This document shows, piece by piece, positions 1 to 64,000 of a DNA stretch of 64,000 nucleotides. This DNA is from Euzebya pacifica. GTDB taxonomy: Bacteria > Actinomycetota > Nitriliruptoria > Euzebyales > Euzebyaceae. A program made the position numbers and the translations under genes. Positions within the stretch are counted from its first letter, which is position 1; every line of letters begins with the position of its first letter. The notes beneath the pieces were generated by a model, which saw nothing but the letters and a program-made list of their open reading frames with translations, did no database searches and was not told the origin of the DNA. The stretch covers positions 1,865,910 to 1,929,909 of the forward strand of contig NZ_CP031165.1 in assembly GCF_003344865.1 (NCBI RefSeq), given 5' to 3'.

Positions 1-1
1 G

Positions 2-2473
2 GTCTTCGGTTCCTCCGGTGACGTGGTCCTGCAGGTGCTGCTCCGCGCCGAGGAGGGCGGCGACGTCCTGTCCGCAGCCGGGGTGCAGGCCACCCTGGGC
101 ATCCAGCAGGCCGTCCAGGCCAGCGAGGCCGGTCAGTACCTGGTGCAGCGGCCCGACCAGCCGCCGCTGATCTCCCCGCTGCTCGGCGTGCTCCAGGCCG
201 CGGGCGCGCAGGGCATCGACCCGACCGCGCTGGACGACGCCACCGTCGACCAGCTGTTCGCGGCCTCGTTGGCGCAGATGCCCAGCGAACAGGCGGGCTT
301 CGTCACCGGCTTGTTGCCGGCGTCCGCGGGCATCGACGCGGCCACCCCGGTCGAGCAGCCCGAGTCACCCCTGGCGCTGGCCATCCTCTTCCTCGACAGC
401 GAGGCCCTTCCTGCCGACGACGTCGAATCGGCCGAGGTCGTGCAGGACATCGCCGCGATCATCGAGGGCGTCGAGGTCGACGGCGTCACCCTCGAGCCGT
501 TCGCCTTCGAGCTGCTGTTCGCCAACCAGGACAGCTTCACCGACGAGATCGGCCGGCTGTTCGCGATGGCCATCGGGATCATCCTGCTGATCCTCGGGTT
601 CGTCTACTTCTCCAAGCCGCAGGCGGACGGCAGCTGGTTCACCTCGATCCGCCGCACGGTCGCCGACGTCGCCACGACCATCGCCGTGATCATGATGGCC
701 ATCATCTGGGTGCAGGGCTTCGCCGGCATCCTCGGCCCGCAGGGGCTGGGGTGGATCGACGCGCTGGCCGAGCCGGCGCAGCTGCTGCCCGTCCTGCTGG
801 TCGGCCTGGGCGTCGACTACGGCATCCACATGACGTCGCGCTATCGCTCCGAGGTCGCCGAGGGGTCGGTGCCCGACGCGATCGGCACGGCCACGAAGAC
901 CGTCGGTGTGGCCCTGGTCCTGGCGACCGTGACCACCGCCGTCGGCTTCCTCACCAACCTGACCGCCCCCGTTCCGGCGCTGGCGGACTTCGGCGTCCTG
1001 GCCGCGGTCGGCATCGTGGCCGCCTTCGTCCTGATGCTGACGGTCTTTCCGTCGCTGCGCCTGCTGCTGGACCGTCGTGCCGAGGCCAAGGGCACGCTGC
1101 CCCGCCAGACCCTCTCCTCCAACAGCGAGGGCCTGCTGCCACGGATGATGGCCGGTGTCTCGGTCTTCGCCGAGCGGCTGGCCGTGCCCACCCTGATCGT
1201 CACCGCTGGCATCGGCGGCGTGCTGGGCGTCATCGGCCTGATGAACGTGTCCACGGAGTTCTCCTTCACCGACTTCCTGCCCGAGGACGACCCGCTGATC
1301 GTCACCTTCGACACGCTCACCGAGGAGTTCGGTGGCGGCGCGGGCGAGACGACGACGGTGGTGATCGACGGGACCATGACCCCCGAGGCCCACAACGCCC
1401 TCGTCGCCGCCCAGCAGGAGCTGGCCGGGGTGGCCGACGTGCAGGTGTTCGGCGAGAACGCCCAGGCGACCTCGCCCGTGACCGTCCTCGCCCAGGTCCT
1501 TGCCAGCCTGCAGCCGGCGGACCAGGCCGCGCCGAGCGCAGGCCTTGCCACACCGGTGGACCCGGCCCTGGCCCAGCAGATCGCCGGCATGCTCGAGCCC
1601 GGCGGCCTGACCGTCCCGGCCGACACCGACGTCGAGGCCCTCTACGACCTGCTGCTGCAGGCCGCCCCGGACGTCGCCGGCCAGGTCATCGCTGCCCAGG
1701 ACGACGTGGTCCGCGTCAGCGTCTCCACGGCCGCCGGCGAGGAGCGGGCGGTCGCGCTCGGCGAGAACCTCGACGCGGTGTTCGCGCCGGTCGAGGCCGA
1801 GCTCGGCGGGGACAGCGTCGTCGTCACCTCCGACGGGATCATCTCCAGCCGCATCGTGACCAGCCTGCGCGACAGCCAGCTCCGCTCGCTGTTCATCGCC
1901 GTCCTCGCCGCCATGGTGCTGCTGGTCCTGAACTTCTGGGTCACCGAGCGTCGTCCCATGCTCGGTGTCGTCACCATCGCCCCGGTGGCGCTGGTGGTCC
2001 TGTGGACCTTCGGCATGATGGCCGCCACGGGTGTCCCGGTCGGCCCGGTCACCGCCACCATCGCTGCCCTCGCGGTCGGCATCGGCGTCCCGTACACGAT
2101 CCACGTGTCGCACCGGTTCAGCGAGGACCGCGAACGCTTCGCCACGGCGGAAGAGGCGATCCGATCGACCGTCAGCCACACCGGTGGGGCGCTGGCCGGC
2201 TCGGCCATGACCACGATCGCCGGCTTCGGCATCCTGGTGACGTCCTCGCTGGTCCCGTTCCAGCAGTTCGGCCTGGTGACCGTCTACTCCATCGGGTTCG
2301 CGCTCATCGCCTCCACCGTGGTGCTGCCGGCGATGCTGGTCCTCTACGACCGTTCGCGCCGCCGCCGCGAGGGCGACCCCACGCCGCCAGCGGCAGGACC
2401 GACCGACGGCGGCGAGGCCGACGCGTGGTGGACCAAGCCACCCGCCCCGGAGACCGCCGTGTCCGGCGGCTGA
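2..2473 (+). CDS. RND/MMPL-family transporter, 5'-truncated by window edge
   Basis: The reading frame is open from base 2, so the true start lies upstream and the first visible GTG (23) is probably internal. About 800 residues remain. They show the C-terminal half of one periplasmic loop, then a helix bundle (about 555-1050), a second large loop (about 1250-1870) and a second helix bundle (about 1880-2345). This is the internally duplicated plan of RND-superfamily exporters of the MMPL type. The first bundle has a GVDYGIH motif like the proton-relay Asp-Tyr of the family. The equivalent place in the second bundle reads GVPYTIH, so its Asp is replaced. The tail is cytoplasmic and rich in Arg, Pro and Gly. 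The likely role is export of a lipid or hydrophobic compound. The substrate is unknown. Confidence 0.85.
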   Translation, partial: VFGSSGDVVLQVLLRAEEGGDVLSAAGVQATLGIQQAVQASEAGQYLVQRPDQPPLISPLLGVLQAAGAQGIDPTALDDATVDQLFAASLAQMPSEQAGFVTGLLPASAGIDAATPVEQPESPLALAILFLDSEALPADDVESAEVVQDIAAIIEGVEVDGVTLEPFAFELLFANQDSFTDEIGRLFAMAIGIILLILGFVYFSKPQADGSWFTSIRRTVADVATTIAVIMMAIIWVQGFAGILGPQGLGWIDALAEPAQLLPVLLVGLGVDYGIHMTSRYRSEVAEGSVPDAIGTATKTVGVALVLATVTTAVGFLTNLTAPVPALADFGVLAAVGIVAAFVLMLTVFPSLRLLLDRRAEAKGTLPRQTLSSNSEGLLPRMMAGVSVFAERLAVPTLIVTAGIGGVLGVIGLMNVSTEFSFTDFLPEDDPLIVTFDTLTEEFGGGAGETTTVVIDGTMTPEAHNALVAAQQELAGVADVQVFGENAQATSPVTVLAQVLASLQPADQAAPSAGLATPVDPALAQQIAGMLEPGGLTVPADTDVEALYDLLLQAAPDVAGQVIAAQDDVVRVSVSTAAGEERAVALGENLDAVFAPVEAELGGDSVVVTSDGIISSRIVTSLRDSQLRSLFIAVLAAMVLLVLNFWVTERRPMLGVVTIAPVALVVLWTFGMMAATGVPVGPVTATIAALAVGIGVPYTIHVSHRFSEDRERFATAEEAIRSTVSHTGGALAGSAMTTIAGFGILVTSSLVPFQQFGLVTVYSIGFALIASTVVLPAMLVLYDRSRRRREGDPTPPAAGPTDGGEADAWWTKPPAPETAVSGG

Positions 2474-2489
2474 CCCCGTCGGGCCGGGG

Positions 2490-2975
2490 TCAGCCCTTGG
2501 GGAACGCCGGTGGGCGCCTGCCGCGCCAGGCGGCGTCGTCGGCGACCTGCAGGACCATCTCGGTCAGCATCGCTGGCGTGACCTCGAGCAGGCGCCAGAT
2601 CTCCACGGCCATGCCGAGGTCGGAGGTCCAGCGGGCGACGACCTCGTCGTCGTCGCGGTCGACCTCGACGAAGAGCACCCGCTTGGGCGTCATCTGCCGG
2701 GTCGACAGCTTGGCGATGAACTCCTCGCCGGACTCCGTCCAGCCGGTCCGCACGATGAACGAATCGGGCTTGCTGGCCTTGAGCTGGTCGGCCACGGACT
2801 TGAGGTGGGCGGCGAGCTCGGCGTGGCGGGCGTTGCGTGCCTCGTCCTGGTCGCGCTCGGCCTGCTCGGCCTCCTGCCGCAGCCGTTCCATCTCGGCCTC
2901 GGCCTGCTGGCGCTGCGCGGCCAGCTCCTCGTTGTTGGACAGCCTTGCCTGCAGGGCATCGGAGAAGTCGCTCAT
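2490..2975 (-). CDS. Conserved protein with N-terminal coiled coil, unknown function
   Basis: This 161-residue protein begins with MSDFSDALQARLSNNEE. Residues 15-60 are a charged helix rich in Glu, Gln, Arg and Ala and are predicted to form a coiled coil. The C-terminal 100 residues are mixed alpha/beta with no motif I recognise. I chose the ATG at 2975 because the frame stays open upstream with only low-complexity, shadow-type sequence. The gene is convergent with the transporter (17-nt gap) and divergent from the MoxR gene. No signal peptide or membrane helix is visible. Function unknown. Confidence 0.7.
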   Translation of the reverse strand: MSDFSDALQARLSNNEELAAQRQQAEAEMERLRQEAEQAERDQDEARNARHAELAAHLKSVADQLKASKPDSFIVRTGWTESGEEFIAKLSTRQMTPKRVLFVEVDRDDDEVVARWTSDLGMAVEIWRLLEVTPAMLTEMVLQVADDAAWRGRRPPAFPKG

Positions 2976-3137
2976 GGCCGCCCACTCTAGGACGGCCACC
3001 CACCGCCACCGGCCCAGGCACGGGCGACGAATGGGCGATGGCTGTGGACGGCCCCTAAACTGACCGGAGTCATTGACTGCACTGCACCGACACCGCCGCG
3101 GACGGACGACACGCCGCGGCCGAAGGGACGCTCCAGC

Positions 3138-4019
3138 GTGGGAACCGAGTTCGCCGGCCTGCCCGACACCGAAGCCCGCCTCGAGGCGGTGGGTTACCTG
3201 CCCTCCACCTCCATCGCGACGGTGACCTACCTCGCCGACCGGCTCGGCAAGCCCGTCCTCGTCGAGGGACCGGCTGGCGTCGGCAAGACCGAGCTGGCCA
3301 AGGCGGTCGCCGCCGCCAAGGACGCCCGGCTGATCCGACTGCAGTGCTACGAGGGGCTCGACGAGGCCAAGGCCCTGTACGAGTGGAACTACTCCAAGCA
3401 GCTGCTGCGCATCCAGGCCGCCGGCGAGGGGCGGGCGTGGGACGAGACCCACGACGACATCTTCGGGCGCGAGTACCTGCTGACCCGCCCGCTGCTGGAA
3501 GCCATCAGCGTCGACACCCCGACGGTCCTGCTGATCGACGAAGTGGACAAGGTCGACTTCGAGTTCGAGGCGCTGCTGCTGGAGATCCTGTCGGACTTCC
3601 AGGTCACCATCCCCGAGCTGGGCACGGTCGCCGCGGTCCACCAGCCCTACGTCGTCCTGACCTCCAACTCCACCCGCGAGCTGTCGGAAGCGCTCAAGCG
3701 TCGCTGCCTGTACCTGCACATGGACTACCCCGAGATCGAGCGGGAGAAGGCCATCGTCCTGCAGAAGGTGCCCGAGGTGCCCGAGCAGCTCGCCGAGCAG
3801 CTCGTCCGCGTGGTGCGGAGCCTGCGCAACCTCGAGCTGAAGAAGGCCCCGTCGATCTCGGAGACCCTCGACTGGGCCCGGACGCTGCTCGCCCTCGGCT
3901 TCGACACCATCGACGCCGACGTCGCGGCGTCCACCCTCAACGTGGTCCTGAAGTACCAGGCGGACCTGGAGAAGGGCCTCAAGCACCTGTCGGTCCCGCC
4001 GGACCCCTCCCTCAACTAG
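3138..4019 (+). CDS. MoxR-family AAA+ ATPase
   Basis: A 293-residue AAA+ ATPase with a GTG start. Walker A is GPAGVGKTE at residues 44-52 and Walker B is TVLLIDEVDK near residue 130. The sequence matches MoxR ATPases, which act as chaperones in the maturation of metal centres or complexes together with a VWA-domain partner. That partner follows after 10 nt, so the two form an operon. In CO-dehydrogenase-type clusters this pair is CoxD/CoxE-like, but no molybdenum hydroxylase genes lie beside it here, so the client is unknown. A TAAACT hexamer at 3056 could be its -10 element. Confidence 0.9.
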   Translation: MGTEFAGLPDTEARLEAVGYLPSTSIATVTYLADRLGKPVLVEGPAGVGKTELAKAVAAAKDARLIRLQCYEGLDEAKALYEWNYSKQLLRIQAAGEGRAWDETHDDIFGREYLLTRPLLEAISVDTPTVLLIDEVDKVDFEFEALLLEILSDFQVTIPELGTVAAVHQPYVVLTSNSTRELSEALKRRCLYLHMDYPEIEREKAIVLQKVPEVPEQLAEQLVRVVRSLRNLELKKAPSISETLDWARTLLALGFDTIDADVAASTLNVVLKYQADLEKGLKHLSVPPDPSLN

Positions 4020-4029
4020 GCGCGGCCCG

Positions 4030-5433
4030 ATGACGTCCATCACCCCGCCGGACCCCCAGCTGAAGGGCCTGCAGGCCCGGCTGCTGGACTTCCAGCACGC
4101 CATGCGCGACGCCGGGGTGCCCGTGGCGATCAGCGACGGCATGGACGCCATGCGGGCGGCCGGGGTCGTGGACCTGATGGACCGTGACGTGTTCCGGGAG
4201 TCCCTCGCCGCGACGCTCACTTCCTCGGCCAGCCACCGGATGGCGTTCGACACGTTGTTCGACATCTACTTCCCGCGCACCCATGCCCTGCCCGACGAGG
4301 ACGAGGCACCCGCCGGCAGCGCACCGGGGGAGGGGGACCCACGCGACATCCAGGACTTCCTCGCCGACCTGATCGACCAGCTGATGCAGGGCGATGACGC
4401 GGCGCTGCGAGCGATGGCGCGCGAGGCCGTCGCGTCCTACGGCCGGGTCGAGAACGCCGACGGGTCCCAGTCGTACTTCGCCTACCGGGTCTACCGGAAC
4501 TTCAACCTCAAGGGGCTCCTGCGGCGGCTGATGGGGGAGGCCGGCATCGAGGACGACGACGACCTCGTGTCACGCCTGATGGCCGATGAGTTCGAGGCCC
4601 GACTGCGTCGGTTCCGCGAGGAGATCGACGCCGAGATCCGCCGACGACAGGTCGAGCAGCGCGGCCCCGAGGCCATCGCCAAGCGGGCGGCACGTCCGTT
4701 GCCCGAGGACGTCGACTTCTTCTCCATCACCGCCGACGAGCAGGCGCACATGCGCAGGGCCGTCCGCCCGCTGGCCCGCAAGCTGGCCACGCGGCTGGCG
4801 GTCAAGCGCAAGCGGGCCCGCGACGGGCAGCTCGACATCCGCAAGACCCTGCGGCGGGCGCTCGGCAGCGGTGGGGTACCGATCGACCCCGCGTTCCGGG
4901 CCAAGAAGATCCACCGGCCCGAGCTGGTGCTGATCTGCGACGTGTCCGGATCGGTGGCGGCGTTCGCCAAGTTCACGCTGATGTTCACCCACGCGCTGCA
5001 GGGGCAGTTCTCGCGGGTGCGGTCGTTCGCGTTCATCGACACGTGTGACGAGGTCACCCACCTGTTCGCCGACGGGGACTTCTCCGGCGGCATGGCGCGG
5101 ATGCAGACCGAGGCCGACCTGGTGTGGCTCGACGGCCACTCCGACTACGGGCACGCCTTCGAGGTCTTCGCCCGGAAGTTCCGGTCGGCGCTGACCCCCC
5201 GCTCGACCGTCATCGTGCTGGGTGATGCCCGCAACAACTACCGGGCGGCCAACACGTGGGCGCTGAAGGAGATGAAGGAGCACTCCAAGCGGCTGTTCTG
5301 GCTGAACCCCGAGCCGGCGGTGCAGTGGGACTCCGGCGACTCCGTCGCCTCGGACTACGCGTTGGTCTGCGACCGGATGGTCGAGTGCCGCAACCTCAAC
5401 CAGCTGGCGTCGTTCATCGAGACCATCGCCTGA
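4030..5433 (+). CDS. VWA-domain protein, CoxE-like partner of MoxR
   Basis: A 467-residue protein. Its C-terminal half is a von Willebrand A domain with a clear MIDAS motif (DVSGS near residue 304) and the later Asp-rich strands (LGDARNNY). The N-terminal half is helical and charged, as in CoxE-like proteins encoded beside MoxR ATPases. There is no signal peptide, so it is likely cytoplasmic and metal-binding, presenting a client to the ATPase encoded 10 nt upstream. The stop codon lies inside a short 11-nt tandem repeat (5427-5459), which may have moved the end of the protein. Confidence 0.88.
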   Translation: MTSITPPDPQLKGLQARLLDFQHAMRDAGVPVAISDGMDAMRAAGVVDLMDRDVFRESLAATLTSSASHRMAFDTLFDIYFPRTHALPDEDEAPAGSAPGEGDPRDIQDFLADLIDQLMQGDDAALRAMAREAVASYGRVENADGSQSYFAYRVYRNFNLKGLLRRLMGEAGIEDDDDLVSRLMADEFEARLRRFREEIDAEIRRRQVEQRGPEAIAKRAARPLPEDVDFFSITADEQAHMRRAVRPLARKLATRLAVKRKRARDGQLDIRKTLRRALGSGGVPIDPAFRAKKIHRPELVLICDVSGSVAAFAKFTLMFTHALQGQFSRVRSFAFIDTCDEVTHLFADGDFSGGMARMQTEADLVWLDGHSDYGHAFEVFARKFRSALTPRSTVIVLGDARNNYRAANTWALKEMKEHSKRLFWLNPEPAVQWDSGDSVASDYALVCDRMVECRNLNQLASFIETIA

Positions 5434-5459
5434 TCACCGCCTGATCACCGCCTGATCGT
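5427..5459 (+). repeat. Three tandem 11-nt repeats over a stop codon
   Basis: The unit CGCCTGATCAC occurs at 5427, 5438 and 5449 (the last ends GT). The first copy supplies the TGA stop of the VWA gene. Because 11 is not a multiple of 3, each copy is read in a different frame, so gain or loss of units would not change the present protein. Confidence 0.85.
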
Positions 5460-5478
5460 CCGGCTGGGGGAGCGGTGG

Positions 5479-6042
5479 TCAGCCGCTGAATCCCGGTCCG
5501 GCCGGGAACTGGTGGCCCATCGCGTGCATGACCTGCTGCGCGACGGCCAGGTCCCGTGGCTGGAGCGCCACCTGGTCCCACAGGATCGCGATGCGACGCG
5601 GGTTGGTCGGGTCGACGGCGACAGGTACCTCGCTTCCCCGTACCGCGGACAGGACCTGTGGGCCCCGCAGGCTGCGGAACACCCGCACCGTCACCGGGCC
5701 CCGCGCCGGATGGACGAGCTCCAGGTCCAGGCGGAAGACCTGGCTGATGACCGGACCGTACTCGCCCGAGCGGCTGACCGACCGGGTGGCCTGGACGTCG
5801 GCCAGCCGCGCCATCGTGCGCTGACCCGACTGGGCCAGCCCCCTCGGCGCCTTCAGGCGACCGCGCCGACCGGCGAGCACCGTCCACAGGACACCGATCG
5901 CGGTGAAGCCCGCCCCCATGGGCAACGTCACGAACGACGTGAGCGGCACGGTCTGGGACGTGACGACCAGCCCGGCCCCGACCACCAGGAACACGAGTCC
6001 CCCGATGGCGTAGACGTTGACCGCGAAGCGTGGCTTGAGCAC
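5479..6042 (-). CDS. Two-helix membrane protein, unknown function
   Basis: A 187-residue protein that starts MLKPRFAVNVYAIGG. Two hydrophobic helices (about residues 9-30 and 38-58) are separated by a short loop, followed by a basic stretch (RRGRLK) and a soluble domain of about 120 residues. That domain contains beta-type segments and a V-PVAVDPTNPRRIAIL stretch, similar in style to DUF3592-like proteins that combine membrane helices with a small beta domain. The family assignment is tentative. It is convergent with the VWA gene, and no operon partner is apparent. Confidence 0.65.
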   Translation of the reverse strand: MLKPRFAVNVYAIGGLVFLVVGAGLVVTSQTVPLTSFVTLPMGAGFTAIGVLWTVLAGRRGRLKAPRGLAQSGQRTMARLADVQATRSVSRSGEYGPVISQVFRLDLELVHPARGPVTVRVFRSLRGPQVLSAVRGSEVPVAVDPTNPRRIAILWDQVALQPRDLAVAQQVMHAMGHQFPAGPGFSG

Positions 6043-6181
6043 TGCGAACCCCTCAGCTCGACGACGTCCTCACGCTACGCCCGTGGAACCTGCTCGTGAA
6101 GGGCTGATCCGAGACGTCACTGATCGGTCATCGCCACGGTCCGATGCGTGATCCACGGGGCAACTGGGAACCACCGCGACC

Positions 6182-6613
6182 ATGGACACCGACCACACCC
6201 TGGACCGCCGCCCCGACGGCGTGGACGACGCAACCGTGAGGGCGCTCGGCACCCTCGGCGAGGCCGTGGAGGCCGTCGAGCGGGCCCGCGGCCACCTCTA
6301 CAGCTTCCACCAGCTGTGCGGCACGGCCGACCTGAAGATCGGCGAGGCCGTCGAGCAGCTCCGCGAGGCCGGCCACGACGAGGTCGCCGACGAGCTCGAG
6401 CGCGAGATCATCGGCCGCAACGTCCTCGAGGGCCGGTGGTCCTTCCAGATCGTGGAGGAGTACGACGACGGCTACTGGTCGGCGGTGCGGGCCGCCCACC
6501 GCGGGGCCATGGACCACCTCGCCGGCGGGGTCCGCCACATCCACGAAGCGGAGATGAAGGCCCGCCGCATCACCTCCGGCCACCCCGACCACCGCTCGAC
6601 CCCCCAGCACTGA
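6182..6613 (+). CDS. Conserved actinobacterial-type protein, unknown function
   Basis: A 143-residue soluble, mainly helical and acidic protein (MDTDHTLDRRPDG...). It contains a GTLGEAVEAVERARGHLY helix and an EEYDDGYWSAVRAAHRGAM segment with conserved-looking aromatic and acidic residues. No signal peptide, membrane helix or metal motif is seen. It stands alone between divergent and co-directional neighbours. Its stop codon abuts a palindromic repeat (6614-6658) that could terminate transcription. I do not recognise a function. Confidence 0.65.
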   Translation: MDTDHTLDRRPDGVDDATVRALGTLGEAVEAVERARGHLYSFHQLCGTADLKIGEAVEQLREAGHDEVADELEREIIGRNVLEGRWSFQIVEEYDDGYWSAVRAAHRGAMDHLAGGVRHIHEAEMKARRITSGHPDHRSTPQH

Positions 6614-6658
6614 CGCGTGTCGGATTCCGGGCCGCCCGTCGTGATTGCCCGACACGCG
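6614..6658. repeat. Dispersed palindromic element, copy A
   Basis: Ten-base arms CGCGTGTCGG (6614-6623) and CCGACACGCG (6649-6658) flank a 25-nt interior. The same arms and the same interior length occur at 52058-52100. The 13-base core GGGCCGCCCGTCG of this copy is the exact reverse complement of the core there. It follows a stop codon directly and may work as a terminator or a REP-like element. Confidence 0.7.
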
Positions 6659-6740
6659 GGGGTTGGGTGCTCCGGCGACCGCGTGGCGCGTGTGGCCAGT
6701 GTGGCTGGTGGGGGTGGTGTTGAAGTCACCGCCGTGTAGT

Positions 6741-6746
6741 TAGACT
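6741..6746 (+). promoter_or_regulatory. -10 element of nadD (leaderless)
   Basis: TAGACT ends 8 nt before the nadD ATG at 6755. TTGAAG at 6720-6725 is a possible -35 with a short spacer. Transcription would start about at the ATG, giving a leaderless mRNA. Confidence 0.55.
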
Positions 6747-6754
6747 CGGGGGGC

Positions 6755-7390
6755 ATGGCAGCGCACCGGCCACGACGCCTCGGGATCATGGGCGGGACGT
6801 TCGACCCCATCCACCTGGGGCACCTCGTCACCGCCGATCAGGCGCGCGTCGATGTCGGACTGGACGAGGTCGTCTTCGTCCCCGCGGGTGCGCCGTGGCA
6901 GAAGGCCCACGACGTCACCTCCGCCGAGCACCGCTACCTGATGACGGTGCTGGCCACCGCCGCCAACCCGCACTTCTCCGTGAGCCGCCTCGAGGTCGAC
7001 CGGCAGGGCGACACCTACACCGTCGACACCCTCCGCGACCTGCGCGACCGGCTGACCGACACCGAGCTGTTCTTCATCACGGGCGCCGACGCCATCCTCA
7101 ACATCCTGACCTGGAAGGACGCCGAGGAGGCGATGCGGCTGGCCACGTTCGTCGCCGCCACCCGGCCCGGCTACGACCTGTCGGCCCTCCGCGACCACGA
7201 CCTGACCGAACGCGTCATGCTGCTGGACGTCCCGGCGCTGGCCATCTCCTCCTCCGACGTCCGTGCGCGGTTCGCCGCCGGTCGACCGGTTCGCTACCTC
7301 ATCCCCCGCGAGGTGGAGGAGTTCGCGCGCAAGCACGGCCTCTACGGCACCACGGGCCGAGGCCTTGCGGCAGCGGACGTGAGGGGTTGA
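6755..7390 (+). CDS. nadD: Nicotinate-nucleotide adenylyltransferase
   Basis: A 211-residue enzyme that transfers AMP from ATP to nicotinate mononucleotide to make deamido-NAD, the late shared step of NAD synthesis. The nucleotidyltransferase signature GGTFDPIHLGH is at residues 13-23. The second signature, ISSSDVRARF, is near residue 164. Length is normal for the family. It begins the nadD - LCP-like - rsfS cluster: 1 nt separates it from the next gene. The nadD-rsfS link is a common bacterial arrangement, and the intervening LytR_C-type gene is typical of Actinobacteria. Confidence 0.95.
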   Translation: MAAHRPRRLGIMGGTFDPIHLGHLVTADQARVDVGLDEVVFVPAGAPWQKAHDVTSAEHRYLMTVLATAANPHFSVSRLEVDRQGDTYTVDTLRDLRDRLTDTELFFITGADAILNILTWKDAEEAMRLATFVAATRPGYDLSALRDHDLTERVMLLDVPALAISSSDVRARFAAGRPVRYLIPREVEEFARKHGLYGTTGRGLAAADVRG

Positions 7391-7391
7391 G

Positions 7392-8762
7392 ATGGAGACC
7401 CTGGATCCACCCGTGACCGACACCGACACCGAGCAGCCGATCGACGACCCCGCCCCGCGACAGCGCCGGGCGGGCGGCCGTCGTTCCCGCCGGCAGGCAG
7501 GCCGACGTCGAGCACAGAAGGCCGCACGTCGCGCCAAGCGCCTCCAGCGCCTCGCGTCGGTCATCGCCGCCGTCGGCGTCGGCGTCGCGCTGGTCGTCAT
7601 CGGCTCCGTCCTCCTCGACCGGGAACCCACCGAGACCCCCACAACCGCGGAGGAGGGGCCGACCGCGGTCGCGGCGGTCACCGACGGCAGCGCCGCGCTG
7701 CTGGTGCGCACCTCGCCGTGGACACCGAGCGGTGACAGCACCGGCACCAGGGCCGTCGGGATCTCGCTGCTCGCCAACGACGCCGAGGCTGGCGCGTCGG
7801 TGATCTTCCTCCCCTCCGACCTGCTGGTGGAGATCCCCGGCGTGGGGCTCGATCGCCTGGGCCTGGCCCAGCAGTACGGCGGGACCGACCTCACCGTCGC
7901 CACCGTCGAGAACGCCCTCGGCATCGAGCTCGCGGGTGGCCTGGCCATCGACGATCGACGCCTGGGCCGCATGCTCGACCGGATGGGCGGCGCGACCGTC
8001 GACGTCGACCAGCAGCTGGTCGAGCGGTCCGACGACGGCACCGGTGTGCTGGCGTTCGAGGTCGGTGAGCAGCACCTCCCCGGTCCGCGCCTCTCCCAGC
8101 TGTGGTCCTTCCAGCAGCGCGGCGAGACCGAGCTGGACACCTACAGCCGCCAGCAGACGGTCCTCGAGGCGGTCCTGCCGCTGCTCGCCGACGACGGGAT
8201 CCGCGACGAGGTGCTGGCCGACGACGTCGGTGGCATCGACACCGACCTCGACCCGTCGGCGGTCTCCAACCTGCTCGACGGGCTCGGCAACGCGATGGCT
8301 GACGGCCAGCTGACGTTCCACCTGCTACCCGTGACCCCGCTCGGCACCGCCGACGAGCAGCTGGCCACCAGCTACCAGATGCGCAGCGGCGACGTGGACG
8401 ACCTGATCCTCCAGCAGCTCCCCGGCGCCATCCCCGAGGGTGGCGGTGCGGAGGCGGTCCCGATCCAGGTCCTCAACGGCGTCGGCGTCCCGGGCGTCGG
8501 CCAGCGCGTCGACGCGGCGCTCGAGGGGCTCGGGTTCCGCATCGTCCTCAGCGACAACGCACCGGACTTCGACCACGCCGTGACCCAGATCGTGATCTAC
8601 GAGGAGACCGCGGCCATGGTCGCGGCAGCCGAGCAGGTGCGGGCAGCCATGGGCGTCGGTACGATTCTGGTGAGTCGCCAGCCCCAGAGCGTCGTGGACC
8701 TGACCATCGTCGTCGGCGCTGACTTCACGGGTGGCGACGACCGGGTACCAAGCGGCTTGTGA
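7392..8762 (+). CDS. LCP-like membrane protein with LytR_C domain
   Basis: A 456-residue protein. A basic cytoplasmic head (residues 20-52, many Arg) precedes one membrane helix (about 55-75). The outer part resembles an LCP (LytR-CpsA-Psr) domain (about 90-320), followed by a LytR_C domain (about 355-450, beginning VPIQVLNG). LCP enzymes attach glycopolymers to peptidoglycan. The conserved Arg of the usual PRD loop is absent here: the segment reads FLPSDLLVEIP (about 138-148). The LCP part may therefore bind polyprenyl lipid without transferase activity. It lies between nadD and rsfS in one operon. Confidence 0.8.
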   Translation: METLDPPVTDTDTEQPIDDPAPRQRRAGGRRSRRQAGRRRAQKAARRAKRLQRLASVIAAVGVGVALVVIGSVLLDREPTETPTTAEEGPTAVAAVTDGSAALLVRTSPWTPSGDSTGTRAVGISLLANDAEAGASVIFLPSDLLVEIPGVGLDRLGLAQQYGGTDLTVATVENALGIELAGGLAIDDRRLGRMLDRMGGATVDVDQQLVERSDDGTGVLAFEVGEQHLPGPRLSQLWSFQQRGETELDTYSRQQTVLEAVLPLLADDGIRDEVLADDVGGIDTDLDPSAVSNLLDGLGNAMADGQLTFHLLPVTPLGTADEQLATSYQMRSGDVDDLILQQLPGAIPEGGGAEAVPIQVLNGVGVPGVGQRVDAALEGLGFRIVLSDNAPDFDHAVTQIVIYEETAAMVAAAEQVRAAMGVGTILVSRQPQSVVDLTIVVGADFTGGDDRVPSGL

Positions 8763-8765
8763 GTC

Positions 8766-9233
8766 GTGTCGTTGCCCGTTGCCACGGACCTCGACCCAAC
8801 ACGAAAAGCCGACTTGCCGATCTCCACCGAAACCATCACGACCACCGGTGACGCCGACCTGGACCGCATCCGCGACCAGGTCCTGACTGCTGCCGAGGCC
8901 GCCTGCGAGAAGCTGGCCAAGGACGTGGCGATCATGCACGTCGGTCCGCTGGTCGGTATCACCGACTACTTCCTGGTGTTCTCCACCACCAACGACCGTC
9001 AGCTCGGCAGCGCCGTGGACGAGGTGGAGCACCAGCTCCGCGAGCGCCACGCCCGCAAGCCGATCGGTCGCGAGGGGCAGAAGGAGTCCGGCTGGGTCGT
9101 GCTCGACTTCGGCGACTTCGTGGTGCACGCCTTCACGGCGGCGCAGCGCGATGTCTACGAGCTCGAACGGCTCTGGAGCGACGCGCCGCGCGTGCCGTTC
9201 ACCGATCCGGCCGCGGCAGCCGCCGACGGCTGA
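8766..9233 (+). CDS. rsfS: Ribosome silencing factor RsfS
   Basis: A 155-residue protein of the RsfS/Iojap family. It binds ribosomal protein uL14 and blocks joining of the subunits when growth slows. The core begins LTAAEAACEKLAKDV and contains GITDYFLVFSTTN and SGWVVLDFGDFVVHAF, which are typical of the family. The GTG at 8766 gives an N-terminal extension of about 35 residues, so a later start is possible. It is co-transcribed with nadD and the LCP-like gene (3-nt gap). Confidence 0.93.
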   Translation: MSLPVATDLDPTRKADLPISTETITTTGDADLDRIRDQVLTAAEAACEKLAKDVAIMHVGPLVGITDYFLVFSTTNDRQLGSAVDEVEHQLRERHARKPIGREGQKESGWVVLDFGDFVVHAFTAAQRDVYELERLWSDAPRVPFTDPAAAAADG

Positions 9234-9294
9234 GGACGAGGAACCCGGTTTGGGTGAATCGGCAGATGTGCTGCTACACTGCCGAACCCGCAAC

Positions 9295-9367
9295 GGGGCT
9301 GTAGCTCAATTGGTAGAGCGCTACTCTGGCAGAGTAGAGGTCAGGGGTTCGATTCCCCTCAGCTCCA
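9295..9367 (+). tRNA. tRNA-Ala (anticodon GGC)
   Basis: The 73-nt cloverleaf folds completely. Acceptor GGGGCTG pairs with CAGCTCC. The D arm is GCTC/GAGC. The anticodon stem CTACT/AGTAG holds the loop CTGGCAG, so the anticodon is GGC. The T arm is AGGGG-TTCGATT-CCCCT. The third acceptor pair is G-U, the classic alanine identity element. The discriminator is A. CCA is not encoded: CGA follows. Confidence 0.97.
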
Positions 9368-9422
9368 CGAACGACCCGCCGAGAACCGGCGGGTCTCGTC
9401 GTTTCGGGGCGGCCGCCTCGCG

Positions 9423-10583
9423 TCACCGGCCGGCCGCTCCGCGCAGCAGGGCATCCACCGCCGGGCCGGTCACGATCGTGCGATCCGTGGCGTAGACGTG
9501 GTGGTTGTCCGCCACGTGGTCGAGGTCGTAGCGGTAGCTGCACATCGTGCCGAACGCCCGCTGCATCCCACGGGGGGAGGGGTCGGCGTCGGGCAGGATG
9601 CGGTCCAGGATCGCCCCGTTGCCCAGATGGAACCGGGCGACCGGATCCAGCGGTTGCCCGTCGTCGCGCCTGGCCCGGACCAGGTACGCGGCGGCCTGGA
9701 CGGCCGGGTCCTCCGCTGGCTCGTCGGTCCAGCCGGCCAGGCCGGTGATCGGCGACAGCGTGCAGAACGTGGTGACCTGCGGGAGGTCAGCGGCGATGGT
9801 GGCCGCCACCTGCTTGATGAGGAAGTTGCCCAGCGACACCCCGCGCAGGCCTGGCTGGCAGTTGGAGATCGAGTAGAACACCGCCATCGTCGCGTCCTGT
9901 TCGGGCAGGGCGTCACGGTGGGTCTCCAGGACCGAGGCGATCGTCGTCGGCAGGGTGTCGGTCAGCGCGACCATGACGAAGATGAGCGGCTCGTCCGGCA
10001 TCGCCGGGTGGAAGAAGCCGTAACAGCGACGGTCGGAGGGCCGTACCCGGGCACGAAGGTCCAGCCAGTCCGACACCTCGTGCACCGCCTCGTTGGTGGC
10101 GATCCGCTCCAGGACGAACGCCGGGGTCGTCCAGTCGATGCGGCGGAGCTCGAGGAACTCACGGGTGAACCACGACCGCAGCAGGAAGCGCAGGTCGAGG
10201 TCGACCCGCTGGAGGTCCGGCTCGTCCCCGAGGGCGACCAGCAGGTCCCGGCGCAGGTCGACCAGCGCCCGTGTGGCGCCGTGGGCGAGGTGCAGGCGGC
10301 GCAGCAGCTCACGACGTGGAGGCTTCGTGGCCCGCAGCAACGCTTGGAGCCGCTCCGGGGTCTGCGCGTGGTCCCATGCGCTGGCGGCGGCCACGACCGC
10401 AGCCGGCACGGGGTCCAGTGGCCGTCCGAGGCCGATCAGGACCGCGCGTCGTCCGGCGTCGTCCAGTCCGCGGTACCCACCGAGGATCCGTTCCGCGATG
10501 CTGGCCTGCACCCCCTCGCTGTCGGCGTCGAGAAGGGCCTCGCACTGGCGGAGCACGGCATCGGGGGTGGTCGGTGGCGTCAC
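9423..10583 (-). CDS. Malonyl-CoA decarboxylase
   Basis: A 386-residue protein matching the malonyl-CoA decarboxylase family, which converts malonyl-CoA to acetyl-CoA and CO2. Visible family blocks are a helical N-terminal domain and a C-terminal acyltransferase-type domain with LRGVSLGNFLIKQV, a TLSPITGL loop carrying the putative catalytic Ser, and an RFHLGNGA segment with the putative catalytic His. The GTG start at 10583 is supported by TAGGTT on the minus strand (10590-10595) ending 6 nt upstream, consistent with a leaderless mRNA. It stands alone, with no malonate transport or malonyl-CoA synthetase genes beside it. Confidence 0.9.
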   Translation of the reverse strand: MTPPTTPDAVLRQCEALLDADSEGVQASIAERILGGYRGLDDAGRRAVLIGLGRPLDPVPAAVVAAASAWDHAQTPERLQALLRATKPPRRELLRRLHLAHGATRALVDLRRDLLVALGDEPDLQRVDLDLRFLLRSWFTREFLELRRIDWTTPAFVLERIATNEAVHEVSDWLDLRARVRPSDRRCYGFFHPAMPDEPLIFVMVALTDTLPTTIASVLETHRDALPEQDATMAVFYSISNCQPGLRGVSLGNFLIKQVAATIAADLPQVTTFCTLSPITGLAGWTDEPAEDPAVQAAAYLVRARRDDGQPLDPVARFHLGNGAILDRILPDADPSPRGMQRAFGTMCSYRYDLDHVADNHHVYATDRTIVTGPAVDALLRGAAGR

Positions 10584-10692
10584 GTCCGCAACCTACCGCC
10601 CGCCCGTCCCGGTCACCTTGTCGGCCCGGTGTCGTTCTGGGAGGGTGTGCCGTCAGGATCGGGCTCGAAGGGTGAGAGGGAGGGGACCTGGC

Positions 10693-11286
10693 GTGCGGAG
10701 GACAGGACGGGCCGTGATGGGTGCCGTCCTGCTGCTCGTCGTGGCGTGCACGGGCGAGGACGACGACATCGACACCGTCGCGATCGACCCCGACGTGACG
10801 GCCGTCGACCTGCCCGGGGCACGGGTGTCGACCGACGGTGGCGTCGAGGATCCGGACAGCAGCGCCGCCCGGTTGCTCGAGGCATCACTGTGCGAGCGGC
10901 TGATCTCCGACGACGACGTCCTCGATGCGTTCGGTTCCGTGCCGCAGGCGCCGCCGTCGGCCACCGTCGAGCACGATGATGCGCTCGACTTCGTGACGTG
11001 CAGCTGGACCGTCGCCGACCCGATCCACACCGTCGTGCTGCAGGTGGAGGTGGCGCGGGACGACGTGACCCGGTCGTTGTTCGCCAGCGGCCGGGCTGAT
11101 CCGCTGGGAACCCCGGTGGAGGGGGTGGGGCTCGTGGCCACGGTGTCGGAGACCGGGTCCTGGAACGTCGACGTGACCGAGGACGTGCGCTTCAGCTACT
11201 TCCCGATCGCCGCGACCGAGGCCCCCGACGCCGACCGCGAGCTGGTCGCGACCGTCGCGGCGAACCTGGAGCAGGAGCTCGACTGA
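10693..11286 (+). CDS. Putative lipoprotein, DUF3558-like
   Basis: A 197-residue secreted protein with a GTG start behind a purine-rich ribosome site (GAGAGGGAGGGG). Residues 1-18 form a short signal peptide ending in a lipobox (VVAC), so the mature protein would be anchored by a lipidated Cys. The remainder is acidic and contains two further Cys residues (ASLCERL and FVTCSW) that could form a disulfide. The C..W layout resembles DUF3558-type actinobacterial lipoproteins, but I am not sure of the family. Function unknown. Confidence 0.72.
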   Translation: MRRTGRAVMGAVLLLVVACTGEDDDIDTVAIDPDVTAVDLPGARVSTDGGVEDPDSSAARLLEASLCERLISDDDVLDAFGSVPQAPPSATVEHDDALDFVTCSWTVADPIHTVVLQVEVARDDVTRSLFASGRADPLGTPVEGVGLVATVSETGSWNVDVTEDVRFSYFPIAATEAPDADRELVATVAANLEQELD

Positions 11287-11352
11287 CCGTCCGGTCCTGC
11301 CGTGGCCGACCGCGTGCCGCCGATGTCGCACCGTCGACCTACCGTGGCGCGC

Positions 11353-11973
11353 ATGACCGCTGACGTGATCGTGGACGAACACCTCACCGACCTCGACGGA
11401 CTCCGGAGGGCCGAGCTCGTGGGCTGCACCATCGAGGGCGTGACCGGTGAGGGCCTGTCGCTGGACGGGGCTCGGTTGGAGTCCTGTCGGTTCGTCGACT
11501 GTCACCTGCGGCGTGCCTCCATGGTGGGGACACGGATCGACGACACGACGTTCCTGCGGACCAACCTCTCGGGGGTCGACTGGACGACGCTGGCGTGGTC
11601 GTCGTTCCGGATCGGTCCGGGCCTGCGGTTCGCCGACTGCACGCTGGACTACTCGACCTTCCATGGCGTGACGCTGACCGACGTCGTCATCCATGCGTGC
11701 CGTGCGCGCGAGGTCGACTTCGGCAGCTGCGACATGACCGGTGCCGACCTGCGCTTCACCGACCTGACCGACGCGCGGTTCGACGGCTCGACCCTGGTCG
11801 ACGCCGACCTGACCGGTGCCAGCGGCTACGCCTTCGACCTCAACGACCTGCGGTACCGCGGGTGCAAGGTGTCGCTTCCCGAGGCGGGCGCCCTGCTGCA
11901 GCGACTGGGACTGGAGGTCCTCCCCGTGCCGATGCCCGACCCCCTCGAGGACGTCCTCCGCGCCACCTCCTGA
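11353..11973 (+). CDS. Pentapeptide-repeat protein
   Basis: A 206-residue protein built from pentapeptide repeats of the A(D/N)Lxx kind: for example LVGCTIEGV, TNLSGVDW, MTGADLRFTDLTDARFDGS and LVDADLTGAS. Such repeats fold as a right-handed quadrilateral beta helix. The family includes DNA-gyrase-protecting MfpA/Qnr proteins, but nothing here shows gyrase binding. An upstream GTG at 11302 is in frame. I prefer the ATG at 11353 because TACCGT (11340-11345) ends 7 nt before it. Confidence 0.82.
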   Translation: MTADVIVDEHLTDLDGLRRAELVGCTIEGVTGEGLSLDGARLESCRFVDCHLRRASMVGTRIDDTTFLRTNLSGVDWTTLAWSSFRIGPGLRFADCTLDYSTFHGVTLTDVVIHACRAREVDFGSCDMTGADLRFTDLTDARFDGSTLVDADLTGASGYAFDLNDLRYRGCKVSLPEAGALLQRLGLEVLPVPMPDPLEDVLRATS

Positions 11974-12075
11974 TCGTGCACGACCGGTCTCCGAAACCGG
12001 TCGGGCGTACGTCCCTGTCCGACCGGCCACCCGTCGGACGGAGCATCGCCGTTTTCGGTGAACGGAGGGCGAAAG

Positions 12076-12165
12076 TTGCTCGGCAAACAGTGGATGGGTT
12101 CGTTACTGTGGTGATCAGACGGCCACGTCGCTACCCCCTCAGGCGATGTGGCCGTCTTTCCTTTT
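12076..12165 (+). terminator. Hairpin terminator with adjacent promoter-like sequence
   Basis: The stem ACGGCCACGTCGC (12119-12131) pairs with GCGATGTGGCCGT (12143-12155) over 13 bp with one G-U pair. It encloses a C-rich 11-nt loop and is followed by CTTTCCTTTT, so it is a good intrinsic terminator. Promoter-like TTGCTC (12076) and TACTGT (12104-12109) lie immediately upstream. The spacer is long (about 22 nt), so that promoter is weakly supported. The rest of the gap 11974-12242 shows nothing coding. Confidence 0.7.
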
Positions 12166-12242
12166 CGCCTGCACGTTCCCCAGCGTGACCGACCGCCCGT
12201 GGTCGGCACGCCAGCGGGGCAGCACGAGGCAGGATCGGGGGC

Positions 12243-13550
12243 ATGCCACGTCCCACCGCTGCCCGCTGGTCCAGCTGGTCCGGCGCCGTGAAGGCCAACC
12301 CGACCCACCTCGTCCGGCCCGAGTCCGTCGCCGAGCTGGCCGCGCTCGTCACCGCGGTGGGCGAGCGTGGCGGCACCCTCCGGCCGACCGGCACGGGACA
12401 CTCCTTCACCCCCCTCGCCAGCAGCGAGGACACCATGGTCCAGCTCGACCTGCTGGACCACGATCGCGTGGACATCACCCCCGACGGTCGGTCGGCCACC
12501 GTCAGCGGTGGCACGACCCTGCGGGTGCTCGCCCGCCGGCTGGCGGCCGCGGGCCTGGCGGTGCCGCGGTTCGGCGACATCGACGGCCAGACCGTCGCCG
12601 GCGCGCTGTCGACCGGCACCCACGACACCGGCTCGGGACTCGGTCCGCTGCACACGGCGGTGGAGGGGGTCGAGCTGGTCGACGGCACCGGCACGGTGCG
12701 GTGGGTCGACCACGCCGACCTGCCGGCCGCTCGCCTCGGGCTCGGCGCGCTGGGGGTCATCGTCCGGGTGCGCATGGCGGTCACCCCCGCCGTCGTGCTG
12801 GCCACCCGGACGGCGAAGGTACGACTGGACGACGTCCTGGCCGACTTCCCCCACCACACTGCCGACCACGACCTGGCCGAGTTCTCGTGGCTGCCCCACA
12901 CCGGGTGGGCTCGGTTGCGGTTGGGGGACATCACCGACGAACCGCCCACCGCGTCGATGACCGTCCGCCGAGCTGCTGACCTGCTGGCCGACCGCGGCAG
13001 CACCTGGGTGGCGGGTCAGGTCGCACGGACCTTTCCCGAGCGATCGTCCGTCCTGGGTGGGTTCCTGGCGGCCACCACCGGGGATGTGGCCAGCCGGCGG
13101 CCCGGGCACGAAGCCGCACGGGCTCTGCCGCCGCTTCGGTTCCAGTCGACGGCCTTCGCCGTGCCGGTCGACGCGCTCGGACCGCTCGTCCGCCAGCTCG
13201 AGGCGCTCGTGGCACGCGACGACCTGCCCCTGGTCCTGCCCGTTCGGGTCCGCACGGTTGCGGCCGACCGCAGCGCGTGGCTCTCCCCGATGTGGGACCG
13301 GGAGTCGCTCGTCGTGTCCGTCCGCACGGTGCGCGGCATGCCCTACACGGCCCTGTTCGGCGTCGTGCAGCAGCTGTGCCGGGGATTCGGCGGGCGGCCC
13401 CACTGGGGGCTGATGCACACGCTCGGCGTCGAGGAGCTGTCCGAGCTGTACCCGCGCTGGGAGGACTTCGTGGAGGTCCGACGCCGGTTCGACCCACGGG
13501 GGGTCCTCGAGTCCCCGTACCTGCGTCGGGTGCTCGGCCCGATCTCCTGA
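12243..13550 (+). CDS. FAD-linked oxidase, D-arabinono-1,4-lactone oxidase type
   Basis: A 435-residue flavoprotein with an N-terminal FAD-binding PCMH domain (about 20-190) and a C-terminal ALO domain. TGTGHSF at residues 50-56 is the usual covalent 8-alpha-histidyl-FAD motif (His53). The C-terminus contains WGLMHTLG and a WEDFVEVRRRFDPRGVLESPY segment, which is typical of aldonolactone and alditol oxidases. The likely reaction is oxidation of a sugar lactone or alditol with O2 as acceptor. The exact substrate cannot be read from the sequence. CAGGAT (12230-12235) ends 7 nt before the ATG, suggesting a leaderless mRNA. Confidence 0.87.
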   Translation: MPRPTAARWSSWSGAVKANPTHLVRPESVAELAALVTAVGERGGTLRPTGTGHSFTPLASSEDTMVQLDLLDHDRVDITPDGRSATVSGGTTLRVLARRLAAAGLAVPRFGDIDGQTVAGALSTGTHDTGSGLGPLHTAVEGVELVDGTGTVRWVDHADLPAARLGLGALGVIVRVRMAVTPAVVLATRTAKVRLDDVLADFPHHTADHDLAEFSWLPHTGWARLRLGDITDEPPTASMTVRRAADLLADRGSTWVAGQVARTFPERSSVLGGFLAATTGDVASRRPGHEAARALPPLRFQSTAFAVPVDALGPLVRQLEALVARDDLPLVLPVRVRTVAADRSAWLSPMWDRESLVVSVRTVRGMPYTALFGVVQQLCRGFGGRPHWGLMHTLGVEELSELYPRWEDFVEVRRRFDPRGVLESPYLRRVLGPIS

Positions 13551-13563
13551 CGCCCTCTCGCGC

Positions 13564-14175
13564 TCAGCCCGGCAGGGTCATCGACCAGAACGCGGCCTCG
13601 TGGTCGAGCACCTCGTCGACGGCGGCGCGGGCTGCGACGGTCGGGCCGTCCGGCAGCTCGCGGTCCACGACCTTCGACAGGTCGGTGACGAACCCGGCGA
13701 AGTCGTCGTTGGCCCAGTGCGTGACGTACTCCTCGAAGGCGGGTGCGCCGGGCAGTGCGCCCTGCCACGCGGTCAGGTAGGCCGCCTCCACCGCCCACAT
13801 CGCGGTGATCGCGTCGGGATAGGGACGGGCGGCCAGGCGCAGGAGGGCGTCGTTGTAGGCGGTCGTCTGCGGCAGGTCCGGACCAGTCAGGTCCAGGCCC
13901 CGGCGGGCGGCGACCTCCTCGAACCACTCGAGCTCGGCGACGAAGGCGCTGATCCCGCCGAGGACGAGCGGGAAGTCGGCACGGGGCGCGGTCTGCAGCA
14001 GCAGCCCCCACGCCCGCACCAGGGTCTCGACGAACCGGTGGTCCTGCTCCAACCAGCGGTCGAAGGTGGCGTCGTCCAGCGTGCCGTCGCGGGTGCCGTC
14101 CAGGAACGGCGAGGTCGTCGCCCTCGTCCACCGGTCCCGGTCGGCGGTCAGCAGGGCGGTCGAGGCGGTGGTCAT
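13564..14175 (-). CDS. TenA-family protein without the catalytic Cys (TenA_E-like)
   Basis: A 203-residue all-helical protein of the TenA/thiaminase II fold. The position of the catalytic Cys of classical TenA is replaced: the segment reads MWAVEAAYLTAW. This places it with the TenA_E-like group, some of which hydrolyse formylated thiamin breakdown products. It overlaps the upstream TenA gene by 4 nt (ATGA), so the two are translationally coupled. The pair may act in sequence in thiamin pyrimidine salvage. Confidence 0.85.
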   Translation of the reverse strand: MTTASTALLTADRDRWTRATTSPFLDGTRDGTLDDATFDRWLEQDHRFVETLVRAWGLLLQTAPRADFPLVLGGISAFVAELEWFEEVAARRGLDLTGPDLPQTTAYNDALLRLAARPYPDAITAMWAVEAAYLTAWQGALPGAPAFEEYVTHWANDDFAGFVTDLSKVVDRELPDGPTVAARAAVDEVLDHEAAFWSMTLPG

Positions 14176-14798
14176 CGGGCCGTTCCGATCGCGTGGGCGC
14201 TGGCGAAGAAGTCGTGCTCGAGGCGCATGGCGGTGGCGTAGTGCTCGGCCATGCGTCCCGGGTCACCGCCGAGCCGGTCGATCATGTCCTCCAGCGTCGC
14301 GGCGAGGGCCTCGAACTCGGGGTCGGCGTAGGTCCGGACCCAGTCGGCGTACGGCGACGCGGGGTCGAGGTCGGGAAGCAGCTGCTGGCCGAGCCAGGCG
14401 TACAGCCGCATGCACGGCGCCATGGCTGCCAGCGCATGGGACACCGGCTCGAGCGCAGCGACCTGCAGGAGGAAGTCGGTGTAGGCGCGTGTGGCGGGTG
14501 TGGGGGAGGGGTGCAGGTCGACGTCCCACTCCGCGGCGTAGGCGGCGTGCAGGTCCAGCTCGTCCATCGCCCCGTTGAGGAGGGTTCGGCACGTCCTCAG
14601 GGCCTCGTGGTCGGGCGACTTCGCCAGGCACAGCGCGTAGACGCGGGCGAAGGCGTCGAGGAAGAAGGCGTCCTGTCCCACGTAGTGGCGAAAGGCGTCC
14701 AGCGGTGTCGACCCGTCGGCCAGGCCGGTGACGAACGGATGGGCCAGGCAGGCATCGGCGATGGGGGCGTTGCCCGCCCACAGGGAGGAGGAGTTCAT
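14172..14798 (-). CDS. tenA: Aminopyrimidine aminohydrolase / thiaminase II (TenA)
   Basis: A 208-residue TenA-family enzyme that hydrolyses aminopyrimidine products of thiamin damage so that the pyrimidine can be reused. The catalytic Cys is kept (APCMRLYAW, Cys129). The acidic residues around FRHYVGQDAFFLDAFARVYA match the family. I chose the start MNSSSLWAG at 14798, because upstream codons in the same frame look like antisense shadow. No TPP riboswitch is visible in the 69 nt before it. It is the first gene of a two-gene operon with the Cys-less paralogue. Confidence 0.88.
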   Translation of the reverse strand: MNSSSLWAGNAPIADACLAHPFVTGLADGSTPLDAFRHYVGQDAFFLDAFARVYALCLAKSPDHEALRTCRTLLNGAMDELDLHAAYAAEWDVDLHPSPTPATRAYTDFLLQVAALEPVSHALAAMAPCMRLYAWLGQQLLPDLDPASPYADWVRTYADPEFEALAATLEDMIDRLGGDPGRMAEHYATAMRLEHDFFASAHAIGTAR

Positions 14799-14867
14799 GG
14801 CGTCGGGGATGGTAGACGGCCGGACCGGTGTGCCTGCGGGGGGTCGTTCGCGGTAGCGTCTGCTGCC

Positions 14868-15401
14868 ATGCGGATTCGTCCTGGAAAGCTGTTGCTGTTC
14901 GTCGTGCTGGCCGGTGGTGCTGCCGTGGTGCTCAAGCAGCGCCAGGAGGGTGCGACCGAGCTGGCTCCCTCGTCGCCGAGCGAGCCCTTCATGGCGCCGT
15001 CGCCGGCACGCGAGAGCGCCTCGGTGCGCCCGCCGGACACGGCCATGCCGGCGCCTGATGCCGACGATGCGGCCGACCTGTCGGAGGCCGACACCGCCGA
15101 GATCGTGCTGCCGTCGTCCTCGGCTGCCGACGACACCGAACCGGGTCCCCTGCCCGTGCCGCCGCACGGCCCCTTCACCACCGCTCCCGATGGGCCGGCG
15201 GACGACCTCAAGCGCATCAGCGGCGTGGGCCCGAAGCTCGAGGCCTTGCTGAACGAGCAGGGCATCACGACGTTCGCGCAGCTGGCGGCGCTCTCCGACG
15301 AGGATGTCGACGCGCTGCAGGAGCGGCTGTCACAGTTCCCCGGCCGCATCCGCCGCGACGACTGGGTGGCGCAGGCCACGCGCTTCGTCGAGGAGGGCTA
15401 G
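14868..15401 (+). CDS. Membrane-anchored helix-hairpin-helix protein
   Basis: A 177-residue protein. It has an N-terminal hydrophobic anchor (residues 7-22), a low-complexity Pro/Ala/Ser/Asp linker (about 25-105) and a C-terminal helix-hairpin-helix domain (about 108-175, DDLKRISGVGPKLEALL...). This domain type binds DNA non-specifically or mediates protein contacts. The layout (anchor, linker, HhH) resembles ComEA, encoded 95 nt downstream, so a role near the DNA-uptake machinery is possible but inferred. TAGCGT (14854-14859) ends 8 nt before the ATG. Confidence 0.75.
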   Translation: MRIRPGKLLLFVVLAGGAAVVLKQRQEGATELAPSSPSEPFMAPSPARESASVRPPDTAMPAPDADDAADLSEADTAEIVLPSSSAADDTEPGPLPVPPHGPFTTAPDGPADDLKRISGVGPKLEALLNEQGITTFAQLAALSDEDVDALQERLSQFPGRIRRDDWVAQATRFVEEG

Positions 15402-15496
15402 CCCCTCCTCGAGCGGGGGGTCGTTCCGGGGGAAGTTGTCCACACCCGCGGCGACGTGGCGGCTCGTGACGCGACCGTTGTGGCCAGCATGGGTCC

Positions 15497-16204
15497 GTGG
15501 GCAGCGACGGGTGGACCGAGGTGGCCAGGCGCGCCGGCATGACTCCGGCGGAGGTCGCCGCGCTCGTCGTCCTCCTCCTCGGCGCGGTGTCGCTGACCGT
15601 CGTCGTGTGGTGGAACGGCACCGACCGGTCCCCGGGCCCGGGGCAGGCACCGATCGCCATCGTCGGTGCAGGCGATGCGGGATCCACCACCGCCCCCGCG
15701 GACAGGACGTCCGGTCAGGACGCTGGCGCGGATGACCCCCCGGCGCCCGGATCGGACCCCACGGCCACGGTTGTGGTGGACGTGGCAGGCCTCGTGCTGC
15801 GGCCCGGGCTGGTGGAGCTGCCCGCAGGGTCGCGGGTCGCCGACGCGCTGGTCGCCGCTGGTGGGGCGGTGGACCCAGCCGACACCAGCGTCCTGAACCT
15901 CGCCCGGATCCTGGTCGACGGCGAGCAGGTGGTGGTGACCGACGGGACCGCGCCTCCGCCGGTGGCGGCCGGCCCCGGTGGTGGACCGGACGGCCCGACC
16001 CTCCTCGCCGACGGACGGCTGGACCTCAACGCCGCCACCGTCGAGGACCTCCAGTCGCTTCCGGGCGTCGGGCCGGTCACCGCCGAACGCATCGTGGCTC
16101 GACGCGACGAGCTCGGGGGGTTCAGCGACGTCGTGCAGCTGCTGGAGGTGTCGGGCATCGGCCCGGCGCGGTTCGCCGACCTCGAGTCCCGGGTGGGCGT
16201 GTGA
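15497..16204 (+). CDS. comEA: Competence protein ComEA
   Basis: A 235-residue membrane-anchored DNA receptor. One helix lies at about residues 20-38. An SLBB domain follows at about 93-125 (VDVAGLVLRPGLVELPAG). A C-terminal double helix-hairpin-helix lies at about 174-232 (LDLNAATVEDLQSLPGVGPVTAERI and SGIGPARFADLE). The order and length match ComEA, which binds double-stranded DNA outside the membrane and passes it to ComEC. The stop overlaps the comEC GTG by 4 nt, so translation is coupled. The GTG start at 15497 lacks a clear ribosome site. Confidence 0.92.
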   Translation: MGSDGWTEVARRAGMTPAEVAALVVLLLGAVSLTVVVWWNGTDRSPGPGQAPIAIVGAGDAGSTTAPADRTSGQDAGADDPPAPGSDPTATVVVDVAGLVLRPGLVELPAGSRVADALVAAGGAVDPADTSVLNLARILVDGEQVVVTDGTAPPPVAAGPGGGPDGPTLLADGRLDLNAATVEDLQSLPGVGPVTAERIVARRDELGGFSDVVQLLEVSGIGPARFADLESRVGV

Positions 16205-18540
16205 CCGGGCCGACCGCAGCGGTGGTGGCAGCGGCCGCCTGGGTCGGCGCGCTCGTCGGCAGCTGGGTGGGGTTCGGATCGCTCTCGCTGACGTGGGTCG
16301 CGGTCGGGCTGGCCGTGGTGCTGGTCGTGGTGCTCGTCGCGTCGGGGTCCACCCGTGGGCAGTCGACGCCGGGGCACGCTGCCCACGAGGGGGCCGCCCG
16401 ACGGGTGCGCTGGACGATGGTGGCCGCCGTGATCACCGCGCTCGTCGCCGGCATCGGCGGTGCCAGCCGTGCGGTGTCGGTCGTGGACGGCACGCTGGCC
16501 GACCGCGTGACCGGCGACCCGACCGGCACTGCGCCGGACATGGCTGTCGAGCTGGATGTCGTCATGGCCGGCGATCCGCAGCCCGGGGCGTTCGGTGGAT
16601 GGTGGGCGCTGGCCCAGCTGCGCACCCTCTCCGTCCCCGGCGACCAGCCGGTCGGCAGCCGCGAACGGGTCGTGCTGCGCAGCGGCGCGCCGACCCCGCC
16701 GCTGGGTACGCCGACGAGGGTGTCGGGGTTGGCCTCCCCGATCGATGGGGACGCGGCCGCGTGGTTCGCCCGCCAGGGGGCCGCGGTGGAGGTGCGGGTG
16801 GTCGACCTGCAGGCCACAGGTGCGCCACCCGGATGGCTCGCGGCCACGACGTGGTTGCGTGAGCGATTGCGGACGGTCGCATCGGACGCCCTCGACGAGG
16901 CTCGGGCCAGCCTGCTGACGGGATTGGTCACCGGCGACGTGCGCGGCCAACCGACGGCGCTGGCCGACGCGGTCGATGCCGCCGGGCTGTCCCACCTGGT
17001 GGCGGTGTCCGGCTCGAACGTGGCGATGGTCGTCGGGGGAGTGCTCGGCGCGTGCCTGCTGATCGGACTGGGACGGCGGGTGGGATGGGGCGCGTCGCTC
17101 GTGACGGTCTGGTGGTTCGTCGTCCTCGTCAGGGCCGAGCCGAGCGTGCTGCGCGCCGCGCTGATGGCGAGCCTCGTCCTCGTGGCCGCGCTGCTCGGCC
17201 GCCTGCGGGACACCGGTCACCTGCTGTCGGTGGCCGTACTCCTCGCGGTCCTGCTCGACCCGTTGCTTGCCGGACGGATCGGCTTCGTCCTGTCGGTCGC
17301 CGCGACCGTCGGGGTGCTGGTGGTGACCCCACGGGTCCGCCGGATCCTGCCCGGACCCGAGGGGCTGCGGACCGTGCTGGCCGCCACCATCGGGGCGCAG
17401 GTGGCGGTCGCGCCGGTCCTCCTCCTCTTCGGCGGGCACGTCGGCGTGTCGGCCCTGCTCGCCAACGTTGTGGCGGTGCCGGCCGCTGCGGTCGGCAGCG
17501 TGATCGGTGTCGGTGCCGCGCTGGTCGCCACGTTCGCGCCGGGTGTCGCGGTGCTGTTCGGGTGGCTGGCCGGCCTGCCGCTGGCGGTCGTCGTGTGGGC
17601 GGCCGAGACGTTCGCCGGTCCCGTGGGACAGCAGGTCGACCGAGCCGCACCGTGGGTGCTCGGCATCGGGCTGCTCGGCTGGCTCGTCGTCGTGGCCGTC
17701 CGGACCGGCATGGTCGGGCGTCGCACGGCGGGCGGGGCGTCGGGGGCCGTGGCGACGGTGGCCATCGTCGCCGTGGTGGTGTTGGGTTCGCCGGCCGGCA
17801 CGCTGGGGGAGGGGGTGGTGCTGGTCGCGCTGGACGTCGGGCAGGGCGACGCAGTGCTGGTCGGGGACGGCGCCGCGGGATGGATGCTGGTCGACGGCGG
17901 TCCGGACCCTGCCGCGCTGCGTCAGGCCCTGCGCCGCCACGACGTGGACGCGCTCCGGCTCGTCGTGCTGAGCCATCCACACGACGACCACCAGCGCGGG
18001 CTGGACGGCCTGTTCGACGACATCGACGTCGGGGCGCTCGTCGTCGGCCCGCTGACCCCCAGCACCAGCGAGGACCCCGACGGCGTCGTCGCGCAGGCAG
18101 AGGCCGCCGGGGTCGCGGTCCAGCTCGTCCACGAGGGCGCCGGCTGGCGGTTCGGTACCACCGACGTGCAGGTCCTGTCCCCACCCGCCGGCGGCATCGC
18201 CCTGGACGCCAACGAGAGCTCGGTCGTCCTCGGTCTCCGGGTGGATGGCGGCGCGAGTGCGCTGCTGACCGGAGATACCGAGGCCATCGCACAGATGCGC
18301 CTCCTGGCGGCCCCGGAGGTGATCGACGTCGACGTGCTCAAGGTGCCCCACCACGGCGGGGACACCAACGCCGAGGGGTTCCTGTCGGCGACGACACCGG
18401 AGGTCGCGGTGATCAGCGCCGGCGAGGACAACCCGTTCGGCCATCCCCACCCCGACGTGCTGGCCGACCTGGTCGGGGTGGATGTCCGGCGGACCGACGT
18501 GGCGGGCGATGTCGTGGTGCCCCTCCACGGAGGCCCTTGA
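16201..18540 (+). CDS. comEC: DNA uptake channel ComEC/Rec2
   Basis: A 779-residue polytopic membrane protein. The N-terminus has several helices, then an OB-like soluble region, then the Competence domain (about residues 220-500, with LVAVSGSNVAMVVGG). A C-terminal metallo-beta-lactamase-like domain starts at about 540 (VALDVGQGDAVLV) and carries the metal motif SHPHDDH near 590. ComEC forms the inner-membrane channel for single-stranded DNA, and the MBL domain is proposed to degrade the other strand. All three expected parts are present and uninterrupted, so the gene looks functional. Confidence 0.94.
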   Translation: MTGPTAAVVAAAAWVGALVGSWVGFGSLSLTWVAVGLAVVLVVVLVASGSTRGQSTPGHAAHEGAARRVRWTMVAAVITALVAGIGGASRAVSVVDGTLADRVTGDPTGTAPDMAVELDVVMAGDPQPGAFGGWWALAQLRTLSVPGDQPVGSRERVVLRSGAPTPPLGTPTRVSGLASPIDGDAAAWFARQGAAVEVRVVDLQATGAPPGWLAATTWLRERLRTVASDALDEARASLLTGLVTGDVRGQPTALADAVDAAGLSHLVAVSGSNVAMVVGGVLGACLLIGLGRRVGWGASLVTVWWFVVLVRAEPSVLRAALMASLVLVAALLGRLRDTGHLLSVAVLLAVLLDPLLAGRIGFVLSVAATVGVLVVTPRVRRILPGPEGLRTVLAATIGAQVAVAPVLLLFGGHVGVSALLANVVAVPAAAVGSVIGVGAALVATFAPGVAVLFGWLAGLPLAVVVWAAETFAGPVGQQVDRAAPWVLGIGLLGWLVVVAVRTGMVGRRTAGGASGAVATVAIVAVVVLGSPAGTLGEGVVLVALDVGQGDAVLVGDGAAGWMLVDGGPDPAALRQALRRHDVDALRLVVLSHPHDDHQRGLDGLFDDIDVGALVVGPLTPSTSEDPDGVVAQAEAAGVAVQLVHEGAGWRFGTTDVQVLSPPAGGIALDANESSVVLGLRVDGGASALLTGDTEAIAQMRLLAAPEVIDVDVLKVPHHGGDTNAEGFLSATTPEVAVISAGEDNPFGHPHPDVLADLVGVDVRRTDVAGDVVVPLHGGP

Positions 18541-18600
18541 GTCCGGGAGGTATCAGCCCCGCAGCGTCGCCAGAGGCGAAGGGATGCGGCCTTGGTCCGC

Positions 18601-18852
18601 CTACACGAGGGTCCAGTGCTTGGACGTCTCCAGCTTGCTGAGTGCGGCGGCGTCGACGAAGTAGCGGAGCAGGCCGCAGTCGGCACAGACCACCGCTCGC
18701 ATCTTCGCCGACGAGAGTGGCCCCGGCGAGAGCTTGGGGAGCAGCTCGCCACCGATCGTTGTGGTGCCGACTGGTCTGTCGCTCTTGTAGACCCGCTCGG
18801 ACTGGCAGTTGGGGCAGGGCCTCACGACGGGTTCCTTCGCCTCGGAATGCAT
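18601..18852 (-). CDS. Small zinc-ribbon protein
   Basis: An 83-residue protein with two CxxC pairs: CPNC near residue 13 and CADC near residue 56. They form a putative zinc ribbon. The region between them (residues 20-50) is hydrophilic. No DNA-binding or enzymatic domain is seen. It is convergent with comEC (60-nt gap). Function unknown. Confidence 0.65.
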   Translation of the reverse strand: MHSEAKEPVVRPCPNCQSERVYKSDRPVGTTTIGGELLPKLSPGPLSSAKMRAVVCADCGLLRYFVDAAALSKLETSKHWTLV

Positions 18853-18896
18853 GTCGGGTTGAGGCTAGCCTCCTCGTTTCCTTGTCAGTGGCCGGT

Positions 18897-19103
18897 TCAT
18901 GCCTCGACGGTCATCTGCACGGGTGGGGGACCAGCTTCGGCGATCTCCGCGTCCAGCGTGTACTTGCCGACGGCCATCGCACCGAGGGCCACGGCGAGGT
19001 ACAGGGTCAGCGCGAGGAAGAACGCGATCAGGACCTTCCGGAAGTCCTCCTGTGGGACGGCAAGAGCTGCAGCGGTTGGGTTGCGTTCGTTGGTGGTGGT
19101 CAT
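18897..19103 (-). CDS. Small single-pass membrane protein
   Basis: A 68-residue protein starting MTTTNERNPTAAA, with one strongly hydrophobic helix at about residues 24-46 (VLIAFFLALTLYLAVALGAMAV). The tail is short and acidic with a Pro run. A longer frame upstream exists, but the ATG at 19103 gives the natural small-membrane-protein layout. It lies in the same direction as the zinc-ribbon gene. Function unknown. Confidence 0.55.
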   Translation of the reverse strand: MTTTNERNPTAAALAVPQEDFRKVLIAFFLALTLYLAVALGAMAVGKYTLDAEIAEAGPPPVQMTVEA

Positions 19104-19211
19104 GGCGGTCGTCTCCTCGGTTGGGGTGTGCTGACAGCCACGACAATGCGCCAGGAGTGTGAGGCGAGCCTGAGGCATGTATGAGGACTGCCTGAGACTC
19201 GGCCCGGCCAG

Positions 19212-19694
19212 CTAGCCGAACGTCAGGCCGTGCTGGGTGACGAGCGGCTCGGTTGCCGCCATGTCGATCTCACAGCCGTAGGGAAGGATGCGCGGGTCGG
19301 TCGCGAAGTCGAAGTCGCCGTCGGTGTGGTCGATGGTCCAGAACAGCTCCTCCAGGCCACCGGGGGTGATCAGCTCCAGGAGTCGTGCCGGCTCGTCGGC
19401 GGCGTTCCAGAAGGTGTGCCACTCACCACGCGGCTTGACCACGACGTCGCCGACCTCCGCGACGACCTCTTCATCGCCCAGCCGCGCCCACACCCGCCCC
19501 TCCAGGATGATGCTGAACTCGTCCTCCCGGGAATGGCGATGCATCGGTGCGGCGATGGATCGTGGCGCGAGGAGGTGCTCGACCAACGCGAAGCGTCCAC
19601 CCCAGTCCCTGGAGTCGATGACGAACCGGTCGCGGACACCGGAGGGCGGGCCGAGGATCGCTCCCTCGCCCGCACGGATCAGTCGTGTGGTCAT
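19212..19694 (-). CDS. Cupin-domain protein
   Basis: A 160-residue single cupin. The first motif contains MHRHSREDEFSIILEG (two His and a Glu as metal ligands). The second contains PRGEWHTFWNAADEPARLLEL (one His). It is predicted to bind a divalent metal. The C-terminal 40 residues resemble those of dioxygenase-like or sugar-binding cupins without a defined substrate. Its ATG (complement 19692-19694) sits back to back with an ATG of the LuxR regulator frame, so the two genes are divergent and may share control. Confidence 0.82.
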   Translation of the reverse strand: MTTRLIRAGEGAILGPPSGVRDRFVIDSRDWGGRFALVEHLLAPRSIAAPMHRHSREDEFSIILEGRVWARLGDEEVVAEVGDVVVKPRGEWHTFWNAADEPARLLELITPGGLEELFWTIDHTDGDFDFATDPRILPYGCEIDMAATEPLVTQHGLTFG

Positions 19695-19755
19695 GACGGT
19701 GATGGTGGCGATCCGGGGCTTCCGTGCCCATCCCACAAATGTGATAGTTCCGGCA

Positions 19756-20910
19756 GTGGTCGCGCCAGCGGTGTCATCGACGCAACGGGTGCTGGGCCGT
19801 CTGCAGGACGCAGCGCGGGCCGGCTGTGACCTCGTGACCCTCTGGCGGACGGTCACGCCTGTCCTGCAACAAGCACTGCCCCACGCCCATTCGCCGTGCT
19901 TCTTCACCGTCGACCCGGAATCGATCATCGTGACCAGCCACTTCCAGGAGGGACTGCCCGAGATCCCCACCGAGTGGCTCGCCCGGGAGTACACCGCGCC
20001 GGACCACAACGCCATGACCGCCGTGATCCGTTCCCGTAGCGGGGTGGGGACGCTGCACGACGCCACCGGCGGCCGTCCGGAAATCGCCCGGAAGTTCCAC
20101 GAGGAGATGCAGCCCTTCGGCTGCGAACAAGAGCTCATCTTCGCGCTGCGGACACCGGACGGCACCCCGTGGGGTGCGGTCGGGCTGTACCGCGAGGCCG
20201 GTCAGCCGCTCTTCGACGAGCACGACACAGCCCTTGCCGCCGCGGCCGGGCGAGTGCTGGCCGAAGGGGCTCGGTTCGCTGCGTGCCACGGACAGGCCAG
20301 CGATCCCGACCTCGACGACCCGCCGGGGCTGGTCGTGCTCTCCAGGGACTACGCCGCGGTGTCGGCAACCCCGGCCGCGGCGGGCTGGCTGGCAGAGCTC
20401 GGTGGCGACCTGGGACGGCTGCCGGCGGTGGTCGTGGCGGCGGCCGGCGCGGCGCGGACGGGGCGGGAGCCGTTGGCGCGGGCGCGAGGCACGTCGGGCC
20501 GATGGGTCGACGTGCACGCCGCCCCGATGCAGCCCCCCGGTCGGGTCGCAGTCGTCCTGCAGGACGCCAACCCCTTGCGCCTGGCGGAGCTGCTGATGGC
20601 CGCGTACGGCTTGACCAGGCGTGAACGCGACGTCGTGCGCGAGGTGATCGCCGGACGGTCGACGAACCAGATCGCGCGCCGTCTGGGCATCACCCCCGGC
20701 ACCGTCCAGCAGCACACCAGCCGCATCCTGGCGCGGACGGGAACGGGCAGCCGCGGCGAGCTGGTCAGCCTCGTCTTCCGCTCCCGCTACCTGGCGCGCG
20801 TCCGTGACAACGAACGCCGAACCGAGCAGGGACTGCCGGTGCGTGACGGGCCCTCGCCGCTCGCCCCGATCCCCGGCCCCCGACCCGCTGAACAGACCGC
20901 TGTGCCATAG
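19756..20910 (+). CDS. LuxR-family transcriptional regulator with N-terminal sensor region
   Basis: A regulator of about 384 residues. The C-terminal LuxR-type helix-turn-helix is clear (LTRRERDVVREVIAGRSTNQIARRLGITPGTVQQHTSRIL). The N-terminal region (about 1-170) looks GAF-like and could sense a small molecule. The start is uncertain: in-frame ATGs at 19693 and 19702 and a GTG at 19741 exist. I chose the GTG at 19756 because a TG-extended GATAGT (19743-19748) ends 7 nt upstream, implying a leaderless mRNA. It is divergent from the cupin gene. Confidence 0.78.
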   Translation: MVAPAVSSTQRVLGRLQDAARAGCDLVTLWRTVTPVLQQALPHAHSPCFFTVDPESIIVTSHFQEGLPEIPTEWLAREYTAPDHNAMTAVIRSRSGVGTLHDATGGRPEIARKFHEEMQPFGCEQELIFALRTPDGTPWGAVGLYREAGQPLFDEHDTALAAAAGRVLAEGARFAACHGQASDPDLDDPPGLVVLSRDYAAVSATPAAAGWLAELGGDLGRLPAVVVAAAGAARTGREPLARARGTSGRWVDVHAAPMQPPGRVAVVLQDANPLRLAELLMAAYGLTRRERDVVREVIAGRSTNQIARRLGITPGTVQQHTSRILARTGTGSRGELVSLVFRSRYLARVRDNERRTEQGLPVRDGPSPLAPIPGPRPAEQTAVP

Positions 20911-20920
20911 CCTGCGCTCC

Positions 20921-21541
20921 GTGAAGGACTCCACTCGCAAGCTGTGGGAGCGCCAGGACGCCCACGACGGCGATCGCGCGCGCCTGTTCCACGCCGTCGC
21001 CGCGCACGTCGACGCGACCACGGTCCTGTACCCCGGGTCGTGGGTGGACATCGCGGCGTCGATCGCCTGGCCCGACGTCACCTACGTCGACACCGACGGC
21101 AACGCCGAACGGTTCTTCGCCGACTCGGCCGGCGTGGACGAGCTGCTGGTCGAGGCCGGAGCGGCGAACCGGCGGTGGCGGTTCGTGCCCAGCGACTACA
21201 CCCAGCCGCTTCCGTTGGGGGACGGCGAGGTCGACTTGCTCCTCTCGTGCTACGCAGGTTTCGTCTCCGAGCATTGCACCGAGCACCTGCGCATCGGTGG
21301 ATGGCTGCTGGCGACCGCCAGCCATGGCGATGCGGCCATGGCGTCCATCGATCCGCGGTACCGGCTGGTCGGGGTGGTCGTGCGCAACGGGGACCGATAC
21401 CGCGTGCAGGACGAGGACCTGGAGCGCTACACGGTGCCGAAGACGCCCGTTGTGGTGACGAAGGACCTGCTGCACGAGCGGGGCCGGGGCGTCGGGTGGA
21501 CGCGACCAGCCGCGGCGTACCTGTTCCAGCGGGTCGGTTGA
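20921..21541 (+). CDS. Uncharacterised protein, possibly methyltransferase-like fold
   Basis: A 206-residue protein with a GTG start (VKDSTRKLWERQDAHD). Residues 32-60 (VLYPGSWVDIAASIAWPDVTYVDTDGNAERFF) read like the first strand-loop-helix and the acidic second strand of a Rossmann-like methyltransferase. The usual GxGxG is degenerate (YPGSWVD), so activity is uncertain. Later segments (GEVDLLLSCYAGFVSEHC and LRIGGWLLATASHGD) also suit that fold. TAGCCT (20908-20913) ends 7 nt before the start. It may be co-transcribed with the amidohydrolase 23 nt downstream. Confidence 0.6.
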   Translation: MKDSTRKLWERQDAHDGDRARLFHAVAAHVDATTVLYPGSWVDIAASIAWPDVTYVDTDGNAERFFADSAGVDELLVEAGAANRRWRFVPSDYTQPLPLGDGEVDLLLSCYAGFVSEHCTEHLRIGGWLLATASHGDAAMASIDPRYRLVGVVVRNGDRYRVQDEDLERYTVPKTPVVVTKDLLHERGRGVGWTRPAAAYLFQRVG

Positions 21542-21564
21542 GTCCACCTGCCATCCTGTCGACC

Positions 21565-22380
21565 ATGGAACTCGCCGGACTCGTCGACAGCCACGTCCAC
21601 CTCCTGCCGGATCGCCTCGCCCGAGCGATCCGTCGGGTGTTCACCGACATGGGAATGGACCGGTTCGCCTATCCGCTGGATACCGGCGAGGTGCTGGGTG
21701 CGCACCTCGCCGACGGGTTCACGAGCGCCTGGACGTTGCCCTATGCCCACCAGCCGGGCATGGCTGCCCGCCTCAACGCCGATGTGGCGGCGCTGGCGCG
21801 CACGCTGTCCACCGCCGGCATGACGGTGGTCCCGGGGCTGACGGTCCACCCGGCGGATGCCGATCCCGGCGGCGACGTCGAGGCCGCCCACGACGACGGC
21901 GGCAGGGTGCTGAAGCTGCACTGCTCGGTGGGTTCCTACGGTCCGGACGACGTTCGGCTCGACGGGGCCCTGACCGTCGCAGGGGAGCGAGGGATACCGG
22001 TCGTCGTGCACGTCGGCCACGCGCCCTCGGGACGGACCGCCGGCGAGGAGCTCGACGCGCTCGGGGTCGCGGCCGCCCGCCATCCCGACACCACGTTCGT
22101 GATCGCCCACTGCGCCCACCCCGCCACCGCCGCGGCCATGGACCTGCTGGCCCGTCACGACAACCTGATGGCCGACCTGACCCCGGTCGTCATCGAGCTC
22201 GTCGACCTCGATGCCGATCAGCTGGAGGCCCACCACCACCGTCTCCTGCTGGGCACCGACATGCCCAACACCGCCGTCCCCGCTGGCCGGGTGATCGAGT
22301 GGTTGCAGCGGTCGGACCTGTCGGCCGAGGCATACACCGCCATCACCGGGGGCAACGCCCGTCGGCTGGTGACTGGCTGA
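21565..22380 (+). CDS. Amidohydrolase-2 family metal-dependent hydrolase
   Basis: A 271-residue TIM-barrel hydrolase. Metal-site motifs of the amidohydrolase superfamily are visible: DSHVHL near the N-terminus (residues 8-13), LKLHCSVGSYG, VVVHVGHAPSG, FVIAHCAHP, and a C-terminal LGTDMPNT with the catalytic Asp. Related enzymes hydrolyse or decarboxylate cyclic or aromatic acids. The substrate here is unknown. The ATG at 21565 begins just before the first motif, as is usual for the family. Confidence 0.83.
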   Translation: MELAGLVDSHVHLLPDRLARAIRRVFTDMGMDRFAYPLDTGEVLGAHLADGFTSAWTLPYAHQPGMAARLNADVAALARTLSTAGMTVVPGLTVHPADADPGGDVEAAHDDGGRVLKLHCSVGSYGPDDVRLDGALTVAGERGIPVVVHVGHAPSGRTAGEELDALGVAAARHPDTTFVIAHCAHPATAAAMDLLARHDNLMADLTPVVIELVDLDADQLEAHHHRLLLGTDMPNTAVPAGRVIEWLQRSDLSAEAYTAITGGNARRLVTG

Positions 22381-22429
22381 CCCTCGTGCCGGGGCCCGAT
22401 GTCGTACCCGGTCCGTACACTTCTCGGTG

Positions 22430-23416
22430 ATGTCACGACCTCCTGCCTACCTGTTCACCGGCCCCGAGCAGCTGCTCGTCCGCCGGGCCGCCGACCGCCT
22501 CCTGGCCGAGCTGAAGCAGGAGGCCGGCGGCGAGCTCGACATCTCCGAGGTCCGGGGCAGCGACCTGGGCGAGGACTCCCTCCCGGACCTCCGCACCGCC
22601 TCGTTGTTCGCCGTTCCTCGCGCCTACGTCGTCCGGGATGCCCAGCTGTTGCCGAAGGTGGCGGCCAACGCGCTGAAGTACGAGATCGAGCACCAGACCG
22701 CGTCGGCCACGATCGTCCTGATGTCCAGCGGCACCAAGGCCATCATGGGGCTGGCCAAGGCGGTCAAGGCCGCCGGGGGACGGGTCGACGTCGCCCCGCC
22801 TCGCGAGTTCGAGGACAAGGCCTGGCGGTCGCTGGTCAACGACGAGTTCCGGCTGCACGACCGGTCGGCATCTCAGGACGCGGTCGAGGCCGTGCTCGAC
22901 GCCTCGGGCCTGTCGGTCAACGCCATCGCCGAGAAGGTCGCCCAGGCCTGTGCGGCCGCCCCGAAGGGGAAGACGGTCACCCGAGAGGTCGTCGACCAGG
23001 TCGTGGTGGGCCACGGCTCCCGTGGGGCGTTCGCCGTCGCCGACGCCATGTGTGACCGTGATCCGGCCACGGCCCTGCGGCTGCTGCGCGGGTGCCTCGA
23101 CGCGGGCGACCACCCCGTGATGATCCTGGGCGCGCTCACCTACAAGATGCGCCAGCTCGTCGCCGTTGCGGCTGGCGTCGACGGGCGCTCCGTCGGGCTG
23201 TCCATCTCCCGCCCGATGGCCAACCGGCTGCAGGGCGCCCGCCGCAACTTCGGGCCCGGCGAGCTGACCGCCGCGCTGCAACACCTCGCGGCCTGTGACC
23301 TGGAGATCAAGTCGGGCGACCTCGACCAGAACTTCGCGATCGAACGCGCGGTGCTGGGCGTCGCGAGCAGGGAACGGCTGCCCGTCCCCGACCCGGACCG
23401 CGAGATCCTGCGCTGA
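22430..23416 (+). CDS. holA: DNA polymerase III subunit delta
   Basis: A protein of about 328 residues matching HolA, the wrench of the clamp loader that opens the beta sliding clamp. The N-terminus begins PPAYLFTGPEQLLVRRAADRLL (the degenerate nucleotide-binding domain typical of delta). The C-terminal domain includes LGALTYKMRQLVAVA and DLEIKSGDLDQNFAIERAVL. TACACT (22416-22421) ends 8 nt before the ATG at 22430. A GTG at 22427 is the alternative start. In related genomes holA follows comEC directly. Here four unrelated genes and two small ORFs lie between. Confidence 0.92.
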   Translation: MSRPPAYLFTGPEQLLVRRAADRLLAELKQEAGGELDISEVRGSDLGEDSLPDLRTASLFAVPRAYVVRDAQLLPKVAANALKYEIEHQTASATIVLMSSGTKAIMGLAKAVKAAGGRVDVAPPREFEDKAWRSLVNDEFRLHDRSASQDAVEAVLDASGLSVNAIAEKVAQACAAAPKGKTVTREVVDQVVVGHGSRGAFAVADAMCDRDPATALRLLRGCLDAGDHPVMILGALTYKMRQLVAVAAGVDGRSVGLSISRPMANRLQGARRNFGPGELTAALQHLAACDLEIKSGDLDQNFAIERAVLGVASRERLPVPDPDREILR

Positions 23417-23420
23417 CAAC

Positions 23421-23455
23421 GTCGACGGCCGGCCCCGAGGGGACCGGCCGTCGAC
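23421..23455 (+). terminator. Hairpin downstream of holA
   Basis: GTCGACGGCCGG (23421-23432) pairs perfectly with CCGGCCGTCGAC (23444-23455). The inner CCCC/GGGG can extend it. No T-run follows, so it is probably a Rho-independent-like stem of the GC-rich type or an RNA-stabilising hairpin. Confidence 0.7.
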
Positions 23456-23479
23456 ACGTCCGTCGTCGATCGCGAGTGA

Positions 23480-23616
23480 CTACTCGACGGTGACGGTGAT
23501 CTCGTCGGTCAGGTCCAGGGCGGTGTGCTCGCCGTCGCCGTCCTGCAGGCACAGGGTGTGCTCGCCCGGCTCCAGCTCCAGCTCGGCGCTCGTCGACCCG
23601 TCGCGGACCAGAGGCC
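23480..23616 (-). pseudogene. Decayed 3' end of a DUF4399-like gene
   Basis: On the minus strand an open stretch ends at a TAG (23480-23482). Its last 42 codons read LVRDGSTSAELELEPGEHTL followed by CLQDGDGEHT and ending DEITVTVE. The PGEHTL..GDG.H layout and the beta-type tail look like the C-terminus of a DUF4399-type secreted domain. Upstream the sequence loses coding character within about 15 nt of the MFS stop (23631), and there is no start codon or ribosome site. It is best read as a remnant cut off when the MFS gene arrived. The rest of the gap 23417-23630 is only the holA hairpin. Confidence 0.6.
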
Positions 23617-23630
23617 GCCCCGGACGGCAA

Positions 23631-24878
23631 CTACTGCGGTCGTTGGATGGACTCGCGGAGCAGCGCCATCGCGGCGACGGCGGCGATGGTGACTGCGGTG
23701 AACATGGCGACGGTCAGGCCGGCCCGGTCGGCGATCGCACCGTCCAGCCCTGCGGCGATCGGTCGCACGCCGAGGAACGCCATGCCCCACAGGGCCATGA
23801 CCCGTCCGCGGATGTGGTCGTCCACGTACAGCTGGAGGGTGGTGTTCAGGGTGGTCGTCGCGTGGAGGAATCCCGCGCCGGCAACGGTCATCCCGGCCAG
23901 CAGGACCACCGGGTTGCTCGCCAGCGCACCTACCGACAGGCCCACCGACAGGACACCCAAGCCCGCGCCGGCCTGCAGCCGCGCACCGAGCCGCGCGCGG
24001 ACGCGCTGCACCGCGAGCGAGGAGATGGTGGCGCCCGCCCCGAAGGCCGAGCCGATCCCGCCCACCAGGGCCGCACCGGATCCCAGCCGGTCCGCAAGGG
24101 CAGGGGCCAGCGTCAGCACCGGATCAGTTGCGAAGCCCAGCACCACCGTCGCGAGCATCGGCACCGCGACGGCGCGGTCCCGACGCGCGAGGGCGAGCCC
24201 GGCCCACACCGAGCGGGACTCCTCCGAGGACGTCTCGTGCGGCTCCGGCGGGGCCAGGACGCGCTGACGGCCGAGCCACAGCAGCACGCCGAGGAAGATC
24301 GCGAAGCTGGTGGCGTTGACGCCGAAGGCGACCGCAGCCCCCGCCGCGGCCACGAGGCCGCCGGCCAGCGCCGGGCCGATCGCCCGGGCGAGGTTGAACG
24401 TGACGGAGTTCAGGGCGATGGCCTGCGCCAGGTCCCGCCGGGGGACCAGGGAGGGTACGTAGGCCTGGAGGGTCGGCAGGCCGATGGCGTAGCCCGCTCC
24501 GATGAAGCCGGTGAACAGCGCGATGGGCCACACCAGCCCCGGGGTCGGATCGACGAACGCCAGCAGGATGGCCAGGCCGACTGCGCCACCGAGCCCGGAC
24601 AGCTGGGCGCCGACGAGCAGCCGTCGGCGGTCGAGGCGATCCGACAGCTGGCCGGCCCACGGGGCCAGGAACAACGTGAACGCGTACTGGAGGCCGCCCA
24701 CCAGGCCGACCAGGGTGCTGGAGCCCGTCGCCTGGAAGATCACGATGCCGATGGCGACGTTGTGGAACCAGTTGCCGGTGTTGGACAGCCACTGGCCGAC
24801 GACGTAGGGACCGAACCGCCGATCGGCGAGCAGCTGGCCGGCGCCTCGAGGACGGTCCTCGGACGCGGGATCGTCCAT
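23631..24878 (-). CDS. MFS exporter, EntS/DUF894-like
   Basis: A protein of about 415 residues with roughly 12 membrane helices. The N-terminus (RRFGPYVVGQWLSNTGNWFHNVAIGIVIFQATGSS) and the A-loop LSDRLDRRRLLVG are typical of the EntS-like major facilitator subfamily, which exports siderophores and drugs. The start is uncertain: ATG 24878 (MDDPASED) or GTG 24899. No siderophore genes are nearby, so the substrate is open. It is divergent from the DUF3556 gene. A broken gene tail lies directly beyond its stop codon. Confidence 0.85.
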   Translation of the reverse strand: MDDPASEDRPRGAGQLLADRRFGPYVVGQWLSNTGNWFHNVAIGIVIFQATGSSTLVGLVGGLQYAFTLFLAPWAGQLSDRLDRRRLLVGAQLSGLGGAVGLAILLAFVDPTPGLVWPIALFTGFIGAGYAIGLPTLQAYVPSLVPRRDLAQAIALNSVTFNLARAIGPALAGGLVAAAGAAVAFGVNATSFAIFLGVLLWLGRQRVLAPPEPHETSSEESRSVWAGLALARRDRAVAVPMLATVVLGFATDPVLTLAPALADRLGSGAALVGGIGSAFGAGATISSLAVQRVRARLGARLQAGAGLGVLSVGLSVGALASNPVVLLAGMTVAGAGFLHATTTLNTTLQLYVDDHIRGRVMALWGMAFLGVRPIAAGLDGAIADRAGLTVAMFTAVTIAAVAAMALLRESIQRPQ

Positions 24879-24991
24879 GTCGGTGGTGGAGGAGGTCACG
24901 CCACGCCAGCCTGCCCCATGGACGGGGCGCTGCCACATTCGGTGGGTGCGGCCGACGATGCGGCGAATCGGAGGGGTAGGTTGCCCGGAGC

Positions 24992-26701
24992 ATGGGCCTG
25001 ATGTCCCCCGAGCAGCCGCACTACGACCTGGCCGAGTTCCGGACGCTGCCGTACCACGACCGCGTCCGCCTCGCCTGCCTCGACTGGGTCCACTGTGGCT
25101 TCGGTGCCCCGACGTCGGCCTACCTGTTCTACCTGCTGAAGATCGGGCTGTGGATCGGCGGCTGGATCCTGATCGTGCGGGCCTCGGGGATGTCAGGGGG
25201 TGTCGCCGACTGGTGGACCACCCCGATGGCGTTCGTGAAGGCCATCGCCTGGACCATGCTGTGGGAGGGCATGGGGTTCGGCTGCGGATCGGGTCCCCTG
25301 ACCGGCCGCTACTGGCCGCCCGTCGCGGGCCTCGGCCACTGGCTGCGACCCGGCACGATCACGCTGCCGGCCTTCCCCGACCGGCTGCCGTTCACCGCCG
25401 GATCCCGCCGGACCGTCGTCGACGTCGCCCTCTACGCCGGGTACCTCGGCACCGGGGCGGCCCTGCTGTTCGCCGACCGCGTGGGGCCGGCCACGGTGCT
25501 GCCCGTCCTGGTGTTGCTCGCCCTGGCCTCGCTGCGGGACAAGACGGTGTTCCTCGCCTCCCGCGGCGAGCACTACGCCACGACCCTCGCCGTCGTCGTG
25601 TTCGTGGGATCGGCCGGCATCGCGGCCGACACCACGTGGGCGCAGGTCCCCGTGGGCGTCATCGCGGGCGCCAAGGCCGTGCAGGTGGCGATCTGGTGGT
25701 GGGCGGCAACCTCCAAGCTCAACCACCACTTCCCCTACGTGGTCGGCGTGATGCTGACCAACCACCCGCTGAACCGGTTCCCGACGTTGCGTCGCCGGCT
25801 GGTCAGGGCGTATCCGCACGACCTCCGTCCGGGGACCGTGCCCAGGGTGTTGGCGCACGGTGGCACGGTCATCGAGTACGTGGTCCCGCTGACGCTCGTC
25901 CTGTCCGACGGCGGGGTCGGCACCATCGTCGGGTTGGGGATCATGGTGGCCTTCCATGCCTGGATCTTCTCCAGCTTCGCGCTCGGCGTGCCGCAGGAGT
26001 GGAACGTGCTGTTCGTCTACTCCGCGCTCGTGCTGTTCGGCACCAACGCCGAGGTTGAACCGTGGCAGCTCGGCAGCCCGCTCCTGTGGGCCATCCTCCT
26101 CCTGGCCCTGGTGGTGGTGCCCGTCGTCGGCAACCTGCGACCGGACAAGGTGTCGTTCCTGCCGTCGATGCGGTACTACGCCGGCAACTGGGCGACGACC
26201 ACCTGGCTGTTCACGCCCGAAGCGCTCGCCCGGTTCGACCGCGAGGTGCCGAAGGTCGCCGACGAGCTGCTGACCCAGCTGCGTCGCTTCTACGACGACG
26301 ACGCCAACGAGGTCTCGTTGTCCCGCGTCCCGGCGTTCCGCGCGATGCACCTCCACGGGCGGCTCGTGCAGCGGTTGATCTGCCGTGCGGTCGAGGACCC
26401 CGACGACCGCGTGATCCGCGAGGGCGAGCTCGTGGCCGGCATGGCGCTCGGCTGGAACTTCGGCGACGGCCACCTCCACGACGAGCAGCTGCTGGATGCC
26501 GTGCAGGAACGCTGTGGCTTCGCCCCCGGTGAGCTGCGCATCGTCGCCATCGAGTCCCAGCCGATCACGCGGGCGACGTGGTCGTGGCGGATCGTCGACG
26601 CGGCCGACGGGGTGCTGCTGCGCGGTACCGCACCCGTCACCGATGCCCTCGAGCAGCAGCCCTGGCCCGACCCGATCCAGGGGAGGGACGAGGCGCCGTG
26701 A
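24992..26701 (+). CDS. DUF3556 transmembrane protein
   Basis: A 569-residue membrane protein with about eight to ten helices, including WIGGWILIVRASG, VLPVLVLLALASL, TTLAVVVFVGSAGIAA and PLLWAILLLALVVVPVVG. Its final 160 residues are soluble. The sequence, including LNHHFPYVVGVMLTNHPLNR, matches the DUF3556 family known mainly from mycobacteria and relatives. The function is not established. The next gene begins at 26698 and overlaps its stop by 4 nt, so the product probably works with that FAD enzyme. TAGGTT (24977-24982) ends 9 nt before the ATG. Confidence 0.82.
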   Translation: MGLMSPEQPHYDLAEFRTLPYHDRVRLACLDWVHCGFGAPTSAYLFYLLKIGLWIGGWILIVRASGMSGGVADWWTTPMAFVKAIAWTMLWEGMGFGCGSGPLTGRYWPPVAGLGHWLRPGTITLPAFPDRLPFTAGSRRTVVDVALYAGYLGTGAALLFADRVGPATVLPVLVLLALASLRDKTVFLASRGEHYATTLAVVVFVGSAGIAADTTWAQVPVGVIAGAKAVQVAIWWWAATSKLNHHFPYVVGVMLTNHPLNRFPTLRRRLVRAYPHDLRPGTVPRVLAHGGTVIEYVVPLTLVLSDGGVGTIVGLGIMVAFHAWIFSSFALGVPQEWNVLFVYSALVLFGTNAEVEPWQLGSPLLWAILLLALVVVPVVGNLRPDKVSFLPSMRYYAGNWATTTWLFTPEALARFDREVPKVADELLTQLRRFYDDDANEVSLSRVPAFRAMHLHGRLVQRLICRAVEDPDDRVIREGELVAGMALGWNFGDGHLHDEQLLDAVQERCGFAPGELRIVAIESQPITRATWSWRIVDAADGVLLRGTAPVTDALEQQPWPDPIQGRDEAP

Positions 26702-28152
26702 GCCGTCGATCGCGAAGCCGCGGTGGGTACGACGCCGTCGTTGTCGGGGGCGGACCCAACGGCCTGTCAGCGGCCCTCACCTTCGCCCGGGCCGGTCGCT
26801 CGGTCCTGCTGCTGGAGGCCGCCGACGAGATCGGCGGGGCCTGCCGCTCCGCCCCGCTCCTCGGGCCCGGCTGGATCAACGACCTCGGCTCGGCCATCCA
26901 CCCGATCGCACGTGCCTCTCCCTTCTTCGCCGGCCTCGACCTCGAGTCACACGGCCTGGAATGGATCACCCCGCCGGCGTCGGTCGGCCATCCGCTCGAC
27001 GACGGTCGAGCGGCAGTCGCATGGCGCGACCTCGACCGCACCGTCGAGGCACTGGGACGCGACGGGTCGACGTACCGCCGGATCGTGCAGCCGCTGGCCG
27101 ACCGGCTCGACGACCTGATGGACCTCAGCCTGCGACCGCTGCTGCGGGTGCCCCGTCACCCCCTGTTCGCCGCTCGGTTCGGCGTGCAGGCGGCGGTTCC
27201 CGCCCGCTGGTACGCCAAGGGGCTGTTCCGTACCGACGAGGCCCGGGCGCTCTTCGCGGGTCATGCCGCCCATGCCGTCCTGCCGCTCGACCGGCCCCTG
27301 ACCAGCTCCTTCGCCCTGATGTTCGGGGCGACGGTCCACACGGTGGGTTGGCCGTTCCCACGTGGTGGCGCCGGCGCGTTGACCGCCGCGCTGCACCGCT
27401 GCCTCCTCGCCCTCGGTGGTGAGGTCCGGACCGGGCACCCGGTGCAGTCCATGGCCGACATCCCACCGGCTGACCACGTCGTCCTCGCCCTCACGCCCCT
27501 GCAGGTCCTGCGGATCACCGGCGACCACTTCCCGGCCGGCTACCGGGCCTCGCTGGCCCGCTTCCGCTACGGGCCGGGCCTGTTCAAGCTCGACCTCGGC
27601 CTGTCCGGCCCGATCCCGTGGACCAACCCCGACCTGCACGAGACGGCCACCGTGCACGTCGGCGGCACCGTGGACGACGTCGCCCTCGCCGAACGTGTCG
27701 TGGCCGCCGGTCACCATGCCCGCGAGCCCTTCCTCATCCTCGCCCAGCACTCGCGCTTCGATCCCTCCCGCGCACCCGATGGCAAGCACACCGTCTGGGT
27801 GTACTGCCACGTCCCGAACGGGTCGACGCGTGACATGACCGAGGCCATCGAACGGCGTATCGAACGGTTCGCCCCGGGATTCCGTGACCTCGTCGAGCAT
27901 CGCCACGCCTCGACCACCGCCGACCTCGAGGCCTTCGACGCCAACCTGGTCGGCGGCGACGTCGGCGGCGGCAGCCACGGAGGCCTCCAGCTGCTCCTGC
28001 GGCCCCGACCACAGCTCGTCCCATGGGCGACTCCCGACCCGTCGATCTGGATCGGTTCGGCCTCGACGACCCCCGGCGGAGGGGTCCACGGCATGGCCGG
28101 CCACCAGGCTGCCAACGCGGTTCTTTCGGACTCGATTCGACCGAACGTTTGA
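26698..28152 (+). CDS. NAD(P)/FAD-dependent oxidoreductase, phytoene-dehydrogenase-like
   Basis: A 484-residue flavoprotein. The N-terminal dinucleotide-binding motif is YDAVVVGGGPNGLSAALTFARAGRSVLLLEA (GxGxxG type). The C-terminus has the second FAD-contact segment (GGGVHGMAGHQAANAVL). The middle resembles CrtI/retinol-saturase-type desaturases, so an isoprenoid or lipid substrate is plausible. GTG start overlapping the DUF3556 gene (GTGA). No carotenoid genes are nearby. Pairing with a membrane DUF3556 protein suggests a redox step on a membrane lipid, which is inference. Confidence 0.83.
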   Translation: MSRRSRSRGGYDAVVVGGGPNGLSAALTFARAGRSVLLLEAADEIGGACRSAPLLGPGWINDLGSAIHPIARASPFFAGLDLESHGLEWITPPASVGHPLDDGRAAVAWRDLDRTVEALGRDGSTYRRIVQPLADRLDDLMDLSLRPLLRVPRHPLFAARFGVQAAVPARWYAKGLFRTDEARALFAGHAAHAVLPLDRPLTSSFALMFGATVHTVGWPFPRGGAGALTAALHRCLLALGGEVRTGHPVQSMADIPPADHVVLALTPLQVLRITGDHFPAGYRASLARFRYGPGLFKLDLGLSGPIPWTNPDLHETATVHVGGTVDDVALAERVVAAGHHAREPFLILAQHSRFDPSRAPDGKHTVWVYCHVPNGSTRDMTEAIERRIERFAPGFRDLVEHRHASTTADLEAFDANLVGGDVGGGSHGGLQLLLRPRPQLVPWATPDPSIWIGSASTTPGGGVHGMAGHQAANAVLSDSIRPNV

Positions 28153-28179
28153 CTGAACTTTGTTCAGCTGTCTGATTGT
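28149..28179 (+). promoter_or_regulatory. Promoter region before the M14-CWB2 gene
   Basis: TTGACT (28149-28154) and GATTGT (28174-28179) form a plausible -35/-10 pair with a 19-nt spacer. They sit in an unusually AT-rich patch for this genome. The palindrome CTGAAC-TTT-GTTCAG (28153-28167) overlaps the -35 and could be an operator or the terminator of the upstream gene. The leader to the ATG at 28297 is about 110 nt. Confidence 0.5.
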
Positions 28180-28296
28180 CGGACATGTCATCGGACTGAA
28201 ATCTGAATGACCTTCCGTTGACGCACGACCCGACAAGCATGACCGGCTCCCGGTGCCACCGCCGTTGCACCGCCCGATCACGACCATGGAGAACTG

Positions 28297-31200
28297 ATGC
28301 CGCGCGTCCTTGCACGCTTGCTGTTGCTCGCCCTCGTCCTGTCCCTGCTCCCCGCCACCGCGTCGCTCGCCGCGTCGCCGGAGCTGGACTTCGACAGCGA
28401 CCGCCTGAACGACGAGATCCTCTCGGGTGTCCCTGCCCACGACGTCACTGACGATCCGATCCGCGACGCCGACGCCCCGCCGTCGACGGACTTCGCCGAA
28501 CCGCTGGGCGCCGACGCGAGCTTCGCCCAGACCAGCTGCCCGCTGAGCTTCTTCCCGGCAGACCCCGACGACTCGTCGTTCTTCATCGGCGTGACCCCCT
28601 ACGAGGACATCGCGCCACGCCTGTGTGCGGCAGCGACCTCGCCCCGCGTCGACGTGCAGGTCGCCGGCCACACCGTGGAGGGTCGCGAGATGGTCTTCGT
28701 GGACGTCACCGCGCCGTGGTCGGCCGAGGACGCGGCGGCCAACGATGCGCTGGAGACGCTGCTCGTCGAGGACCCCGAGGCCGCTCGTGAGCTGTTCGAC
28801 AACGGTGGCTACGACGACTACCGGCCCCACATCACCATCACCGGCAACATCCACGGCAACGAGTACGAGGGCCTGGACGGCACGCTCGACTTCGTGGAGT
28901 ACATCGCCGCTGCTGATGGCGATGATCCCATCACGGAGAACGTGGACAACCTGACGCCGGAAGAGATCGCGGCGCTGCCCACCGTCGACGAGGTGCTCAG
29001 CAGCTACATCATCTCGATCCTGCCCTCCTCCAACCCCGATGGGCGGGTGAATGGCGTCCGCCAGAACAGCAATGGCTTCGACCTGAACCGCGACCACGTG
29101 ACCGGTAGCCAGCCCGAGACCCGGGTGATGCGCGACCTCATCACCGAGACCACACCGGTCCTCTTCATCGACATCCACGGCTACGTCGGCCCCGGTGGCC
29201 TGATCGAGCCGTGCACACCCCCACACAACTTCGCCTACGAGTACGACCTGTACCTGCCCAACGCCTACGCCAACGCCCTGTCCATGGAGCAGGAGGCGTT
29301 CCGTCGGACGACCATCCTGGACGGCACCGGCGAGACCGAGTCCTATCTGCCCTATCGCGACGACGACCAGGGCTGGGACGACTGGCCGCCGATCTTCACC
29401 GGCATGTACGCGATCTACCACGGCGGCAGCGGCCACACCGTCGAGATCCCCATGAGCCCCCGGAGCGGGTCCCTGACTCCGGAGGAACGTGCGCTCCGCG
29501 TGGCCGTCAACACCGAGTACGCCCGTGCGGCCATCGACGGCACGATCCTGGAGGGCATGGCCAGCCGGGATGACCTGCTCGCCGACCAGATCGAGTGGAA
29601 CGTCCGCGGGGTCACCGGCGCCGACCAGCGCAACGAGGACCTGCTGGACAACGCGTTCCCGCACTTCGACGCCCTCGACCTGTGGGAGACCGACTACCCG
29701 GATGCCTACGTCCTGCCCGTCGGCGCAGGCCAGGAGAGCGACGCGGCGGCCGCCCGGCTCGTCGACTTCCTCCTCACCCAGGACGTCATCATCACCCAGC
29801 TGACCCACCCGACCACGATCGGTGGGACCACCTACCCCACTGGCAGCTGGGTCGTGCCGATGGCCCAGACCAAGCGTGCCCTGGCCCAGACCCTGCTGGA
29901 CATCGGGCAGGACATCACCCCCCGTGGCATCGTCGCGATGTACGACATCTCTGGCTGGAGCATGTCCGACCTCTGGGGCGCCACGGTCGACCGCATCGCC
30001 AGCGACCCGCTGCTGGACATCGGCCAGCCGGTCGACGACACCCCCGTCAGGGGCAGGGTCGTCGCCGGTGACGCCGTCGCCTACGCCTTCCCGATCCGTG
30101 ACGCCTCCGACGTCGCCGTCCTGCACCAGCTGCAGGACGAGGGTGTCGAGGTGCAGCGGGCGGCCGACGGACGCGTCCTCGTGGCGCCGTCCGCACGACC
30201 GCTGCTGCTGGAGATCGTCGAGACGACCGACATCACCTTCACGCCGTTGACGACCCTGCCCGAGGACCGGACCGAGCTCGAGCCGTTCGTCGTCGGCACC
30301 AACCTGTCGGGGCCGGACCTGTACGTCATCTCCGACGTGCTGGGCTTCGACGTCCTGCCGGTCGGCACGGACACCATCAACGGGACCGACCCGGACGTGT
30401 CGTTGGACGACGTCGACGTGCTGTACCTCGACGGCTCGCTCCGCAGCGTCACGCCCGAGGGCTACACGGCGCTTGGCGCGTGGATGGATGCCGGTGGCGG
30501 TGTCGTCGCCTACGGCACGGCCGTGGATACCCTGTCGGCCGCCGGCCTGGAGACCCCGACCCGCAACACCGTGTCGCGGTCCACCAACGGGACGATCAAC
30601 GTTTCGCAGGCGGCTGACTCCGAGGTCATGCCCGACCGGCCGGCGGAGGACGTCACATTCGTCTACGGCCCGTCGTTCTTCACCGAACTGCCCGCTGACT
30701 ACGAGGTCGTGCAGACGGTCCTCGAGGGCAGCGCCGACGGCGTCATGCGCGCCGGTCACTGGGCCTCCCTCACCACCTACCCGCAGGCCGAGACCATCGG
30801 ACGGCCGATCACCGTTGCCGCCGAGCTCGCCGACGGCGAACGCGTCGTCGTGACGGGTGCCGACACCATGTTCCGCGACATGGTCAAGGGCCTCGACAAG
30901 GACCTCGTCGACTGGCTCATCTGGGCCGACGGTGGCGCCGCCACGACCGACGACCTGGGCGACCCGTTCGTCCAGCCCACGACCCCGACCGACCCCGGCG
31001 AGCCGACCGACCCCGGTGAGCCGACCGACCCCGGTGAACCCACCGACCCGGGTGAGACCGACGTCGAGCGGATCGCCGGCGAGAGCCGTGTGGCCACCGC
31101 CATCGCCCTCTCGGTCGCGAGCTTCCCCGAGGGTGCTGACACCGTCGTGGTGGCCACCGCCAACGACTACCCCGACGCGCTGACCGCCGGTCCGCTGGCC

Positions 31201-31941
31201 GGGTTGTCGGATGGTCCGGTGCTGCTGAGCCCGGGCGACACCGTCCCGGGTGAGGTGCTGGCCGAGATCGACCGGTTGTCGCCGACGGAGATCATCGTCG
31301 CCGGTGGCACTGCGGTGATGAGCGAAGCCGCCGAGGCCCAGCTCGCCGAGCTGGCTACGGTCCTCCGCCTGGCCGGTGACACCAGGTTCGGTACCGCAGT
31401 CGCGGTGTCGGCCCACTTCGCCGAGCCGGGTGGGACCCTCGTCGTGGCGACCGGCGAGTCCTTCGCCGACGCCCTGGCTGGCGGTGTCCTCGCCGGACGG
31501 CGTGACGCCCCGGTGCTGCTGGTCCAGACCGACGGCGTCCCCGACGTGACCGCGTCGGAGATCCAGCGGCTGGCCCCCTCCGACGTGATCGTCATGGGTG
31601 GCACGGCCGCCGTGACCGATGCGGTGGTGGACCAGGTCGCCGAGCTGGCCGGTGTGACGCCGCGCCGGATCGCCGGTGCAGACCGGTACGAGACGGCGGC
31701 GTTGACCGCGACCGAGCTCGGGAGCGCCGAGGTGGCGTTCATCGCCACCGCCGGGACCTTCGCCGACGCGTTGGCCGCGGTGCCGGTTGCGGTGATCGAG
31801 GACGGCGTGCTGCTGCTCGTCGACGTCGACCGGGTGCCCGAGACGGTCAGCACGGTGCTGGCCGACCTGACGCCCCCGCGCATCACGGTCCTCGGTGGGA
31901 CCAGCGCGGTGTCGCAGGAGGTGGTCGACGCCCTCGGCTGA
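28297..31941 (+). CDS. Secreted M14 zinc carboxypeptidase with CWB2 cell-wall repeats
   Basis: A 1214-residue exoprotein. Signal peptide at residues 1-26 ([18 protein letters not shown]). The M14 domain has the zinc motif NIHGNEYEG (His186, Glu189), a downstream DIHGYV His (about 293) and the catalytic Glu in HTVEIPM (about 383). A central region (about 450-890) has a beta-type, GATase-like or Ig-like character without clear assignment. A TDPGEP linker (898-920) leads to three CWB2 repeats (about 925-1214, with [25 protein letters not shown] and [12 protein letters not shown]), which bind wall polymers non-covalently. GGAG before the ATG supports the start. It likely trims peptides at the cell surface. 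Confidence 0.9.
30988..31056 (+). repeat. In-frame 18-nt repeats encoding TDPGEP linker
   Basis: Units of 18 nt start at 30988, 31006, 31024 and 31042, the last being partial. They encode TDPGEP repeats between the enzyme and the wall-binding repeats. Unit number may vary without frameshift. Confidence 0.9.
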
Positions 31942-31958
31942 TCGAGATCCCGCCGACG

Positions 31959-31988
31959 GCGGCCGCCTCCCTTCGGGGAGGCGGCCGC
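31959..31988 (+). terminator. UUCG-capped 13-bp terminator hairpin
   Basis: GCGGCCGCCTCCC (31959-31971) pairs perfectly with GGGAGGCGGCCGC (31976-31988) around a C(TTCG)G tetraloop. It lies 17 nt after the stop of the M14-CWB2 gene. No T-run follows. Confidence 0.85.
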
Positions 31989-32043
31989 TGGCGTGTTGCG
32001 GCTCGGCGCGTGACCGGGTGCCGGGTTCGGTCCGGACACGACA

Positions 32044-32068
32044 ACGGCGACCCCGATGGGGTCGCCGT
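32044..32068 (-). terminator. Terminator hairpin of rpsT
   Basis: ACGGCGACCCC (32044-32054) and GGGGTCGCCGT (32058-32068) form an 11-bp stem with a 3-nt loop. It lies 34 nt beyond the rpsT stop on the minus strand, and may also block readthrough from the convergent gene. Confidence 0.8.
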
Positions 32069-32101
32069 GGTGCGTTCCGGCCTGTCGGCCGGAGGGGCGT
32101 G

Positions 32102-32362
32102 CTACAGGGCGTTGGCCCGAGCAGCCATGCGCGACTTCTTGTTGGCCGCGTTGTTCTTCTTGATCAGGCCGGAGGAGACGGCCTTGTCCAGCTTCTGGGC
32201 GGCGTCGCGGAGGGCCGCGGTCGCTGCGTCCTTGTCGCCGGAGTCGACGGCTTGGTCGAACTTCTTCATGAAGGTCTTCAGGTCCGACCGCTGGGCCTTG
32301 TTGCGGGTGCGAGCGCGCTCGGTCTGACGGTTGCGCTTGATCTGGCTCTGGATGTTCGCCAT
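32102..32362 (-). CDS. rpsT: 30S ribosomal protein S20
   Basis: An 86-residue, strongly basic protein starting [22 protein letters not shown] and ending [12 protein letters not shown], matching bS20 over its full length. It binds 16S rRNA early in 30S assembly. GAGGAAC before the ATG is a good ribosome site. A TGGACA/TAAACT promoter lies about 115 nt upstream, leaving a leader of about 105 nt that can form small hairpins and could allow autogenous control as in E. coli. The orientation opposite to lepA is common in Actinobacteria. Confidence 0.96.
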
Positions 32363-32475
32363 GGAATGTTCCTCGTTCTGGGAGGCAGGGTGGAGACGTC
32401 TCGTTGCGGGGCCACTGGCCGGTGGTCGAATCGGCCGGGCACGCCAACATGCCGCAGGCGCGGCAGGAACGCAGG

Positions 32476-32504
32476 AGTTTACCAGCGGCCCCGAAGGGTG
32501 TCCA
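32476..32504 (-). promoter_or_regulatory. Promoter of rpsT
   Basis: On the minus strand TGGACA (complement of 32499-32504), a 17-nt spacer and TAAACT (complement of 32476-32481) preceded by TGG give a strong extended -10 promoter. The leader contains the hairpin TGCCGC-AGGC-GCGGCA (32450-32465). Confidence 0.7.
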
Positions 32505-32593
32505 CCACGGCCGGTTGGCCACCCTCCTTGCCGACTTCACCTGCCCCTCCACCGACGGATTGGCCTCGACATCTGGATCGTGGCATGGCTGGC

Positions 32594-32682
32594 GAGGCGA
32601 TTCCGTCGGCTCGGCCCCATGAATCCGGTGTTCCGCGTCGGGGTGCGGAGGCGATTCCGTCACGGTTCGAGGCAATTCCGTC
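32594..32682. repeat. Three copies of GAGGCRATTCCGTC before lepA
   Basis: The 14-mer occurs at 32594-32607, 32648-32661 and 32669-32682 (the last with A for G at position 6). Spacings are 54 and 21 nt. They lie in the 420-nt gap 32363-32782, which otherwise holds the rpsT promoter and leader and a TACTCT hexamer (32767-32772) ending 10 nt before the lepA ATG. Possible operators or a small repeat family. Confidence 0.75.
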
Positions 32683-32782
32683 GGAGCGGGCAGCCCGCCG
32701 ACCCCCGACGCCGCGCTGCGGGCGGCGCCAGCGCTCGTCCCTCGCGGGCTTCGGTCCTCGCCCGGCTACTCTGATCCTCGCC

Positions 32783-34594
32783 ATGACCTACCCCATCGAG
32801 CGCATCCGCAACTTCGCGATCATCGCCCACGTCGACCACGGAAAGTCGACGTTGGCCGACCGCATGCTGCAGGTGACCGAGCTCGTTTCCGAGCGCGACA
32901 TGCGTGCCCAGTACCTCGACAAGATGGACATCGAGCGCGAGCGCGGGATCACCATCAAGGCGCAGGCCGTCCGGATGCCGTACAAGTCCAAGGACGGCGG
33001 GGAGTACCTGCTGAACCTGATCGACACGCCCGGGCACGTCGACTTCTCCTACGAGGTGTCGCGGGCCATGAACGCGTGCGAGGGCGCGATCCTGCTCGTC
33101 GACGCGGCCCAGGGCATGGAGGCGCAGACGATCGCCAACCTCTACCTGGCGATCGACGCGGGGCTGGAGGTCATCCCCGTCCTCAACAAGATCGACCTGC
33201 CCGCTGCCCGGCCCGAGGAAGTGGCCAAGGAGATCTGTGCGCTGCTCGGCGGGGAGCCCGAGGACATCCTCAAGGTCTCGGCGAAGACCGGCATCGGTGT
33301 GCCCGAGGTGCTCGAGCAGGTCGTCGACCGCGTGCCCCCGCCCAGCGGCGACCCCGAGGCCCCCACCCAGGCGCTGATCTTCGACTCGATCTTCGACGCC
33401 TACCGCGGCGTGATCGTCTACGCCCGTGTCGTCCAGGGCCGCATGCACCCCGGCGAGAAGATCCGGATGATGGCCACCGAGTTCGAGGGGGTCATCGACG
33501 AGCTCGGCGTCACCTCCCCGGAGGCCATCCCGATCAACGAGCTCGGCCCGGGCGAGGTCGGCTACCTCACCGCGGCCATCAAGGGAGTGGGCGAGGCGAA
33601 GGTCGGTGACACCATCACCCTCGCGGGCAAGCACGCCGCCCCCTCGCCGCTGCCCGGCTACCGCGAGCCGACGCCGATGGTGTTCTCGGGGCTCTACCCG
33701 GTGGACTCCGCGGACTTCCCGGACCTCCGCGATGCGCTGGACAAGCTGCAGCTCAACGACGCCTCGTTCAACTTCGAGCCCGAGACCTCCGTGGCCCTCG
33801 GCTTCGGCTTCCGCGCCGGGTTCCTCGGGCTGCTCCACATGGAGATCATCTCCGAGCGCCTCGACCGCGAGTTCAACATCCCGCTGGTCACCACCGCCCC
33901 CAACGTCGCCTACACGGTGACGCTCAACAGCGGTGAGGTCCTGAAGGTCTCCAACCCGGCGGACCTGCCGGACCCCAACCAGATCGACCACATCGAAGAA
34001 CCGATGGTCGACGCGATGATCTACCTGCCCAGTGAGTACGTGGGCGCGGTCATGCAGCTGTGCGAGAAGCGTCGCGGGACCATGCTGAAGATGGACTACC
34101 TCACCGAGGAACGCGTCGAGCTGCGCTACCGCCTGCCGCTGGCCGAGATCGTCTTCGACTTCTTCGATCGCCTGAAGTCCTCCACGCGCGGCTACGCCTC
34201 CCTGGACTACGAACCCGCCGACATGCAGGTCGCCAACCTGGTCAAGGTCGACGTGCTGCTCAACGGTGAACCCGTCGACGCGTTCTCCTCCATCGTGCAC
34301 CGCGACAAGGCCTACGAGTACGGCAAGGCCATGGTCAGCAAGCTCAAGGAGCTGATCCCTCGCCAGATGTTCGACGTGCCGATCCAGGCCGCCATCGGGT
34401 CCAAGATCATCTCCCGCGAGACCGTGAAGGCCCGCCGCAAGGACGTGCTGGCCAAGTGTTACGGCGGCGACATCTCCCGCAAGCGCAAGCTGCTGGAGAA
34501 GCAGAAGGAGGGCAAGAAGAAGATGAAGGCCGTCGGGATGGTCGAGATCCCGCAGGAAGCCTTCGTCGCAGCCCTCTCCCTGGGCGGGGACTAG
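32783..34594 (+). CDS. lepA: Elongation factor 4
   Basis: A 603-residue translational GTPase (EF4/LepA) that back-translocates or remodels stalled ribosomes. The P-loop is AHVDHGKST near residue 14. G2 is in the RGITIKAQ segment. G3 is DTPGH, G4 is NKID and G5 is in VSAKTG. The C-terminal domain ([20 protein letters not shown]) is the family signature. Length is normal. The frame is open far upstream, but the ATG at 32783 matches the conserved N-terminus ([20 protein letters not shown]). Confidence 0.97.
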
Positions 34595-34719
34595 TCACAA
34601 CTGATTACCGCAACGCGGTATCACATAAAGAACTCTGACCACGCTGCCGACCATCTCCCCGTACGTACTGCAATCGGCGGGCAGGACGCTCCTGTCTGCC
34701 GCACGACGGGAGATCAGAC
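34595..34719 (+). promoter_or_regulatory. Structured leader that can hide the ribosome site
   Basis: The leader has a first hairpin TACCGC-AAC-GCGGTA (34606-34620). It then has a nested structure: ATCTCCCCGT (34653-34662) can pair with ACGGGAGAT (34706-34714), enclosing GCGG/CCGC and CAGGA-CGC-TCCTG (34682-34694). The Shine-Dalgarno GGGAG (34708-34712), 7 nt before the ATG at 34720, lies inside the outer stem. This suggests translational control. No known riboswitch class is recognised. Confidence 0.6.
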
Positions 34720-36897
34720 ATGTCAGGAATGAGCACGGGGGCGACCGGCCGGAGGCCGGCGCGACGAATGACAGTGACGACGGTCCTGGTGGCCGTCGTT
34801 GCGGCGCTGCTGGCGACGGTGGCACCGGTCAGTGCACAGGAGGAGCTCAGCTTCATCCCTGCTCGCGCGGCCGCCGCTGACGCGTTCGGCTTCGAGTACG
34901 ACCAGGATCTTCTCGGCAACGATGTCCTGCACATCCAGCCCGAGCCGTTCCTGAGCGTCACCGCAAGCGACGCGATGATGCCCAACGCCCGCGACTCGGT
35001 GCTGGACGCCGGCCCGGTCGGCGATGGTCCCTCCGCTGGTGAGGCCAACGTGGCCGAGATCACTGTCGAGGCCGACATCATCGCCCCGGCCGCCCGTGCC
35101 ACCGCCGTCACCACCGATGTCAACCTGCTGCAGCCCGCCGTGGGCGACGCCCACATCGTGACCGCCGACGCCATCGCCGCCGTCTCCACCACGACCTGCA
35201 CCGAGCAGACCCTCGAGGAGGCCGCCGCGGGCACCGCCCTCACCGGCCTGACGATCGGCGGGGAGGCCATCCCGGTCGACGTGCCGTTCAACACCGAGAT
35301 CGAGATCCCCAACCTGGCCCGCGTCACCATCAAGGAGGTCGTCCCGGACAGCGACGGCATCGGCTGGACCGTTCGTGGCCTGCACATCCGCACCCTCGAC
35401 CCGCTGACCGGTGCCGTCGACAGCGAGATCATCGTCTCCGAGGCCCACAGCACCGTCGACTGCGGCGGCACCCCGCCGGAGTGGCCGCCCCCCGGCGGAC
35501 CGGACCCCGCTGGCCTGTCGGTCCAGAAGTCGATCCTCGACGCCACCCCCGGCGAGGACGGCACCGTTGCGGTCGAGCCCGGCGACAGCGTCACCTACGT
35601 CATCGACGTCACCAACGTCGACGAGGCGGCGTGCACGGTCAACCGGATCGTGGACTTCCTGCCGCTGCCCCTGTCGGCTGACGGCACCGGTGAGGTCCTC
35701 ACCGACATCGAGGCCACGCCCCGTGGCGAGAACGGCCTGGTCTACGAGATCGAGCCCGTCACCCTCGAGCCCGGCGACAGCCTGACCGGCACGATCACCT
35801 CCGTGCTGCCCGACCCGCTCGCCAGCGGCTCCTACTTCAACGACGCCGTCGCCTACGGCACCTGCGGCATCGGCCGCTCGGGCCTGTCCGCCGGCTTCAC
35901 CTGGGACGGCGGCGAGACCGACCCGTGCGACTCGCCGATCACCACCGGCACGTTCTCCAGCACCTCCCGCCTGGGTGGCGACGACCGTGTCGACACGGCG
36001 CTGCGCGTCTCCGGCATGCTGACGGTCAACGAGGCCAACGCGGTCGTCATGGCCCGCTCTGACATGTTCCCCGATGCGCTGGCGGCCTCCGGCCTGGCGG
36101 CGGAGCTGTGCGCCCCGCTGCTGCTCAACGCCCCGGGTGACCTGCACCCCGACAACCTGGCGGAGATCCAGCGCCTCGACGTCGACGACGTCTACCTGGC
36201 GGGTGGCGAGGCCGCGCTGAGCGCCTCGATCGCTGATGACCTCGAGGCCGAGGGCATCAACGTCATCCGCGTGGCGGGGGACAGCCGGTACACCACCGCC
36301 CGTGCCATCGCCTTCGAGATCGTCCGCATCGGCGGCCCCGTGGCCCGCGCCACGCTGGTCCGCGCCGACATCTTCCCCGACGCCATGTCGGCGGCCAACC
36401 TGGCCACCCACGCCCGGTCCCCGATCCTCCTGACCGACTCCGACGACCTCAACGACGCCTCAGCGGCGGCGCTGCCGGCGATCCTCGACGGCGAGGCCGG
36501 CAACATGGTCTACATCGGCGGTGGCGAGGTGGCGATCGAGGCGTCGGTCGAGGACGAGCTCAACCGCGCGTACCAGACGCGTCGCCTGGCCGGCCTCAAC
36601 CGCTTCGAGACCTCGGTGGCCTTCATCGAGGAGGCCGTGGCGCTCGGCGCCATCCGAGACATCACCTGGGTCGCCTCCGGCCACGACTTCCCCGACGCCC
36701 TGACCGGGTCGGTCGGTGCCTTCCGGCAGGACGCCGGGCTGATGTTGACCAACCCCAACGACCTGGCCGACTCGCCGGCCACGAAGACCTACCTGTCGGG
36801 CTTCGCCGAGCAGATCACCACCGCCGTGATCGTCGGTGGACCGGCTGCGGTCTCCGAGCAGGTCGAGGGCCAGATCCTGGACGCCATCCGGGAGTGA
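34720..36897 (+). CDS. Secreted CWB2-repeat protein with DUF11-like stalk
   Basis: A 725-residue exported protein. A basic N-region and a hydrophobic stretch (residues 17-38) end at an AxA-type site (VSAQ). Residues about 45-250 have no recognised family. Residues about 265-400 form a DUF11/Ig-like module (LSVQKSILDATPGEDG, VEPGDSVTYVIDVTNV) with two Cys residues that could pair. The final 300 residues hold three CWB2 repeats (RLGGDDRVDTA, RVAGDSRYTTA, RLAGLNRFETS), which anchor proteins to the wall. No enzyme motif is visible, so a structural or adhesive surface role is likely. It is inserted between lepA and hemW. Confidence 0.87.
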   Translation: MSGMSTGATGRRPARRMTVTTVLVAVVAALLATVAPVSAQEELSFIPARAAAADAFGFEYDQDLLGNDVLHIQPEPFLSVTASDAMMPNARDSVLDAGPVGDGPSAGEANVAEITVEADIIAPAARATAVTTDVNLLQPAVGDAHIVTADAIAAVSTTTCTEQTLEEAAAGTALTGLTIGGEAIPVDVPFNTEIEIPNLARVTIKEVVPDSDGIGWTVRGLHIRTLDPLTGAVDSEIIVSEAHSTVDCGGTPPEWPPPGGPDPAGLSVQKSILDATPGEDGTVAVEPGDSVTYVIDVTNVDEAACTVNRIVDFLPLPLSADGTGEVLTDIEATPRGENGLVYEIEPVTLEPGDSLTGTITSVLPDPLASGSYFNDAVAYGTCGIGRSGLSAGFTWDGGETDPCDSPITTGTFSSTSRLGGDDRVDTALRVSGMLTVNEANAVVMARSDMFPDALAASGLAAELCAPLLLNAPGDLHPDNLAEIQRLDVDDVYLAGGEAALSASIADDLEAEGINVIRVAGDSRYTTARAIAFEIVRIGGPVARATLVRADIFPDAMSAANLATHARSPILLTDSDDLNDASAAALPAILDGEAGNMVYIGGGEVAIEASVEDELNRAYQTRRLAGLNRFETSVAFIEEAVALGAIRDITWVASGHDFPDALTGSVGAFRQDAGLMLTNPNDLADSPATKTYLSGFAEQITTAVIVGGPAAVSEQVEGQILDAIRE

Positions 36898-36914
36898 CGG
36901 CTGCCGCACCACGA

Positions 36915-36944
36915 CGAACGGGCGCCCCGGTGGGCGCCCGTTCG
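36915..36944 (+). terminator. 13-bp terminator hairpin
   Basis: CGAACGGGCGCCC (36915-36927) pairs perfectly with GGGCGCCCGTTCG (36932-36944), loop CGGT, followed by GCGTTT. It ends the CWB2 gene. Confidence 0.87.
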
Positions 36945-36973
36945 GCGTTTCCCGGCCCGGCTACCCTTCCGTC

Positions 36974-38113
36974 GTGACGCCCCCGACCGCCCCCGCCTCC
37001 GTCGTGGCCGAGCGGCTGCCCGGCATCTACGTGCACGTCCCGTTCTGCCTGCGTCGTTGCGACTACTGCGACTTCACGACCTTCGCCGACCGTGACGAGG
37101 CCATCCCCGCCTACGTCGAGGCCCTGACCGCCCACATCAGGCGTACCCCGCAGGACGCCACGTTCGGGTCGGTCTTCGTGGGTGGCGGCACCCCCACCTA
37201 CCTGCCGCCAGATGACCTCCGGCAGGTCCTGCAGGCGCTCGGCGACACCTTCGAGTTCGCCGACGACGCGGAGTGGACGGTGGAGGCCAACCCCGAGACC
37301 GTCGACGCGGAGATGGCCGCCGCGCTCGCCGGCGGTGGGGTGAACCGCATCTCCCTCGGGGCCCAGTCCTTCGACACCCGCGTCCTGTCGACCCTCGGCC
37401 GCTGGCACGACCCCGACAGCGTGCCCCGCGCGATCGGCCACCTGCGCGACGCCGGCATCGACCGGCTGAGCATCGACCTGATCTACGGCACACCGGGAGA
37501 GACCGACGCGTCGTGGGCGGCCACGCTCGACCGGGCGGTCGAGCTGGGCACCAGCCACGTGTCGGCCTACGCCCTGACCGTGGAGCCCAACACGCCGTAC
37601 GCCGCCCGTGTGCGGACCGATGACGCCCTCGCACCGGACGAGGACGTGCAGGCCGCCCGCATGGCGGTCACCGACGAACGGCTGGGCGCGGCCGGCATGC
37701 ACCGCTACGAGGTGTCCAACTGGGCCCGGCCGGGCCTGGAGTCACGACACAACCTGACGTACTGGCGGGGTAACGACTGGCTGGCGTTCGGCTCGGGAGC
37801 CCACGGTGCATGGGAGGGCCGGCGCTACTGGCTGGTGCGGGATCCCGACAAGTACGCCCGGATGGTGGCGGAGGGCCACGAGCCGCTCGGTGGACAGGAA
37901 CACCCCGACGCCGAGGCGCGCCGACTCGAACGGCTGATGATGGGCCTGCGGGTCACCGAAGGCGTGCCGCGCGAGGAGGTCGTGCCGCTGGACCCCGGAA
38001 TCGTCGCCCGGTTGATGGGTCGGGGACTGCTGACCATGAAACCGGGGGACCGGTTGGCGCTGACCCCTGCCGGGATGCCCCTTGCCGGAGCGGTCATCCG
38101 CGAGCTGGCCTGA
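36974..38113 (+). CDS. hemW: Radical SAM heme chaperone HemW
   Basis: A 379-residue radical SAM protein. The cluster motif is CLRRCDYC (Cys25, Cys29, Cys32; CxxxCxxC). The GGGTPTYL motif and SLGAQSFDTRVL, IDLIYGTPGET and the C-terminal HemN_C-like region match HemW, which inserts heme into respiratory enzymes. It is often misnamed coproporphyrinogen oxidase. The GTG start at 36974 is supported by TACCCT (36962-36967) ending 6 nt upstream. An in-frame extension back to 36836 would overlap the previous gene and is rejected. Confidence 0.92.
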   Translation: MTPPTAPASVVAERLPGIYVHVPFCLRRCDYCDFTTFADRDEAIPAYVEALTAHIRRTPQDATFGSVFVGGGTPTYLPPDDLRQVLQALGDTFEFADDAEWTVEANPETVDAEMAAALAGGGVNRISLGAQSFDTRVLSTLGRWHDPDSVPRAIGHLRDAGIDRLSIDLIYGTPGETDASWAATLDRAVELGTSHVSAYALTVEPNTPYAARVRTDDALAPDEDVQAARMAVTDERLGAAGMHRYEVSNWARPGLESRHNLTYWRGNDWLAFGSGAHGAWEGRRYWLVRDPDKYARMVAEGHEPLGGQEHPDAEARRLERLMMGLRVTEGVPREEVVPLDPGIVARLMGRGLLTMKPGDRLALTPAGMPLAGAVIRELA

Positions 38114-38127
38114 CCGCCGGTCGGCGA

Positions 38128-39516
38128 TCAGCCCCCGGGCTGATCCGACGAGGCCGCCGGGGTGTGCCGGAGTCGTCGGAACCGTGCCCAGGCGAGGAAC
38201 GTTGCCGGGTCGGTGGCCCGCATCACGTGGTGTCCCTGGGCGATGTCGGTGCCGAGCTCGGCAAGGACTGCCCAGGTGTCGGCCGTCTCGACGCCTTCCG
38301 CGACCACATCCATCCCCAGGCCGTGGCCCATCTCGATGATGGAGCGCACGATCACGGCGTCCAGCGGCTCGAGCACCATCCGGTCGACGAAGGACATGTC
38401 GATCTTGATCTCGTGGATCGGGAAGCGACGCAGGTGGGAGAGGGAGGAGTACCCGGTGCCGAAGTCGTCGACCGAGACGCGCGTGCCCATCTCGGCAAGC
38501 TCCGGGATGACCCCGAGCGCCTCGACCTCGCGGGTCAGCAGCGCGGTCTCGGTGACCTCGAGGACCAAGCTGTCGCGAGACAGGTCATGGTCCCTCAGCA
38601 CGATGTCGAGCCGCTCCGGGAAGCGCGGGTCGGCCACGTCGTCGCCGGTCAGGTTGATCGAGATCGGGACCGTGAAGCCGGCGTCACGCATGCGCGCACA
38701 GTGCCCGGCGGCCTGGCGCATCACCACGTCGGTCAGCTCGCGCAGCCGACCGGCGGCTCGCGCCAGGTCCACGATCGCCTGGGCGGGGACCTGCAGGCCG
38801 TCCGCGGCAGGCCAGCGGACCAGCGCCTCGGCGCCGACCAGGCTGCCGTCGACGAAGGAGACCTTCGGCTGATAGGCCACCTCGAGGGTGTCGATCGGTT
38901 CGGGCAGCCGGATGACGTCGGAACGCCGGCGTACCGGGGTCGATGGCGCAGCGTTGCCCCTGGGCGGGGGTTCCTCCCGCCGGGCCGTGGTGCCGTACAG
39001 CGAGGCCGCAGCGGCGCGAACCAGCTCGCCGGGGGTCACCCCATCCGCGGGGGAGGACGCGGTACCCGTGCGCAGCACGAGGCCGTCGGGCAGCCCGTCC
39101 TCCTGCGATCGGACCCGCTGCTGCAGCCGGTCGACCATGGCCGCTGATTCCGCCGCCACCTGCTCGCGGGTGGCCGCCGTGACCAAGCACACGACGTGCT
39201 CGTCCATCGCCACCACCTCGTCCGGCGTCGGGTCCTGCTTGGCGAGCTGCGACAGGAGCAGGGTGCTGCGACGTCCTGCGAGGACCGTTGCATCCGACGT
39301 CGACGTGAGGCTGCCGAGGACCAGGACGAGGCAGGCCCCGTCGAGGCGGCTGCTGTCGATCGCCGCGGTGATCAGCTGCTCGGGATCGACGTCGTCGTGG
39401 TCGGACACGGCCACGGGACGGACCGCACCTGCCCGCCACCGTGGGAGGACGGCCAGGAGGATCAGGCCGACGGCCGCCACGAGGATCGCGACTGTCGTGG
39501 CCGTCGTGGCCGTCAC
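38128..39516 (-). CDS. EAL-domain protein with degenerate GGDEF, membrane-anchored
   Basis: A 462-residue protein. One membrane helix at residues 8-26. Residues 40-195 look like a worn GGDEF domain: AMDEHVVCLV stands where (S/G)GDEF is expected, and the later TGTASSPADGVTPGELVRAAAASLYG is typical of GGDEF domains. The EAL domain (about 215-440) keeps EALVRW, NLTGDD, EVTET, DDFGTGYSSL, KIDMSF and AEGVET, so it is probably an active c-di-GMP phosphodiesterase. The C-terminal loop reads QGHHVMRA rather than the usual QGYxxSxP. It is close kin to the next gene 232 nt upstream. Confidence 0.88.
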   Translation of the reverse strand: MTATTATTVAILVAAVGLILLAVLPRWRAGAVRPVAVSDHDDVDPEQLITAAIDSSRLDGACLVLVLGSLTSTSDATVLAGRRSTLLLSQLAKQDPTPDEVVAMDEHVVCLVTAATREQVAAESAAMVDRLQQRVRSQEDGLPDGLVLRTGTASSPADGVTPGELVRAAAASLYGTTARREEPPPRGNAAPSTPVRRRSDVIRLPEPIDTLEVAYQPKVSFVDGSLVGAEALVRWPAADGLQVPAQAIVDLARAAGRLRELTDVVMRQAAGHCARMRDAGFTVPISINLTGDDVADPRFPERLDIVLRDHDLSRDSLVLEVTETALLTREVEALGVIPELAEMGTRVSVDDFGTGYSSLSHLRRFPIHEIKIDMSFVDRMVLEPLDAVIVRSIIEMGHGLGMDVVAEGVETADTWAVLAELGTDIAQGHHVMRATDPATFLAWARFRRLRHTPAASSDQPGG

Positions 39517-39748
39517 GACCCTGCCCGGCAGTCCTCGGTCGGCGCGTGCGCGCGTGCTCGTGGTGACGCTGCTGCCCTCGTGGTCCCGCCCATGTCCTGG
39601 CCTCCATCCATCCCGGTCCGCCGAGATCGAACCCGTTCGGAGCGTGATACGTCCCGAAGTGAAGATCGCTCACGTTCCGTGACGAACTATTTTCCGAGGC
39701 GTGTTCCCGGGGCCCGGAGCCGCGAGCTGCCCAAACGGCGACCGCTCG

Positions 39749-41518
39749 TCAGCTCTCGGTCACGTCTGCCTGCTCCGCGTCGGTCGCCCTGAACGACTCC
39801 AGCTGGACGGCGATGACGTCGTCGAGGTCGCCGCGCCGGGACGGCGGCATGGCCCCCCGACCGCGCGCTTCGCGGTACTGGTCCCAGAAGATTGCCCAGG
39901 ACACGAACGACTGGGCGTCGATGGCCTTCATGACGTGGTTGCCCTGCGCGACGTCGGTGCCGAACTCCTCCAGCATGGCCCACGCCTCGTTGGTCTCCAC
40001 CCCCTCCGCCACCACGCGCATGCCCAGGCTGTGGCCGAGGTCGACGATGGAGCGCACGATGACCGCATCGTTGGGCCGGATCACCATGCGGTCGACGAAG
40101 GACATGTCGATCTTGATCTCGTTGACGGGGAACTTGCGCAGGTGCGACAGCGAGGAGAACCCGGTCCCGAAGTCGTCGATGGCCAGCTGGACACCCATGT
40201 CGGCCACCCTGGGCAGGACGCCGAGGGCCTCGACCTCCTGGGTCAGCAGCGCGGTCTCGGTCACCTCCACGCTGATGCTCCCCGGCGCCAGGCCGTGGGC
40301 GTCGATGACGGCCTGGATGCGTTCGGGGAGCTCGACGTCGGCGATGTCGCGTTCGGTCAGGTTGACCGCGACGGTGAACTCGAAGCCCTCGGCCTGCATC
40401 GTGGCGCAGTGGGCGCCTGACCGGTCGAGCACGAAGTCGGTGAGCTCGCGCAGCAGGCCGGCATGTTCGGCAATCAGGATGATCTCCCCGGCCGGGATGA
40501 ACCCGAGCGTCGGGTGCGACCACCTGATGAGGGCCTCTGCGCCGATCAGCTCCCCGGTTGCGAACCGCACCTTCGGCTGGAACCTGACCTCGAGCGCCTG
40601 CTCCGCCAGCGCTGCGCGCAGGTCCGTCGCCAGGCCGAGCCGTCGGGTCCGGTGGCGGTCCAGCTTGCCCTCGTACACCAGGTAGGGGATCCCGCGACCC
40701 TTGGCGGCGTACATGGCGACGTCGGCGGCACGGATGAGCTCTTCGGGGCCGTCCCCGTGTTCGGGGAACCGGGCCATGCCGATGCTGACGGAGAGGTCCA
40801 GCACCAGGTCGCCGTGGGTGACCGGGCGCGCGATGGCCTCGGCCACCTCGGCAGCCAGCTCGTCGGCGGCTGCGGTCACCTCGGCGCTGGTCGGGGCCGA
40901 CAGCAGGACGGCGAACTCGTCGCCGCCGAGCCGTCCGACCTCGTCGACCCGGCCGCCGAGGGACGCGAGGCGCTGACCGACCTCGGCCAGGACGTCATCG
41001 CCCATCTGGTGGCCCAGCGTGTCGTTGACCTCCTTGAACCCGTTGAGGTCCACCAGGAGGACGGCCGGCGTCGAGCCACGGGCGGCCGACGTCGCCACCG
41101 CGCTGGTGATCGACTCCTCGATGTGGACGCGGTTGGGCAAGCCGGTGAGCTCGTCGAACATGGCGTGCCGTTCCAGGCGGGCCAGCCGACGGGCCGATGC
41201 CAGCGACTGGCCGGTCTCCTTGGCTGCGAGGAACAGCAACGACCGCTCCGAGGGCCCGAACGACGAGGCCTGGTCGGCGTCGCGGATGGCGTACAGCAGC
41301 CCGGTGGCCCCGCCCGGCCACGGGGCCTGCGCGAGCAGCAGGTGCACGCGGGTCGGCAGCCCGAGCTCCTCGGCGATCGTCCCGAGCACCGACGCATCGA
41401 CCGTGAGGTGCTGCACGCCGCCGGCCATCGACTCCACGATCCCCTGCAACGGGCCCAAACCATCCTCGACCGTGTGGTCCTGCTCGGCGGCGACATGGTG
41501 GGCGCCCTCGGGCTCCAC
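39749..41518 (-). CDS. GGDEF-EAL half of a frameshifted c-di-GMP enzyme
   Basis: A 589-residue open frame. Residues about 1-100 are GAF-like. The GGDEF domain (about 115-285) has FDELTGLPNR and an intact GRLGGDEF. The EAL domain (about 300-540) has EALIRW, VNLTERD, DDFGTGFSSL, KIDMSF and AEGVET. Both c-di-GMP synthesis and hydrolysis are therefore possible. The first codon (GTG) is not convincing: coding sequence continues upstream as CGQPLDALAVGVVE and joins the membrane half in another frame. Removing one copy of a 4-nt repeat at 41555-41565 would give a single protein of 881 residues. Confidence 0.85.
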   Translation of the reverse strand: MEPEGAHHVAAEQDHTVEDGLGPLQGIVESMAGGVQHLTVDASVLGTIAEELGLPTRVHLLLAQAPWPGGATGLLYAIRDADQASSFGPSERSLLFLAAKETGQSLASARRLARLERHAMFDELTGLPNRVHIEESITSAVATSAARGSTPAVLLVDLNGFKEVNDTLGHQMGDDVLAEVGQRLASLGGRVDEVGRLGGDEFAVLLSAPTSAEVTAAADELAAEVAEAIARPVTHGDLVLDLSVSIGMARFPEHGDGPEELIRAADVAMYAAKGRGIPYLVYEGKLDRHRTRRLGLATDLRAALAEQALEVRFQPKVRFATGELIGAEALIRWSHPTLGFIPAGEIILIAEHAGLLRELTDFVLDRSGAHCATMQAEGFEFTVAVNLTERDIADVELPERIQAVIDAHGLAPGSISVEVTETALLTQEVEALGVLPRVADMGVQLAIDDFGTGFSSLSHLRKFPVNEIKIDMSFVDRMVIRPNDAVIVRSIVDLGHSLGMRVVAEGVETNEAWAMLEEFGTDVAQGNHVMKAIDAQSFVSWAIFWDQYREARGRGAMPPSRRGDLDDVIAVQLESFRATDAEQADVTES

Positions 41519-42398
41519 GACACCAACGGCCAGGGCGTCCAGCGGCTGTCCGCAGCGTGCGTGCGGCGAGGCGGGCGACGGTGTTGTCGGACACGCCGTG
41601 GATCAGGGTGTCCTGCAGGACCTTGACGTGGTGGTCGTCGATCTCTCGACGCCGATCGAGGGCGTGGTGCAGCGACAGCGCCACCAACGCGAGTGTTCCG
41701 ACGACACCGACGAGGGCGCCGATGTCGTGGACGCGGCCAGCCATGACCGCGCTGATGCCGATGACAAGACCGAGCCCCAGAACCAGCAGGTCGTGGGCCG
41801 AGGGCATCAGCGGACCGTCGGGTCGCACCCGGCCCTCGACCGCGCTGGCACGCAGCAGCGCCTCGGTGGCGATGTCGAACAGCGCGAGGAACGTGCCGGC
41901 GAGGGCGAGGGCGAACCACGTGCCCGGGGCGAAGGCATCCGCGGGTGCGGCCGCCGCGCGGAAGATGGCCATGGCCATTCCCGCGGTGAGGGCACCGCAG
42001 GTGGCCTCGGTGATGTTGCGCATCGGCCGGTCGGGCCGCAGCACGAACGTGGACACCGCAACCGCTGACAACGTCACGAGGACCAGTGTGAACGGGCTGA
42101 GGAACGCCAGGCCGAGGAGGACGGGCACGGTGCGAACGGGCAGCACCCAGCGGCGGCTCCATTCGCTGGCCATCACCCCGGCGGCCTGCACGACCACGAG
42201 GCCGACCAGCAGTACCGCCCAGACCCCCGCGCCCGATTCCAGGAATGGGTCGCGCTGGAGCATGCGGGCGACCACGACGGTCACGAGGGCCATCACGCCC
42301 GCTGTCGTGCCCAACCAGGGCTGGGCTTCGGTGGACGACCTTGCACGACGGTTGATCCGTATCGTGGGCGTCTCGCGGTCCATGGTCGGCGTCGTCAT
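40995..42398 (-). CDS. Membrane half of the frameshifted c-di-GMP enzyme
   Basis: Only the first about 278 residues are believable. They hold seven hydrophobic helices (for example AGVWAVLLVGLVVVQAAGVM, LLGLAFLSPFTLVLVTLSAVAVSTFVL, ALVGVVGTLALVALSL) and a signalling helix ending DTLIHGVSDNTVARLAAR, a MASE-like sensor layout. Beyond about 41560 the frame turns into Arg/Gly/Pro-rich noise that runs antisense-like to 40995, while the true continuation is in the GGDEF-EAL frame. With the frames as they stand, the sensor and the enzyme would be made as separate pieces, if at all. Confidence 0.7.
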   Translation of the reverse strand: MTTPTMDRETPTIRINRRARSSTEAQPWLGTTAGVMALVTVVVARMLQRDPFLESGAGVWAVLLVGLVVVQAAGVMASEWSRRWVLPVRTVPVLLGLAFLSPFTLVLVTLSAVAVSTFVLRPDRPMRNITEATCGALTAGMAMAIFRAAAAPADAFAPGTWFALALAGTFLALFDIATEALLRASAVEGRVRPDGPLMPSAHDLLVLGLGLVIGISAVMAGRVHDIGALVGVVGTLALVALSLHHALDRRREIDDHHVKVLQDTLIHGVSDNTVARLAARTLRTAAGRPGRWCRGARGRPPCRRRAGPHGRGWFGPVAGDRGVDGRRRAAPHGRCVGARDDRRGARAADPRAPAARAGPVAGRGHRAAVRHPRRRPGLVVRALGAVVAVPRSQGDRPVAGIGPSAGPPGTARHVRRAHRLAQPRPHRGVDHQRGGDVGRPWLDAGRPPGGPQRVQGGQRHAGPPDGR

Positions 42399-42619
42399 GG
42401 TGTCCCCATTCTCGCAACGTCCGGGCGTCGGACGGACTGCGTGTCACTGCTGGTGATCCGTCCTGCAATCGACGTTCCTTACGAGTCCCGTTAGACAAAA
42501 GCAATCCAGATGGCAAAGTAAGATTGTCCGGTCGATCACACAGTCGTTCTCCGCCCAAACGATGTGGTGACGTGCGCAGGTCGCACGGCCGATGGACGCG
42601 GTGAGGGGACCGAGGGGAG
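42399..42619. promoter_or_regulatory. Divergent promoter region of hrcA and the c-di-GMP gene
   Basis: The 221-nt gap has an AT-rich patch (42470-42540), rare in this genome. On the plus strand TAGACA (42491), CAAAGT and TAAGAT (about 42513-42523) are possible promoter hexamers for hrcA. CAATC...GATTG forms a short inverted repeat. No CIRCE element (TTAGCACTC-N9-GAGTGCTAA) is present. Confidence 0.4.
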
Positions 42620-43780
42620 GTGGCACCATTGGGGGCCGTGGCAACGGACCCGACAGCAGCGGCACCGGAGCTGGACGAGCGCAAGGCCGCCGTCCTGCTC
42701 GCGGTCGTGCGTGCCTACGTCCGGGTGGGGGAACCGGTCGGATCGCGGAGCGTCGTCGACGAGGCCGGCCTGTCGGTGTCGTCGGCAACGGTCCGCAACG
42801 AGATGGCGGCCCTGGAGGAAGCGGGCTACATCTCCCACCCGCACACCTCCGCCGGACGGATCCCCACCGACAAGGGGTATCGCTTCTTCGTCGATGCCCT
42901 CCGCGGCCAGACCAGCGCCGACCCCGACGTGTCAGCCGAACAGGTCGCGCTGCTCGATGACCTGCTCGCAGGTGCCACCGACCTCGAGGACCTGCTGCAC
43001 AAGGCCACGACGGCCCTGTCACGGCTGACCCGCTTCGCCGGGTTGGTGGCCGCTCCTCGACTGGACCGCTCGCGCCTGAAGCACATCGAGCTGGTCCAGC
43101 TGGCCCCGGCGACGATCCTGGCCGTGGCCATCGCCGACACCGGCCGCGTGACCAAGCGGATGGTCGAGCTGGCCGAGCCCCTGGCCGAGGTCGACGTGCA
43201 GCGGGCACGCCACGCGATCAACGCCGCGGCGACCGGTCTTCGTGGGCACGACGCCCCCGACGCCATCTCGGGCCTGTCCGCCGGTGCGCCCAGCGAGCTG
43301 ACCGAGCTCATCGAGCGAGTCGCCGAGGCCGTCCGCTCCGGCGTGGCAGACCCCGACACGCGGTCCCGTGGCCTCTTCGTCGGCGGGACCTCCGCCCTCG
43401 CCGCCGAAGGACAGTTCGCCCGGCTGGAGCAGGTCAAGCGGGTCTACGAGACGCTGGAGGAACAGGTCGTCGTGCTGCAGGTCCTGCAGGACGCCCTGGC
43501 CGATGCCGACCCCGGTGTCCGCATCGGGGCCGAGCTGCCGCTGCGCGAGCTCGAGGCCTGCGCGATCGTGGCGTCCTCCTACGATGCCCCCAGCGAGTCC
43601 GCCGGCCAGATCGGGGTGCTGGGCCCCAGCCGCATGGACTACCGCGCCACCCTCGGCGCCGTCCGGGCGGTCGCCGACACCTTGGAGCGGGCCATCGCCG
43701 GCATGACCGGCACCGGCCCCTCGCGAACGGCGGACCGCCTTCGGGCGACCAACCTTTCCGCACCCGACGAACAGCGATGA
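42620..43780 (+). CDS. hrcA: Heat-inducible transcription repressor HrcA
   Basis: A protein of about 386 residues. The N-terminal winged helix (LDERKAAVLLAVVRAYVRVGEPVGSRSVVDEAGLSVSSATVRNEMAALEEAGYISHPHTSAGRIPTDKGYRFFVD) is the HrcA signature. The C-terminal GAF-like dimer domain ends with IGVLGPSRMDYRATLGAVRAV. HrcA represses chaperone genes at CIRCE operators. Three starts are possible (GTG 42620, TTG 42629, GTG 42638). The GAGGGGAGG at 42612 best serves the TTG or the second GTG. dnaJ follows immediately, as in most Actinobacteria. No CIRCE is seen upstream, so HrcA does not obviously control this operon. Confidence 0.93.
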   Translation: MAPLGAVATDPTAAAPELDERKAAVLLAVVRAYVRVGEPVGSRSVVDEAGLSVSSATVRNEMAALEEAGYISHPHTSAGRIPTDKGYRFFVDALRGQTSADPDVSAEQVALLDDLLAGATDLEDLLHKATTALSRLTRFAGLVAAPRLDRSRLKHIELVQLAPATILAVAIADTGRVTKRMVELAEPLAEVDVQRARHAINAAATGLRGHDAPDAISGLSAGAPSELTELIERVAEAVRSGVADPDTRSRGLFVGGTSALAAEGQFARLEQVKRVYETLEEQVVVLQVLQDALADADPGVRIGAELPLRELEACAIVASSYDAPSESAGQIGVLGPSRMDYRATLGAVRAVADTLERAIAGMTGTGPSRTADRLRATNLSAPDEQR

Positions 43781-44914
43781 ATGATGCCGACCGTGCGTGA
43801 TCTCTACGACGTGCTCGGGGTGTCCAAGGACGCCACCGACGCAGACATCAAGAAGGCCTACCGCCGCAAGGCGCGTGAGCTGCACCCCGACCAGGGTGGC
43901 GAGGAGGAGGCCTTCAAGGAGCTCTCCGCCGCCTACGAGGTGCTGAAGAACCCGCAGGCCCGCGCCAACTACGACCGCTTCGGCGACCCGCGTGGACCGG
44001 GCGGGGGCATGGGCGGCGGCGACCCGTTCGCCGGCTTCGGTGACCTGTCGGACCTCCTCAACGCCTTCTTCGGTCCCCGGGCCGGTGGCACGAGCGCCCG
44101 CCAGGACGCCTCCGGCAGCGGCCGGAACGCCATCGTCGATGTGACCGTGACCCTCCAGGAAGCCGCCATGGGCGTGGAGAAGGAGGTCGAGGTCACCCTC
44201 AACCGCACCTGCTCGACCTGTGCCGGCACCGGTGCGGCCGACGGGTCCCGGCCCGTCACGTGCAGCACCTGCCGTGGCCAGGGGGCGGTGCAGCGGGTCC
44301 GCAACGGGATCTTCGGGCAGATGTTGACCCAGACGACCTGCCCCGACTGCCAGGGCACCGGCAAGACCGTGGCCGACCCCTGCCGCGACTGCCGTGGCGA
44401 CGGGCGCCAGCAGACCACCGAGACGTTGACCATCCCCGTACCCGTGGGCATCGACGACGGTCGACGCGTCCGCCTGACGGGCCGCGGCGAGGCCGGTCGC
44501 AACGGCGGGGCGGCCGGCGACCTCTACGTCCGCGTCAACGTCGAACCCCACGACGTGTTCACCCGCGACGGCGACGACCTGCACTGCGAGCTGCGGATCT
44601 CCATGCTCCAGGCGGCCCTCGGGACCAAGCTCGACCTCGAGACCCTCCACGGGCACGAGGAAGTCGCCGTCCCCGGTGGCACCCAGTTCGGCGACGTCAT
44701 CACGCTCAAGCGCAAGGGCATGCCGCGCCTGGGCATGGACGGCCACCAGCGCGGTGACCTGTTCGTGCACTGCCGTGTCGAGACGCCCCGCAACCTCGAC
44801 CACGACGACCGCGAGCTGCTGAAGGCGATGGCCCAGCGGCGCGGCGAGCACGTCGACGAGCAGTCCGGCGGTCGGGGCTTCTTCGGACGCCTTCGCGACG
44901 CGTTCGGCGGGTGA
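43781..44914 (+). CDS. dnaJ: Chaperone protein DnaJ
   Basis: A 377-residue type I Hsp40 that stimulates DnaK ATPase and binds unfolded proteins. The J domain starts DLYDVLGVSKDATDADIKKAYRRKARELHPDQGG, with HPD intact. A Gly/Phe-rich region follows (about 70-105). The zinc-finger domain has four CxxCxGxG repeats (CSTCAGTG, CSTCRGQG, CPDCQGTG, CRDCRGDG). The two C-terminal barrels are complete. It is the second DnaJ type that accompanies hrcA in Actinobacteria. The ATG directly follows the hrcA stop, and the stop overlaps rsmE by 4 nt. Confidence 0.96.
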   Translation: MMPTVRDLYDVLGVSKDATDADIKKAYRRKARELHPDQGGEEEAFKELSAAYEVLKNPQARANYDRFGDPRGPGGGMGGGDPFAGFGDLSDLLNAFFGPRAGGTSARQDASGSGRNAIVDVTVTLQEAAMGVEKEVEVTLNRTCSTCAGTGAADGSRPVTCSTCRGQGAVQRVRNGIFGQMLTQTTCPDCQGTGKTVADPCRDCRGDGRQQTTETLTIPVPVGIDDGRRVRLTGRGEAGRNGGAAGDLYVRVNVEPHDVFTRDGDDLHCELRISMLQAALGTKLDLETLHGHEEVAVPGGTQFGDVITLKRKGMPRLGMDGHQRGDLFVHCRVETPRNLDHDDRELLKAMAQRRGEHVDEQSGGRGFFGRLRDAFGG

Positions 44915-45639
44915 CCAGGCCGGGCCTGCCCACCCGCGGTCATCACGTCTTCGTCGCGCCGTTCGGTGATGCCGACCGGGTCGTCGTCGACGGCGACGAG
45001 GGCCACCACCTGGCCGGCGTCCTCCGTGTGCGGGCCGGTCAGCCGCTGAGCCTTGCCGACAACACCGGCGCGGTGTTCGCGGCCGAGGTCGAGGCGGTCG
45101 ACCGCCGATCGGTGACGGTACGGATCGGCCAGCGGTACCACCTGGCGCGGCCGGCACCCAGCCTGTGCGTCGTCCAGAGCCTCCCCAAGGGCAAGAAGAT
45201 GGAGGAGGTCGTGCAACGCCTCACCGAGGTCGGTGTCGACCGGATCCGTCCCGTCGTGTCGGACCGGACCGTCAAGCGCCCCGACGGCAAGGCCGACCGC
45301 CTGCAGGAACGCTGGGAGGCCATCGCCCGGTCGGCGGCCCAGCAGTCGCGCCGTCCCCGCCTTCCCGTCATCGATCCGATCGGGGTGTGGCCCGTGGAAG
45401 GGGCAGTGGGCGTGGTGCTGTGGGAGGAGGCCACCACGTCGCTGTCAGAGGCGGTCCGTGCGCTGCCCGACGCCGAGGAGATCGTCGTGGCCGTCGGGCC
45501 GGAGGGCGGGTTCGGACCGAGCGAGGTCCAGGCCAGCGGCCTGACCCCGTGTGCCCTGGGCTCGACGATCCTGCGCACCGAGACCGCCGGGGTGGTCGGG
45601 GCCAGCCTCGTCGCCCATCTGCTGGACCGGATGGGCTGA
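44911..45639 (+). CDS. rsmE: 16S rRNA (uracil-1498-N3)-methyltransferase RsmE
   Basis: A 242-residue SPOUT-class methyltransferase. An N-terminal PUA-like domain (HHVFVAPFGDADRVVVDGDEGHHLAGVLRVRAGQPLSLAD) is followed by the knotted domain with QSLPKGKKMEEVVQRLTEVGVDRI, VAVGPEGGFGPSE and the C-terminal LGSTILRTETAGVVGASL. The last two form the SAM-binding trefoil knot. It methylates U1498 of 16S rRNA. GTG start overlaps the dnaJ stop (GTGA), so hrcA-dnaJ-rsmE is one operon. Confidence 0.95.
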   Translation: MTRPGLPTRGHHVFVAPFGDADRVVVDGDEGHHLAGVLRVRAGQPLSLADNTGAVFAAEVEAVDRRSVTVRIGQRYHLARPAPSLCVVQSLPKGKKMEEVVQRLTEVGVDRIRPVVSDRTVKRPDGKADRLQERWEAIARSAAQQSRRPRLPVIDPIGVWPVEGAVGVVLWEEATTSLSEAVRALPDAEEIVVAVGPEGGFGPSEVQASGLTPCALGSTILRTETAGVVGASLVAHLLDRMG

Positions 45640-45653
45640 CCAAGGAAACGGCC

Positions 45654-45682
45654 GTGGCCCCTCCCGAGGAGGGAGGGGCCAC
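45654..45682. terminator. Bidirectional terminator hairpin
   Basis: GTGGCCCCTCCC (45654-45665) pairs perfectly with GGGAGGGGCCAC (45671-45682), loop GAGGA. It lies between the convergent rsmE and nuclease genes and can serve both. Confidence 0.87.
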
Positions 45683-45702
45683 GTGATCCGGCAGGCTGGG
45701 GG

Positions 45703-48700
45703 TCAGCCGATGGCCTCGATCGCCGCCTCGCACGCCGCGGCAGCTGCCAGGCACATGACGTCGGCGTCGGCCTCGACCATGTCGGCCAGGGCCGCCAGGG
45801 TCTCCGGCGGCAGGTCGTCGCCGTTGGCCAGCAGGATCGGCGCGTCGAACACCGCAGCCGGAGCCGCGGCCGTGAAGCCACCCTCCCACGCGTCGTCGGC
45901 CTGCCCCTCGCTGATGATGACGGTGTCGGCCATGCGGTCGGGACCGAAGCCGCGTTCGGCCGCGATCCGCGCGGCCGTGGCGAAGCGGTTGTCACCAGCG
46001 ACCCGGTCGCTGGTGAAGCCCAGGCTGCGCACCGCGTCGAGGACCGCGTCGGCCAGGGCGGCAGGGCCACCGACCAACGTGGCCTCGCTGGCGATGGACG
46101 CCTCCAGGTGCGCTGCGGTGGAGTCACTCAGCATCTCGGTCTGCGACAGCAGGACCGAGCGGCCACCGTCGGCAGCCCAGCCACCGGCGGCCAGGGAGTC
46201 GGCGAACGCCTGCGTGGCGTCACCGTCGCCGGGGAAGGCACGGGCCAGGAGCGGCTGGGCGGTACCCACCAGCTCGGCCACCGCCTGGGCGGTCTCCAGA
46301 CGGGTCGGCCCGGCGATGCGACGGACGTCGAGGCCTTCCGCGGCCAGGGCGTCCTCGACGTCCTGACCGACGGCGTCGACGCCGCCGAGGATCCAGACGG
46401 CGCCCACGCCGAGCCGCTGGATCTCCTCCAGCACCTCGTCCTCGAGGGCGTCGGGGTCGTTCAGCAGCAGCGGCCGGGTGTCCTGCAGGGCACCAGAGGC
46501 CAGCGCGTCGGCGAAGACGGTGTCGCTGGCCAGCAGCGCCTCGGTGGCCACGGCCGCCGGGACGATCTGCTGGAACAACGAACGAGTGCCGTCGACGAAG
46601 GTCTGCTGGGACACCGTCACCGACGTGCAGGTCGCGTCGTCGGCACACTGCTCACGGATCGACTGGTCATCCGTCGGCGGCTCGGTGGGCTCCTCGGTGG
46701 GTGGCTCCGTGGGGGTTCCTGGGTTGCCGCCGCCGCTCCCACGGGTGGAGAGGTCCAGGCCGACGACCACGGGGTCGTGGTCGGACGCCCGATAGGCATC
46801 GGGGGCGTAGATCGGCTGGGCGGCGGACTCCCGCTCGAAGCTGGCCTCCCCGATGTCCTTGAAGTCGTCGTTGTAGTCCAGCAGCGGAACCTCGTCGGCG
46901 TTGATGTGCCATTCGGTCGCTCCGGTCACCTGGGCGGCGAGGGAGCTGTTGGCCATCGCGTAGTCGAGGTAGCCCAGCTGGCCGTCGAAGACGTAGCTGT
47001 AGGCGTCGGGCCCGACGAACGCCTCGGCCAGGTCGGTGTAGTCAGCGGCCTCCAGCGTGGTGATCGCGTCCTCCATCCGGTAGGCGTTCAGGTCGCCGAG
47101 GACGAGCACGTCGTCGTCACCGCTGCCCGTGGGGTCGGTGGCCAGGAAGTCCGCCAGCGCCGCGGCGGCGTCGTCGCGGGTCTCCGAGCAGTTGCCCTGC
47201 CCGTCGAGGGCCGATTCGTCCTCGCCGATGTCGCTGCAGTCCGAGCCCTTGGACTTCAGGTGGTTGACCGCGGCGGTGAACACCTCGCCGGAGGCGTTCT
47301 CGGTGAAGGTCTGGATGAGGGTCGGGCGGTTCTTGCTGTCGACGAACCGCGCGTCGACGGTGGAGTCCAGGATCGCGTACGCGCCGGTCGCGGTCACGGT
47401 CGCGGGCTTGTAGATGAACCCGACCTTGATCGCATCGGTGCCGATGGTGCCGGTGTCCACCTGTGCGTAGGTGCCTGCCCCCATGGCGGCGTTGAGGCCG
47501 TCGACGAGGTGCTGGACCGCGGTGGCGCTGTTCTCGATCTCGACGAGGCCGACCACGTCGGCGTCGATCGCGGCGAGGGCAGCGACGATCTTGTCCTGCT
47601 GGCGCTGCAGCTCGGCTGCGGAGTCCGCACCGCGGCAGTCCATCGTGCCGCTCGGGCCGCAGTCGCCGGAGCTGTTGCTGCTCGTGACGTCGATCGTCTC
47701 GAAGTAGTTGAGGACGTTGAAGCTGGCGACCGTCAGGTCACCACCGACGGGGTCCGGGACGGCCGTGCGGGCCGACGTGGAGTCGAAGGTGTAGTCCAGG
47801 CCGTCGATCGGGCGGACGCGCCAGGCGTCGGTACCGGACTGGCCAGCGAACGACCAGTGCATGACACCGGTCAGGCCGTTGACGGTGTCGCCGCCGCGGA
47901 CCGGTGTGGCCAGGGATAGGCCACCGGTGGGCCAGGCCGCCGAGGGGTACGGGTAGGCCTCGTCGGTGGCCCCGGTCGTGGCGTCGTTCTGGTCGTTGTT
48001 GTTGTCGTCGAGGATGATCCGGCGGGCGGCGAGCTCGTCGACGAACGCGGCGTAGCCCGCCACGCTCGGCGCGTTGTCGTGGGTGAACTGGTAGGGGCGG
48101 GAGGTCTCGGTCAGCACCAGCTGGCCGTAGCGGGCCAGCTCGAAGTACTCGCTGACCGCCAGGGTGGTCGGGAAGGTCACGACCATGCCCTCGACCGCCT
48201 CGAAGGTGGCCTCGGCGTTGGTCGGGCCGCCCGCGGGCAGCGCCACGTCGACGGCCGTGGGCAGCGGGTTGCCGCTGGAGTCGATGACGACGTCGGTCGC
48301 GCCGGTGGCGTTGACCTGGGTCATGCCGAAGAACTCGTCGGCCATTCCGCTGACCGTGACCTGGTCACCGACGGCGAGCGGCGCGGGGCAGGAGGTTTCG
48401 CAGTAGACGAAGACACCCTCGGAGGTGGTCGCGTCGGCGTCGGCGTCGGCGTCCTCCTCCTGCAGGAAGAAGCCCTCGACGGCGTCGTCGTCCTCGAACA
48501 GCGCCGTCACGATCGCGGTGACCGTGACCGCCTGGCCGTCGAGGGGAGAGGCGGCGCCGTTGCCCTGCACCTCGCTGATCAGAACGGTCTGGACCGGAGG
48601 AGGGGTGCAGGCGTTGGGCGCACCGGGCGACCCGACGACCTGGGTGTAGGTGCCGGTCTCGAGCGCCGTTCCGCCGTCCGGGCAGCGCGAGTTGCTGTGG

Positions 48701-49830
48701 TTGTCCTTGTCGCTGTTGCCGTCCTCGTTGACCTGTGGCTGGCCGGGGGTGAGGACATCGATCAGGCCGCTGTCGTCGGCATCGTTGGTGTCGTACACCA
48801 CCGCATCGACGATGTCGGTGGCGGTCACCGCCGTGCCGTTGGGGAAGTCGGTGGCATCGGCTGCGAAGAGCCCCACGGCGTCGGCCCCGTTCTGGACGAG
48901 GTCCTGGTCCGGGGTCACGTCGAGGTCGCAGTTGGCCACGTTCGCCGCGTCTCCGCAGATCACGAAGAAGCCGTCGGCGTCGGTGGACAACCCGTCGAGG
49001 TCGAAGGCTGCGTAGGAGGTGTCGTTGCTGCCGTTGAAGAGGACCACCACCAGGCCGTCCAGCGACGACGTGCCGGCGCCGCCGTCGTAGATCTCGACGA
49101 ACTCGGCGACATCGGTGCTGGGAGTGTCAGCATCGACCTCGTTGATGGTGAACGACGGCCCGCCGATGATGACGTTCGCAGCCGCCGGCGTGTTCAGCGC
49201 TTCGCCGTCGTCGGGCGTGCCGGGGAACCCGGGGAAGCCGGCGCCGTCGAAGTCGTTGCGGACCCAATCCGCGGCCACGTCGGTGTCGGTGCCGTTGGGA
49301 ATGCGGGACGCACCGCCGGGGGAGAAGCCACTGCTGCCCTCCAGGGAGGCGTCCAGGGCAGGAATGCCGTAGGTCTGGTCGCCGCCATCCCCGTCGGTGA
49401 CGGCCACCTCGTCCAGGATGTTGGTCCAGGGCGTGGCGTCCAGTGTGCCGTCGTCGTCGAGGTCCAGGTCAGTTGTGACCGCGCCGCTGAAGCCCTCGAC
49501 GAGGAGCAGCGTGAGGGTGCCGTTCTCGGTGTCCTCGGTGGACAACCAGTAGCCGTTGGCATCGGTCGAGCCGAGCGTCTCGGCGTAGTCGATGACCCCG
49601 GTGCTGCCACCGTCGCCGTCGATCTCCAGCAGCGTGAGGGCGGACAGATCCGTGGACGGGGGGCCGAGCACCTCGATGAACGCCTCTGAGTCGGTGCCGG
49701 TGTGGTTGGCGACGAACTCGTTGATCACGGGGACGACTGCCGCCCGAGCCGCCGCTGCGGGGGTCAGGGCGAGGAGGCTGGCGACCAACGCCAGCAACGC
49801 GAGGAGGACGAGTGGGCGACGGAGTGACAT
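45703..49830 (-). CDS. Extracellular ExeM/NucH-type nuclease with CWB2 repeats
   Basis: A 1375-residue exoprotein. Signal peptide at residues 1-31. Two lamin-tail-like domains follow (about 33-200, VINEFVANHTG; about 225-400, FTINEVDADTPS). Then come an OB-fold region (about 415-530) and a large endonuclease/exonuclease/phosphatase domain (about 690-1020). That domain has catalytic-type motifs SFNVLNYF, VGLVEIEN, VLGDLNAY and SDHDPVVVGL. A TEPPTEEPTEPPT linker leads to three CWB2 repeats (about 1065-1375). This is the domain order of ExeM/NucH extracellular DNases plus a wall anchor. GGAG before the ATG supports the start. TAGCGT (complement of 49879-49884) may be its -10. Confidence 0.9.
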   Translation of the reverse strand: MSLRRPLVLLALLALVASLLALTPAAAARAAVVPVINEFVANHTGTDSEAFIEVLGPPSTDLSALTLLEIDGDGGSTGVIDYAETLGSTDANGYWLSTEDTENGTLTLLLVEGFSGAVTTDLDLDDDGTLDATPWTNILDEVAVTDGDGGDQTYGIPALDASLEGSSGFSPGGASRIPNGTDTDVAADWVRNDFDGAGFPGFPGTPDDGEALNTPAAANVIIGGPSFTINEVDADTPSTDVAEFVEIYDGGAGTSSLDGLVVVLFNGSNDTSYAAFDLDGLSTDADGFFVICGDAANVANCDLDVTPDQDLVQNGADAVGLFAADATDFPNGTAVTATDIVDAVVYDTNDADDSGLIDVLTPGQPQVNEDGNSDKDNHSNSRCPDGGTALETGTYTQVVGSPGAPNACTPPPVQTVLISEVQGNGAASPLDGQAVTVTAIVTALFEDDDAVEGFFLQEEDADADADATTSEGVFVYCETSCPAPLAVGDQVTVSGMADEFFGMTQVNATGATDVVIDSSGNPLPTAVDVALPAGGPTNAEATFEAVEGMVVTFPTTLAVSEYFELARYGQLVLTETSRPYQFTHDNAPSVAGYAAFVDELAARRIILDDNNNDQNDATTGATDEAYPYPSAAWPTGGLSLATPVRGGDTVNGLTGVMHWSFAGQSGTDAWRVRPIDGLDYTFDSTSARTAVPDPVGGDLTVASFNVLNYFETIDVTSSNSSGDCGPSGTMDCRGADSAAELQRQQDKIVAALAAIDADVVGLVEIENSATAVQHLVDGLNAAMGAGTYAQVDTGTIGTDAIKVGFIYKPATVTATGAYAILDSTVDARFVDSKNRPTLIQTFTENASGEVFTAAVNHLKSKGSDCSDIGEDESALDGQGNCSETRDDAAAALADFLATDPTGSGDDDVLVLGDLNAYRMEDAITTLEAADYTDLAEAFVGPDAYSYVFDGQLGYLDYAMANSSLAAQVTGATEWHINADEVPLLDYNDDFKDIGEASFERESAAQPIYAPDAYRASDHDPVVVGLDLSTRGSGGGNPGTPTEPPTEEPTEPPTDDQSIREQCADDATCTSVTVSQQTFVDGTRSLFQQIVPAAVATEALLASDTVFADALASGALQDTRPLLLNDPDALEDEVLEEIQRLGVGAVWILGGVDAVGQDVEDALAAEGLDVRRIAGPTRLETAQAVAELVGTAQPLLARAFPGDGDATQAFADSLAAGGWAADGGRSVLLSQTEMLSDSTAAHLEASIASEATLVGGPAALADAVLDAVRSLGFTSDRVAGDNRFATAARIAAERGFGPDRMADTVIISEGQADDAWEGGFTAAAPAAVFDAPILLANGDDLPPETLAALADMVEADADVMCLAAAAACEAAIEAIG

Positions 49831-50003
49831 GGAAGCTCCAGGTGGATCGACGAGTGGGGGGTGAAGCGGTGTCGGGGGACGCTAGCAACCCTGCCGGCGA
49901 CGCGGGTGAACACCGGGGGTGCCGGTGCCGTGAACATCCTGTGGCCGGGGTGTGACGAGGCTCGCCGTCGGTGCCCGGTCCACCCATCGGGCAGGATGGC
50001 CCC

Positions 50004-52109
50004 ATGCCTGCACCCGCCACCCGCCGTGACGAGACGGTCGTCGACGTGATCCACGGGGTCAGCGTTGCCGACCCCTACCGGTGGCTGGAGGACCAGGAGT
50101 CCCCGGAGGTCGCCGAATGGGTGGCGGCGCAGAAGGCCGTCACCGACGCCCACTTGGCCGACATCCCACAACGGGGCGAGCTGCGCGAACGGCTCGCGGC
50201 AGTGTGGGACCACCCCAAGCTCGGCGTGCCCTGGCACCGCGGCGACACCTGGCTGCAGATGCGCAACAGCGGCGTCCAGGAGCAGCCGGTCCTGTGGACC
50301 GCCGACGCCCCCGACGCCGAGGGTCGCGTCCTGCTGGACCCCACCGAGCTCAGCGAGGACGGCACGGTCTCCCTCGCCGACGTGGCGCTCAGCCCCGACG
50401 GCCGGCTGCTGGCCTACGGCACCTCCGACGGCGGGTCGGACTGGATCACCTGGCACGTCCGCGACGTTGCAACCGGCACGGACCTGCCGGACGAGGTCCG
50501 GTGGGCGAAGTTCGCCAGCGCCGCCTGGCTGCCGGACTCCAGCGGCTTCTTCTACGGCGCCTACGACCCACCCGCGGCCGGCACGGAGATGGCGGCCACC
50601 AACACCCACCACCAGCTGCGCCTCCACCGACTCGGCGACGACGGCCCCGACCCCGTCGTGCACCGTCGCGACGACGAACCCGAATGGGGGTTCTCGCCCA
50701 CGGTGACCGAGGACGGACGCTGGCTGGTCGTCACGATCTGGCAGGGCACCGAGCCACGCACCCGCCTGCACCTCGCATCCCTCGACGGTGACCCCGCGCA
50801 GCCGGACATCCGCCCGTGGCTCGACGACTTCGACGGCGAGTACGGCGTCGTGGGCAACGACGGCGACACCATGTTCGTCCGGACCGATGCCGGCGCACCC
50901 GCTGGCCGACTGCTGGCCGTCGACGCGAACGACCCCGCTCGCCGCACCGAGGTGCTGCCCGAACGTCCCGAGGTGCTCGTCGCGGTCCGCTGGGTCGGAG
51001 GACGCTTCGTCGTCGTCCGTCTGGTCGACGCCGTGCACGAGCTGGCCGTCCACGACCGCGACGGTGGCCGGGCGACCGTCGTCGAGCTGCCGGACCTCGC
51101 GAGCGTCGGCAGCATCACCGGACGTCGCGACGACACGGCCGTCCACCTCTCCCTCTCCTCCTTCACCAGCGCCGCCGGGGTGCATCGGCTGGACCTGACC
51201 GCCGACCCGCCGGTCCTGCAGGAGGTCATCCCGTCGCCGGCAGGCGTGCCGGATGCGGTCACCGAACGCGTCATGGTCCCGTCGACCGACGGCGCCGTCG
51301 TGCCGATGTTCCTCGTCCGAGGCGCCGATGCGACCGGCCCCCGACCGACGATCCTCTACGGCTACGGCGGGTTCGGCATCCCGCTGACCCCCGAGTTCCG
51401 GCTGTGGTGGACCGCATGGCTGGAGCGGGGCGGCATCATCGCCGTCGGCTGCTTCCGGGGCGGGGCGGAGTACGGACGCGCGTGGCACGACGCCGGACGG
51501 CTCGACCAGAAGCACCACACCTTCGACGACGCCCTTGCCTGCGCCTCCTGGTTGGTGGACGAGGGATGGACGACGTCCCCCCAGCTGGCGATCACCGGCG
51601 GCTCCAACGGCGGGCTGACCGCTGCGGCCAGCATGATCCGGGCGCCCGAGGCCTTCGGGGCCTGCGTGCCCGAGGTGGGCGTGCTGGACCTGCTGCGGTT
51701 CCACCGGTTCACCATCGGGTGGGGGTGGACCAGCGACTACGGCGACCCCGACGACCCCGAGGACTTCCCGCGCATCCACAGGATGTCGCCCCTGCACACG
51801 ATTGCCGAGGGCGCCTGCTACCCACCGACGCTGGTCACCACCGCCGACCGCGACGACCGGGTCGTGCCGGCCCACTCCTTCAAGTTCACCGCCGCGATGC
51901 AGCGCGCCCAGGGGTGCGACAACCCGGTGCTGGCGCGGATCGACACACGGGCCGGCCACGGCGCCGGGACGCCCACGTCCAAGGTGATCGATGCCCGGGC
52001 CGACGTCCTGGCCTTCCTCGTCCACCACCTCGGTGACCCGGCCGGCCACCCCACGGCCGTGTCGGGTTCCGGCGACGGGCGGCCCATCACCCGACACGCG
52101 GAGGGCTGA
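50004..52109 (+). CDS. S9 family prolyl oligopeptidase
   Basis: A 701-residue peptidase. The N-terminal seven-bladed propeller region (about 75-410) precedes an alpha/beta hydrolase domain. The nucleophile motif is GGSNGG (Ser near 534), with Asp in TTADRDDRVVPAHS (about 617) and His in RAGHGAGTP (about 653). The start of the family is typical (VVDVIHGVSVADPYRWLED). No signal peptide, so it cleaves short peptides in the cytoplasm. The C-terminal tail (AVSGSGDGRPITRHAEG) is encoded by a dispersed palindromic repeat and is probably a late addition. The ATG at 50004 is preceded by CAGGAT ending 6 nt upstream. Confidence 0.9.
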   Translation: MPAPATRRDETVVDVIHGVSVADPYRWLEDQESPEVAEWVAAQKAVTDAHLADIPQRGELRERLAAVWDHPKLGVPWHRGDTWLQMRNSGVQEQPVLWTADAPDAEGRVLLDPTELSEDGTVSLADVALSPDGRLLAYGTSDGGSDWITWHVRDVATGTDLPDEVRWAKFASAAWLPDSSGFFYGAYDPPAAGTEMAATNTHHQLRLHRLGDDGPDPVVHRRDDEPEWGFSPTVTEDGRWLVVTIWQGTEPRTRLHLASLDGDPAQPDIRPWLDDFDGEYGVVGNDGDTMFVRTDAGAPAGRLLAVDANDPARRTEVLPERPEVLVAVRWVGGRFVVVRLVDAVHELAVHDRDGGRATVVELPDLASVGSITGRRDDTAVHLSLSSFTSAAGVHRLDLTADPPVLQEVIPSPAGVPDAVTERVMVPSTDGAVVPMFLVRGADATGPRPTILYGYGGFGIPLTPEFRLWWTAWLERGGIIAVGCFRGGAEYGRAWHDAGRLDQKHHTFDDALACASWLVDEGWTTSPQLAITGGSNGGLTAAASMIRAPEAFGACVPEVGVLDLLRFHRFTIGWGWTSDYGDPDDPEDFPRIHRMSPLHTIAEGACYPPTLVTTADRDDRVVPAHSFKFTAAMQRAQGCDNPVLARIDTRAGHGAGTPTSKVIDARADVLAFLVHHLGDPAGHPTAVSGSGDGRPITRHAEG
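52058..52100. repeat. Dispersed palindromic element, copy B, inside a coding end
   Basis: Arms CGTGTCGGG (52058-52066) and CCCGACACG (52090-52098) match those of 6614-6658. The core CGACGGGCGGCCC (52073-52085) is the reverse complement of that copy's core. It makes up the last codons of the S9 peptidase. Confidence 0.7.
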
Positions 52110-52113
52110 GGCC

Positions 52114-52740
52114 ATGGCACGCATGACCGCCCGGGAGCGACGCGACCAGCTGGTGGGGGTCGCCAAGGCCGTCTTCGCCGAGCTGGGCTACGACGGCGCG
52201 ACGGTGGAGGAGATCGCCGCACGCGCGGGGGTGTCCAAGCCCGTCCTGTACGAACACTTCGGCGGCAAGGAAGGGATCTACGCCGTCGTCGTCGACCGCG
52301 AGTCGACGCGCCTGCTGGACAAGATCACCTCCTACATCCACGGCGAGGCGGGCGGACGGCAGATGGTCCACGCCTCGGCCATGGCGTTCCTGCACTACAT
52401 CGAGGAGGACCCCGACGGCTTCCGGGTCCTTACCCGCGACTCCCCGTCCAGCCTCGGCACCGGCGGCATCGGCGGTCTGCTTGCCGACATCGCCGCCAAG
52501 GCCGAAGGGGTGCTGCAGGACTTCTTCGTCCGCAGCGGCCTGGACCCCGACAGCGCGATCATCTACGCCGGCGGGCTGGTCGGGATGGTGGCACATGTCG
52601 GCGCATGGTGGGCACCGGTGCAGCAACCCGACGCGGCGACGGTCGCCGCCCACATCACCGCTTTGGCCTACCACGGCCTCAAGGGGCTGCCGTCCAACCC
52701 GGTGGCCTCCCTCGACCTGCCGACACCCACGTCGGAATAG
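52114..52740 (+). CDS. TetR-family transcriptional regulator
   Basis: A 208-residue regulator. The N-terminal HTH is clear: RRDQLVGVAKAVFAELGYDGATVEEIAARAGVSKPVLYEHFGGKEGIYAVVV. The C-terminal ligand domain has no family motif I can name. It starts 4 nt after the S9 peptidase stop, so it may be read with it. Its target is unknown. The tandem palindromes before the desaturase 4.6 kb away are the size expected of TetR-type operators, but that link is a guess. Confidence 0.88.
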   Translation: MARMTARERRDQLVGVAKAVFAELGYDGATVEEIAARAGVSKPVLYEHFGGKEGIYAVVVDRESTRLLDKITSYIHGEAGGRQMVHASAMAFLHYIEEDPDGFRVLTRDSPSSLGTGGIGGLLADIAAKAEGVLQDFFVRSGLDPDSAIIYAGGLVGMVAHVGAWWAPVQQPDAATVAAHITALAYHGLKGLPSNPVASLDLPTPTSE

Positions 52741-52800
52741 TCATCGAGATGACAAGGACCAGGTCTCACGAGCCGGTTTCATCTGCCGATCTGGACGAAC

Positions 52801-53994
52801 ATGCGACCCCTGCCCCTGCGCGCGGATCCACTTGCCCTGCCGTCGAACCGGTGGGTCGGGGTGGGACGTGGTGACGACGCTGACGCTCGGACAGCCGCGC
52901 GCGACGCCACCCTGGATGCGGTCAGGGGCTCGGATCCGGCGCTGCTGATCGTGTTCTGGGATGCCTCGCTGGAGGGTGACCGGGTGCTGGCCGGCGTCAG
53001 GGACGTCGTGCCCTCGGCCCCGCTGATCGGCGGGGCCAGCGACGGGCTGGTCGCCCCCGACCACGCCTCGGGTCATGGGGTCAGCGTCACCGCGCTCGGT
53101 GGTGACGGATTCTCCGTGGCAACCGCATCCGCCCTGGTCGGCAGTGACGTCGCCGACGCAGGCGAGGCAGTGGCCTCGTGCCTGGACGAGGTCGAGGAGA
53201 AGGGCAGCACCGTGCTGCTCCTCGTTGCCGATGGCGGGATCCAGCCGGCCGACGAGCTCGTGTTCGGTGCGTACCGCGTGGCCGGGGCCGACGTGCCGAT
53301 CGTCGGCGGGGGCCTCGGCTGGGGCTCGGTCCTCCCGGGAAGCGCACAGCTGCACGACGATCACCTCGTGACCGGCGCGGTCGTGGCGGCCGCGATCTCC
53401 TCCGACGGGCCGCTCGGCGTCGGCCAGGGCCACGGGTGCCACCGGGCCCACGGGCCGGTGGAGGTCACTCGCAGCACCGGCGTCGTCGTCGAGCTGCTCG
53501 ACGGCCGCCCTGCGCTCGACGTCTACCTCGACATCACCGACGCCCCCGACGCCGTACGACACGATCCCGACGCGTTCAGCAGCTGGGCCATGACCCGGCC
53601 CCTCGGCCTGCCGCAGCGGACGGGAGAGGCGGTCCGCCACGTCGCTGCCGCGGACTTCGACGCACGCACGCTGCAGATCGCGGCGGCCGTCCCGGCGGGC
53701 GGACAGGCCTGGGTGATGGAGAGCGACCGACACGCCGTGCTCGGCGCCACCTCCAGCGCGCTGGCCGGCGCGCTCGACCCCTTCCCCGATGACCACCCGT
53801 CGGCCGTCGTCGCCTTCGACTGTGTCGCCCGGCACCAAGTGCTCGGCCCCGAGGGCGTCCGACAGGAAGGTGCGTTGCTCGATGCCGCCGTCGGCGGACC
53901 CGTCTGCGGTGTCTACAGCTACGGGGAGTTCGGGCGGCTTTCGGGCATCCATGGGTACCTGAACCATTCGCTGGTGGTGCTGGCGCTTGGGTGA
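52801..53994 (+). CDS. FIST-domain sensor protein
   Basis: A 397-residue soluble protein with FIST N and FIST C domains: the N part includes ALLIVFWDAS and APLIGGASDGLV, and the C part GPVCGVYSYGEFGRL near the end. FIST domains are intracellular sensors proposed to bind amino acids or related small ligands and are often linked to c-di-GMP or kinase genes. The stop overlaps the start of the downstream GGDEF-EAL gene by 8 nt, so sensor and enzyme are co-translated. The ATG at 52801 follows a 60-nt gap after the TetR gene. Confidence 0.87.
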   Translation: MRPLPLRADPLALPSNRWVGVGRGDDADARTAARDATLDAVRGSDPALLIVFWDASLEGDRVLAGVRDVVPSAPLIGGASDGLVAPDHASGHGVSVTALGGDGFSVATASALVGSDVADAGEAVASCLDEVEEKGSTVLLLVADGGIQPADELVFGAYRVAGADVPIVGGGLGWGSVLPGSAQLHDDHLVTGAVVAAAISSDGPLGVGQGHGCHRAHGPVEVTRSTGVVVELLDGRPALDVYLDITDAPDAVRHDPDAFSSWAMTRPLGLPQRTGEAVRHVAAADFDARTLQIAAAVPAGGQAWVMESDRHAVLGATSSALAGALDPFPDDHPSAVVAFDCVARHQVLGPEGVRQEGALLDAAVGGPVCGVYSYGEFGRLSGIHGYLNHSLVVLALG

Positions 53995-56344
53995 CGTCGC
54001 GCCCCGTCCGGACTGGACGGCCCAGCAGCTGGCCGGGTTCCTCGCCGCTGTCGGGTCCTACCTCGACGAGGAGTCGGCGCTCGCCGGCGCCGTCCAGCGG
54101 TCCGCGATCGCCGTCGAGTCGGAGTTCGCCGCCATCACGAGGGCTGGCCGGGTGCTGGCATCCGTTGGGTTCCGTCGTGGACGCGAACCCGCCGAGATGC
54201 TGGTGGCGATCGCTGGCGACGACGCCTCGACCGTGGACGTGCCGGGCACCGGCCGCTGTCACGTCGCCCGTGTGGACGTGCCGGTCGACGACGAGCGGCT
54301 GCGCCTGCTGGTCATGCGCACCGCGGCCCCGTTCGGGGCGCAGGACGTCGCCCTGCTGGACATGCTCGGCGGGGTGCTCGCCCTGGCGTTGCGCCCGCTG
54401 CGAGCCCTGGAGGTCGAGCGGACGCTCCGCCACCGGACCGAAGCGACGGCCGCGGAGAACCGCGGCCTGCTCCTGCAGCTCCAGCGACGACAGCAGCTGC
54501 TCGAACGCCTCGGCGTGATCGAGCGCAGCATCCTGCAGCGCAAGCCCCTGCAGACGGTCTTCGACCTCATCGCCGAGGGTGCCGCCCAGGTGCTGGACCA
54601 CGAGATCGCGGTGCTGCGCCTGCTCGAACCCGACGACCGGTCCGTGCTGCGCCTCGCCGCCTCGGTCGGGCGACCCGGACGCGAACACGTCATCGGCATG
54701 CACCGAGCCGCCGATGTGGGGCTCGTCGGCCAAGCGATCCGCAGCGAGCAGATCGTGGCGGTGGAGGACTACGGGGCCTCGACGTTCCGGGCGCCCGACA
54801 TCGAGTCCCTGGGCGTCAGGTCCGCGATGGCGGCCCCGGTGCAGCAGGACGGTCGGGTGATCGGCTGCCTCGTGGTGGCCAGCCGTCGACGACGCACCTA
54901 CGGGGCGAGCACACGCAACGTCCTGGACTCCTTCGCCGGTCACGTGTCGATGGCGCTGAACGACGCCAGCGCCATGGAGGCGATGCGAACCGCGTACGGG
55001 GAAGCCGTGCACCGGGCCAACCACGACGGCCTCACGGGGCTGGCCAACCGTTCCCTGGTCAGCGAGCACCTCGAGATGGTCCTCTACGAAGGACGTGGCC
55101 ACGACGTCACCGTCCTGTTCGTCGACCTCGACCGCTTCAAGAGCGTCAACGACAGCTTCGGCCACACGGTGGGGGACCGGGTGCTCGTCGGGGTGGCCCA
55201 GAGCCTGCGTGCGTGTGTTCGCCCCGGGGACCTCGTGGGCCGGCTGGCTGGCGACGAGTTCGTGGTGGTGGCCGAGAACCTCCAGCGCGACGAGGCCCGC
55301 CGCATGGCCGAACGGATCACCAGGGCGGTATCACGACCGCTGGAGGTCGGGGAGGACCGCGAGATCGTCATCACCGCAAGCGTCGGGGTCACCGTCGCTG
55401 CCGACGGTCGGGACGCCGGCGAGGTCCTGCGGGACGCCGACGTGGCGATGTACCGGGCCAAGCAACGAGGCCGTGCACGCATCGAGGTCTTCGACCGCGC
55501 GATGCACACCCAGCTGCTGGACCGCGTGGAGACCGAGCAGTCGCTGCGGCGGGCGATCGCCCGTGACGAGCTGCGGGTCCACTACCAACCCGTCTACCGG
55601 CTCGGCCAACCCTCCCCCGTCGGGGTGGAAGCCCTGGTCCGCTGGGAACGGCCGGACGTCGGCATGGTCCCACCGGACCGCTTCATTCCCCTGGCGGAGG
55701 AGGTGGGGCTGATCATCCCCATCGGCCTCTGGGTCCTGCGGCGTGCCTGCCGTCAGGTTGCCCGCTGGCGGGCGGAGGACCCTCGCCTGGCCGACCTCAG
55801 GGTCAGCGTGAACCTCTCGGCTCGCCAGTTCGGTGACGCGTCGCTCGTCGCCTCCATCGCCACGGTGCTCGAGGCCTCCGGACTACCGGCGGAGTGCCTC
55901 GGGCTGGAGATCACCGAGAGCGTGCTGCTCGACGACATCGACGCGACCGAAGCAACGCTGCGTGCGCTGCGAGCGCTCGGGGTCCGGCTGTCCATCGACG
56001 ACTTCGGGACCGGCTACTCCTCGCTGTCCTACCTCAAGCGGTTCCCGGTCGACGAGATCAAGATCGACCGTTCGTTCACCGCCGGGCTCGTCACCGACCG
56101 GGCGGACCTGGCGATCGTGCAGGCGATCATCGGCCTCGCCAACGCGATGGACCTCGAGGTCGTGGCCGAGGGCGTGGAGACCGACGAACAGCTGACACGC
56201 CTGGCCGAGCTCGGCTGTCGGCTGGCGCAGGGCTACCTGCTGGCCCACCCGACCCCACCCGACCAGGTGATCGCCCTGCTGCCACCGGAGGGGGCGCCGG
56301 TCGCCGTGCGGACCCACGACGACCCCGACTCCGTGGACTCCTAG
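53987..56344 (+). CDS. GAF-GGDEF-EAL c-di-GMP enzyme
   Basis: A 785-residue soluble signalling protein. A start region of about 130 residues is followed by a helix and a GAF domain (about 170-320). The GGDEF domain (about 335-500) has HDGLTGLANR and LAGDEF, a permitted A for the first G. The EAL domain (about 515-770) has VEALVRW, VNLSARQF, EITESVLL, DDFGTGYSSLSYL, KIDRSF, AEGVET and QGYLLAHP, all intact. Both activities are possible. The frame has only a TTG start (53987) overlapping the FIST gene by 8 nt, so a later start cannot be excluded. It likely acts with the FIST sensor. Confidence 0.9.
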   Translation: MGDVAPRPDWTAQQLAGFLAAVGSYLDEESALAGAVQRSAIAVESEFAAITRAGRVLASVGFRRGREPAEMLVAIAGDDASTVDVPGTGRCHVARVDVPVDDERLRLLVMRTAAPFGAQDVALLDMLGGVLALALRPLRALEVERTLRHRTEATAAENRGLLLQLQRRQQLLERLGVIERSILQRKPLQTVFDLIAEGAAQVLDHEIAVLRLLEPDDRSVLRLAASVGRPGREHVIGMHRAADVGLVGQAIRSEQIVAVEDYGASTFRAPDIESLGVRSAMAAPVQQDGRVIGCLVVASRRRRTYGASTRNVLDSFAGHVSMALNDASAMEAMRTAYGEAVHRANHDGLTGLANRSLVSEHLEMVLYEGRGHDVTVLFVDLDRFKSVNDSFGHTVGDRVLVGVAQSLRACVRPGDLVGRLAGDEFVVVAENLQRDEARRMAERITRAVSRPLEVGEDREIVITASVGVTVAADGRDAGEVLRDADVAMYRAKQRGRARIEVFDRAMHTQLLDRVETEQSLRRAIARDELRVHYQPVYRLGQPSPVGVEALVRWERPDVGMVPPDRFIPLAEEVGLIIPIGLWVLRRACRQVARWRAEDPRLADLRVSVNLSARQFGDASLVASIATVLEASGLPAECLGLEITESVLLDDIDATEATLRALRALGVRLSIDDFGTGYSSLSYLKRFPVDEIKIDRSFTAGLVTDRADLAIVQAIIGLANAMDLEVVAEGVETDEQLTRLAELGCRLAQGYLLAHPTPPDQVIALLPPEGAPVAVRTHDDPDSVDS

Positions 56345-57288
56345 CTGACGAGCTGCTGCTCGCGCGCGGCGGCCTTGGCGGCCTTGGCGGCGCGCTTCTC
56401 CTCGAACTGGGTCGCCATGCCGTCCAGGGCGGCCATGAAGTCGGCCAGCTCCTGGCGGCGCTTCTCCGCGGCGGCGTCCAGCCCCTCCATCTCGAAGATC
56501 CCGAGCTTGCGCAGGATCGGCCACACGATGTCGTCGTGGTGGACGCGGAGGTCGTAGATCCCCGCGATCGCGATCTGCATGGCCATGCGGTTGTAGTCGG
56601 GCATGCCGGCGCCGGGCATCTGGAAGCCGATGACCTCGTCGGCGACGGCCTCGACCACGCCGTTGGGATCCACGTGCTTGGCGTCGTTGAGCATGTCCCG
56701 GTAGAAGATCATGTGGAGGTTCTCGTCCTTGGAGATCCGCTCCATGATGCGGTCGGCCACGGGGTCCTTGGAGTAGCGGCCCGTGTTGCGGTGGGCCACC
56801 CGGGTGGCCAGCTCCTGGAAGGACACGTAGGCCATGCCGCGAAGGGTGTTCTTGCCGTCCTTCTCGTAGCCCTCCTCCATCACTGACATGCGCCCGTCCT
56901 CGAGCTTCTTGGGATCCTCCTGGCGGGTCAGCACCAGGTAGTCGCGCAGGACGATGGAGTGGCGGCCCTCCTCAGCGGTCCAGCGGTGCACCCACGTCAT
57001 CCACGCCGAGTCCTTCTTGCCGAACATGGCGTAGATCTCGCGGTGGTAGGAGGGCAGGTTGTCCTCCGTCATGAGGTTGACGAAGAAGGCCGTCCGGGCG
57101 ACGCCGGTCAGGGTGGGCTGGTCGGGGGTCCAGGGCTCGGACTCGAAGTCGCGGCCGTCGCCATAGGGGACGTAGTCGTGGGGGTACCACATCTCGACCA
57201 TGTCCATGTGGCGGTTGAGGTAGGCCTCGGCCCGCGGCTCCAGCTCGCTGAGCAGCTCGGCGTCGGTCAGACGTGTGGGGGTGGCCAT
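56341..57288 (-). CDS. Acyl-ACP desaturase (DesA-like)
   Basis: A 315-residue soluble di-iron desaturase. Iron ligands of the family are visible: Glu75 in MTEDNLP, EEGRH at residues 106-110, Glu159 in FQELATR and DENLH at 188-192. These enzymes insert a double bond into acyl chains on acyl carrier protein using O2. The C-terminus is a charged Ala/Lys-rich tail. It is convergent with the GGDEF-EAL gene (the stops overlap by 4 nt). Tandem palindromes (57329-57355) sit about 40-65 nt upstream of the ATG and suggest repressor control. Confidence 0.92.
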   Translation of the reverse strand: MATPTRLTDAELLSELEPRAEAYLNRHMDMVEMWYPHDYVPYGDGRDFESEPWTPDQPTLTGVARTAFFVNLMTEDNLPSYHREIYAMFGKKDSAWMTWVHRWTAEEGRHSIVLRDYLVLTRQEDPKKLEDGRMSVMEEGYEKDGKNTLRGMAYVSFQELATRVAHRNTGRYSKDPVADRIMERISKDENLHMIFYRDMLNDAKHVDPNGVVEAVADEVIGFQMPGAGMPDYNRMAMQIAIAGIYDLRVHHDDIVWPILRKLGIFEMEGLDAAAEKRRQELADFMAALDGMATQFEEKRAAKAAKAAAREQQLVS

Positions 57289-57328
57289 CGGAGAATCCTT
57301 GTCGGCGGGAGCGTGCGTTCCAGTAGGT

Positions 57329-57355
57329 TACGCAAGCGTAGGTTACGCGAGCGTA
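57329..57355 (-). promoter_or_regulatory. Tandem palindromic operators of the desaturase gene
   Basis: TACGC-AA-GCGTA (57329-57340) and TACGC-GA-GCGTA (57344-57355) are two 12-mer palindromes 15 bp apart, within direct repeats GTAGGTTACGC. The spacing puts them about 1.5 helix turns apart. They look like sites for a TetR- or FadR-type repressor sensing acyl-CoA, but the regulator is unknown. Confidence 0.7.
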
Positions 57356-57398
57356 GGTTTCTACCGGAACTGTCCGATGGTGAAGCCGGCCCCCGCCG

Positions 57399-57815
57399 CT
57401 ACCCCTTCGGCACCGGGTCGGCCTCCAGCCGTGCGCCCATCGCCTGGGCCAGGGCGATCAGGCCGCTCAAGGGGCGCGCCATGACCACGAACTCCGTGAT
57501 CTTCCCCTCCTCGTCGTGGGTCAGGTAGTCCCAGCCCTCGACGGCCTTCGTCGTGCCGTCCGGCGCCGTGACGTTGGCCCGGAACACCAGGCCGGTGCGG
57601 TTGCCCGTGTCGATCTGGTCGACGTAGCGGAAGTCCTCGAAGACCTCCACGACGTGGCCCAGCAGGTGCAGGCAGGTCTCGCGTCCTTCGTAGGGGGTGT
57701 GGACGGCGGGGGAGCGGAACTGCACGTCGGGGTGCAGCAGCTCCTCGATGCCCTCGTGGTTGCCCGACTCGACGAGCGCGCGGAGGGGATGGGGGGACTG
57801 GGTGACTGTGGTCAT
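57399..57815 (-). CDS. SnoaL/NTF2-like protein
   Basis: A 138-residue protein starting MTTVTQSPHPLRALVESGNHEGIEELLHPDVQFRSPAVHTPYEGRETC, the usual entry of the SnoaL/NTF2 fold. The rest is beta-rich with a long helix. The family covers isomerases, hydrolases and binding proteins. The active-site residues here are not diagnostic. Its ATG overlaps the stop of the VOC gene (ATGA), so the two are co-transcribed. Function unknown. Confidence 0.75.
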   Translation of the reverse strand: MTTVTQSPHPLRALVESGNHEGIEELLHPDVQFRSPAVHTPYEGRETCLHLLGHVVEVFEDFRYVDQIDTGNRTGLVFRANVTAPDGTTKAVEGWDYLTHDEEGKITEFVVMARPLSGLIALAQAMGARLEADPVPKG

Positions 57816-58210
57816 GTCGGCGACGATAGCGGCGTCTCGAGCCACTGGACGAGCTGGATGGTGACGCCGTTGGGGTCGAAGACGCTGAAGAAGCGCTCTC
57901 CCCACGGTTCGGTCTCGATGGGCACCGCGACCGGGGCACCCTCGGCCACGATCCGCTCGTACTCCGCATCGATGTCATCGACGACGAAGACGAGCAGCAG
58001 CCCGCCGCAGTGGCCAGCGGTCTCGGGCGGCCTGAACGTCGAGAGGCCGGTGCGCAGGTAGATGACGTTGAAGCCGGCGTCGTCCCGGGCGAGGGAAACG
58101 AATCCGTCCTGGCGCATGACCTCCCGGAAGCCGAAGTGCCGTCGGAGGAAGTCGGCAGAGGCGCCTTCGTCAGCAACGTTGAGCGAGACCGCTGATTCGG
58201 TGATGCGCAC
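57812..58210 (-). CDS. VOC/glyoxalase-family protein
   Basis: A 132-residue protein with two beta-alpha-beta-beta-beta units: VSLNVADEGASADFLRRHFGFRE and LLLVFVVDDIDAEYERIVAEGAPV...ERFFSVFDPNGVTIQLVQW. The second unit ends in the Glu/Gln-type FDPNGVTIQL motif. The GTG start at 58210 follows an AAGGACG ribosome site. It is first in a two-gene operon with the SnoaL-like gene. Substrate unknown: candidates are isomerases, lyases or resistance proteins of the VOC superfamily. Confidence 0.8.
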   Translation of the reverse strand: MRITESAVSLNVADEGASADFLRRHFGFREVMRQDGFVSLARDDAGFNVIYLRTGLSTFRPPETAGHCGGLLLVFVVDDIDAEYERIVAEGAPVAVPIETEPWGERFFSVFDPNGVTIQLVQWLETPLSSPT

Positions 58211-58321
58211 GGGACGTCCTTGTTCGGGGGTGGAGTTGCCGTGGTCACCGCGCACGATAGACCGCTCCCGGAACGGACGAGTGCCCGCGCCGTGCCTCTT
58301 CGTGCTCTAGCGTCTGGCGCC

Positions 58322-58750
58322 ATGCCGACCCTGTTCACCAAGATCATCGAGGGAGACCTGCCCGGACGGTTCGTCTGGGAGGACGACGTCTGTGTGGCGT
58401 TCCTCACCATCAACCCGCTGACGCCGGGCCACACCCTGGTGGTGCCGCGCGAGGAGGTCGACCACTGGCTCGACGCCCCGGCCGCTCTCCGGTCGCATCT
58501 GTTCGAGGTGTCCCACACCATCGGCCGCGCCATCGAGGCAGCATGGGCGCCGACCAAGGTCGGGCTGATGATCGCGGGTTTGGAGGTGCCCCACCTGCAC
58601 ATCCACCTGGCCGGCATCGACACCCTGGAGGACCTGAGCTTCGCCAACGTCGACCCCGCCCCCGGTGCAGAGGCGCTCGACGAGGCCTGTGCCCGGTTGC
58701 GCGCCGCGCTGCGCGACCTGGATGCCGGTGGGGTCAGCGACCGCGGGTAG
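58322..58750 (+). CDS. HIT-family nucleotide hydrolase/transferase
   Basis: A 142-residue protein of the HIT superfamily. The catalytic triad motif is HLHIHLAG (His91, His93, His95). The N-terminus (LFTKIIEGDLPGRFVWEDDVCVAFLTINPLTPGHTLVVPREEVDHW) is typical of HinT-like proteins that hydrolyse nucleoside phosphoramidates or act on AMP conjugates. TAGCGT (58308-58313) ends 8 nt before the ATG. It precedes the copper operon but has its own promoter-like site. Confidence 0.92.
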   Translation: MPTLFTKIIEGDLPGRFVWEDDVCVAFLTINPLTPGHTLVVPREEVDHWLDAPAALRSHLFEVSHTIGRAIEAAWAPTKVGLMIAGLEVPHLHIHLAGIDTLEDLSFANVDPAPGAEALDEACARLRAALRDLDAGGVSDRG

Positions 58751-58785
58751 CGCGTCGGGACGGGTCTCGCGGGGGGTGTGCATCC

Positions 58786-58805
58786 ATACCCTATGGGGGT
58801 ATAGT
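58786..58805 (+). promoter_or_regulatory. CsoR operator and leaderless copper promoter
   Basis: ATACCC-TATGG-GGGTAT (58786-58802) has the arms and spacing expected of a CsoR operator. TATAGT (58800-58805) is a good -10 and overlaps the operator. Its end is 6 nt before the ATG at 58812, so the mRNA is probably leaderless. The -35 (TGTGCA, 58777) is weak. Confidence 0.75.
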
Positions 58806-58811
58806 TGCGGC

Positions 58812-59020
58812 ATGGCTACCACCGACACCATCTCCGTGCCCGAAATCCACTGCGGCCACTGCAAGGCCTCCATCGAGGGGGCGCTGCAGCCCGTGGCCGG
58901 GGTCACCTCCGCCGAGGTCGACGTCGAGTCCACTTCGGTCACCGTCACCTACGACGAGTCCGTCGTGACCCGGGACACCCTCGTCTCCACCATCGAGGAA
59001 CAGGGGTACGAGGTACCGCG

Positions 59021-59024
<4 letters not shown>
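58812..59024 (+). CDS. copZ: Copper chaperone, HMA domain
   Basis: A 70-residue heavy-metal-associated domain with the CxxC site EIHCGHC (Cys14, Cys17) and a ferredoxin-like beta-alpha-beta-beta-alpha-beta pattern. It binds Cu(I) and hands it to the ATPase encoded next. Its stop overlaps the ATPase start by 4 nt (ATGA). The start is fixed by the promoter at 58800. Confidence 0.88.
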
Positions 59025-61206
<2,182 letters not shown>

Positions 61207-61210
<4 letters not shown>

Positions 61211-61518
61211 GCGACCTCACTCCCGACGACCCCGGCTACGTCGTCGCCGACGACAAGGCGGCGCTCCTCAAGCGGCTCCGCCGGGTCGAGGGGCAGGTCC
61301 GTGGCATCCAGCGGATGGTCGAGGACGACACCTACTGCCTCGACGTCCTGACCCAGGTCACGGCGGTCAAGCGTGCGCTGGAGAAGGTCAGCCTGCTGCT
61401 GGTCGACGATCACCTGCGGGGCTGCGTCCTGGACGCGGCGAAGTCCGGCGACGACGAATCGGCCGAGGCCCACCTCACCGAGGCCACCAACGCCATCGCC
61501 CGCCTCCTCAAGGCCTGA
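61207..61518 (+). CDS. csoR: Copper-sensing repressor CsoR
   Basis: A 103-residue helical repressor with the Cu(I) ligand set Cys44, His69 and Cys73 (DTYCLD and DDHLRGC), which is the CsoR signature. It would bind the operator at 58786 and release it when copper is high, so the operon is self-regulated. GTG start overlaps the ATPase stop (GTGA). Being last in the operon, it rises with the pump. Confidence 0.93.
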
Positions 61519-61532
61519 CCACCCCACCCCGC

Positions 61533-61671
61533 GTGTCGCCTCAGTCGTGCCCCGCGCTGCTGAGGCGACACCCTTCCGAGCCGTGTCGTCTCTGTCGTGG
61601 CGTGCGCCGCTGAGGCGACACACATCGGAGGCGCGTCGGTCCACCGGCCCCACGTGCCGGTGAGGCGACAC
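61533..61671. repeat. Three-unit 50-nt hairpin repeat array
   Basis: CTGAGGCGACAC (or GTGAGGCGACAC in the third unit) recurs at 61560, 61610 and 61660, exactly 50 nt apart. Each right arm faces a left arm: unit 1 GTGTCGCCTCAG (61533-61544) pairs perfectly; units 2 and 3 pair only partly. It lies between the convergent csoR and oxidoreductase genes and may terminate transcription from both. The gap 61519-61678 holds nothing else. Confidence 0.8.
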
Positions 61672-61678
61672 GCAGGGG

Positions 61679-63880
61679 TCAGGCCGGGGCGACGGTGACC
61701 GGGATGCCGTTGAGGACGGCGTTGCCCGACAGCGGGTCGATGGTCGGGGCGGTCAGGACGTTGGAGTTGGTGCCGGCGTGATCCGCGGCGATCCGCATGC
61801 GGGTGCCCTCCTGGCCGTGGCCCCAGCCGTGGGGCATCGACACCGTGCCCGTCGAGATCCGCTGGGTCACCTCCACCTCGACCTGCACCGACCCCGCGTC
61901 CGACGACACCACTGCCATCGACCCGTCGTCCACGCCGACCGACATGGCGTCGTCGGGGTGGATCTGCAGGGTCGAGCGGTTCGACCCGCCGACCAGCGAC
62001 GGGAGGTTGTGGCCCCACGAGTTGTTGGACCGCAGGTGGCGGCGGCCGACCAGCAGCAGCCCGTCGGTCGGTGCCTGCATGGACTCGCGGAGCCTGACGA
62101 GGTCGTCCAGCAGCATCTCCGGCGCCACCTCGACGGTGCCGCTGACCGTCCGCAGGACCTCCGGCAGCCGGGGCTCGAGGGGGCCGAGGTCGATCCCGTG
62201 CGGGGCGGCCTTCACCCGCTCCAGCGTCAACCCGTCGGGGCGGGCACCGAAGCCGTCGCCGAACGGCCCCACGCGGATGAGGAAGTCGACCATGCGCTCG
62301 GGGCCGGGAACCGATCCCAGCTCGGCCACCAGCTCGTCGACGTCACGGCCGGCGACGATCGACTCGGGCGCGGTGACCTCGCGCTGGACGACGGTGGACA
62401 GCACGAAGGCGTCCACGGCCGCTGGGTCGACGTCGGGCCCCATGCCCTGGGCGATGCCGGCCAGCCGAGCGTGGATCTCCCATTCCTGGGGCTGCTCGGT
62501 GTCGAACAACGCATCGGACCACTTGGCCACGTTCCGGATGGCCAGCTGCATGAAGGCCAGGTCGTAGTGCGGCCGCTCCAGCACCGACGGGACGGGCAGC
62601 ACGACGTCGGCGTGCCGGGTCGTCTCGTTGAGGTAGCAGTCGACGGAGATCATGACGTCGAGGGACTCCAGCGCCCGCTGGACCCGGCGCGAGTCGGGGA
62701 TCGACAGCGCCGGGTTGCCGGCCACCGTGATCAGCCCGCGGATGGGACCGTCGAGGATCTCCTCGGCGAACGCCGCTGACGGTAACTCGCTGAACCGTTC
62801 CGGCAGCCCGCTGACCGCTGTGTGGTATCGCCCGAAGCGGGTCTCGCGTGCCCCCACCGCCGCCGAGCTGTTCTTCTGGCCGGCGGCCGCCGTGGTGAAC
62901 AACGCCCCACCCGGACGGTCGAGGTTGCCGGTCAGCACGTTGATGACGTCGACCAGCCACGAGGTCGTCGTCCCGAACGCCACCGTGCAGGTCCCGATGC
63001 GGCCGTACACCGCCGCGGAGGGGGCGGCCGCCAGGTCACGGGCCAGCCCCCGGATCGTCTCCGCCGGCAGGCGGGTCGCCGCCTCGACGGCCTCGGGGGT
63101 GAAGGGGGACAGGGCAGCCGGCAGCGCCTCGACACCCGAGACGTGGGGCGAGGGCGTGGCCAGGTCCTCGGCCAGCAGGACGTTGGCGATGGCGGCCAGC
63201 AACAACGCGTCGGTGCCCGGCCTGATCGGCAGGTGCAGGTCAGCCATGCGGGCGGTGGTGGAGGTGCGAGGGTCCACGACGACCAGCCGACCGCCGCGCT
63301 TCTTCAGCGCGCGAAGCCGACCGGGCATGTCCGGGGCGGTCATCAGCGACCCGTTGGACGACATCGGGTCGGCCCCGAGGATCATCAGGAAGTCGGTGCG
63401 ATCCACGTCGGGGATCGGGATGCTCAGCTTCTCGCCGAACATCAACGCCGCGGACACGTGCTTGGGCTGCTGGTCCACCGTCGAGGCGGTGAAGATGTGG
63501 CGCGTTCCCAGCGCCTTGGCCAGTGCCGGCACGTACAGCTGGCCGGCGAGGTTGTGGATGTTGGGGTTCCCGAGGTACATCGCCATCGAGTCGCGGCCCC
63601 GGTCCTCGAGGTGGCCGCCGAGGCGTTCGGCCACGACCTGCCAGGCCCGCTCCCACGACACCTCCTCGCCATCGACCAGCGGCGCCCGCAGCCGGTCGGG
63701 GTCGGCGTGCAGCTCGTTGATCGCCAGGCCCTTGGGGCAGGCGTACCCCGCGGAGAACACGTCCTCGTCGTCGCCGCGAACCTTGTTGACGATCGGCAGG
63801 CCCTGCGGCCCGTCGACCACCTCGATCGCGAGGCCGCACGTCGCCTCGCACAGCGGACAGGTGTGGAAGTGGGTGCTCAT
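61679..63880 (-). CDS. Molybdopterin-dependent oxidoreductase
   Basis: A 733-residue DMSO-reductase-family enzyme. The N-terminal [4Fe-4S] motif uses Cys8, Cys11, Cys15 and Cys48 (CPLCEATC ... ACPKG). The molybdopterin domains have GNPNIHN, GADPMSSNGS, GRLVVVDPRTSTTARMADLHLPIRPGTDALLLAAI and the C-terminal molydopterin-dinucleotide-binding domain (SNNSWGHNLPSL). No Tat signal, so it is cytoplasmic. The reaction is unknown. It resembles formate-dehydrogenase-like and other CISM alpha subunits. I chose the ATG at 63880, because GGAGGA lies 7 nt upstream. The longer start at 63904 is less likely. Confidence 0.92.
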   Translation of the reverse strand: MSTHFHTCPLCEATCGLAIEVVDGPQGLPIVNKVRGDDEDVFSAGYACPKGLAINELHADPDRLRAPLVDGEEVSWERAWQVVAERLGGHLEDRGRDSMAMYLGNPNIHNLAGQLYVPALAKALGTRHIFTASTVDQQPKHVSAALMFGEKLSIPIPDVDRTDFLMILGADPMSSNGSLMTAPDMPGRLRALKKRGGRLVVVDPRTSTTARMADLHLPIRPGTDALLLAAIANVLLAEDLATPSPHVSGVEALPAALSPFTPEAVEAATRLPAETIRGLARDLAAAPSAAVYGRIGTCTVAFGTTTSWLVDVINVLTGNLDRPGGALFTTAAAGQKNSSAAVGARETRFGRYHTAVSGLPERFSELPSAAFAEEILDGPIRGLITVAGNPALSIPDSRRVQRALESLDVMISVDCYLNETTRHADVVLPVPSVLERPHYDLAFMQLAIRNVAKWSDALFDTEQPQEWEIHARLAGIAQGMGPDVDPAAVDAFVLSTVVQREVTAPESIVAGRDVDELVAELGSVPGPERMVDFLIRVGPFGDGFGARPDGLTLERVKAAPHGIDLGPLEPRLPEVLRTVSGTVEVAPEMLLDDLVRLRESMQAPTDGLLLVGRRHLRSNNSWGHNLPSLVGGSNRSTLQIHPDDAMSVGVDDGSMAVVSSDAGSVQVEVEVTQRISTGTVSMPHGWGHGQEGTRMRIAADHAGTNSNVLTAPTIDPLSGNAVLNGIPVTVAPA

Positions 63881-63912
63881 CTCGGGGTCCTCCGGCTCGA
63901 CCAACGGCTGAC

Positions 63913-63926
63913 GTGACTGTAGTCAC
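63913..63926 (-). promoter_or_regulatory. Palindromic operator candidate before the oxidoreductase
   Basis: GTGACT-GT-AGTCAC is a perfect 14-base palindrome 33 nt upstream of the oxidoreductase start. It could be a regulator site. Confidence 0.5.
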
Positions 63927-63950
63927 CTTCGCGGATCGGCGACACGAACG

Positions 63951-63971
63951 CCATGACCCTCGAGGTCATGG
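63951..63971. repeat. Short inverted repeat at the window end
   Basis: CCATGACC-CTCGA-GGTCATGG (arms 63951-63958 and 63964-63971). It could be an operator or the start region of a gene running off the window. Nothing more can be supported. Confidence 0.4.
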
Positions 63972-64000
63972 GAGGGGTGAACCACGCCGGTCCGGGGAAC

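Follow-up and report, generated by a model that had tools for sequence, protein, structure and literature searches.

Introduction

Next to hrcA in Euzebya pacifica, a putative membrane sensor and a putative c-di-GMP enzyme lie on the same strand in different reading frames, with a short tetranucleotide repeat at the point where one frame gives way to the other. This raises the question whether the two open reading frames are two genes, one gene that has been broken, or one gene that slippage at the repeat switches on and off, as put forward in the original prediction for this locus. Screens for phase variation by tetranucleotide repeats apply a threshold of at least five copies (PMC5953494, PMC6321876), and three copies of CTGG in lacI form a spontaneous indel hotspot with both +4 and -4 changes (PMC3485313). 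In other bacteria, phase-varied c-di-GMP phosphodiesterases are known, which are controlled via promoter inversion or epigenetically (PMC9286219; PMC11868660). Here, we analysed a stretch of 64,000 nucleotides (the window; positions 1,865,910-1,929,909 on the larger of two contigs of 5.80 and 0.57 Mb) together with further c-di-GMP gene regions of the same genome and with related genomes.

Results

Two frames meet at a tetranucleotide tract

The layout of the locus is compiled in Table 1. The boundaries of the two parts and their location in different frames were confirmed, the N-terminal frame reading ...VSDNTVARLAAR up to 41558 and the C-terminal frame starting with CGQPLDALAVGVV at 41554 and reading on as ...CGQPLDALAVGVVEPEG... 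from there. The repeat lies where it had been placed, whereas its copy number had to be corrected from the 2.5 given before. The extra nucleotides in GCGTGCGTGCG could be any four consecutive positions of the tract, and dropping four of them joins LAAR to the C frame in a chain of exactly 881 codons (280 + 601), as had been calculated. In the given sequence, the raw N-terminal open reading frame continues past the break out of frame to a stop at 40995 and comprises 467 amino acids in total. The C frame is open from a stop near 41603 to the stop at 39749, and its earliest ATG, GTG or TTG codon is GTG 41518 (589 amino acids), which has a weak Shine-Dalgarno match.

Table 1. Coordinates of the interrupted gene and its surroundings within the window.
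Feature	Position	Strand	Remarks
Frame 1, N-terminal membrane part	41558..42398	-	ATG 42398, 280 codons, seven hydrophobic segments, end ...TVARLAAR
Tetranucleotide tract GCGTGCGTGCG	41555..41565	.	11 nt, 2.75 copies, at frame break
Frame 2, remaining GAF-like region + GGDEF + EAL	39749..41554	-	601 codons
Neighbouring paralogue, 462 aa	38128..39516	-	one TM segment, region without detectable GGDEF, EAL domain
hrcA orthologue	42620..43780	+	divergent flank, locus anchor for relatives
hemW-like gene	36836..38113	+	second flanking anchor

Seven peaks in the hydrophobicity profile of the translated N part support the proposed seven-helix sensor. In the C frame, strong Pfam matches were obtained for GGDEF (140.9 bits, 4e-41; cut-off 23.8) and EAL (217 bits, 3e-64; cut-off 31.3), and the translation of this C-terminal fragment retains intact GGDEF and EAL motifs, with the signatures RLGGDEF, EALIRW and DDFGTG. 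With both domains above their cut-offs and the motifs in place, the product is predicted to be a GGDEF-EAL dual-domain c-di-GMP protein. For the GAF domain, which had been assigned as well, Pfam gave no match in the focal gene itself, and in the closest single-chain relative GAF_2 was found at E 3.6e-5, below the curated cut-off.

The break lies inside a gene and not between two genes

At the tract, the third-position GC signal changes frame. By a codon-position likelihood scan, this change lies at 41548 (the scores over 41539-41556 staying within about 3 log units), and by a Viterbi codon model at 41549/41550; the switch of frame is far beyond chance. A stop codon close to a same-strand frame switch is what is expected for adjacent genes. 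Indeed, the Viterbi scan of the window returned 13 such switches, and at 12 of them the upstream frame stops within 0-30 nt, whereas at the focal site its next stop is located 552 nt past the switch, so that this is not a gene boundary. Nine more switches, all near stops (0-90 nt), were found when the scan was extended to about 159 kb of c-di-GMP gene regions elsewhere in the genome, and the focal break is thus the sole clear internal frame break in the roughly 220 kb examined. The C frame runs through 601 codons free of stops and of further frame breaks, with strong third-position GC and its coding bias intact, which means that either the break happened recently or the cell still uses the fragment.

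The family of single-chain relatives crosses the break

Proteins whose membrane part, GAF-like region, GGDEF and EAL domains share a single open frame occur across the class, including the nearest species (G002), and elsewhere in the E. pacifica genome; in sixteen relatives of the same layout, one frame covers nearly the full length. A family profile built from 13 of these sixteen matched the raw 467-residue N-terminal product at residues 18-280 only (profile positions 10-272), the match ending with the codon directly preceding the break, and the remaining tail of 187 residues had no match to the profile. The N part scored 38.0 bits, compared with 2.9 for the best of 200 block-shuffled versions, and the C frame 523 bits. 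When both frames were joined as one chain, the score rose to 568 bits over profile positions 10-843. As the profile crosses the break and the join is ungapped, the split derives from a single-chain gene. Judged by its translation, the focal chain matches the profile of the membrane-GAF-GGDEF-EAL family continuously, although in the given DNA it is spread over two frames; the reading frame is interrupted relative to its homologues, as expected of a pseudogene.

The membrane part of the focal gene is highly divergent. Two paralogues encoded elsewhere in E. pacifica (G000:C1:3926621-3929104 and 3931083-3933566) and a protein from the nearest species (G002:C3:9221-11713) share its domain order at similar length and are 41-42% identical to it across the GGDEF-EAL part; they differ in that each has a single open frame, and in the N-terminal part, which is very divergent in the focal protein.

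The hemW-hrcA locus turns over between species

The original prediction had suggested a comparison with orthologues in relatives, and this did not provide an orthologue in the other state: between hemW and hrcA the gene was absent from the four nearest genomes compared (G001-G004). In G002, whose HrcA is 97% identical, only the neighbouring EAL gene is found at this position, and neither this gene nor the focal one has a homologue there in G003 and G004. The corresponding interval of G001 (L019:200-6500, G001:C43), read by eye, holds a ROK-type regulator, a sugar ABC transporter and a GGDEF protein. The locus thus turns over between species.

Among the three other species of the genus that were compared, the membrane part gave weak matches only, none of them reaching E 1e-3, and the enzyme part matched paralogues only, so that neither half has an orthologue in the genus. 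Neither the C half nor the DNA of the junction had close relatives among genome contigs, in a set that may leave out near-identical records, and plasmid records gave generic GGDEF-EAL matches only, below 60% identity. In a phylum sample of 397 genomes, the best non-self matches to a GAF-GGDEF query were about 40-55% identical and covered essentially the GGDEF region only. Since the genomes compared contain no orthologue, the ancestral repeat number would follow from the reading frame only.

In a tree of EAL domains, the focal gene groups with the neighbouring EAL gene and the G002 orthologue of the latter with full support. The path from the focal gene to its neighbour (0.95) far exceeds that from the neighbour to G002 (0.11), and the duplication therefore looks older than the split between the two species, with a probable loss of the focal gene in G002. 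The neighbour itself, whose EAL domain is the sister of the focal one, is intact in the window, its GGDEF region being beyond Pfam detection. Its orthologue in G002 (L018:5371-6878, G002:C5) is read in two frames, with a break near the N terminus at about L018:6510-6525, beside a GGGGGGCCCC run. Another membrane-GAF-GGDEF-EAL gene, from G018 (L071:818-3405; G018:C21:213300-217800), has a frame break in the GAF region near L071:2427, close to a GGGGG run.

The repeat tract is not beyond chance

Twelve tracts of period 4 with a length of 11 nt or more are present in the window; composition-matched random sequences gave 9.2 +/- 3.4 (order-1) and 12.1 +/- 3.6 (order-2). The 4-nt repeat is thus not beyond chance, and its 2.75 copies fall below the at least five required of phase-variable tetranucleotides. 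Moreover, such tracts are less dense in the 159 kb of c-di-GMP gene regions (0.88 per 10 kb) than in the window (1.9 per 10 kb). With the tract at chance frequency and c-di-GMP genes poorer in such tracts, nothing suggests that slippage-prone sequence has been selected for. The unit of GCGTGCGTGCG recurs in a 12-nt tract at 53660-53671, ACGCACGCACGC, which lies in a coding gene free of frame breaks and could serve as a useful slippage control.

Discussion

Both the frame break and the c-di-GMP gene that carries it are real; the gene descends from a single-chain ancestor, and the break most likely goes back to one spontaneous duplication of 4 nt in a paralogue that is dispensable. We consider it probable that this tandem duplication inactivated an accessory membrane-GAF-GGDEF-EAL gene, either as a recently fixed or as a culture-level mutation, and set it on the path to a pseudogene. 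With about 49 genes for EAL-domain proteins in the genome and no copy of this one in the nearest species, the gene is probably dispensable. Slippage during replication, between short repeats, could have produced the duplication. A ribosome starting at ATG 42398 would then leave the frame after residue 280 and proceed through 187 wrong-frame codons to the stop at 40995, by which the sensor would be cut off from the enzyme; the change would be a true, recent and inactivating mutation. With nearly three tetranucleotide copies present, reversion by slippage would be possible, and occasional revertants could be expected at a low rate. The reverted form would, however, have only 1.75 copies and a return would be much less likely, so that the repeat would allow reversion rather than act as a two-way switch: by analogy with lacI, the present allele may revert occasionally, but the reverted one would rarely return. 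The intact C-terminal motifs and the lack of a second lesion would fit a very recent event, but also a sequencing error or a switch.

An error in sequencing or assembly, with the extra 4 nt existing in the record only and the gene of the living strain intact as a single chain, is unlikely, although it would account for both halves looking fully coding with no further lesion and for this being the sole unexplained frame break in the window and the 159 kb of other c-di-GMP gene regions. The gain of 4 nt outside a homopolymer is an atypical error for long-read and short-read machines alike. Moreover, about 44-47 coding-like open reading frames of the window were compared with G002, using a coding filter (long open frames occur everywhere in GC-rich DNA), and no clear other internal frameshift appeared, so that the assembly looks good. 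We regard it as quite improbable that the tract flips between 1.75 and 2.75 copies at a useful frequency and thereby turns the enzyme on and off. The tract lies exactly at the break, the loss of 4 nt restores the frame, three-copy tetranucleotides can be indel hotspots (PMC3485313), and c-di-GMP phosphodiesterases are phase-varied elsewhere, the mechanisms there being promoter inversion or epigenetic control (PMC9286219, PMC11868660). Phase variation is possible, its positive support being confined to the location of the tract. Against it stand the copy number, which is short of the published thresholds (PMC5953494, PMC6321876), the chance frequency of the tract and its lack of enrichment in c-di-GMP genes, the unbroken gene around the longer tract at 53660, the mere 1.75 copies of the intact state, and the failure to find a second allele among the genus genomes and genome contigs. 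In fact, the split by an extra 4 nt is supported, its use as a functional switch is not, and the caveat attached to the original prediction, namely a fixed mutation or a sequencing error, is the better reading.

The two parts could alternatively work as a membrane protein and a soluble GGDEF-EAL protein, or be joined by +1 ribosomal frameshifting, which we consider very improbable. Such a functional fission would agree with the open C frame and its candidate starts, of which TTG 41458 has a good Shine-Dalgarno match, and with the G018 relative being broken at a nearby point of the GAF region. However, the earliest start, GTG 41518, has a weak Shine-Dalgarno match (-3.0 kcal/mol) and every start cuts into the GAF-like region, while the N-terminal frame, lacking a stop for 552 nt after the break, would add a nonsense tail of 187 residues unlike the family profile. 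The join carries neither a known slippery motif nor a stop codon, and ribosomal frameshifting was rejected for want of the former. Extremely unlikely, finally, is a slow two-way slippage switch at the nearly three-copy tetranucleotide, with the breaks in G018 and G002 reflecting the same recurrent switching and not decay. Both of these breaks adjoin G-rich runs and could represent decay or draft-genome errors; they make decay a simpler reading for this gene group than recurrent switching.

Of the systems described in the literature, the lacI hotspot in E. coli and P. putida (PMC3485313) resembles the focal tract in having about three tandem tetranucleotide copies in a coding sequence, where +4 and -4 changes shift the frame. 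Intact lacI, however, has three copies, whereas the intact focal gene would have 1.75, which would make the forward event less likely than its reversal. With repeat-mediated phase variation in Haemophilus, Neisseria and Campylobacter (PMC5953494, PMC6321876), the locus shares a repeat unit within the open reading frame that is not a multiple of three, but the tracts known from there have at least five tetranucleotide copies, in contrast to 2.75 at chance frequency here. The phase-variable phosphodiesterases PdcB and PdcC of Clostridioides difficile (pdcB/pdcC; PMC9286219) are likewise c-di-GMP enzymes with a proposed on/off heterogeneity; their switching was shown by experiment to occur via promoter inversion by site-specific recombination, which is not the mechanism proposed for the focal gene.

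If the break were a true switch, control of a c-di-GMP enzyme by repeat slippage would, by the literature found, be unusual. If it is an ordinary frameshift, its main importance is for annotation: the two open reading frames belong in one entry as an interrupted gene, and the 467-residue product ends in 187 residues that are not real protein. Moreover, the locus illustrates the turnover of a large c-di-GMP gene set between hemW and hrcA. The E. pacifica genome (G000) contains 49 EAL-domain matches within 6.4 Mb of actinobacterial DNA, several of which are arranged in tandem groups.
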